This document shows positions 1 through 34,965 of a stretch of 34,965 bases of DNA, piece by piece. The notes beneath the pieces are model-generated. The model had not been told where the DNA came from. It saw only the letters and a program-made list of their open reading frames with translations, and did no database searches. A program made the position numbers and the translations under genes. The DNA is from an uncultured Caulobacteraceae bacterium (GTDB lineage: Bacteria; Pseudomonadota; Alphaproteobacteria; Caulobacterales; Caulobacteraceae), in assembly GCA_903923135.1 (NCBI GenBank), contig CAIXWN010000102.1:1-34965 (forward strand), in the 5' to 3' direction. Positions within the stretch are counted from its first letter, which is position 1; every line of letters starts with the position of its first letter.

Positions 1-455
1 GCGCCGGCAGCGAGGGCGGAAGTGACCCCAGGCACCACATGACAGTCGACACCCGCCGCCCGGCACGCCTCGAGTTCCTCTCCGCCACGCCCGAAGATGA
101 ACGGATCGCCGCCCTTGAGACGAACCACGGTCAGACCTTCCAGGGCGAAGGCCACGAGCATGCGATTGATCTCTTCCTGGAGATAGGAATGGCGCGACTT
201 GCGTTTGGCCACGTCAACCCGCCGGGCCGAGGCCGGAGCCAGGTCGATGATCGACTCGGGGACCAGACCATCGTGAACGACGACGTCGGCCTGGCGAATC
301 ACTCTCAGGGCCCGGACGGTCAGCAGGTCGGGATCTCCGGGTCCGGCGCCCACCAGCCAGACCACGCCCGCCGGCCTCGGCGAGCCGGTTTCAGCCCCTC
401 GGGTGGCCAGAACCACAAGGTTCCGGCGGGTTGAACGGGGGGGACCGGCAGGCAT
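1..455 (-). CDS. cobA: Uroporphyrinogen-III C-methyltransferase (SUMT/CobA), N-terminal part, cut by window edge
   Basis: This enzyme uses S-adenosylmethionine to methylate uroporphyrinogen III at C2 and C7, giving precorrin-2 for siroheme and cobalamin synthesis in the cytoplasm. The first 151 residues are visible, starting at an ATG whose first base is 455. Family motifs are clear: GAGPGDPDLLT at residues 36-46 (first SAM-binding loop) and VVRLKGGDPFIFGRGGEE at about 110-127, followed by VPGVTSALAAGA at the edge. About 30 residues precede the conserved core, which is slightly long; no internal Met is available in that stretch. The gene is transcribed divergently from the LysR gene. It lacks a stop inside the window, so its length and any fusion cannot be judged. 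Whether it serves siroheme or B12 synthesis is unknown here. Confidence 0.93.
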   Translation of the reverse strand, partial: MPAGPPRSTRRNLVVLATRGAETGSPRPAGVVWLVGAGPGDPDLLTVRALRVIRQADVVVHDGLVPESIIDLAPASARRVDVAKRKSRHSYLQEEINRMLVAFALEGLTVVRLKGGDPFIFGRGGEELEACRAAGVDCHVVPGVTSALAAG

Positions 456-524
456 GGGTGGCGTTTCCGTTATAGGAACTCTACAAGACCCTGCTCTCAA
501 TCGAAGGCTGGGGTGATTGCCAAT

Positions 525-541
525 TGGGGCCCGCGGCCCCA
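525..541. promoter_or_regulatory. Perfect 7-bp inverted repeat in the cobA/LysR divergent region
   Basis: TGGGGCC (525-531), a CGC centre and GGCCCCA (535-541) form a perfect inverted repeat about 43 bp upstream of the LysR start codon. LysR-type regulators often bind inverted repeats in their own divergent promoter. It is not a T-N11-A box in strict form, so operator function is inference. The rest of the 128-bp spacer shows no convincing promoter. Confidence 0.35.
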
Positions 542-583
542 TTTCGCAAGCCAAGGACTTCTAGCCGGGGTGTCAGGAATTCT

Positions 584-1531
584 ATGGAGTCTCGCCGCCG
601 CCTGCCGCCGCTCAACGCCTTGCGCGCTTTCGAGTCGGCTGCCCGCCACCTGAATTTCAGCCGGGCCGCCGACGAACTGTCGGTGACGCCGGGCGCAGTC
701 TCGCAGCAGATCCAGAACCTGGAGGACTATGTCGGGGCGTCGCTGTTCAAGCGCACCTCGCGGGGCCTGCTGTTGACCGACTCCGCCCAGACCGCCCTGC
801 CCGCCCTGCGCGAGGCCTTCGACCGGCTGGCCGAGGCGGCCTCCCTGCTCACCGCAGCGGTGGACGGCCGACGACTCACGCTCACCGCGCCCCCGTCATT
901 CGCCGCGAAATGGCTGGTGCCGCGGCTGGGCGGTTTCGAAGCCGCCCACCCCCAGGTGGACGTGTGGCTGTCGGCGGACATGGCCCTGGTTGATTTCGCC
1001 TCGACCGACGTCGATCTGGCCATCCGCTATGGCGCCGGCCCTTATCCCGGTCTTGAGGTGATCCGGCTGATGGGGGAATCGGTTCTGCCGGTGATGAGCC
1101 CGGAACTGGCGGCCGCGAACCCGGTCAACTCCCCCGCCGACCTCGCCGGGCACGTCCTGTTGCATGACGGATCCCCCGTCGCCGACGAGAGCTGCCCAGA
1201 CTGGGTGATGTGGCTGGCCGCCCGCGGCATACGCGGTTTCGACGCCAGTCGCGGCCCACGATTCAATCAGTCGAGCCTGGTCATCGAGGCGGCCATGGCC
1301 GGCCGTGGCGTGGCGCTCGCCAAGCGGGCCCTGGCGCAGGACGATCTCGACGCCGGCCGTCTGGTGGCCCCCATGGGCATCGCCACCTCGGTGGACTTCG
1401 CCTATTATGTCGTTCACCCAAAGGCCAAGGGTCGACTGCCCCAGGTGCGCGCCTTCGTCGGCTGGATAAAGGCGGAGGCCGCGGCGCACGAAGCGGCGCT
1501 GGACACCATGGACCAGGGCGCGGGGATCTAA
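584..1531 (+). CDS. LysR-family transcriptional regulator, GcvA-like
   Basis: A 315-residue DNA-binding regulator. The N-terminal winged helix-turn-helix covers about residues 8-66 (core [20 protein letters not shown], 23-42), followed by the usual two-lobe effector-binding domain with [15 protein letters not shown], typical of the GcvA branch. The ATG at 584 is chosen because it places the HTH at the normal distance; the reading frame is open further upstream without family similarity. Its TAA stop overlaps the ATG of the next gene (TAATG at 1529-1533), so the two are probably translated together and the regulator likely controls the downstream dehydratase. The inducing ligand cannot be read from sequence; a sugar acid is a reasonable guess from the neighbour. 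Confidence 0.92.
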
Positions 1532-3309
1532 TGGCGCTCCGTTCCCGGGCCTGGTTCGACGATCCCGCCAACGCCGACATGACGGCGCTCTATCTGGAAC
1601 GCTATCTGAACTTCGGTCTGACGCTGGACGAACTGCAGTCGGGCCGGCCGATCATCGGCATCGCCCAGACCGGTTCGGACCTCTCCCCCTGCAACCGCCA
1701 CCATCTGGTGCTGGCCGAACGCATCCGGGAAGGGATCCGCACGGCCGGCGGCGTCGCGATCGAATTTCCGGTGCATCCGATCCAGGAAACCGGAAAGCGG
1801 CCCACCGCCGCGCTCGACCGCAACCTCGCCTACCTCGGCCTGGTCGAGGTGCTCTATGGCTATCCCCTGGACGGCGTTGTTCTGACCACCGGCTGCGACA
1901 AGACCACCCCTGCCTGCCTGATGGCGGCGGCCACGGTGAACATTCCGGCCATTTCCCTTTCCGTCGGCCCCATGCTCAATGGCTGGTTCAAGGGCGAACG
2001 CGCCGGTTCGGGCACGATCGTCTGGAAAGCGCGGGAACTGCTGGCGGCGGGCGACCTCGACTATCACGGCTTCATCGCGATGGTCTCCGCATCAGCGCCG
2101 TCGACGGGCTTCTGCAACACCATGGGCACGGCCTCGACGATGAATTCCCTGGCCGAGGCCCTGGGCATGTCGCTTCCAGGCTCGGCGGCGATCCCGGCGC
2201 CCTACCGCGACCGTCAGGAGGCCGCCTACCGCACCGGTCTGCGGATCGTCGACATGGTGCGCGAGGACCTGAAGCCGTCCGACATCCTGACCCGCGAGGC
2301 GTTCCTGAACGCCATTGTCGTCAACTCCGCCATCGGTGGGTCCACCAACGCCCCGATCCATCTTGGCGCCCTGGCCCGGCACATCGGCGTCGATCTCGAC
2401 ATCCGGGACTGGGAAACCCACGGCCGAGAGATCCCGCTGCTGGTCAATATGCAGCCGGCCGGCGAATATCTCGGCGAGGACTTCTATCGTGCCGGCGGCG
2501 TGCCGGCCGTGGTCCGCACCCTGATGGACCAGGGTCTGATCCACCAGGACACGCTGACGGCCAACGGCCGCACGCTCGGCGAGAACTGCGCCGAGGCGGC
2601 AGTCGAGGACGACAGGGTCATCCTGCCCTTCGACCGGCCACTGAAGCCCGCGGCGGGTTTCGTCGTGCTCACAGGCAACCTGTTTGACAGCGCCATCATG
2701 AAGCTCAGCGTCATCTCGCCGGAGTTCAGAACCCGCTATCTCTCGAACGCCGAAGACCCGGATGCATTCGAAGGCCGGGCCGTGGTGTTCGAGGGGCCCG
2801 AGGACTACCACCGCCGGATCGACGATCCCACCCTGGCCATCGACGACGGCTGCATTCTGGTGATGCGCGGGGTCGGCCCGGTGGGGTATCCCGGCTCGGC
2901 GGAGGTGGTGAACATGCGCGCGCCGGCCTATCTGCTGTCGCAGGGCGTGCGTGGCCTGCCGTGCCTCGGCGACGGGCGGCAGTCCGGCACATCCGGGTCG
3001 CCCTCGATCCTCAACGCGTCCCCCGAAGCGGCGGCCCTGGGCGGACTGGGCCTGGCGGCCACTGGCGACCGGATCCGGATCGATCTGGCCGCCCACCGGG
3101 TCGACCTTCTCGTCTCCGACGGCGAACTGCAGGCGCGGCGAGAGGCGTTGGCCGCGGCAGGCGGGTTCCCCTTCCCGAACAGCCAGACCCCCTGGCAGGA
3201 AATCCAGCGCGGAATGGTCGGCCAGATGGAGACCGGGGCGATTCTCGAGCCGGCGGCGAAGTATCAGCGCATCGCCCAGACCATGGGCGTTCCGCGCAAC
3301 AACCACTGA
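1531..3309 (+). CDS. IlvD/Edd-family sugar-acid dehydratase, xylonate/arabinonate dehydratase-like
   Basis: A 592-residue iron-sulfur dehydratase that removes water from an aldonic acid to give a 2-keto-3-deoxy acid. As remembered, Caulobacter XylD (D-xylonate dehydratase, about 595 residues) shares its architecture and many blocks, including [16 protein letters not shown]-type N-terminus and the C-terminal [20 protein letters not shown] block. Cluster and metal ligands expected for the family are present: C54 (SPCNRHH), C122 with adjacent K124 ([10 protein letters not shown]) and C195 ([13 protein letters not shown]). The substrate is not certain: xylonate, arabinonate and related acids are all handled by close relatives, and no xylose dehydrogenase or ketoacid genes adjoin. 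The start is the ATG overlapping the LysR stop; an upstream extension of the frame runs through the regulator and is discarded. Confidence 0.9.
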
Positions 3310-3343
3310 TCCGCCCGCAACGGCGATTTCCACGGATCCTTCC

Positions 3344-3371
3344 TTGCTATCCCCGCTCTTTTGAGTATGTT
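3344..3371 (+). promoter_or_regulatory. Possible sigma70-type promoter of the tRNA gene
   Basis: TTGCTA (3344-3349) and TATGTT (3366-3371) are separated by 16 bp and lie about 45 bp before the mature tRNA 5' end, in a locally AT-richer stretch. The match to consensus is partial, so this is a tentative assignment. Confidence 0.35.
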
Positions 3372-3415
3372 CCGCCGCCTCGCGCAGGGCCGACCTCGAT
3401 GGTTCAAGCGGGTGC

Positions 3416-3491
<76 letters not shown>

Positions 3492-3608
3492 TTGCCTCAG
3501 GACAGTTCAGGCGCGCCGCGCCAGGGCGGGCCGTCGGCGGCAGTCATTCCACTCGGCCCCGCTGTCATGGCTCCGGCAGGTCGCACGCCGCCGCAGCCTC
3601 GGCATTCA

Positions 3609-3622
3609 TTGACTTGAATCAA
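3609..3622. promoter_or_regulatory. FNR/FixK-like box upstream of the Tad genes
   Basis: TTGAC-TTGA-ATCAA matches the FNR/FixK consensus TTGAT-N4-ATCAA at 9 of 10 specified bases. It lies about 140 bp upstream of the TadG start in the 272-bp spacer between the tRNA and TadG, which otherwise holds no gene I can support. An AATTCT hexamer at 3637-3642 could be a -10 element. Oxygen control of the Tad genes is inference. Confidence 0.35.
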
Positions 3623-3763
3623 CGGCCTGCGCCACAAATTCTCTAGAAAGCGTCGTACCAGGGGGCCCTGGCCAAGGGGGACTGAGGTGTCGAAGGGTCG
3701 GCCAGGGGTTGCAGCGATGCTTCCGGCGGCGTTCGAGCCCGAAGCCCCTCACGCGGGTGCAAT

Positions 3764-5176
3764 GTGACAATTGTGAAAAGACCGACGGACACGGCGAGGC
3801 CCCGGGGCCCCGGACCGATCGGCGCGTTCATCGCCAATCGCCACGGCGCCGCGATCGCCTGGATCGCGCTGCTGATGGTGCCGATGGCGGCCCTCATGGG
3901 CCTGGCGGCAGAGGTGTCGTCCTGGCTGCTGATGAACCGCTCCATGCAGAACGCGGCGGACGCTGCGGCTCTTGCCGCGGCGACGAATGGGAACGGTGAT
4001 CTCGACAGCGGCAGCCCGCCCCAAGCGATCTATCTGCGTGAGGCGCTGACGGTCGCCGCCGGCGCCGGTTATGTCCACGGTGACGGAACAACCACGGTCA
4101 TTGCCAGCAACAAGGCCGAGTGCCCGAATGGCAGCGGCCCGACCTGCTATCAGGTCACGATCGGCCGCACCGTGCCGATATTTCTCGTCAGGGTGATCGG
4201 CTATCGCGGCAACGCTCCGCTGGGAGCGGGCTACGGCCAGCGAATCTCCGCCACGGCGATTGCCGGACTGGGCCCCGCCCCGGCTTCTTACTGCATGCTC
4301 GCTCTGGCCACTGGAAATGTCGACGGCATCCGCTCGAACGGCGCGCCCAAGGCGAACTTCAAGGGCTGCAATCTGATGTCGGACGCCAACGCAACCTGCC
4401 ACGGGCACGACCTGGGCGCGGACTCGGGCAACGCTGCAGGTACGAACGATGGCTGCGGGGTCGTCGCCAACTCCAATGAGCCGCTCGTCGCAGACCCCTA
4501 CGCGCCGATCTCGACCCACATTCCGGCCAATCCCTGCGGCGCCGCGGCCGCAGGCTACCCGCAGGAGACCCGGAAGGCCGGTCTGCCAGCGTCTAACCAA
4601 TTGAGTGGAGGCTACACACCGGCGTCAGCCACCCTCGCGAACCCGATCTGCGGCGATGTGCAACTCACCGGTGACGTCGTCCTGTCCGGCGGCAACACGA
4701 CGCTGGTCATCGAGAACGGCACGCTTGATCTGAATGGCTTCACCCTCTCGACCGCCGCCGGCGCCGGGGTGACGATCGTGTTCACCGGCCCGACGATTGC
4801 CGGTCTTTCACCCTCAGAGTTCCCCACCGGTGGCGGCCAACTCGACATCGCCGCGCCGAAGTCGGGGCCATGGTCGGGGGTCGCGGTCTATCAGGATCCG
4901 GCCTTGCCGGCGGGTTCTAATGTGGACGTTTCTTATAGCGGCAACAGCCCTTCGTGGAACATCACCGGGTTGGTCTACTTGCCCAACTCGGATGTGACGT
5001 TCAGTGGCGCGGTGGGCAAGGCGAACAACGGGACCAGCTGTTTCGTCCTGGTCGTCCACACCTTGAGGATCAACGGGACCGGCAACATGTTCTCCAATCC
5101 GCTCAGCAATTGCTCGGACGCCGGACTGACACCGCCGTCTGGCGCAGGCGGCTCAAGAATGATGTTGCTGCGATGA
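3764..5176 (+). CDS. TadG-like pilus-assembly/surface protein with N-terminal Tad domain
   Basis: A 470-residue inner-membrane-anchored, largely periplasmic protein. After a basic N-terminus there is one hydrophobic segment (about 29-50) followed by the Tad motif NRSMQNAADAAALAAA (58-73), which is characteristic of TadG/TadE-like proteins of Flp/Tad pili. The long C-terminal part is rich in Gly, Asn, Ser and Thr, contains several Cys residues and a segment GLVYLPNSDVTFSG also common in TadG proteins. The start is GTG at 3764; an ATG two bases earlier is followed at once by a stop, and GTG at 3773 is an alternative. Its stop overlaps the next start (ATGA, 5173-5176), so it heads a three-gene operon. 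Pilus-related function is known for the family; the exact role here is unknown. Confidence 0.85.
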   Translation: MTIVKRPTDTARPRGPGPIGAFIANRHGAAIAWIALLMVPMAALMGLAAEVSSWLLMNRSMQNAADAAALAAATNGNGDLDSGSPPQAIYLREALTVAAGAGYVHGDGTTTVIASNKAECPNGSGPTCYQVTIGRTVPIFLVRVIGYRGNAPLGAGYGQRISATAIAGLGPAPASYCMLALATGNVDGIRSNGAPKANFKGCNLMSDANATCHGHDLGADSGNAAGTNDGCGVVANSNEPLVADPYAPISTHIPANPCGAAAAGYPQETRKAGLPASNQLSGGYTPASATLANPICGDVQLTGDVVLSGGNTTLVIENGTLDLNGFTLSTAAGAGVTIVFTGPTIAGLSPSEFPTGGGQLDIAAPKSGPWSGVAVYQDPALPAGSNVDVSYSGNSPSWNITGLVYLPNSDVTFSGAVGKANNGTSCFVLVVHTLRINGTGNMFSNPLSNCSDAGLTPPSGAGGSRMMLLR

Positions 5177-5757
5177 GCGACGCGCTTGCCAGGCTGCGGA
5201 ATGTCCTCGGTCGATACCTGCGCGGGCGGCGCGGCGGGTCGGCCGTGGAAATGGCGCTGGGCGCGCTGCTGCTAACCATCCCCCTGCTGAATGTCGCCGA
5301 CCTCGCTTTCTACGCCTATCGCAAGATGCAGGTGGAGAACGCCGCCCAGGTCGGCGCCCAGGCCGCGTGGGCCGCCTGTAACACTGTGTCGAAATGGCCG
5401 GCGACGGATCCGGCAAGATGTCCCGAACTGGCGTCGGCGATCAGCAACGCCATCACCAGCACGTCGCTCGGCGGCGGTGTTGTCCAGATGGCTGGCTCAC
5501 CAACAGAGGGGTTCTACTGTCAGACCACAGCGGGCGACCTTCAAATGGTCGGAACCCAGGGGACAGTGGGGGTCCGGCCGACCAAGGTTCCAACCGACTG
5601 CTCCGGCGTGACCAAGGCCTCGAATCCGACCGCGCCTCCGGGAGACTATATCCAGGTCAGAGTTGCCTTCGTCTACAAGCCGATTTTCCGTAACGTCTCC
5701 CTGGTGTCATTGCTGAAGACGCCGATCACCAAGACCACCTGGGTCAGATTGGTCTAG
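5173..5757 (+). CDS. TadE-like pseudopilin (first of two)
   Basis: A 194-residue protein with a basic leader (RGRRGGSAVEMALGALLLTI), a glycine followed by SAVEMAL as in TadE prepilins, one transmembrane helix at about 27-47, and a small periplasmic domain carrying several Cys residues. TadE-type minor pseudopilins are cleaved by a TadV/CpaA prepilin peptidase and help assemble Tad pili. It starts within the stop of the TadG gene and ends 2 bp before the next gene, so translational coupling is very likely. No prepilin peptidase, secretin or TadA ATPase is encoded nearby. Confidence 0.87.
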   Translation: MSDALARLRNVLGRYLRGRRGGSAVEMALGALLLTIPLLNVADLAFYAYRKMQVENAAQVGAQAAWAACNTVSKWPATDPARCPELASAISNAITSTSLGGGVVQMAGSPTEGFYCQTTAGDLQMVGTQGTVGVRPTKVPTDCSGVTKASNPTAPPGDYIQVRVAFVYKPIFRNVSLVSLLKTPITKTTWVRLV

Positions 5758-5759
5758 CC

Positions 5760-6161
5760 ATGCGACTCGTTCCGCGATTTCTCAGGCAGCAGGGCGGCGC
5801 CGAGGCGGCCGAGTTCGCCCTGGTGCTGCCGCTCCTCGCCGGCCTGACTATAGGCGTGATGGAGATGCTGCTGGTGCTGTTCGCCAACACCGCCCTTCAT
5901 TTCGCCGTTGATGACGCCGCCCGCTGCATGTCGGTGAACACACTGATCTGCACCGACGCCGCCAGCACCCAGGTCTATGCCGCCAGCCACTATACGGGGC
6001 CTCCGATCTCTCCGGTGTTCACCGCGGCCGCGGCCCGCTGCGGCGACCCGACGACCGGGCCGACCGGGAGTCTGGTCAGCGCCACCGGCCAGTGGCGGAT
6101 CAACGCCATCGTCTTCCGGATGACGGTGCCGCTGTCTGCGAGGGCCTGCTTCCCGACCTGA
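5760..6161 (+). CDS. TadE-like pseudopilin (second of two)
   Basis: A 133-residue TadE-family protein. The leader ends GGAEAAEFALVLPLLAGL (about 12-29), the typical G-x-x-x-x-EF-A prepilin signature, followed by a transmembrane segment to about residue 42 and a short periplasmic domain with four Cys residues. Shorter than its upstream neighbour and only distantly similar. It is the last gene of the trio; the next gene, 60 bp on, is convergent. That spacer contains a CAGCGA/TCGCTG inverted repeat but no T-run, so a terminator is not certain. Confidence 0.87.
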   Translation: MRLVPRFLRQQGGAEAAEFALVLPLLAGLTIGVMEMLLVLFANTALHFAVDDAARCMSVNTLICTDAASTQVYAASHYTGPPISPVFTAAAARCGDPTTGPTGSLVSATGQWRINAIVFRMTVPLSARACFPT

Positions 6162-6221
6162 TCGCCGCACGCAGCGAACGGCGCCGGAACGTCGCTGGCT
6201 GCGCGACAGAGTTATGTCCCT

Positions 6222-6998
6222 CTACCCCCGTGACGCCCGCCAGGTTCTCCACGGCTCGAACCGCTCTCCCGTCCACGCCAGCGCCGTGATCTCGAACGCC
6301 GCCGGCTCGACCAGGACGGTGGTGAAGCCTGGCGGACTGCCGCGCAGCCGCCGCGAAAGCGTTCCGGCGCCGACAGCCCAGCCGACCGTGGGCCCGCCGG
6401 GCAGGCGCCGAACGAACGGCATGTGCTCATGACCGCTCAGAATGAGCTCCACGCCGGTCGCCGCCAGATGCGCCAGCACGTCCCGTGCGTTTGCGACCCC
6501 CCCTTCCACCGGGGCGCCGGCGAGATGCAGCAGCGGATGGTGGCAAGCGAACAGGCGCAGCGGCGCGGGTGACGGACTTCGCCAGTCGATGCGCCTCAGG
6601 CGATCCATGGCGAGGGCTCCGCGGGACCAGTTCCACCGGGCCTGAACGCCCCTGGCGCTGTTCAGCGTTCGGGCGACCAGGCCCGGGCCGTCGAACGTCG
6701 ACGCCTCCACGGGTCCGATGTGGCGGACATAGCGATCAAAGGGCGCGGTCAGCCGTTGCAGCAGATCCCAATAGGGCGTGTCGTGATTGCCCGGCGTGAC
6801 CAGTCGTGGCCCGGGAAGTCGTGCGAGCCACGCGGCGGCCGATCGAAATTCCGAGTTCCGGCCCGACAGCGTCACGTCGCCGGTGATCAGCGTCAAGCTC
6901 GGTTTGAAAGCGGCCAAAGCCTCGGGCGCCGCCTCGACTGCGTCGATGGCCTCGCCACCGAAATGGAGATCACTGAGGTGGGCCAGGCGAAGGGTCAA
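6222..6998 (-). CDS. Metallophosphoesterase (calcineurin-like)
   Basis: A 258-residue binuclear-metal phosphoesterase. All family metal motifs are present in order: D10-x-H12 (SDLHFGG), G40-D41, GNHD at 70-73, H153-H154 (ACHHP) and GHEH at 189-192. No signal peptide, so cytoplasmic. The first codon is TTG at 6998, embedded in the stop of the upstream lipid-kinase gene (TTGA, 6998-6995); there is no ATG nearby that keeps the D10-x-H12 motif. The tight overlap suggests co-translation with the kinase and a linked role, perhaps in phospholipid or nucleotide turnover. The substrate cannot be told from sequence. Confidence 0.9.
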   Translation of the reverse strand: MTLRLAHLSDLHFGGEAIDAVEAAPEALAAFKPSLTLITGDVTLSGRNSEFRSAAAWLARLPGPRLVTPGNHDTPYWDLLQRLTAPFDRYVRHIGPVEASTFDGPGLVARTLNSARGVQARWNWSRGALAMDRLRRIDWRSPSPAPLRLFACHHPLLHLAGAPVEGGVANARDVLAHLAATGVELILSGHEHMPFVRRLPGGPTVGWAVGAGTLSRRLRGSPPGFTTVLVEPAAFEITALAWTGERFEPWRTWRASRG

Positions 6999-7903
6999 AG
7001 CGCCGCCCCGTGGGCGCCCGGAAGGACGAGGGCGCGAAAGGCCAGCGGCACAAACTCGAACTCGACCCTATGGGACAGGCGAACGAGTTCTCCATCCAGG
7101 ATGCAAGGGATCGGACGCAAGGCTCCGGCGCGGCCGTGTGCGGACCGGTACACCGTGATGCCTGGGTCCTGTCGCCAATGGCCCGCGAGGCCGTGGAACG
7201 CCAGCCGGAACATCTCGCGGGCGTTGTGAACGTCCAGTTCGGCGACCTCCAGAGCCATGTCGGGATCCAGCGTCTTGGAAATGGCCGGGTTGATGAGAAC
7301 GAGGGCCTCGGCGTCACGTGCGGGAAGACCATCGAGGCCGTAGCGGATCCGCCCGGTGAAGGCCCGCCGCAGCGCATAGGCGGCCCGCTTCCAGGCATGA
7401 CGGACATTGCCCGCCCGGACGGCCTCGCGGGCGGCCCCCCACAGGGCAGGCGCTCCCAGAATGGCCGCGACGTAAAAGACGTGATTGCCCACCCGCCCGC
7501 CAGACACGTTGCGCACCACACCGCTATCGAGCGCGCCCGTCAACGCCGCCTGCCAGGCAAGGGGGCCATAGAAGACCTGAGAGAGCATGTTCAGTGTCCC
7601 CCCGGGGAGGACAGCCAGCAATGGTCCCTGCGGCCCGCAGTGCTGCGCCGCGAGGCGGGCTGTGCCGTCACCGCCGAGAACCACAACGAGATCGGGGCTG
7701 GCCGCGACGGCGACGGCCACGGCGCGGTCAAGATCTGCGGGTTGCGGCGTCGCCAAGACCAGATCGTAGCCATAGTCGGCCATGAGCGATGCCAGCGAAG
7801 AGGCCGCCTCGGCTCCCACACCGCCAGCCGATATGTTGACGATCGCCTGTATGCGGCGCAGCGCCGGCCGGTCGGACTCGGAGGGGGGATTTTTGCGAAG
7901 CAT
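6995..7903 (-). CDS. Diacylglycerol kinase-family lipid kinase
   Basis: A 302-residue protein with the DAGK catalytic fold: an N-terminal AIVNISAGG phosphate-binding start (20-28), VVVLGGDGTARLA with GGDGT at 77-81, and LPGGTLNMLSQ at 99-109, followed by the C-terminal beta-sandwich domain. Such enzymes phosphorylate diacylglycerol, sphingosine-like bases or related lipids at the inner membrane. The ATG at 7903 is preferred; a GTG at 7918 in the same frame would add MRCGC and has a better upstream purine stretch, so the start is open. Transcribed with the metallophosphoesterase, with which it overlaps by 4 bp. Confidence 0.88.
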   Translation of the reverse strand: MLRKNPPSESDRPALRRIQAIVNISAGGVGAEAASSLASLMADYGYDLVLATPQPADLDRAVAVAVAASPDLVVVLGGDGTARLAAQHCGPQGPLLAVLPGGTLNMLSQVFYGPLAWQAALTGALDSGVVRNVSGGRVGNHVFYVAAILGAPALWGAAREAVRAGNVRHAWKRAAYALRRAFTGRIRYGLDGLPARDAEALVLINPAISKTLDPDMALEVAELDVHNAREMFRLAFHGLAGHWRQDPGITVYRSAHGRAGALRPIPCILDGELVRLSHRVEFEFVPLAFRALVLPGAHGAAL

Positions 7904-8003
7904 ACACCCGCAACGCACGCTCGCCGTCCCCGTTGCCTTTCAACGGCACAACCATTGGGCTGCGGCCGCGTTTGACATCAGGGCCACCGTCCCGGAGTCA
8001 CCC

Positions 8004-8387
8004 ATGTCACGCATTCTGCTCATCGCAACGGCGCTCGCCTGCATGGCTTGCGCCGCCGCCGCCGCTATCCCCGACTCCACCCGGGTGCGCCAGGCTTTCA
8101 GTGGCACGATTGTGTCCACCTACCCCGACGGCCGCACGGGCGAACTGTGGCTGACACCAGGCGGCACCTACACCGCGCGCGGCCGGCGGGGCGACCCCTC
8201 ACGCGGGCACTGGACGGTCAAGGGCGATGCGCTGTGCCTGAAACAGGCCCGACCCATTCCGATGCTCTTCAGCTTCTGCACGCCCATCCCCGGCGCCGGC
8301 CTCGGCGACTCCTGGCCGGCGAAGGCGGCCACTGGCGAGGCGATCACCGTCAGGCTGGTCAAGGGCCGACGCACTGTCACCGGATAG
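8004..8387 (+). CDS. Small exported protein of unknown function
   Basis: A 127-residue protein. It begins MSRILLIATALACMACAAAAA, a clear Sec signal peptide with cleavage likely around residue 20-22, leaving a mature domain of about 105 residues that carries FSGTIVSTYPDGRTGELWL and a later GHWTVKGDALCLKQ. The two mature Cys residues could form a disulfide. The Gly/Trp spacing resembles small periplasmic beta-barrel-like domains, but I do not recognise a named family. A Cys within the signal region (MAC) could allow lipidation, though the lipobox is poor. It stands alone between divergent and downstream genes. Confidence 0.72.
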   Translation: MSRILLIATALACMACAAAAAIPDSTRVRQAFSGTIVSTYPDGRTGELWLTPGGTYTARGRRGDPSRGHWTVKGDALCLKQARPIPMLFSFCTPIPGAGLGDSWPAKAATGEAITVRLVKGRRTVTG

Positions 8388-8427
8388 CCGGCCATCGCTT
8401 GACAGCTTCTGTCCGGGTCAGGCCTAG

Positions 8428-8520
8428 ATGGCTAACGGAGCGCCCCTCGGGCCGGCGACACTGCGTTCCGCTCCAGCCATGCGGCTCGCCTTGCGAGCAC
8501 GCGATCGCGGCGCTGCGCCG
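8428..8520. repeat. Run of inverted repeats ahead of the MFS gene
   Basis: Three inverted repeats follow one another. ATGGCT+GGAGCG (8428-8442, 3-nt bulge) pairs with CGCTCC+AGCCAT (8469-8480). GCTCGC (8484-8489) pairs with GCGAGC (8493-8498) over a 3-nt loop. CGGCGC (8508-8513) faces GCGCCG (8515-8520) with one base between. A GCGATCGC palindrome lies between the last two. Together they fill most of the 135-bp spacer. They could terminate the upstream gene or structure the MFS leader; function is not established. Confidence 0.5.
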
Positions 8521-8522
8521 CA

Positions 8523-9773
8523 ATGCCCCGGACATATCCCATCATGCAATCAACCGGCCTCTGGCGTGACCGCGACTTTATCAGACTCTGGTCGGCTCAG
8601 GCCGTCTCGGCGTTCGGGGCCCGGATCTCGCGCGAAGGCCTGCCTATGGCTGCCGTGCTGACCCTGGGCGCTTCGCCGGCCCAGATCGGCGTTCTGGCGG
8701 CCCTGTCGCGGGGTCCCGCTCTCGTCGTCGGCCTGACCGCAGGCGGATTCGTCGATCGTTCGCGACGGCGCGGCGTTTTGATGAGCATGGATCTGACGCG
8801 AAGCCTGGTTCTGGCGACCATTCCACTCGCCGCCGGTCTGCACCTGTTGTCCATCGTGCATCTCTATGTCGCCGCGGCGGCGGTGGGCGCGGCCAGCGTG
8901 CTGTTCGAGATTGCCGACCACGCCTATCTGCCCAGCCTGGTGTCCGCAGAGGACGTCACCGCCGCTAACGCCAGCCTGAGCGCAACCGACTCGGTCGCCG
9001 AGGTTGTTGGCCCCGCCCTGGCTGGCGCCCTGTTCCAGTGGCTGAGCGGCCCCTATGCGGTGGCGGTCAACGCAGCAACCTATCTGGTTTCCGCTGCCTT
9101 CCTGTGCGGCATTCGCCGCCCCGAACCAGCCCCCGCCGCGGCACCGCCCGTCGACCTGGCCCGCGACGTGACGGACGGCGCGCGCGCCGCCCTGTCCGAC
9201 CCGCATATCGCTCCGCTGCTGGTCATGGAGGGCTCCAACGCCCTCTTCGGCTCGTTCTTCTCTGCCCTTTACCTCATATTCGCCCTGCGGGTCCTTGGCC
9301 TGACTCCTGGACTGCTCGGCCTGACCATCGCCGCGGGGGGACTGGGCGCGCTCGCAGGCGCCGCCCTGGCGCCGCGCCTCGCCCGGGCGGCCGGCATGGG
9401 TCCGGCGATCATCCTCACCGCCGCCGGGGCGGCGCTGGCGACGCTGCTCATCCCCCTGGCTCCGCCCGGACGTGGTCCCGGCATGGCATTCCTCGCGACG
9501 GCGCAGCTTTTCGGTGACGCCCTGGCCGTGGCGGCCTGGGTGCTTGCCGCCAGTCTGCGCCAACGCCTGTTGCCGCCGCAGTTGCTGGGTCGGACCGCCG
9601 CGACGTTTCAGACGGTGGGAGGCGGACTCGGCATCCTTGGCGCCCTCACCGGTGGCGTCCTGGGCGGCCTGATGGGCCCGCGCGCCGCGCTGTTTATCGG
9701 CGCCGTCGGCCTGCTGGTCGGTCCGCTCGCAGCGGCGGGCTCGACCCTTCGCAGCTATCGCGAGGCGCCGTGA
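8523..9773 (+). CDS. Major facilitator superfamily exporter (MFS_3/EntS-like)
   Basis: A 416-residue polytopic inner-membrane protein with about 12 hydrophobic segments. The N-terminal LWRDRDFIRLWSAQAVSAFG is typical of the MFS_3/EntS-like branch (drug or siderophore exporters), and the loop between helices 2 and 3 has DRSRRRGVLM (74-83), the conserved basic MFS signature. The central loop (about residues 200-220) is Ala/Pro-rich. The start may be ATG 8523 or ATG 8544; neither has a clear Shine-Dalgarno sequence, and the second gives MQSTGLWRDRD, closer to relatives. Substrate unknown; efflux of a small molecule is inferred from the family. Confidence 0.87.
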   Translation: MPRTYPIMQSTGLWRDRDFIRLWSAQAVSAFGARISREGLPMAAVLTLGASPAQIGVLAALSRGPALVVGLTAGGFVDRSRRRGVLMSMDLTRSLVLATIPLAAGLHLLSIVHLYVAAAAVGAASVLFEIADHAYLPSLVSAEDVTAANASLSATDSVAEVVGPALAGALFQWLSGPYAVAVNAATYLVSAAFLCGIRRPEPAPAAAPPVDLARDVTDGARAALSDPHIAPLLVMEGSNALFGSFFSALYLIFALRVLGLTPGLLGLTIAAGGLGALAGAALAPRLARAAGMGPAIILTAAGAALATLLIPLAPPGRGPGMAFLATAQLFGDALAVAAWVLAASLRQRLLPPQLLGRTAATFQTVGGGLGILGALTGGVLGGLMGPRAALFIGAVGLLVGPLAAAGSTLRSYREAP

Positions 9774-9798
9774 GTCTGCCGCGCCTATCTGGAAGGGA

Positions 9799-10386
9799 TC
9801 AAGGCGCCCACCACCTCGGGGCCGCGCGGGCGACCAGCCGGCTGACCGCCTTGAGATCCGGCGCGGCGTGTACCGAATTGATGAAATGGACGAAGGGGTT
9901 GTCCTTCATCAGCGGGCGTTCCGACCACTCCCGCCAGGCGGCCTGATAGGGAACGCCACGCACAACAACGGTCGCTCCATCGAGGTTTCGCCAAGCCCCC
10001 CATCGCCAGGTCATCCACTCGTCAAAGGACGCGCGCGATACAAGACCTTTCTTGAAGAAATTGTATTCATTCAACATCAGGTCGAACAGCTTGCGGTAGT
10101 AGGCGGCCGCCTCGGACCGGTCGATGGCGCTGGGCCCATCCGGCGATGGCGTATAGTCCCGGGCCAGGGCATGGGCGCGGTCCAGGAGGTCGTGGAACCT
10201 CTTGGCGAACTCGAACAGGGCGTTGGCTTCCTGGTGCCGCGTCGTGCGGCTGTGCACCACGCCGCCGACCACGCCGGCGGTGATCACCGCGCCGAAGATC
10301 GCCCCCCAGAGGGGCCCCAGACCCTGGTACTCTTTGTTGATCCCGAGAAACGTCGCCAGCGCATGCGCGAAATCCGCGAAGCTCAT
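9799..10386 (-). CDS. Single-span membrane protein of unknown function
   Basis: A 195-residue protein starting at ATG 10386, directly preceded by GGAG. The reading frame stays open far upstream but without protein-like composition, so the long version is rejected. One hydrophobic segment (about 24-44, LWGAIFGAVITAGVVGGVVH) anchors it; the following RTTRHQEANALFEFAKRFHDLLDRAHALARD stretch looks helical, possibly coiled coil, and the C-terminal half is rich in Trp and aromatic residues (WMTWRWGAWRN). This layout resembles small alphaproteobacterial proteins with a membrane anchor and a helical cytoplasmic domain, but I cannot name a family. It is convergent with the MFS gene (25-bp gap) and divergent from the next gene. 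Confidence 0.7.
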   Translation of the reverse strand: MSFADFAHALATFLGINKEYQGLGPLWGAIFGAVITAGVVGGVVHSRTTRHQEANALFEFAKRFHDLLDRAHALARDYTPSPDGPSAIDRSEAAAYYRKLFDLMLNEYNFFKKGLVSRASFDEWMTWRWGAWRNLDGATVVVRGVPYQAAWREWSERPLMKDNPFVHFINSVHAAPDLKAVSRLVARAAPRWWAP

Positions 10387-10616
10387 CTCCGTGCACCCCC
10401 AAACCCCGACCCCCGGGTTCCGTGATCCTAACCCTGGACCGTGCCGACGCCCACGGGCAATCCGCAAGATCGTCGGCTTCGGGCACTGGCGATCCACCCC
10501 TGCAAGCGCCCCAACAGCCAGCGGGCGCATCTCTGGGACCGACGACGGAAATCGGGCATATGCGGAGATGCTTTGCGGGCGGAACCCAACAGATCCGGCG
10601 GGACAGGAGATCGGCG

Positions 10617-11303
10617 ATGGACAGGCTCCGGCACGCCCGCACAACCGCCTTCAGGATCGGAACAGCAGCGACCCTGGCGGCCGGACTGGCAAGTCTCGGC
10701 GATATCATTCTGCTGGCTCACGGAGCCGCAAGGGAGCTGGGGGACAGCCGCGTGGACGCCACAGCGCTGGTGGCTGGTCATCTTCTCGGTGTCACCTGCA
10801 TTCCCCTCTACGCGGCGGGCTATTGGCTGGCGGCCCGCGCCCTGGCCGGGGCGGGACGGTGGACGGCGCTGGTGTTTCCGATCGGCATTTACATCGGCGC
10901 CGTGGGGGCCGCCGTGCACGGCGTGACCGCCGTGCTGATCGAGACCAACCTGCACGCGGCGGGTCCTGCGTCGCCGTTTACCATCCCTCACGCTATCTAT
11001 TTGACGCCGCTTTGGGGCGTGGTGTTCGCGGGTCTCATCCTGGCGTCGGGGCTCATCGTCGCCGGCGCGCTGGGAGGGCGATCGTTGCTGCCGCGGTGGG
11101 CAGCGGTGGTCAATCCGGCCATTCTGATACTGGCCCTCGTCCTGGTCAGCGCGCCATTCCCGAAACTGTCCGCCTATTTGGCCCCGGCGGCGCCAAATCT
11201 CGCGCACCTGCTGTTCTTCGCCGCCCTCACCTTCTGGCTAGCTCGGCCTGGCGACCGGAACACCCCGGTCGCCTCCTCGGACGACCGGAGCGTCGTGCCG
11301 TAG
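10617..11303 (+). CDS. Multi-span membrane protein of unknown function
   Basis: A 228-residue integral membrane protein with about six hydrophobic segments (roughly 14-34, 48-68, 80-102, 120-145, 158-178 and 190-207). The ATG at 10617 is chosen because AGGAG lies 8 bases upstream; the frame is open earlier without support. Family not firmly recognised. The 230-bp divergent spacer to the previous gene (10387-10616) shows no strong promoter to me. Downstream, the CYP153-like gene converges after 77 bp. Confidence 0.75.
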   Translation: MDRLRHARTTAFRIGTAATLAAGLASLGDIILLAHGAARELGDSRVDATALVAGHLLGVTCIPLYAAGYWLAARALAGAGRWTALVFPIGIYIGAVGAAVHGVTAVLIETNLHAAGPASPFTIPHAIYLTPLWGVVFAGLILASGLIVAGALGGRSLLPRWAAVVNPAILILALVLVSAPFPKLSAYLAPAAPNLAHLLFFAALTFWLARPGDRNTPVASSDDRSVVP

Positions 11304-11380
11304 AGTGGGCGACAGCCGCCCGAACAGACACGCTACGACAACAAAAACTATGACGACATTCGTGAATCTCGCAGGTGGAG

Positions 11381-12652
11381 TCAGGTCCGGCGCGGGATGA
11401 CCACCGGAAGTGTTTCGTAACCCTTCACGAAAATCGAATGGGTGCGAACGGGTTCGCCCGCCAGCTCGACTGACGGGAAACGTCTGAGGATCTCCTCCCA
11501 GATGATTGTCAGCTGCAATTCAGCCAGACGATTGCCGACGCAGCGGTGAACGCCGAACCCGAAGGACAGGTGATTGCGGGGCCTGGCGCGATCGATGATG
11601 TAGGTGTCGGGCGTGTCGATGACATCCGCGTCGCGGTTTCCCGAGACGTACCACATCAACACCTTGTCGCCCTCTCGGATCCGCCGGCCGCCGAAGTCGT
11701 AATCCTGCGTCGCGGTCCGGCTCATGTGAGCCAAGGGCGTTTGCCAACGGATGGTTTCCGAGACCATCGACGGAATCAGTGACGGATCGGCGCGCAGCTT
11801 GTCGTACTGGACCGGGTTCTTGTTGAGGGCGTAGATCGAGCCGGAGATGGTGTTGCGGGTGGTGTCGTTGCCGCCGATGATCAGCAGGCCGACATTGCCG
11901 TAGTATTCCAGCCTATCCATTTCCCGCGTGGCGGGGTTGTGGGCGAGCATGGAGATCAGGTCGAACTTCGGCTCTTCGTTCACCCGGTCGTTCCAAAGCC
12001 CGGTGAAGACCGCGAAACACTCGTTGATCTCGTCGCGTTTCTGGTCCCAGCTCGTCACCGGACCGTGGCCCGGGGCATTGGTCATGACGTCCGACCAGTG
12101 TGTCAGTCGCCGGCGCTGATCGAATGGGAAATCGAAAAGCGTCGCGAGGGTCATCGCGGTGAGTTCCTTGGAGACCCGATCGACCCAGTCGAACTCTTCA
12201 CCGATGGGCAGGGAATCGAGGATTGCGGCGGCCCTCTCACGAATGACTGGCTCCATGCGCTGCAGATTGGCTGGAGCGACCACCGGACTGACCGCCTTGC
12301 GCTGTTGGTCATGTCGCGGCGGATCCATCGCGATGAAGCTGGGCCGCTGAGGGCGGTTGGCGAACTGCGCCGCCCCTTCGAGAGTCGGAAGGGCGATTCC
12401 CTTCGCCGAGGAGAACACCTGGTGATTGGTGTCGACCGCCATGATGTCATTGTACTTGGTCACTGACCAGAACGGCCCGTAGTCGCTCTCGGACGTGAAA
12501 TGGACAGGCGCCTCGTTGCGCAGGCGTTCGAAGATCGGCCACATCGCATCGCTGGCGAACAGATCGGGGCGGGCGGGGTTGAGCGCCTCCAGCGGTTCGG
12601 CGTAGGCCCTGGCCCGGGCTTCATGGCGTATGTCGATGGCCCCGTCGCTCAT
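11381..12652 (-). CDS. Cytochrome P450, CYP153-like
   Basis: A 423-residue soluble bacterial P450. The I-helix oxygen-activation motif is GGNDTT (260-265), the K-helix ExxR is E299..R302, and the haem-binding loop FGFGVHRCVGNR places the cysteine ligand at C371. The NDTTRN and HLSFGFG..HRCVGNRLAE..L blocks are characteristic of the CYP153 family, whose known members hydroxylate alkanes and related chains at the terminal carbon using an electron-transfer chain. The ATG at 12652 has GGGAG upstream; a longer frame to 12751 is rejected. It follows the rubredoxin gene after 151 bp on the same strand, with no clear terminator between, so co-transcription is plausible. Substrate is inference from family. 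Confidence 0.92.
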   Translation of the reverse strand: MSDGAIDIRHEARARAYAEPLEALNPARPDLFASDAMWPIFERLRNEAPVHFTSESDYGPFWSVTKYNDIMAVDTNHQVFSSAKGIALPTLEGAAQFANRPQRPSFIAMDPPRHDQQRKAVSPVVAPANLQRMEPVIRERAAAILDSLPIGEEFDWVDRVSKELTAMTLATLFDFPFDQRRRLTHWSDVMTNAPGHGPVTSWDQKRDEINECFAVFTGLWNDRVNEEPKFDLISMLAHNPATREMDRLEYYGNVGLLIIGGNDTTRNTISGSIYALNKNPVQYDKLRADPSLIPSMVSETIRWQTPLAHMSRTATQDYDFGGRRIREGDKVLMWYVSGNRDADVIDTPDTYIIDRARPRNHLSFGFGVHRCVGNRLAELQLTIIWEEILRRFPSVELAGEPVRTHSIFVKGYETLPVVIPRRT

Positions 12653-12803
12653 CTGGGTCTCCCTGCGCGCAGTCTCCGCGCGGCCTGGGCCGTCGTCGGA
12701 TGGTCCTGGGCGAACGCCGGTATTCGAACCGCGTTCCGGCTTCGTCGTCAACCGCGGCCGTTCAACCGGAGAGGAGCTGACGCTGCCCAGGCTCCACCCA
12801 GGC

Positions 12804-12983
12804 TCAGAACTCGATCATATCGAAATCGGCTTTCGGCGTTCCGCAGAGCGGGCATTTCCAGTCGACCGGAACATCGGCCCAACGGGTCCCCGCAGCCAGC
12901 CCCTCGGGTGGATCGCCCTCGGCCTCGTCGTAGAGGTAGCCACAGGTCCGGCATTGCCAAGTCTTGTAGGGCTCGATCGTCAT
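12804..12983 (-). CDS. Rubredoxin
   Basis: A 59-residue iron-only electron carrier. The four iron ligands are in two CxxCG motifs: C11-R-T-C14-G and C44-P-L-C47-G, with the usual YLYDEAEGDPPEG after the first and DWKCPLCG at the second. This resembles rubredoxins that feed electrons to alkane hydroxylases. Its ATG lies in the stop of the TetR gene (ATGA, 12983-12980), so it is translationally coupled to the regulator. The P450 gene follows. No ferredoxin, ferredoxin reductase or rubredoxin reductase gene lies in the window. Serving as redox partner of one of the two neighbouring P450s is inference; AlkB-type enzymes are the classical partner. Confidence 0.94.
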   Translation of the reverse strand: MTIEPYKTWQCRTCGYLYDEAEGDPPEGLAAGTRWADVPVDWKCPLCGTPKADFDMIEF

Positions 12984-13651
12984 GACTGTCCTCCGGCCTT
13001 CAGGCCCCGGACCCCGAAACTGAGGCGAAGTGTGGCCAGGCTGGTTTCGCGGATGGGATTCACGTCGGTGGTGGGGTCGGCAAGACGCTGCATCGACACC
13101 CCGAGCAGCAGACTGCCGACCATAAGCGCCGCGGCTCCGGGATCGAGATCGGCGCGGATATCACCCTCAGCCTGGCCCCGCCGCACCATCGCTGCGAGCC
13201 GCCGCTCGATCCGCGCGTGCTCTGCGGCGAAGGCCTGTCGCAGTGGGGTGGCGTCGGCGACCGCCGAAGAGAGCAGCATGAAATAGGCGCGACCGTGCTC
13301 GTCGTCGGCCAGACTGCGCAGATAGAGATCGACGTAGGTTAGCAGGGCCTCAAGGCCAGGCCGGGAGTCGACCCCCGCAACTCCCAGCGCCGCTTCCTGC
13401 TGTTCGTGCAGATGGTCGATCACCGCCTCGATTAGGGCCTGCTTCGAGCCGAAGCGCTGGGTGGCCAGACCACGGCTGTACCCAGCCACCCGACCCACAG
13501 CCTCAAATGTCGCCGCGCTGACGCCCTGCTCGCCGACCACGGTGATAGCGGCGCGAACGAGGCCGCGTCCAGACTCGTCGCGCCGTTCGGCCTGAGTGCG
13601 CCTCGCCGCGGCGCCCCTGGGTCTTTCAAGTGTCCGTGTCACAGCGCCCAC
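12980..13651 (-). CDS. TetR-family transcriptional repressor
   Basis: A 223-residue regulator. The N-terminal HTH (about 29-78) includes TFEAVGRVAGYSRGLATQRFGSKQALIEAV-type helices in the usual TetR arrangement, followed by a helical ligand-binding and dimer domain. The start is GTG, at 13651 or 13642; both keep the HTH. It overlaps the rubredoxin gene by 4 bp and is divergent from the second P450. A long palindrome sits 7 bp upstream of its start codon, which suggests autoregulation and control of both P450 units. The ligand is probably a hydrophobic substrate of these enzymes, by inference. Confidence 0.9.
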   Translation of the reverse strand: MGAVTRTLERPRGAAARRTQAERRDESGRGLVRAAITVVGEQGVSAATFEAVGRVAGYSRGLATQRFGSKQALIEAVIDHLHEQQEAALGVAGVDSRPGLEALLTYVDLYLRSLADDEHGRAYFMLLSSAVADATPLRQAFAAEHARIERRLAAMVRRGQAEGDIRADLDPGAAALMVGSLLLGVSMQRLADPTTDVNPIRETSLATLRLSFGVRGLKAGGQS

Positions 13652-13658
13652 CCTAACT

Positions 13659-13682
13659 TAATTGTTGGCCGGCAAACAAGTA
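13659..13682. promoter_or_regulatory. 24-bp palindrome, candidate TetR operator
   Basis: The inner 18 bp (13662-13679) read TTGTTG-GCCGGC-AAACAA, with one mismatched pair; outer TA bases at 13659-13660 and 13681-13682 continue the symmetry with one further mismatched pair. The size and dyad symmetry fit TetR-family operators. It lies between the TetR start (13651) and the second P450 start (13754), so one site could control both directions. Confidence 0.7.
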
Positions 13683-13753
13683 GCGGCTACTCTGCTTTGC
13701 CAGCACACGTCATCCAACGGCCCAGCCGAGGCCCACAAGAGGAAACCGCGCGT

Positions 13754-15028
13754 ATGACCATCGCCCAGGATATCGCCAACACCATCGTCGACCCGAAGGC
13801 CTATGCCGACGGCGACAGGATCGATGCGGCGTTTTCCCAACTCCGCCGCGAATCACCTCTGGACGTTGCCCACCCCCAAGGCTTCGATCCGTTCTGGGTG
13901 GTCACCCGGCATGCCGACATCCAGGCCGTCGAACGCCAGAATGACCTGTTCCACAACGGCGACCGGGCCGCGACGCTGACCACGATCGAGGCCGACAAAC
14001 TCGTGCGCCAGATGACCGGCGGTTCGCCGCACCTAGTTCGTTCGTTGGTGCAGATGGATAACCCTGATCACTTCAACTACCGCAAACTGACCCAGGGCTG
14101 GTTCCTGCCGCAAAACCTGCGCGGCCTGGAGGGCCGAATCCGCGAAATCGCGCGGGGCTTCATCGATCGCATGGCCGCCATGGGCGGGCAATGCGACTTC
14201 GCCCGCGACGTGGCGTTCCTGTACCCCCTGCACGTGGTCATGGAAGTGCTTGGCGTCCCGGAGGTTGATGAACCCCGCATGCTGCGGCTGACCCAGGAAC
14301 TGTTCGGCAGCGCGGACCCGGACCTCAACCGCTCCGGCCAGGCCATCACCGACATGGCTCAGGGGGTCAACGAACTGCAGAAAACCGTCGCCGACTTCAT
14401 GGTCTATTTCACCGAAATGACCGAGGATCGGCGTCGCAATCCCCGCCAGGATCTGGCCAGCGTCATCGCCAATGGCCAGATCGAGGGCCAGCCGCTCGGT
14501 CACCTGGAAGCCATGAGCTACTACATCATCGCGGCTACCGCCGGGCACGACACCACCTCCAACACCACGGCCGGCGCCCTGTGGGCCCTGGCCGAAAACC
14601 CGGACGAATTCCGTCGCCTCAAGGCCGACCTGTCCCTCATCCCCGGCCACGTCGAGGAATCCATCCGCTGGGTGACGCCGGTGAAGCACTTCATGCGCAC
14701 CGCCACGGCCGACACCGAACTGGCTGGCCGCAAGATCGCCAAGGGCGACTGGCTGATGCTCTGCTACCCGTCCGGAAACCGGGACGAAGCGGTCTTCGAA
14801 AATCCCTTCCGATACGACATTACGCGCTCGCCCAACAAGCATGTGGCCTTCGGCTATGGCGCCCACGTCTGTCTGGGACAGCATCTGGGCCGCCTCGAGA
14901 TGCGCGTGCTGTGGGAGGAACTGCTTCCCCGTCTGGAAAGCCTGGAACTGGACGGAACGCCGAGCCGCATGCAAGCCAACTTCGTCTGCGGTCCGAAGTC
15001 GGTGCCGATTCGCTATGTGATGCACTGA
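13754..15028 (+). CDS. Cytochrome P450 (second, class I bacterial type)
   Basis: A 424-residue soluble P450. Motifs: AGHDTT at 263-268 (I helix), E302..R305 (K helix ExxR within EESIRW) and FGYGAHVCLGQH with the haem cysteine C373. It is clearly a different subfamily from the CYP153-like neighbour; the loop resembles P450s acting on terpenoids and other hydrophobic compounds. The ATG at 13754 is preceded by GAGGAAA; a longer frame from 13697 would cross the control region. It shares the palindrome-bearing spacer with the divergent TetR-rubredoxin-P450 unit. A strong hairpin follows its stop. Substrate not predictable. Confidence 0.92.
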   Translation: MTIAQDIANTIVDPKAYADGDRIDAAFSQLRRESPLDVAHPQGFDPFWVVTRHADIQAVERQNDLFHNGDRAATLTTIEADKLVRQMTGGSPHLVRSLVQMDNPDHFNYRKLTQGWFLPQNLRGLEGRIREIARGFIDRMAAMGGQCDFARDVAFLYPLHVVMEVLGVPEVDEPRMLRLTQELFGSADPDLNRSGQAITDMAQGVNELQKTVADFMVYFTEMTEDRRRNPRQDLASVIANGQIEGQPLGHLEAMSYYIIAATAGHDTTSNTTAGALWALAENPDEFRRLKADLSLIPGHVEESIRWVTPVKHFMRTATADTELAGRKIAKGDWLMLCYPSGNRDEAVFENPFRYDITRSPNKHVAFGYGAHVCLGQHLGRLEMRVLWEELLPRLESLELDGTPSRMQANFVCGPKSVPIRYVMH

Positions 15029-15041
15029 CACCGGGCAGTCA

Positions 15042-15077
15042 GCCGGCCGGGCCTATTGCGGACCCGGCCCGGCGGGC
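15042..15077. terminator. Bidirectional hairpin between convergent P450 and penicillin-binding protein genes
   Basis: The 12-nt arms 15042-15053 (GCCGGCCGGGCC) and 15066-15077 (GGCCCGGCGGGC) pair at 11 of 12 positions across a 12-nt loop. The hairpin sits 13 bp after the P450 stop and 14 bp before the end of the convergent gene. There is no long T-run on either side, so it may work as a weak or Rho-assisted terminator. Confidence 0.6.
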
Positions 15078-15091
15078 AGCCTTCAACCGGT

Positions 15092-16924
15092 TCAGGCAGG
15101 CGTCGCAGGCGCCAGCGTGGGGACGGGGGCTGTCGGAAGCGGAGCCTCAGCGGGCGACCCTGGCGCGTTGGGAATCGCTGGCGGCGCAGGCGGCGCGCCA
15201 GGCGGTATCGGCCCGACCGGCAGACGTTTCATCGCCGCGACCATGAAGCTGCGCCACAGGTCGACCGGGGCGGTGGCCCCCGTTATCCGGGCCATCGGGG
15301 TCGCATCATCGCGGCCCACCCAGACCACCGTGGTCAGCCCTCCCGTGAAGCCGCAGAACCAGGCGTCCTTGTAGTCGGAGGTGGTTCCGGTCTTACCCGC
15401 CAGATCGAAGCCGGCGACGGCGGCGTGGGTTCCGGTCCCCGAGGCGATGACGGTGCGCAGCATGCGGTTCAGATCGCCCAGCGCCGGGTTGGCGATCGCC
15501 GGAGACGGCGGAGGAGCCGGATGCTGGTAGATCACCGAGCCCCCGGTCACACGGATGCGCTCGACACCGTAGGCTGACACGCGATTGCCGCCGTTGGAGA
15601 ACGCGTCATAGGCTTGGGCCATTTCCAGCGGGGTCACCAGGGTGGTACCCAGGGCCATGGCAGGATCGGTGTTGATGGGCGAGACGATCCCGACGCGATG
15701 GGCCGCGGCAGCCACGGCGGGGCGGCCGACCTCGTCCGCCAGGCGCGCAGCGACCGTGTTTATCGAGTGCGCCAGGGCCGTCTCCAGGGTGATCGGTCCC
15801 AGGTACTCCGGCTCATAGTTGCCAGGCGTCCAGCCGTTGATCGTCACCGGTTCGTCGACCACCGGAGAATCCGGCGTGCGGCCCGCCTCAAGGGCGGCGA
15901 GATAGACAAACGGTTTCCAGGACGACCCGGCCTGGCGATGGGCGTCGACCGCGCGGTCGAATGGCCCCTGTTGATAGTCGGCGCCACCGATCATCGCCCT
16001 GACCCGACCGGCTCCGTCCAGAGCCACCAGGGCGGCTTGGGCGACACCTCGGCTCCTGTAGCGTCCGACGACCTCCGACGTTGCGTCGCCGGCGACGGTC
16101 TCCGCCCCGGAGTCAAGCGTGGTCTCGACCACCAGATCGCGGCTCAGCGCCGCGGCGTTGACCAGACGGCGCGTCTGGCCGTCCAGCCAGTCGACGAAGT
16201 ACTGCGCCGGCTCGGCGGGCGCGCGCTTCCAGACCTTGAACGGCGCCGCCAGAGCGCGAGCGCGCTGGGCCCGGGTGATGGCTCCCGTATCCGCCATGGC
16301 GTCTAGCACCAGGCGAGTCCGCTCCGCCGAGCGCGCCGGTTGTTCGGCCGGATCATAGTCGGTGGGTGACTTCATCAGCGCCGCTAGGCTGGCGGCCTCG
16401 CGCAGCGTCAGTCGCGCGGCGGGCTTGTTGTAATACCGTCGGGCGGCGGCCTCCAGGCCATAGGCCCCGGACCCGAAGTAGACCCGGCTGAGATAGAGCC
16501 CCAGGATCTGCCGCTTGCTGTAGGCCTGCTCAAGTTCGACGGCGTAGACCAGTTCTAGCGCCTTGCGCTCGACCGTGCGGTCGGCGGTGAGAAACAGATT
16601 GCGGGCCAGCTGCTGGGTTATGGTCGACGCGCCCTGGGCGGCCCGTCCGCGACCCAGATCGCTGACTATGGCCCGGGCGATGCCCACGGCGTCGAAACCC
16701 TCGTGGGAGTAGAACCTTCGATCCTCTATGGCGACGAACGCGGCCGGGACATAAGCGGGCAGGCGGGAGACATCCACCGGCGGGCCGAACCGGCCGCCGC
16801 GTACACCGATCACCGCGCCCGAACGGTCCAGATAGGTGATCTGGGGGTCGCGCCGGATAGGCGGCAGAGGCGGCAGTTGCGGCCCCTGGGACAGCAGGGA
16901 TGCGGCGGCGATCAGGGCGAACAC
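15092..16924 (-). CDS. Class A penicillin-binding protein (PBP1A/1C type), bifunctional transglycosylase-transpeptidase
   Basis: A 610-residue peptidoglycan synthase. The GT51 transglycosylase domain has the catalytic glutamate E67 in EDRRFYSHEG and QGASTITQQLARNLFL at 97-112. The transpeptidase domain shows SxxK (S334-S-W-K337), SxN (S387-I-N389) and KTGT (511-514). A Pro/Ala-rich tail ends the protein. The GTG start at 16924 is backed by GGAGG seven bases upstream. The N-terminus is unusually short: a weak hydrophobic stretch (residues 1-12) is the only membrane anchor or signal, with no cytoplasmic tail. It is convergent with the second P450 and divergent from the acyl-CoA synthetase. Confidence 0.93.
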   Translation of the reverse strand: MFALIAAASLLSQGPQLPPLPPIRRDPQITYLDRSGAVIGVRGGRFGPPVDVSRLPAYVPAAFVAIEDRRFYSHEGFDAVGIARAIVSDLGRGRAAQGASTITQQLARNLFLTADRTVERKALELVYAVELEQAYSKRQILGLYLSRVYFGSGAYGLEAAARRYYNKPAARLTLREAASLAALMKSPTDYDPAEQPARSAERTRLVLDAMADTGAITRAQRARALAAPFKVWKRAPAEPAQYFVDWLDGQTRRLVNAAALSRDLVVETTLDSGAETVAGDATSEVVGRYRSRGVAQAALVALDGAGRVRAMIGGADYQQGPFDRAVDAHRQAGSSWKPFVYLAALEAGRTPDSPVVDEPVTINGWTPGNYEPEYLGPITLETALAHSINTVAARLADEVGRPAVAAAAHRVGIVSPINTDPAMALGTTLVTPLEMAQAYDAFSNGGNRVSAYGVERIRVTGGSVIYQHPAPPPSPAIANPALGDLNRMLRTVIASGTGTHAAVAGFDLAGKTGTTSDYKDAWFCGFTGGLTTVVWVGRDDATPMARITGATAPVDLWRSFMVAAMKRLPVGPIPPGAPPAPPAIPNAPGSPAEAPLPTAPVPTLAPATPA

Positions 16925-17181
16925 GGGCAGGCCTCCACCACCGAGCCGCCACGGGCGTCCGGCGCTTCAAACGCGGGCCTCTCTGCCCCGTCCCGCGCCG
17001 CAGGCAAACATAATTCGCGGTAATGCGCCGATCGGGTTGTGCGATGCGCCTTTGACGCTGGAACCCCCGCCGACGGTGGGCTATGGGCCGACGTCCGGCG
17101 GGCGATAAAGATCCGTCGGAACAGGCGCGCCGGCCCAGGCCGGGACGTCTGCAGACAGCCCAGGGCAAGGAAACCGGTCGC

Positions 17182-18786
17182 ATGTTCGCTTGGAACTTCG
17201 GGGATATTCTGGATGGGGTTTCGGCGGTCATGCCGCCTGAAGCGCCGGCCCTGATCCATGGGGACCGCGTGATACGCTGGGGCGAGGCGACGTTCCGATC
17301 CAACAACCTGGCCAGGGCGATGATCGCCCGTGGGTCGGCCCCCGGCGACAAGGTCGCCTTCTACATGCACAACCGGCCGGAATACACCGAGACCCTGGCC
17401 GCCTGCTTCAAGGCGCGGCTGGTGCACGTTAACGTGAACTACCGCTATACGCCGGACGAAGTGTTCTACATTTTCGACAATTCCGACGCCCAGACCGTGG
17501 TTTACGGTGTGGAGTTCCGACGCAATATCGAGGCCATCCGGCCCCGGCTCACCAAGGTGAAGACCTTCATCGAGGTCGGGCCTGGCGGCGATTTCGCCGA
17601 GAGTTTCGAGGCGATGTGCCTCGAAGGCGACGGCCAGCCGCTGGATATCCGGCGCAGTCCCGACGACCTCTTCTTCATCTACACCGGCGGCACCACCGGC
17701 ATGCCCAAGGGCGTGATGTGGACCCATGACGACATGCGGCAGATCACCATGGCCGCGGCGCGGGCGCTCGGTCCGGTGCCGGAGACGCTGGATGAACTCG
17801 TGACGGCAGCGCGCATGATGGGTCCTGGCCCCGCCAGTGTTATCGCCCCGCCGCTGATGCATGGGACCGGACTGCTGACGGCCATGGCTGGTCTGCTGGG
17901 GGGCGGCGCCGTCATAACCCTGCCCTCCCTGCACTTCACCGCCGAGGAAATGCTTGAGGCGATCGACCGCTGGAAGCCCGCCAATGTGACCATCGTCGGC
18001 GACCCTTTCGCCCGCCCGCTGGCGGAGGCGTTGGACCGCGATCCGGGCCGTTACGATGTCTCCAGTGTCCAGCGCATCACCTCCTCGGGTGTCATGTGGA
18101 GCCTCGAGGTGAAACGCGCCCTTCTGCGTCATATGCCCCAGGCGATGCTCGCCGACGCCTTCTCATCGTCCGAGGCCCTCGGTCTTGGAACGTCGATCAT
18201 GACTGCCGCCGGAGAAGTGCAGACCGCCAAGTTCGCGCTCGGCGAGCGCGCCCGCGTCTTCGACGAGAATGATCAGCCCGTGGCGCCTGGTTCGGGCGTA
18301 CGCGGCATGGTGGCCGTCGGGCCGCCCAATCCTGTAGGCTACTACAAGGATCCGGAGAAGACGGCGCGGACGTTCCGCGAAATCAACGGCGTGCGGTATT
18401 CAGTGCCGGGCGACTGGTGCATCGTTGAGGCCGATGGCACGCTCACTCTGCTCGGGAGAGGCAACGCCTGTATCAACACCGCCGGAGAGAAGGTGTTTCC
18501 CGAGGAAGTGGAAGAGGCGCTCAAAACCCACCCCGACGTTGAGGACGCCCTGGTGGTGGGCCTGCCCGACCCGAAGTGGGGCCAATCGGTGACCGGGGTG
18601 GTCACGCTCTATCCCGGAAAGTCGCTGGATGAAGGCGCGCTGATCGCCCACGTCCGTCAGACGCTCGCCGCCTACAAGGCCCCGAAGCGTCTCGTCACCG
18701 GAGACGTCAACCTCCGTGCGCCTAACGGCAAGGCCGACTACAAGTCCGCAACCGCCTTCGCGTTTGAAGCCCTGACCAGTCCCTGA
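17182..18786 (+). CDS. Acyl-CoA synthetase (FadD-type AMP-forming ligase)
   Basis: A 534-residue adenylating enzyme that activates a carboxylic acid to its CoA thioester through an acyl-AMP. The P-loop YTGGTTGMPKG lies at 167-177, the motif A5 region reads ADAFSSSEALG, the A8 hinge is VPGDWCIVEADGTLTLLGRG, and the C-terminal catalytic lysine region is APNGKADYKSA. The IYTGGTTGMPKGVMW block recalls mycobacterial FadD19-like enzymes acting on long-chain or steroid side-chain acids. ATG 17182 follows AAGGAAA; the upstream extension from 17083 is not supported. Near two P450s, it could activate acids formed after terminal hydroxylation; that link is inference. Confidence 0.9.
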   Translation: MFAWNFGDILDGVSAVMPPEAPALIHGDRVIRWGEATFRSNNLARAMIARGSAPGDKVAFYMHNRPEYTETLAACFKARLVHVNVNYRYTPDEVFYIFDNSDAQTVVYGVEFRRNIEAIRPRLTKVKTFIEVGPGGDFAESFEAMCLEGDGQPLDIRRSPDDLFFIYTGGTTGMPKGVMWTHDDMRQITMAAARALGPVPETLDELVTAARMMGPGPASVIAPPLMHGTGLLTAMAGLLGGGAVITLPSLHFTAEEMLEAIDRWKPANVTIVGDPFARPLAEALDRDPGRYDVSSVQRITSSGVMWSLEVKRALLRHMPQAMLADAFSSSEALGLGTSIMTAAGEVQTAKFALGERARVFDENDQPVAPGSGVRGMVAVGPPNPVGYYKDPEKTARTFREINGVRYSVPGDWCIVEADGTLTLLGRGNACINTAGEKVFPEEVEEALKTHPDVEDALVVGLPDPKWGQSVTGVVTLYPGKSLDEGALIAHVRQTLAAYKAPKRLVTGDVNLRAPNGKADYKSATAFAFEALTSP

Positions 18787-18829
18787 GGTGAGGCCCCCCT
18801 GAGCGGGAGCGATTGACCCGAATCTTCGC

Positions 18830-18849
18830 GGGCGGCCCTGTGGCCACCC
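18830..18849. terminator. Hairpin between convergent acyl-CoA synthetase and small membrane protein genes
   Basis: GGGCGGCC (18830-18837) pairs with GGCCACCC (18842-18849) around a CTGT loop, with one imperfect pair that becomes a G-U pair in the leftward transcript. It lies 11 bp after the end of the leftward gene. No T-run follows. Confidence 0.45.
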
Positions 18850-18860
18850 GGCTGCGGAGG

Positions 18861-19223
18861 TCAGAGCGCGAAGGCCGAGGATCGCAGGCGACGCAGGACG
18901 TTGGCGCGCCGCACTTCCAGCCGGCGGCGGATCGCCGAGCGCCGGACGAAGTCCCGTTCGATCATGAGGTAGAGGCGATGGCACGCCACCGCAAGGGTTA
19001 GCACCAGTGCCGGCAACGAAAACGCCGGGCTGTGGAGCACCTCGGCCAGGGCCAGCCAGGCCAGAAGCATCGTCATCGCTGTGCGGCGCAGGTCCCCGAA
19101 CGCCAGATCGGCCACGGCCTGACCGCGGGCGCGGATCAGTTCGGATGGCGTGGACCGGCGGGACATACGGAACAACAGCGTCCGGTCGGTCGCAGGGACG
19201 GGGCTATCGGCGGCGAAACTCAT
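18861..19223 (-). CDS. Small membrane protein of unknown function
   Basis: A 120-residue protein. The N-terminal half is soluble and basic (RMSRRSTPSELIRARGQ), followed by hydrophobic segments at about 48-66 and 68-86, and a very Arg-rich C-terminal tail (RRSAIRRRLEVRRANVLRRLR). I do not recognise a family. Reality is supported by an ATG with AGGGA six bases upstream, a promoter-like pair upstream (19301-19329) and a hairpin just after the stop. Its job is unknown; the basic tail could contact membrane phospholipid or nucleic acid. Confidence 0.62.
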   Translation of the reverse strand: MSFAADSPVPATDRTLLFRMSRRSTPSELIRARGQAVADLAFGDLRRTAMTMLLAWLALAEVLHSPAFSLPALVLTLAVACHRLYLMIERDFVRRSAIRRRLEVRRANVLRRLRSSAFAL

Positions 19224-19300
19224 CGGGTGTCCCTGCTCCGTGGCTGGGATTGAGCCAGTTTCGTCAAGGTTCCGACGCCCCTCGGATCAACGACCTCACC

Positions 19301-19329
19301 TTAATCAGACCGGTTCGGGGGCAAGTCAA
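19301..19329 (-). promoter_or_regulatory. Sigma70-type promoter of the small membrane protein gene
   Basis: On the minus strand TTGACT (19329-19324) and GATTAA (19306-19301) are separated by 17 bp. A start of transcription near 19294 would leave a leader of about 70 nt before the ATG at 19223. The spacing and hexamers are good for an alphaproteobacterial housekeeping promoter. Confidence 0.5.
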
Positions 19330-19351
19330 CGCAGTGGGATTTGTTAAGCAA

Positions 19352-19367
19352 TGTGAAATTGATCACG
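19352..19367. promoter_or_regulatory. CRP/FNR-family-like site
   Basis: TGTGA-AATTGA-TCACG matches the CRP consensus TGTGA-N6-TCACA at 9 of 10 specified bases. Its centre lies about 65 bp upstream of the predicted start site, near the -61.5 position of class I activators. It overlaps a second inverted repeat, ATCACG-TTTT-CGTGAT (19362-19377). Confidence 0.45.
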
Positions 19368-19615
19368 TTTTCGTGATATCAATCCGCGTGCGACCTATTC
19401 GCGCAGGACTCCAGAGAACCGTCGGGACGCGAATCGGCGCTGAGGGCGCGAACACGCGCACACCTTTGAAACCGTTCGCCACGCCAAACGCCCGGACGAT
19501 CTGAAGTCGCCGCTCTACGCCTCTGCCCGAGATTTACCCCGTTCCAATACTACGTTCCTCCCAAATTAATCAGGATACATCCCATCAGGACGCCAGACGG
19601 TCGCCGTAGGGCTAG

Positions 19616-19657
19616 GCGCCGCAGGCCGGCACGACCGGCGGGCCGCTCCGCCGGCGC
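19616..19657 (-). terminator. GC-rich hairpin after the carotenoid-cleavage-type oxygenase gene
   Basis: GCGCCG (19616-19621) faces CGGCGC (19652-19657), and between them GCCGG-CACGA-CCGGC (19625-19639) forms a second perfect stem. The structure begins directly after the leftward stop codon at 19659. There is no T-run. Confidence 0.4.
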
Positions 19658-19658
19658 T

Positions 19659-21131
19659 TCAGATGCGCCCGTCCCGGATGAACGCCCGGTCCGCCCACAC
19701 CGAGTGGGTGCCGCTGCAGATCTTGTGCGGCAGGGCGATACGCGCCACGGGCCCCTCTTCGAAACGACGGCAGTCGATGAGGATGCATTCGGACCGACCC
19801 GTGTTCTCGTCGATGACAAAGCTGACGAGGTAGCCGTCATCCTCCTCCGTGGCGCCGATTCGCGGAGCGAATGGCGCCTCGCTGGCGTAACGGCCCTCGG
19901 CCAGGTCCACCCGCCAGGACTGGCCGGTCTCGAGGTCATGCTTGACGAAGCCGGTGAACAGGAACCATCCGGGCCTGGCCACGGTGGAATAGGCGTAGCG
20001 ATAGGGGCGCCCGGCAAAGCGCTGGTTGAACATGCCGAACTCCAGGACCCGATCGTCGAGATGACCCTCGCTCGTCTCGCCAGTCCTGAGGTTGAAGCGC
20101 CAACGATGAAGTTTGGGTCGGAAGCTGTATTCGTCAAGAAACGCCATCAGGTGCCCGTAGCCATCGGGCGCGGTCTTGATCGGGCGCGGCGTAGGATTTT
20201 CCTGGAAGTAGGCGTCCATCACCAGCTCATCGCCATCCTCGAAGGCGTTGAGGAAATGCAGGATGTAGCAGGGATCGGCCTCGAACCACCGCATATCCGA
20301 TCGCGCGCCATGCCGGGGTATCACCCCGAATCGCGATGGCAGGCCCTCGTGCAGCCGCACCGCATGGATGTTACGCTTCAGCAGTTCGGCGTCCCAGAAC
20401 ACCGGCAGGTCATTGACGATCGAGTAGCGTTCGCTGAACGCCATGTCATGCGGCAACCGCGGCCCCGGCAGGTCGATGGGGATGTAGCTGCTCACCTTGC
20501 CGGAACGGTCGACAACGCCGTAGTGCATGTATGGCGCATGTGTTGAATAGTTGAAGAACAGCAACTCGCCGGTCCGCTCGTCGACCTTGGTGTGGGCGGA
20601 GACACCGTCCAGCGGGGCCCATGGCGCAACGCCGAGTTGCTCAAGGGTCTCGGGATCGAGCACATAAGCCTCGCCGCATTGATAGAAGGTGGCGATGACC
20701 TTGCCGCCGTGCACAACCACGTCGGTCGAGGCGGTGTCCTTCAGGCCGCCGTGCGCGCCGAATCCCGGTCGCAGCGACACATCGGGGCCGTCCATCAGAC
20801 CGCCCCAAAGGGAGCCGCCGACTTCCTGTTCGGCCTGTAAGCCGCGGGTGCGCACCCAGCGGTTGCGATAGCTGGCGCGGCCGCCCTGGAAGTCGATCTG
20901 ATGCAGCATGCCGTCGCCGTCAAAGGGGTGAAACCGACCCAGCGGCTGGTGGATCTGGTTCTCGGTGTTGCGGATGTAGACGCCGTCGATGTCGGCGGGA
21001 ATCGCCCCTTCGATGACCTCAAGGTCCCAGGCGTTGACCTCCTCGTGCAGCGGCGTCCACGCGCCATTCAAATAGGGGTGATTGCTCGGCATGAGCGTGG
21101 TTTGAATAGGCGGCAGGTGCTCTAACTTCAT
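19659..21131 (-). CDS. Carotenoid oxygenase-family dioxygenase (carotenoid/stilbene cleavage type)
   Basis: A 490-residue non-haem iron enzyme of the RPE65/CCD/lignostilbene dioxygenase family. The four expected iron-binding histidines are present in family context: H180 (SAHTKVD), H228 (LPHDMAF), H292 (LHFLNAFEDGDE) and H476 (SGTHSVW). The N-terminal NPYLNGAW..-like opening (NHPYLNGAWTPLHEEV) and GVYIRNTENQ are also typical. These enzymes split conjugated double bonds with O2; bacterial members act on apocarotenoids or lignin-derived stilbenes, and I cannot choose between them. ATG 21131 has GAGGAAGG just upstream. It lies 133 bp downstream of an NTF2-like gene that an IS has split, so its expression may have changed. 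Confidence 0.92.
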   Translation of the reverse strand: MKLEHLPPIQTTLMPSNHPYLNGAWTPLHEEVNAWDLEVIEGAIPADIDGVYIRNTENQIHQPLGRFHPFDGDGMLHQIDFQGGRASYRNRWVRTRGLQAEQEVGGSLWGGLMDGPDVSLRPGFGAHGGLKDTASTDVVVHGGKVIATFYQCGEAYVLDPETLEQLGVAPWAPLDGVSAHTKVDERTGELLFFNYSTHAPYMHYGVVDRSGKVSSYIPIDLPGPRLPHDMAFSERYSIVNDLPVFWDAELLKRNIHAVRLHEGLPSRFGVIPRHGARSDMRWFEADPCYILHFLNAFEDGDELVMDAYFQENPTPRPIKTAPDGYGHLMAFLDEYSFRPKLHRWRFNLRTGETSEGHLDDRVLEFGMFNQRFAGRPYRYAYSTVARPGWFLFTGFVKHDLETGQSWRVDLAEGRYASEAPFAPRIGATEEDDGYLVSFVIDENTGRSECILIDCRRFEEGPVARIALPHKICSGTHSVWADRAFIRDGRI

Positions 21132-21427
21132 GGGGCGCCTTCCTCGGGCAAGCTTCAGGCGACCAGTCAAGTCCCCAACGGCCCCCTGACGCCCCCTTGG
21201 TCTCTACAGCCAAACCGGCGCGCCGACCACCGGGGCGGCCGCGGACGCGACGGAAGCGCGCGTGTCAGGCGGCATAGAAGAATCTCTCCTCGACAATCTT
21301 CCCCTCCTTGACTGTGTAAAGCACGATTTCATTCCTGGTGTGGCGGTGACCAGTGTCCCGGAAAGTCTGGTCAATGACGAAACGCACCGTGAACTGTTCG
21401 CGGTTCACATGGGGACCCAATAGCTAG

Positions 21428-21436
21428 GCTCAGGAC
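21428..21436. repeat. Left terminal inverted repeat of the IS
   Basis: GCTCAGGAC, perfect match to the complement of the right end; preceded by CTAG target duplication. Confidence 0.88.
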
Positions 21437-21499
21437 CTATTAAATTGTTTGCGCGGGGCGCGACAGATTGATTCACTGGCGGTGCGAGGAGGCGCTGCC

Positions 21500-22254
21500 A
21501 TGAGTGATTTGTTCTGGCTTTCGGCGGCGCAGATGCGTCGGATCGAGCCCTATTTTCCATTGTCGCACGGCGTGGCGCGTGTGGACGACCGCAGGGTGAT
21601 CAGCGGGATTATCTTCGTGATCCGCAACGGGCTGCGGTGGCGCGACGCTCCGAAGGACTATGGCCCACACAAGACGATCTATAATCGCTTCATCCGCTGG
21701 AGCCGGCTTGGGGTGTTCAACAAGATCTTCGCCGCCCTGGCGGCGAAGGGCGGCAAGACTGATCAGTTGATGATCGATGCGACCCACCTAAAAGCTCATC
21801 GAACGGCGGCGAGCCTGCTCAAAAAGGGGCTGTTCCCCGACGTATCGGACGCACCAAAGGCGGTTTGAACTCCAAACTGCACGCCCTCTGCGATGGCCGC
21901 GGACGGCCTCTGGTCATGCTGCTGAGCGAAGGCCAGATGAGCGACTACAAGGGCGCGGCGTTGATGATCGATGCGTTCCCCAAGGCCCGGGCCCTTCTCG
22001 GCGACAAAGGCTACGACGCCGACTGGTTCCGCCAGGCCCTGACCGAACGCGGGATAACGCCGTGCATCCCGCCAAAGGCCAACAGGAAAATCCAGATCGA
22101 CTACGACAAGGGCCTCTACAAGCAGCGCCACAAGATCGAGAACATGTTCGGCAGGATCAAGGACTGGCGACGCATACACACCCGCTACGACCGCTGCGCG
22201 CACACCTTCATGTCCGCCATCTGCATCGCGGCAACCGTCATCTTCTGGCTATGA
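21500..22254 (+). CDS. IS5-family transposase, OrfA and OrfB joined by -1 frameshift
   Basis: OrfA starts at ATG 21500 after AGGAGG and stops at 21868. OrfB is in the -1 frame and stops at 22254. A switch at AAAAAGGGG (21821-21829) would give the continuous family sequence KKGAVPRRIGRTKGG, whereas OrfA alone ends in an unrelated tail. The DDE residues fall in MIDATHLKAHR (OrfA), GDKGYDADW and KIENMFGRIKDWRRIHTRYDR (OrfB). The encoded DDE transposase catalyses cut-and-paste or copy-out transposition of this IS. Programmed frameshifting is known in this IS group; the joined product would be about 251 residues. The alternative is that the shift is an inactivating mutation. Confidence 0.9.
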
Positions 22255-22261
22255 TCAATGA

Positions 22262-22270
22262 GTCCTGAGC
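22262..22270. repeat. Right terminal inverted repeat of the IS
   Basis: GTCCTGAGC, the complement of the left end, followed by CTAG. Confidence 0.88.
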
Positions 22271-22548
22271 CTAGCAGGCATGGATTTCATGGGTGTCCCG
22301 CCAGCAGCAATCCTTGGCGCTGACCGCATCCTTGCCACGCAGCACCGCGCTTTCGCCCGTAGCCTCGACACTGACCATGTCGTGCGACCAGTAGAGTTCA
22401 CCGCGGGCAATAACATCGCCCTGTCGGCACGGCTCGACGAAGTCCTTCGCCAGATCAACGATACCCATGAAGGCCCCCAAGCCCAGTTCGTCCGGGCCCG
22501 GCCGGGGACGTAGGCCACTATCCGGAGCTTCGGGGACACGCGCCAGGG

Positions 22549-23868
22549 CTATTCCACGCTGGCGAGGACTGCGGACAACTTGTCCGCAATTTCATCGATA
22601 TGGGCCCGTTCGATGATCAGTGGCGGCGAAAGGGCGATTATGTCGCCGGTGTAGCGAACCAGGAGACCACTATCGAAGCATCGGTGGAACACTTCACCGG
22701 CCCGGGCGCCCGGCGCACCGGGACGGGGCTCAAGTTCGATCGCGGCCACCATGCCGAGACTGCGGATGTCGATGACGTGGCGCGCCCCCTGCAGACCATG
22801 GATCGCGTCGCCAAAGGGCTGGCTCATCTGCCGGGCGCGCTCGAACAGCCCCTCCTCGGCGTAGATATCCAGGGCGGCCATGCCCGCCGCGGCCGCCAGA
22901 GGATGACCGCTGTAGGTGTAGCCGTGGAAAAGTTCGATCCCCGGCGGGCTGGACTGCACGACCGCATCATAGATCTCAGGCCGTGTGACCACCGCGCCCA
23001 TGGGGACGGCGGCATTCGTCAACCCCTTGGCGCAGCAGATCATGTCCGGAAGCACGCCGAAATGGTCCGCGGCCGTCGCGGCACCCAGGCGGCCGAAGCC
23101 GGTGATCACTTCGTCAAAGATCAGCAGGATGCCATGCTTCGTGGAGATCTCGCGCAGACGCTCGAGGTAGCCCTTCGGTGGCACCAGCACTCCGGTGGAT
23201 CCGGCAAGGGGCTCGACGACAACGGCGGCGATGGTGTCCGCGCCGTGCAGGGCAACCAGCCGCTCCAGGTCGTCGGCAAGCTCGGCGCCGCACTCGCGCT
23301 GACCGCGCACGAAGGTTCCGGAGGCGGGGTCATGGGTGTGACGGATGTGATCGACCCCGGGCAGCAGCGGCCCCCATTGGCGCCGGTTGGGTCCGATGCC
23401 GCCCACGGACACGCCGCCGAAGCCGACCCCGTGATAGCCCCGCTCCCTGCCGATAAGTCGCGTACGTGAGCCCTGGCCGATGGCCTTCTGGTAGGCGAGG
23501 GCGATCTTCAGCGCCGTATCCACCGCCTCCGATCCGGAGTTGCAGAAGAACACCTGGTCGAGCCCCTGCGGGAAGATCGAGGCGACACGACTGGCCATTT
23601 CGAACACCAGAGGGTGACCCAGCTGGAAGGTCGGCGCGAAATCAAGCTCAGCGGCCTGATGGGCGATGGCCTGCACGATGCGATCTCGAGTGTGCCCCGC
23701 ATTGACGCACCACAGGCCTGCGGTGCCATCCAGGACCGGCCGGCCATCGGGCGTGAAGTAGTGCATGTCCTTGGCGCGGGCGAGCAGTCGCGGCTGCGCT
23801 TTGAAGCCGCGATTGTTGGTGAACGGCATCCAGAAAGCGTCAAGAGAGTTCGGACGTGAGCCGTGCAT
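22549..23868 (-). CDS. Class III omega-aminotransferase (beta-alanine/omega-amino acid:pyruvate type)
   Basis: A 439-residue PLP enzyme that moves an amino group from an omega-amino acid or amine to pyruvate. The opening LDAFWMPFTNNRGFKA and VLDGTAGLWCVNAGH are very close to omega-amino acid:pyruvate transaminases. The PLP phosphate-binding stretch NSGSEAVDTALK lies at 110-121, the ring-binding aspartate is D252 (FDEVITGFGR) and the Schiff-base lysine is K281 (CCAKGLTNAAVPMG). ATG 23868 follows GGAG. It lies 87 bp downstream of the TonB receptor on the same strand, so the two probably form an operon. Beside polyamine genes it could process putrescine, aminopropanal-derived beta-alanine or similar compounds; the exact amine is inference. 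Confidence 0.92.
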   Translation of the reverse strand: MHGSRPNSLDAFWMPFTNNRGFKAQPRLLARAKDMHYFTPDGRPVLDGTAGLWCVNAGHTRDRIVQAIAHQAAELDFAPTFQLGHPLVFEMASRVASIFPQGLDQVFFCNSGSEAVDTALKIALAYQKAIGQGSRTRLIGRERGYHGVGFGGVSVGGIGPNRRQWGPLLPGVDHIRHTHDPASGTFVRGQRECGAELADDLERLVALHGADTIAAVVVEPLAGSTGVLVPPKGYLERLREISTKHGILLIFDEVITGFGRLGAATAADHFGVLPDMICCAKGLTNAAVPMGAVVTRPEIYDAVVQSSPPGIELFHGYTYSGHPLAAAAGMAALDIYAEEGLFERARQMSQPFGDAIHGLQGARHVIDIRSLGMVAAIELEPRPGAPGARAGEVFHRCFDSGLLVRYTGDIIALSPPLIIERAHIDEIADKLSAVLASVE

Positions 23869-23955
23869 AGGAAATCTCCGTTTAACGGGTGTCTCCCCCG
23901 CGCGCCGGCCGGGATGCGCGGCTCGCCGGAGCGGTCGGCGCGAGGGCGGTCGCGG

Positions 23956-26394
23956 TCAGTATTTGACCGAGGCGGCCAGACCGATGGTCCGGGGACGCAG
24001 CGTCGTCGCCTCAAAGAGAGTCGTGGCCGAGTCCTGGTGGGTCAGGCCCAGCCGCGGGTGGGCGTTGAGCAGGTTGTTGGCGAACAGCGCCACGTCCCAC
24101 TGCCCGACGGTCACGCCCGAGCGCAACGAGACCTGATGCGTCGCAGGATTGGGAACCAGGCCAGAATCATAGAACGCCGTGTTGGGATCCTCGTTGGGGA
24201 TTGGCGCCGTTCGCTTGCTGCTGAACTCATAGTCCAGCCGCACGAAGGCGTCCTTCCCCAGGGCGGTGAAGTTGTACTGGCCCGCCAGGGTTACCGTCCA
24301 CGGCGCGACATCCAGCGAGTCTCCCTTCACATCCAGGACGTCGCCGTTGGCGTCCAGGGCGGTCTTGGAGAACTTGGCGTCCGTGTATCCAACGCTCAAC
24401 TCAATGTCCAAGGCCTTGGTAACCTGCCACTGCGACTGTAAGTCAAAGCCTTGGCTGACCGCCTCGCCTGCGTTCGTCGTGAACTGTATTCCGCAGGACG
24501 GAACATAAAACGCCTGCTGGATGTTGCTCCAGCGGATGTAGTAGGCGCTCGCCGACACCTGCAGTTTGCGATCGAAGAAGCGGTCCTTGGTGCCCGCCTC
24601 ATAGCTCCACACGGAGTCCGAATTGTAGGACGTCGGGAAACCCGATCCGCAGTTGGGCGGCAACGGCGGCGTCGCACCGCCAATCCGGTATCCCTTCGAG
24701 GCCGTGGCGTAGACCAGGTCGTTCGGGGTCAACTGATAGGACAGGCTGAATTTCGGCGTGAACGGGTGTTCGCTTTTTCCACCGGCCGCCAATCCGCCGT
24801 TGTCGAAACTGGGCGGTCCGCCAAGCAAATCCTGGGGACCGTCGTTGGTGTTGGCGAAGGCGAATTTGGTCCAGGCGTATCGCAGTCCGACGTTGAATTT
24901 CAGCTGGCTGGTGATGGCGTAGGTCGCGTCGAGGAACAGGGCTTCCTGACTGTCCTTGGCGCGTGTGTTGTTGATATAGTCGTCGCCGTTGGGGAGCAGA
25001 TTCTCACCCCAGGCGGTGAGCATGTCCTCACCCCAGAGCAACTGGGTCAACTGCGGCAGCATCGGGTCGCGAATCTCTTCCTTACTCTGCTGTCTGTTGA
25101 ACGAATAGAAGAACCCTGCCGTCCACTGCAACCGGGCCTCCGGAGTGTTAGATTGGACGCGGATTTCCTGGGTGAAGTTCTGCTGTGCGTTGGTGATCAG
25201 GTTCTGAGCGTAGTAGTTGGCCATGCCCGGCACGTTCGGACCCGTGGGCGTCAGCAGCGGGTATTGGGCTCCACAATTGTTCTCACAGGCGTTGCCCTGC
25301 GGGTCGATCGCATAATCAAGACCGTACTGGTTGATCGCCGGATCGGACGAAAGGAAATGCTGAAAAAATGAGAGGTTATAAAGCGTTCCGCTATAGCCAT
25401 TGACGTGTTCGAGACGATCATAGTAGGCTGTATTGGAAATTATCTTCACTGGCCCCAAATTGTATTCGATCTTCAGGGTGGGCAAGTAGAACCGATCCGG
25501 GTCGGCCATGCGATCGGGCGTACCGCTTCGATAGTTGCCTGGACTGGAGACGCCCACCCAGTAGTTGTCGTAGTTGTGCTGATCTCGCTTCTGGTAGTCG
25601 ATCGCCGGGGTGATCAAGAGGTCCTTGTTGGGCGCCCAGGTCAGCGCGCCTCGGAGGGCATAGGTGTCGGTCCGGTTGGCGTTGCGGTCGGTCACCGCGA
25701 GGGTCTGATAGTCCACCCGGTTGATCCAGCCTCCATCCCGGCGTCCCCAGGCGCTGATGCGGAATCCAAGCCTGTCCTGGACTAGCGGGCCGCCCTCGGC
25801 GAGGCCGCCCTCGTAGCTGGCGCCGCCGTTCTCGGTGAAGGCCAGTTCGCTGTGGGCGAAGCCGGAGAAATGGGTCAGGCTGGGCTGGTTGGTGATGTAG
25901 CGGACGGTGCCGCCTTCCGAACCGGCCCCGAACAGGGTTCCCTGCGGCCCCCGCAGCACTTCCACCCGGCTCAAATCGAACACCGATGGCAGGGTGTTGT
26001 TGGCGTTGAGCCCCAGGTTTCTGACCTGCACCGGCGCGTCATCGATGTAGACGCCCGTCGTGCCTGAACCGGCAGTCGAACTGATGCCGCGAATGGAGAT
26101 ATCGTGGCTTTCTTCGGCGAACGTGACTCCGGGGGTGAACTTCGCCACATCGGCGAAGGACTTGATACCCTGGATTTCCATCTTGGCGGCCGTGAAGGCG
26201 CTGACGCTCTCAGGAACCTTGCTGAGCGTTTCTTCCTTGCGCGTAGCTGTGACGACGATCTCGCCAACATCGGTGGGCGCCGAGGCCGAGGTCGTTCCTG
26301 CGGCCGCGGCGGCCGCGGCGCTGGTGACCAAAAGCAAGGGACCCATCGCCACCGTCGTAAGAGCCGCCCGCCACCAGACTCCGCGCTTCATCAT
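23956..26394 (-). CDS. TonB-dependent outer-membrane receptor
   Basis: An 812-residue outer-membrane importer. A signal peptide covers about residues 1-32 (MKRGVWWRAALTTVAMGPLL then Ala-rich). A TonB-box-like EIVVTATRKEE follows at 45-55, then the plug domain with IRGISS, GVYIDDAPV and RVEVLRGPQGTLFGAGSEGGTVRYIT (about 58-170), and a beta-barrel ending in SVKY, with a C-terminal aromatic residue as usual. Starts ATG 26394 or 26391 are equivalent; the upstream Arg-rich extension is rejected. It belongs to the large group of alphaproteobacterial receptors whose substrates are often not iron. Coupled to the aminotransferase gene, uptake of an amine-containing compound is a reasonable but unproven guess. 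Confidence 0.93.
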   Translation of the reverse strand: MMKRGVWWRAALTTVAMGPLLLVTSAAAAAAAGTTSASAPTDVGEIVVTATRKEETLSKVPESVSAFTAAKMEIQGIKSFADVAKFTPGVTFAEESHDISIRGISSTAGSGTTGVYIDDAPVQVRNLGLNANNTLPSVFDLSRVEVLRGPQGTLFGAGSEGGTVRYITNQPSLTHFSGFAHSELAFTENGGASYEGGLAEGGPLVQDRLGFRISAWGRRDGGWINRVDYQTLAVTDRNANRTDTYALRGALTWAPNKDLLITPAIDYQKRDQHNYDNYWVGVSSPGNYRSGTPDRMADPDRFYLPTLKIEYNLGPVKIISNTAYYDRLEHVNGYSGTLYNLSFFQHFLSSDPAINQYGLDYAIDPQGNACENNCGAQYPLLTPTGPNVPGMANYYAQNLITNAQQNFTQEIRVQSNTPEARLQWTAGFFYSFNRQQSKEEIRDPMLPQLTQLLWGEDMLTAWGENLLPNGDDYINNTRAKDSQEALFLDATYAITSQLKFNVGLRYAWTKFAFANTNDGPQDLLGGPPSFDNGGLAAGGKSEHPFTPKFSLSYQLTPNDLVYATASKGYRIGGATPPLPPNCGSGFPTSYNSDSVWSYEAGTKDRFFDRKLQVSASAYYIRWSNIQQAFYVPSCGIQFTTNAGEAVSQGFDLQSQWQVTKALDIELSVGYTDAKFSKTALDANGDVLDVKGDSLDVAPWTVTLAGQYNFTALGKDAFVRLDYEFSSKRTAPIPNEDPNTAFYDSGLVPNPATHQVSLRSGVTVGQWDVALFANNLLNAHPRLGLTHQDSATTLFEATTLRPRTIGLAASVKY

Positions 26395-26751
26395 GTTCAG
26401 ACACCCTGTTTGAAACCCGTCTCGCGACCGGACCGTCCTCCTGCGCCGCCGACGCGTCAAGAGACTGTGATCACATCAAGTGTCGCAGCCTCGCCCCCCC
26501 GTCTGGCGCCTATCCGGCCGTCAGAGTATGCTCCGCTCTTGAGCTCATTTGAATAGAGGCGTTCTGGCGGGCCGCTGACGACCTGCCTCTGCATGATCAG
26601 CACGCGACATAGAGCATGGGTCGGACAGGCCCGACGCAGGACGAAGCCGGATCACAGCGGCGCGTGGCGGGCCCGCACGGCGGAGCCCTAGGGCAGGGCG
26701 CCTTGACGATCACCGCCCGCCTCCCCTCCCCCACACCCCACGAAGCCCGAC
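26395..26751. other. 357-bp divergent control region of the receptor and ligase genes
   Basis: No coding region is supported here. The region holds the palindrome at 26465-26476 and the half-site at 26650-26657. A C/T-rich tract precedes the ligase start. No convincing sigma70 pair was recognised in either direction. Confidence 0.6.
26465..26476. promoter_or_regulatory. Palindrome CTGTGATCACAT, candidate regulator site A
   Basis: It matches the palindrome CTGTGATCACAG at 11 of 12 bases and contains the perfect 10-bp palindrome TGTGATCACA. It lies 71 bp upstream of the TonB receptor start, within the divergent region. A near-identical site lies in front of the ligase-oxidase operon at 32745-32756, and a half-site GATCACAG lies at 26650-26657, 94 bp before the ligase gene on the other side. 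Binding by the GntR regulator of this cluster is inference. Confidence 0.5.
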
Positions 26752-28143
26752 ATGTCCAAGAAAACCAAAACGCAACCTACGGAACCCACGCGGATAACCA
26801 ATGTCGCAGAGGCCCGCAGATGGGCGGCGGCGCGCGGCGTGACGGAGATCGAATGTCTCGTGCCCGACCTGGCCGGGGTGGCCCGCGGCAAGATCATGCC
26901 CTCGGCGAAATTCTTCGACGACACGGCCATGGCCCTACCTTCGTCGATCTTCATGCAAACGATCTCGGGGGAATATCCCGACGAGACCGCGGAGTTCCGC
27001 TACGATCCCTCCGACGGCGATATCGAGCTGCTGCCGGATTTCGCCACCCTGTGTCTGGTGCCCTGGGCCCGCGACCCGACCGCCCAGGTGATCCATGACG
27101 CGGTCTACCATGACGGCCGGGCCGTCGAGATTGCACCCCGCCAGGTGCTCAAGCGGGTGATCGCCCTCTATCATGAACAGGGATGGGTCCCGGTGGTCGC
27201 CCCGGAGATCGAATTCTATCTCGTCAAGCGCAACACCGATCCGGACTATCCGCTGGAACCACCCATCGGCCGATCCGGGCGCGCCGAAGCGGGCCGACGC
27301 TCCTATTCGATCTCCGCGGTCAATGAGTTCGACGCCGTATTCGAGGACATCTACGCTTTCGCCGAGGCCCAACAGCTCGAGGTCGACACGCTCATCCACG
27401 AGGAGGGCGCAGCGCAGATGGAGATCAACCTGCGTCACGGCGACCCCCTGACCCTCTCGGACCAGGTGTTCCTGCTGAAGCGGACGATCCGCGAGGCCGC
27501 CCTGGCCCACGACATCTACGCCACCTTCATGGCCAAACCGATCGCCCACGAACCCGGTTCGGCCATGCACATTCACCAGTCGATCCTGTCGGCGGCCACG
27601 GGCGAGAACATCTTCACCGACGCGGACGGGCGGCCCACCCCGGAATTCTTCCACTATCTGGCCGGCCAGCAGCGCTATGTGCCAGCCGTCACCTGCATGC
27701 TGGCGCCCTATGTGAACTCCTACCGCCGGCTGGTGAAAGGCCTCTCCGCGCCGGTGAATGTGCAATGGGGATATGACAACCGCACCACCGGACTGCGCAT
27801 CCCGCCCTCGTCGGCCGCCAACCGCCGGGTGGAGAACCGGGTGCCGTCCTCAGACGCCAACCCCTATCTCGCGATGGCCGCGTCCCTCGCCTGCGGCTAC
27901 CTGGGATTGACCCGCCACCTCACGCCAAGCGAGCCGGTCAGCGGCTCGGCCAGGTCGGAGGAGTTCGACCTGCCCGTAGGTCTCCTCGAAGCCGTCGGCC
28001 TGTTCGAGGAAACCGAGGAGCTCGCCGAGGTGTTCGGACGCAGCTTCCTCACCACCTTCGCCGCAGTGAAACGGGCAGAGTTCGCCACCTTCATGCGGGT
28101 CATCAGCCCGTGGGAGCGCGAGTTTCTGCTGCTGAACGTCTGA
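26752..28143 (+). CDS. Glutamine synthetase-family ligase, gamma-glutamylpolyamine synthetase-like (PuuA type), copy 1
   Basis: A 463-residue ATP-dependent ligase of the glutamine synthetase fold. PuuA-type members join glutamate to putrescine or another amine as the first step of gamma-glutamylated amine breakdown. Metal and substrate motifs are present: E152 and E154 (PEIEFYL), E217/E218 and E224 (HEEGAAQMEIN), GSAMHIHQS at 269-277 (H273, H275), GLRIP with R349, and the NRRVENRVP stretch near 357-365. It lacks the adenylylation Tyr region of housekeeping GlnA and is much closer to PuuA. Start ATG 26752 has only a weak GAAG upstream. It ends 6 bp before the convergent flavoprotein gene. A second paralog lies 3.2 kb away. 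Confidence 0.9.
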   Translation: MSKKTKTQPTEPTRITNVAEARRWAAARGVTEIECLVPDLAGVARGKIMPSAKFFDDTAMALPSSIFMQTISGEYPDETAEFRYDPSDGDIELLPDFATLCLVPWARDPTAQVIHDAVYHDGRAVEIAPRQVLKRVIALYHEQGWVPVVAPEIEFYLVKRNTDPDYPLEPPIGRSGRAEAGRRSYSISAVNEFDAVFEDIYAFAEAQQLEVDTLIHEEGAAQMEINLRHGDPLTLSDQVFLLKRTIREAALAHDIYATFMAKPIAHEPGSAMHIHQSILSAATGENIFTDADGRPTPEFFHYLAGQQRYVPAVTCMLAPYVNSYRRLVKGLSAPVNVQWGYDNRTTGLRIPPSSAANRRVENRVPSSDANPYLAMAASLACGYLGLTRHLTPSEPVSGSARSEEFDLPVGLLEAVGLFEETEELAEVFGRSFLTTFAAVKRAEFATFMRVISPWEREFLLLNV

Positions 28144-28149
28144 GGCCGC

Positions 28150-30096
28150 CTACAGGGCCAGGATCTCGCCGACCGCCCGATGGGCCTGATCGATCGCGCA
28201 GTCCGTATAGGCCGCGGCGCCGGCGTCGGAGTTTGCGATCGTTATGCGACCAAAGCGGGCGCGTCCGATGACGTTGGGCTGCTGTTCGAGGGGCAGCGGC
28301 TCGTCCCACAGGGGATTCCATTCCGGCGCATATCCGTGCGGCCAGCGATTGACCGTGATGGCGGTGATGTCGCGGGCCGGATCGAAGCCGCCCGCCGCCA
28401 GAGTGCGGCCCAGCTGGGCGCGGACTTCCCGCTCGAAAGTCTCGAAGCTGGTTGACATCAGCTCCGCGCGACCCGCCCGGTTCTGATCAAACTCGGACAG
28501 ACCCGGCTTGCACGGCGTACGGGTCATGTGAATCAGGATCGGTCGCTCCGGTGAGCGCTCGGCTGTGTAGCCGCCGATATCCACCGGCCAGTTCAGACCG
28601 AACGAGGAGTGATAGCCGCCGGGAGACATGACGCTGGAGACCCCCAGGCGGTGGAATGCCATCCAGTTGCGGATGGCCACGCTAGTATAGACCAGAGGCG
28701 TCTTGACCACCTTGTGCAAGGCCGCCCTCTGTTTGGCGGGAAGCTCGGGGCAGAGGTAGGGAATCATCATGTTCCACGAGGCCAGCACACAGGCCCTGGC
28801 GGTGACGCGGTAGACCCCGTCGCCGCGGGCGTAGGCCAGTTCAACGCCGCGCGACGCACCCGGTTCGCCGAGGTTGCGCGCCCGCACGCAGAGGCTCGAG
28901 AGCCTGATCCTGACGTCCTGCCCCGAGCGGTCCAGACGCGAATAATCGGCCTGCGCGGTGACAACATCCCGGCAGTCGCTCCCCGGTATGGCCGAGGGAA
29001 TAAGGCTGCGGACGAGAAGCCGGGCGATGGAGGCGTTGCCATCCGGGAAGTGGAACACATAGGAGCCGCCCTCGACATAGCCGGCCGGCGTGAAGCTCAT
29101 CCTCGGGGCGGCGTGGGGATCGAGCCCCATGCCCTGGAACCCGGGCATCCCGAATCCCCAGCAGTCCAGGGCCGAGACCGCGTCGATGCCGACGCCCCAC
29201 TCGCCCTGGGTGTGACTCTGATAGAAATCGGCCACGATCGGGGCGACCCGGGCCACCGTCAGCAAAAACGCACGGTAACTGATGCGCGAGAGGCGGTCCT
29301 TTTTTTCGGCGGAGGTCACGCCAGGCATGTAGTCGACCTTACCGGTCTCGATCCGCAGAATATCGGCCTGCGCCCCGGACGGCAGGGGCGACCGGGCCAG
29401 GAAGGTCGGCCAATCGACGCCGCTGCGTGCGAAGCGGGAGGGCGCGCCAGCGACCAGGGCGTCGGCCCCGAAGGTCTCCCGGTCGAAAAAGACCCCGGCG
29501 CGCAGGCCGAGACTTCGATAGAGGTCGTCGCGGTCGCACGCCTTGCTCAGCGCGACCGGCTCAATGCCCAGCGAACGCAGCAGGCCGTCCGCCACGCTGC
29601 TGTAGGGACGCGGACTGTCGATTTCGAGCGTCCCGCCATTGAGGAGATGCAGCTTGCCGTCCAGGCGGAACTCGTTTCGCTTGGCATGGCCTCCGAAGTC
29701 GTCGTGGTTATCGAGAATCAGGATGCGCGCGCCGGGCCTGGCGTCGCGATAGAAACGGGCCGCGGCCAGACCGCTGATCCCGCCGCCGACGACCACCAGA
29801 TCATAGGTCTCTCCGGTCTCGCGCATGCCGGCGGCCGGGGACCAGAAGTCGCCGTCCCTTAGATGGTGGGCGTTTTCGAACGAACCCGGATGACTGCCGC
29901 GAAGGCCGTTCAGACGCGGCGGATCATAGCCCGGCTCGTTCTGCGGCCAGGCTGCGGAGCCCTGCGCGGCATCGGCCGAACACGCGACGCCGGCGCCCAA
30001 AGCGCCGATGGTCATCGCCACGCCGTTGAGGAAGTCCCGCCGATCGATCGGGCGGTTCATGCCCAACCCATCATCCTCACGCCGTCCGTCGCCCAT
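28150..30096 (-). CDS. Tat-exported FAD amine dehydrogenase, spermidine dehydrogenase-like
   Basis: A 648-residue flavoprotein. The N-terminus carries a twin-arginine motif, DRRDFLNG (R19-R20), followed by a hydrophobic run and an Ala-rich cleavage region near 40-45, so it is predicted to be folded, FAD-loaded and exported by Tat. The FAD-binding VVVGGGISGLAAARFYRD is at 101-118 and HDDFGGHAKRNEF follows. The overall shape (Tat signal, late Rossmann fold, length about 620-650) agrees with the Pseudomonas SpdH type, which oxidises spermidine in the periplasm. ATG 30096 is chosen because AGGGG lies 8 bases upstream and it begins 10 bp after the PuuB-like stop; ATG 30060 is an alternative that shortens the Tat n-region. 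Substrate assignment is by family and neighbours. Confidence 0.85.
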   Translation of the reverse strand: MGDGRREDDGLGMNRPIDRRDFLNGVAMTIGALGAGVACSADAAQGSAAWPQNEPGYDPPRLNGLRGSHPGSFENAHHLRDGDFWSPAAGMRETGETYDLVVVGGGISGLAAARFYRDARPGARILILDNHDDFGGHAKRNEFRLDGKLHLLNGGTLEIDSPRPYSSVADGLLRSLGIEPVALSKACDRDDLYRSLGLRAGVFFDRETFGADALVAGAPSRFARSGVDWPTFLARSPLPSGAQADILRIETGKVDYMPGVTSAEKKDRLSRISYRAFLLTVARVAPIVADFYQSHTQGEWGVGIDAVSALDCWGFGMPGFQGMGLDPHAAPRMSFTPAGYVEGGSYVFHFPDGNASIARLLVRSLIPSAIPGSDCRDVVTAQADYSRLDRSGQDVRIRLSSLCVRARNLGEPGASRGVELAYARGDGVYRVTARACVLASWNMMIPYLCPELPAKQRAALHKVVKTPLVYTSVAIRNWMAFHRLGVSSVMSPGGYHSSFGLNWPVDIGGYTAERSPERPILIHMTRTPCKPGLSEFDQNRAGRAELMSTSFETFEREVRAQLGRTLAAGGFDPARDITAITVNRWPHGYAPEWNPLWDEPLPLEQQPNVIGRARFGRITIANSDAGAAAYTDCAIDQAHRAVGEILAL

Positions 30097-30106
30097 TTCG
30101 ATGCCC

Positions 30107-31387
30107 CTACAGCCGGTCGCGCAGGGCGTACCACAACATGCCCAGCACATGCAGCGGGCCGCGGAGCGCCACACCGCCCGGAAACGGCGGGGGCTCTAGC
30201 GAGGCGAAGAGGTCGAACCGCCGGGTCTGTCCCTGCAGCGCCTCGACCAACAGCTTGCCCGCCAGGGTGGACAGGATTACGCCAAGGCCAGAATAGCCGT
30301 GGGCGAACAGCACCTCGCCCTGCCGGCCGACGTGCGGCAACCGTGTCCGGGTCACCGAAACCAGACCACCCCAGGCATGGGCAATCGGCACGCCGCGCAA
30401 CTGCGGAAACACCGCCTCCATATGTCCGCGGACAAACGCGGCCATGTCGCGCGGCGGATCGGGCGTATAGCGCTCGCCGCCGCCAAAGATGAGTCGGCCG
30501 TCTGCGCTCAGGCGGTAGTAGTTGACCACAAAACGGCTGTCGGAGACGGCGACATCGTGCGGAATTAGTCCAACCGGGTCTTTCAGGGGCCGCGTGGCCG
30601 CCACGTAATTGGCCACCGGCATGATGCGGCTGTTCACCCTGGGCGCCAGGCCTTCGAGGAGGGCGTCGCCGGCGAGGACCGCGTGGCGGGCGCGCACGCT
30701 CCCACTCGCGCACTGAACCCGCACACCGCCAGCTGCGCTCAGTCCGGAGACGGGCGAGTGCTCAAAGATCGTCACCCCCGCGGCGAGCGCCGCGCGGGCG
30801 AGTCCGAGCGTATAGTTCAAAGGATGCATGTGGCCGCCCCGGTGATCGAGAAGGCCGCCGCTGTAGGCCGTCGCTACCTGCGCTCGCGCGTCAGCCGCCG
30901 ACAGGAGGTCCACGTGCGGATAGTTCATCGCCGTGGCCAGACATTCCGCCTCGGCCGCCATCCAACGCAGATCCTTGTCCCTGGCGGCGCCCAGAAGGTG
31001 GCCCGTGGTCTTCAGGTCGCAGGCAATACCGTATTCGTCGATAAGGCCCGTCACTAGGTCTCTCGCCTCGAACGCCAGGTCGAGCAGGGCGCGGGCGCGT
31101 TCAACGCCGAACGCCCGCACCAGTTCGACGGCGCCCTTGCGCAGCCCCGGAATCATCTGGCCCCCGTTGCGCCCCGATGCGCCCCAGCCGACGCGTCCGC
31201 CTTCGAGAATGATCACCGAGAGGCCGGCGCGGGCCGCATGAAGAGCGGCCGACAATCCCGTACATCCGGCCCCGACAACCACCAGATCCGCCCGGTGATC
31301 GCCGGCCAGAGTGGGACGGTCCTGCCACGCGTTCGCGGTCGCCGCGTAATAGGACGACGTCATGGCCAGGGTGTCGTTGAAGCCCAC
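30107..31387 (-). CDS. PuuB-like gamma-glutamylputrescine oxidase (DAO-family FAD oxidoreductase)
   Basis: A 426-residue FAD oxidoreductase, the same length as E. coli PuuB. SSYYAATAN (about 11-19) is the typical PuuB opening, followed by LVVVGAGCTGLSAALHAARAG with GxGxxG at 39-44 and GWGASGRNGGQMIPGL (67-82). PuuB oxidises gamma-glutamylputrescine to gamma-glutamyl-gamma-aminobutyraldehyde, giving H2O2 and ammonia. GTG 31387 is chosen because GAAGG lies about 8 bases upstream and it follows the ligase stop by 2 bp; ATG 31363 would shorten the protein by 8 residues and has no ribosome site. It is translated between the ligase and the Tat flavoprotein in one operon. Confidence 0.88.
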   Translation of the reverse strand: MGFNDTLAMTSSYYAATANAWQDRPTLAGDHRADLVVVGAGCTGLSAALHAARAGLSVIILEGGRVGWGASGRNGGQMIPGLRKGAVELVRAFGVERARALLDLAFEARDLVTGLIDEYGIACDLKTTGHLLGAARDKDLRWMAAEAECLATAMNYPHVDLLSAADARAQVATAYSGGLLDHRGGHMHPLNYTLGLARAALAAGVTIFEHSPVSGLSAAGGVRVQCASGSVRARHAVLAGDALLEGLAPRVNSRIMPVANYVAATRPLKDPVGLIPHDVAVSDSRFVVNYYRLSADGRLIFGGGERYTPDPPRDMAAFVRGHMEAVFPQLRGVPIAHAWGGLVSVTRTRLPHVGRQGEVLFAHGYSGLGVILSTLAGKLLVEALQGQTRRFDLFASLEPPPFPGGVALRGPLHVLGMLWYALRDRL

Positions 31388-31389
31388 AG

Positions 31390-32736
31390 TCAGACCTTCA
31401 GCAACAAATGATCGCGCTCCCAAGAGCTGATCACGCCACGATAGGCCTCAAGCTCCGCCTCCTTGATGGCCGCGAACGAGCGGAAGAAGGTCTCGCCCAG
31501 CAGGGCGCGGACAGGGGCGCAGGCGCTGAACCGCTCCATGGCCTCCTCCAGAGTCTTGGGCAGGGTACGGGCATGATGATAGGCGTTGCCGCCCTCAGGG
31601 GCCGTGGGTTCGATGGCCTCCTCGACCCCCAGGTAGCCGCAGATAAGCGCCGCAGCCATGGCCAGATAGGGATTGGCGTCGGCCCCGGGCAGGCGGTTCT
31701 CGATTCGGCGGTTTTCCCGATCCGACAGTGGCACGCGCAGACCGCACGACCGGTTGTCGCGCCCCCACTGAACATTGATCGGCGCGCTGTGGCTGGGCCG
31801 CATGCGGCGGAAGGAATTGACGTTCGGAGCGAACAGCGGCGCCACCCGCGGCAGATAGGTCTGCAAGCCACCGATGAACCGCCGGAACACCAGGCTGTCC
31901 TCGCCTGACGGGTCGGCGAACAGGTTGACACCGGTGGCGTCGTCCACGACCGAGATGTGCAGGTGCATGGCGCTGCCGGGCTGGTGCTCCATAGGCTTCG
32001 CCATAAAGGTGCCGTAGACGCCGTGGTTTAGCGCGACTTGGCGGACTATGCGTTTGAACACCAACACCTGATCAGACAGCGTCACGGCATCCCCGTGGAT
32101 GAAATTCACCTCAAGCTGCGCCGCCCCCGACTCATGGATCATGGTGTCGACATCCAGGGCGGCGATTTCCGAGTATTCGTAGATGGCGTCGATCAGGTCC
32201 TCGTATTCGGTAATCGCCTCCAGGCCATAGGGCTGCGGCGAGGTCTCGGCCCGGCCGGATCGACCGGTTGGTGAGGTCAGCGGCAGATCCGGATCGGGAT
32301 TGAGCGCCGTGAGATAGAACTCAAGCTCCGGGGCGACCACCGGACGCCAGCCCTTGGCTCGGTACAGATCGAGCACCGAGCCCAGCACATGGCGCGGCGA
32401 CGAGGCCCATGGTCGGCCGTCCGGATGGTGCGCGTCGGCGAAGACGAAGGCCGTCGGGGTCTTCATCCCCGGGGCGACCCGCGCCGTGGAAACGTCCGGA
32501 CGAAGCACCATGTCAGGGTCGGAGAAGGCTTCATCATCGCCTTCCACGTCGGCGTATTCGCCCGTGACCGTCACCGCGAAGACGCTGCTGGGCAAGCGCA
32601 GGGTTCCGTCGCGCTGGGACTGCAGCAGCTTGGCCGCCGGCAGCACCTTGCCCCGCAGCACTCCGTTCAGATCCGGAATGAGGCATTCCACCTCGGCGAT
32701 GCCGTTTTCCTTGACCCAACGCGTCAGTTCGTCCAT
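31390..32736 (-). CDS. Glutamine synthetase-family ligase, gamma-glutamylpolyamine synthetase-like (PuuA type), copy 2
   Basis: A 448-residue paralog of copy 1, with the same ordered motifs: E137 and E139 (PELEFYL), HESGAAQLEVN (E202, E209), GSAMHLHIS at 254-262 (H258, H260), NRSCGLRVP and ENRRIENRLPGADANPYLAMAAA. It begins at ATG 32736 after AGGAG and heads the operon ligase, PuuB-like oxidase, Tat flavoprotein. The extension upstream to 32796 is not supported. The two copies differ most in the segment after residue 60 and in the C-terminal third, which may mean different amine substrates; this is inference. Known members join glutamate to putrescine, spermidine or ethanolamine. Confidence 0.9.
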   Translation of the reverse strand: MDELTRWVKENGIAEVECLIPDLNGVLRGKVLPAAKLLQSQRDGTLRLPSSVFAVTVTGEYADVEGDDEAFSDPDMVLRPDVSTARVAPGMKTPTAFVFADAHHPDGRPWASSPRHVLGSVLDLYRAKGWRPVVAPELEFYLTALNPDPDLPLTSPTGRSGRAETSPQPYGLEAITEYEDLIDAIYEYSEIAALDVDTMIHESGAAQLEVNFIHGDAVTLSDQVLVFKRIVRQVALNHGVYGTFMAKPMEHQPGSAMHLHISVVDDATGVNLFADPSGEDSLVFRRFIGGLQTYLPRVAPLFAPNVNSFRRMRPSHSAPINVQWGRDNRSCGLRVPLSDRENRRIENRLPGADANPYLAMAAALICGYLGVEEAIEPTAPEGGNAYHHARTLPKTLEEAMERFSACAPVRALLGETFFRSFAAIKEAELEAYRGVISSWERDHLLLKV

Positions 32737-32744
32737 CGCCGCTC

Positions 32745-32756
32745 CTGCGATCACAG
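32745..32756. promoter_or_regulatory. Palindrome CTGCGATCACAG, candidate regulator site B
   Basis: It matches CTGTGATCACAG at 11 of 12 bases. It lies 9-20 bp upstream of the copy 2 ligase start and touches its AGGAG ribosome site, in the 153-bp spacer divergent from the GntR gene. Together with site A at 26465 it suggests one regulator for the cluster. Its closeness to the start codon fits roadblock repression, if real. Confidence 0.5.
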
Positions 32757-32889
32757 ATTGGAACCGTTCTTCCCGCGGATCGCCCCCCGGCGTCAATGCC
32801 CGGCGACGCGCGCGGCTTTACCAATCGGCGACTTGTGGGAATAAAGGCCCGTCGTCACGGCCCCTGCCCGACGCGGAACACGAGATCGA

Positions 32890-33600
32890 ATGACCATGCC
32901 CCTTGGCGCGAGAGAAACAGGCTCTGCCGAGCCCTCATCCGCCGGCGAGGGGCCCCTGCTTCACACCAGTGTCTATGAGGAACTCCGCCGGCGGCTGATC
33001 ACCGGCAAGGTCGCGCCGGGGGTGGGCCTGTCCACCCGGGGACTGGCCCTCGAACTTGGCGTCAGTCAGATGCCAGTGCGCGACGCCCTCAGCCGACTGG
33101 CCGCCGAAGGTGCGGTGCTGATCCGCTCGAAGCGCAAGATCGAGGTCCCCCCGATGACCGCGGAGCGTTTCACCGACCTGCTGGAATGCCGGCTGCTTCT
33201 GGAGCCCGAGGCGGCGATCGCCGCCCTGCCCCATGTGGACGCCGCCGCCATTGAACGCCTGCGCCGGATCGACGCCGACCTCGATCTGGCGATCGAGAAC
33301 GACGACGTGATCGGCTACATGGAGCTGAATTTCGCGTTCCACTTTGGACTCTATCGGGCCAACGGACGGGCGACACTGAACCGGCTGATCGAGGCGCTCT
33401 GGCTGCAGTTCGGCCCTTTCATGTCCACCGTGTATGGCTTTTATGGCGCCGCCCACCTGGTCGACCAGCACCGCCTGGCCCTGGATGCGCTGGAGGCCGG
33501 AGATCCGGTCGCCCTGCGCCGCGCGATAGCCTCGGATATCGCTGACGGCATGGGCCTGATCGGGCGCAGTCGCCTTGGGGGCGGCGCCCCGGCGGTCTAG
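32890..33600 (+). CDS. GntR-family (FCD) transcriptional regulator
   Basis: A 236-residue regulator. The N-terminal winged HTH spans about 26-86 (VYEELRRRLITGKVAPG, STRGLALELGVSQMPVRDAL and LAAEGAV), and the C-terminal all-helical FCD domain (about 93-225) carries possible metal or ligand contacts H151 (NFAFHFGLY) and H194 (VDQHRLAL). FCD regulators usually repress catabolic genes and release DNA when a carboxylate or amine-derived ligand binds. It is divergent from the ligase-oxidase operon, which makes that operon its likely target. Starts at 32890 or 32896 are both possible. Its TAG stop overlaps the stop of the convergent Gly-rich gene. Confidence 0.9.
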   Translation: MTMPLGARETGSAEPSSAGEGPLLHTSVYEELRRRLITGKVAPGVGLSTRGLALELGVSQMPVRDALSRLAAEGAVLIRSKRKIEVPPMTAERFTDLLECRLLLEPEAAIAALPHVDAAAIERLRRIDADLDLAIENDDVIGYMELNFAFHFGLYRANGRATLNRLIEALWLQFGPFMSTVYGFYGAAHLVDQHRLALDALEAGDPVALRRAIASDIADGMGLIGRSRLGGGAPAV

Positions 33601-34965
33601 ACCCGCGGCAGACTGAGGCGGCCGAACAGGGCATGGCCAGAAGTGGAGACCAGACCGGACGAAGCCGCCCCGCCATTGTCCGCCACGGCGGCCATGTACT
33701 GGCTGAACACACTTAGCCTTGACAGACCACCTGGCGGCGACGCCGGCGGATCGCCGATGATCACCTGCCCGTAGAATCCCGAGCCCGCCGACGCCGAGGT
33801 GACCGTCAGCACCGCGCGAAGGGTAAGGGTGTTGGCGCCCAGGGGCTGGCCCACGCCCAGTGAGCCGAGGTCGACGGCGTTGTTGCTGAACCAGGCCTGC
33901 GCCGCCCCGCCGCTGGCGAAGCTCTTGCTGAGCACGTCGGTTCCATCGGCGTAGAGATCGAAGGTCACACCGGTGACGCCGGCCCCCGTCGCCGAACCGC
34001 CGTAGAAGCCGATGGCGAGATCCTTACGCGAGGCGAGTTTCGTCAGGTCGATGGTCTCGTCGATCTCGGCGGTGACGGTCTCGGAGGCGGCGACCCCGCC
34101 GACGGCGTAGCCGCCTCCGAGTTCACCGATGACGAAGAACACCGGTGAAAGGCCAAAGGCGCTCTTGATGGCGGCGTTGGCGGCCAGCACCGCTGCGGTA
34201 TTGGTGGAGGTGGGCGCGGCCGTCGCCAGGGCGACCGCCTGGTCGCCGACGGCGAAGACCGGGGCCGTTTTGCCGATGAGAGCCTGCGCCTGGGCGAGAC
34301 TGGCTCCATCCACCACGCCGCCGGCGCTGGCGGTGATGCTCTGGACGAGCTTGCCCGTCGGCAAGGCCGTCGAAGCCCGGACCGTCAACGTCCCTGAGGC
34401 CCCCATAGCTTGAGCCGACGCGCTCGCGGCCCCCGCCATCCCAGCGGCTCCCGGCGAATCCGCAGCGCCGCCGGTGCCTCCCTGACTGGTCACGCTGGCC
34501 GTAACGGCTCCGGTTCCTGTGGCCGTGAGGACCCCGGTCGCCGCCCCACCGGCGCCGCCTGCCGAACCCCCATGACCCGCCCCGCCGTCGCCGCCGGTCG
34601 CAGTCAGGGTGAGCCCGACCGTCGCACTGTGGGTCATGTTCAACGTGTCGTTGAAAACCAGGGTATCGCTCGCCGCCCCGCCGGAGCCCGCCTTGCCACC
34701 GGTGCTGGCCCCGCCCGCTCCCCCGCTGACGGTCTGGCTCAGGACAAGGCTCCCACCATTGGTGGCCCCGGTCACGGCGTTGAGGGCGGTGGCCCCTCCG
34801 CCGGCCCCGCCGCCCGCCGAAGAGGTTCCGACGCCCCCCGCGCCGCCAGTCAGCGCCGCGCTGGCCATGGCCGAAGGACCGCTGGCCGTCACCGCCGCAG
34901 CGGTAACCCCCGACGCCGCGCCGCCCTTGCCGGCGATCAGGCCGGCGCCGGCCGCTCCCGCTCCC
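33597..34965 (-). CDS. Large Gly/Ala-rich repetitive protein, C-terminal part, N-terminus outside window
   Basis: At least 455 residues are visible and the frame stays open to the window edge, so the true start lies outside. The upstream two thirds of the visible part are low-complexity Gly/Ala/Ser/Thr with recurring GGAGG and GGxGG blocks separated by short beta-prone stretches (LVLSQTVSGGAGG, LTLTATGGDGGAGHGG, ASVTSQGGTGG). The C-terminal about 200 residues are less repetitive and include FDLYADGTDVLSKSF and GFYGQVIIGDPP. Such proteins are usually secreted or surface-located adhesin-like or matrix proteins, but no secretion signal is visible here. Function unknown. The stop overlaps the GntR stop. 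Confidence 0.78.
   Translation of the reverse strand, partial: GAGAAGAGLIAGKGGAASGVTAAAVTASGPSAMASAALTGGAGGVGTSSAGGGAGGGATALNAVTGATNGGSLVLSQTVSGGAGGASTGGKAGSGGAASDTLVFNDTLNMTHSATVGLTLTATGGDGGAGHGGSAGGAGGAATGVLTATGTGAVTASVTSQGGTGGAADSPGAAGMAGAASASAQAMGASGTLTVRASTALPTGKLVQSITASAGGVVDGASLAQAQALIGKTAPVFAVGDQAVALATAAPTSTNTAAVLAANAAIKSAFGLSPVFFVIGELGGGYAVGGVAASETVTAEIDETIDLTKLASRKDLAIGFYGGSATGAGVTGVTFDLYADGTDVLSKSFASGGAAQAWFSNNAVDLGSLGVGQPLGANTLTLRAVLTVTSASAGSGFYGQVIIGDPPASPPGGLSRLSVFSQYMAAVADNGGAASSGLVSTSGHALFGRLSLPRV

Follow-up and report, generated by a model that had tools for sequence, protein, structure and literature searches.

A premature stop codon and an IS5-family element at one site in a SnoaL-like gene: the gene was probably stopped before the insertion

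How can a gene that is cut by an insertion sequence carry a stop codon at the very junction that is restored when the element is taken out? The question arises in a stretch of 34,965 nucleotides from an uncultured Caulobacteraceae bacterium (contig CAIXWN010000102.1; the whole stretch is called the window below), in which inspection of the sequence revealed one gene on the minus strand, at 21265-22468, split by an element of the IS5 family. The explanation favored here, with a probability of roughly 0.83, is that the gene was dead first and hit second, i.e., that it had been stopped before the element arrived; this order of events is one that we infer. Most likely, the odd stop at the junction requires no special mechanism and is the outcome of ordinary biology.

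The N-terminal half of the gene (22274-22468, minus strand) comprises 65 codons starting with an ATG at 22468, and the C-terminal half (21265-21423, minus strand) has 52 codons and a stop. Excision of 847 bases places both halves in the same frame, ...HEIHAC*LLGPHVNREQF..., with GCC TGC TAG CTA as the codons at the junction. Apart from this TAG, the rejoined frame is fully open. With an X at the stop, the rejoined product matches SnoaL_5 (PF20409) along the whole domain (E 3e-11; residues 9-116 of 118 on profile positions 9-118 of 118; 44.2 bits against a gathering cut-off of 24.1). The C-terminal half gives a SnoaL_5 match on its own (E 2e-7), and no Pfam match at E 0.001 was obtained with the N-terminal half alone. 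As a single Pfam family is matched end to end by the rejoined product, the two halves are regarded as one gene and one protein. An earlier note on this DNA had claimed that the halves rejoin in frame with the spacing of the family and that a TAG (TGC TAG CTA) stands at the restored junction; the end-to-end match bears out the former and the rejoined sequence the latter. It is highly improbable that the halves come from two genes or gene copies joined by recombination between elements: exchanges of this type do occur among related copies (W02:393532), but here the same homologous proteins align to both halves, and the single Pfam match runs from end to end with correct spacing.

The element (21427-22271, plus strand) is 845 bp long, its ends having been derived from sister copies, and it has short, imperfect inverted repeats that start GGCTCAGGAC. 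Its transposase is encoded by orfA (21449-21868, plus strand; DUF4096, PF13340, E 7e-22) and orfB (21865-22254, plus strand; DDE domain, DDE_Tnp_1, PF01609, E 3e-17). The listed start of orfA is a TTG, and an ATG is present further inside, at about 21500. A putative -1 frameshift site between the two, C_AAA_AAG, was recognized from the sequence at 21820-21826 (plus strand). The fusion obtained by a -1 shift at AAAAAG matches the IS5-family profile NF033580 of NCBIfam over positions 3-258 of 258, with 271 bits against a cut-off of 110. The IS5-family DDE transposase, the overlapping ORFs with a putative -1 frameshift motif, the length within about 830-865 bp and the duplication of TA at YTAR are all traits of the IS427 group. 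From the features described in PMC3281130, we take the element to belong to this group.

The limits of the element were fixed using related copies, present at 27 places on six plasmids and in part full-length, together with order-level copies. The two flanks of complete sister copies have only TA in common, and the next base outward differs between copies; a 4-bp duplication of CTAG was ruled out by this observation. The target-site duplication here is formed by the TA at 21425-21426 and that at 22272-22273. CTAG is found at 21424-21427 and again at 22271-22274, with the element in between: the left one consists of the target C, TA and the first G of the element, the right one of the last C of the element, TA and the target G. 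As the element contributes one base to each CTAG, the right-hand one lends no independent support to the stop. The TAG that presently closes the N-terminal half on the minus strand includes the terminal base of the element itself. These alignments give TA as the duplication and 845 bp as the length of the element, and the empty site deduced is the same as it would be with a CTAG duplication. The earlier note had reasoned from two identical CTAG copies that TAG should have been present in the target. That argument falls, as the element supplies one base of each, while its conclusion holds by way of base 21424 (C on the plus strand, G on the minus strand), the outer target base and the sole one under the pre-insertion TAG. 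Identical flanking CTAGs are thus no proof of a CTAG duplication when TA is duplicated at CTAG, which corrects a common misreading.

The dependence of the pre-insertion TAG on one base of a draft genome counts against the gene having been dead first. It is nevertheless quite unlikely that the assembly or the consensus is wrong at this repeat edge and that the true codon was not TAG. The assembly is a draft of 279 contigs. At the second copy of the element, contigs C184 and C186 break off within the element, close to its ends, and that copy also has a C at the place matching 21424. Against such an error, the contig passes through the element and joins two halves of one protein, and the single base that matters would have to be struck. 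The ends of the second copy are identical to those of the first over 128 and 115 bases; the congener G015 has a 382-base match that is 99% identical to the element. From these comparisons, the insertion looks recent.

The target of related elements was surveyed at transposase loci in the genome contig collection, of which 80 were kept out of 581 confirmed. End pairs, sought with a loose pattern, were found in 73 of the 80 loci and in none of the other 7. TA was present on both sides in 57 of the 73 copies and absent in 16, several of which matched poorly at the ends or were truncated at the edge of a contig. At least L121, L146, L165, L184 and L188 have good ends yet are without TA on both sides; these may have recombined or mutated. 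Of the 57 copies, three were excluded from the target count, being without flank beyond TA on one side, and YTAR was the target in all of the 54 that were left (CTAG in 31, CTAA in 12, TTAG in 11). In a second set, which omits sister-plasmid repeats, tandem dimers, recombinant or internally deleted copies and one-end loci, 32 of 34 sites are YTAR, and the exceptions are one ATAG (the related copy L072) and one CTAC. At least three sites (L057/L148, L060/L142 and L062/L163) are common to the two sets. Both YTAR (45 versus 112.8 expected) and CTAG (18 versus 42.6 expected) are strongly depleted in the window.

A related element forms tandem dimers with one TA between the copies on plasmids of Rhizobium (L100, L103, L104, L111, L112 and L115), which suggests insertion into the CTAG at the end of another copy or circle-type events. 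The flanks of L106 (W02:393532) combine the left flanks of two different sites in the sister plasmid W01, suggesting an inversion or exchange between element copies.

Empty alleles of seven joined sites were sought among plasmids, and records covering at least 80% of the query were considered (4/5, 1/18, 1/2, 0/0, 7/17, 3/23 and 1/32 of these were examined for the respective sites). Empty alleles were found for five Rhizobium insertion sites. Each of the five carries the predicted target, and at three of the sites the allele is 100% identical over 298 bases. CCAG stands in a more distant allele of the first site, which is 90.6% identical. The plasmid collection yielded no empty allele for the W06 site (0/13 records cover 80% of the query). 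The five alleles with their predicted targets argue that this element family leaves its target unchanged. The alternative offered in the earlier note, that the element alters the target bases upon insertion, has the anomaly itself as its one argument; it found no support in these alleles and is very improbable, also because the outer bases differ among copies and so derive from the target. An element that carries CTAG and overwrites its target was likewise ruled out by the empty alleles.

A target can also lie in a live tyrosine codon. In a Sphingobium monooxygenase gene, a related element sits at CTAC; the joined sequence reads TAC, and the seven uninterrupted relatives examined all have Tyr (TAT or TAC) at this place. 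No identical empty allele of this site was found in the plasmid search. The annotated monooxygenase stop in the Sphingobium plasmid AP027337 (L086, 2001-2004) is a TAG made up of the duplicated TA and the first G of the element; this end is artificial and stems from annotating a gene that is interrupted at a Tyr codon. The SnoaL-like gene might similarly have been alive, with TAC or TAT at the target, and outer base 21424 might have changed after the insertion. This is quite unlikely, as Tyr is present in none of 39 homologues, the target would fall outside YTAR, and a change is required at one exact base of a locus that shows little decay since the insertion.

Of 40 homologue loci, 39 could be aligned at the place of the stop. 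Glu is the residue in 27 of these, Asp in 3, Ser, Lys and Val in 2 each, and Gly, Gln and Thr in 1 each; 20 have GAG as their codon. L005, which is from the same genus and nearest in the tree, has GAG, from which TAG is one step away. The syntenic congener G014 (L010) has AGC (Ser), from which more steps are needed. This AGC speaks against the gene having been dead first, as does the existence of targets other than YTAR (CTAC, ATAG). The preferred explanation holds that a nonsense change, presumably from GAG to TAG, came before the insertion. The rejoined gene contains one YTAR only, which is the TAG itself, and none was found in the SnoaL-like copies of the congeners G014 and G009. One-step nonsense changes create a YTAR in 20 of 36 cases in the rejoined gene, and in 21/34 and 24/35 in the other two of the three copies tested. 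For an element dependent on YTAR, a stop of this kind would be almost the only way into the gene, and the coincidence of stop and insertion thereby largely disappears.

The codon phase of insertions was also compared. A YTAR with its T at codon position 1 is impossible inside a live gene, since TAR is a stop codon. The T of TA was at position 2 or 3 in each of the seven accepted intragenic sites (L061, L189, W06, L195, W01_749, W02_469700 and the homogentisate dioxygenase-like gene of this genome), a site being accepted if a domain spanned its junction, if the empty allele had an annotated CDS, or if a known gene was in frame. The clearest position-1 case, W04_51899, is a natural stop: in the annotation of the empty allele, a GNAT gene ends there. 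L068 (methyltransferase) and L078 (DegT-type aminotransferase) resemble it, with domain matches that end before the stop. The Sphingobium site (W05) is at position 1, but its codon is the Tyr codon TAC. Among the survey frames followed up, the SnoaL-like gene has the sole position-1 TAG recognized inside a domain.

The second copy of the element in this genome (L002, G000:C186; L003, G000:C184) cuts the homogentisate 1,2-dioxygenase-like gene near its C-terminus, and the empty site, CAG ACT AGG TCG, is without a stop. The hmgA match of the fragment is weak. No other copy of such a gene was found in the genome, and homogentisate breakdown may therefore have been lost.

Was the gene already decaying? 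Two genes on the minus strand served as synteny markers: a listed ORF downstream (19659-21131), which is presumably carotenoid oxygenase-like, and one upstream (22549-23868; 85% to G015), which we take to be aminotransferase-like. The oxygenase has 85-86% amino acid identity to its orthologues in the congeners G015 and G014; the SnoaL-like protein has 48-49% identity to the G014 copy, which likewise sits between the receptor gene and the oxygenase. Gene order near the oxygenase (19659-26460 versus L215, L234 and L221) varies among congeners, with aminotransferase and oxygenase in G015, receptor, SnoaL and oxygenase in G014, and receptor and oxygenase in G009. By a Nei-Gojobori count, in which dS is near saturation, dN/dS of the SnoaL-like gene is 0.435/1.10, or about 0.39, versus 0.09-0.13 for its neighbors (oxygenase 0.087/0.781 and 0.096/1.049, aminotransferase 0.113/0.981, receptor 0.130/1.009). 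In a tree of 40 rows, in which its place is uncertain given the long branch, the end branch of the gene is 1.24 versus a median of 0.11, and only that of L021 is longer. Conserved positions are broken at 11 of 49, the most of the 35 rows compared after five rows under 42% identity had been left out; L013 follows with 9 of 48. As the insertion looks recent, this excess of amino acid change in the lineage is probably older.

Constraint on the gene would thus have weakened or shifted, and would not have been missing all along. The frame is open apart from the TAG and the pairwise dN/dS is below 1, which argues that the gene was no pseudogene for the whole of its separate history. In a simulation of neutral decay with 0.1-0.5 substitutions per site, 0.65-1.85 stops arose on average and 44-87% of the runs had at most one, so the presence of a single stop does not discriminate. 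The genus is represented by 16 genomes including the source genome, one per species; no conspecific or near empty allele was found, as no homologue exceeded about 52% identity in 60 relatives or 390 family genomes. It follows from the lack of a conspecific empty allele in these collections that the order of events can only be deduced.

In the most probable course of events, constraint on the SnoaL-like gene would have relaxed first. A substitution would then have turned a sense codon (the sister and 20/39 homologues have GAG) into TAG, which after a C forms CTAG, the sole YTAR in the gene, so that stop and landing site would have arisen at once. The IS427-type element requires YTAR and duplicates TA alone; it would have inserted at the stop by ordinary transposition, and the target would otherwise have remained unchanged. 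That the gene was already dead before the insertion had been the other option of the earlier note, and it agrees with the sole YTAR at the stop, the GAG in the sister and the fast evolution. The apparent paradox of the junction stop is resolved by known rules.

In GC-rich genomes, live genes contain few YTAR sites, and a one-step nonsense change in such a gene creates one in over half of the cases; a nonsense change would then open a gene to such an element. Whether YTAR-seeking elements tend in general to single out genes already dead, a mode of gene loss by "stop first, hop second", is a tentative and rather doubtful extension from one locus. If true, such insertions would be late markers of gene death and not its cause. 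A limited literature search on insertion sequences with pseudogenes or premature stops and target duplication gave no matching report.

The element can be compared with several known systems. One of these is IS711 of Brucella, which we take to be a member of the IS5 family. IS711 duplicates TA at YTAR and resembles the present element in length (842 versus 845 bp) and in having two overlapping ORFs with a -1 frameshift (PMC2266754, PMC3163539). It differs in host and sequence, the likeness being one of description, and trap-assay insertions in Brucella were at TTAA (PMC2266754, PMC3163539). In the Paracoccus mobilome, most IS427-group elements have 2-bp duplications and one has 4 bp; these elements, IS1248 and ISPpa6 among them, are similar to the present element in size (832-865 bp), in their two ORFs with a frameshift motif and in being multicopy, although their sequences are different and the likeness is again by description (PMC3281130). 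IS5 of E. coli also prefers Py-T-A-Pu, mostly CTAG, but it duplicates four bases (PMC5493358), whereas the element described here duplicates only TA. The element is a fresh copy of a known element type, in a decaying gene.
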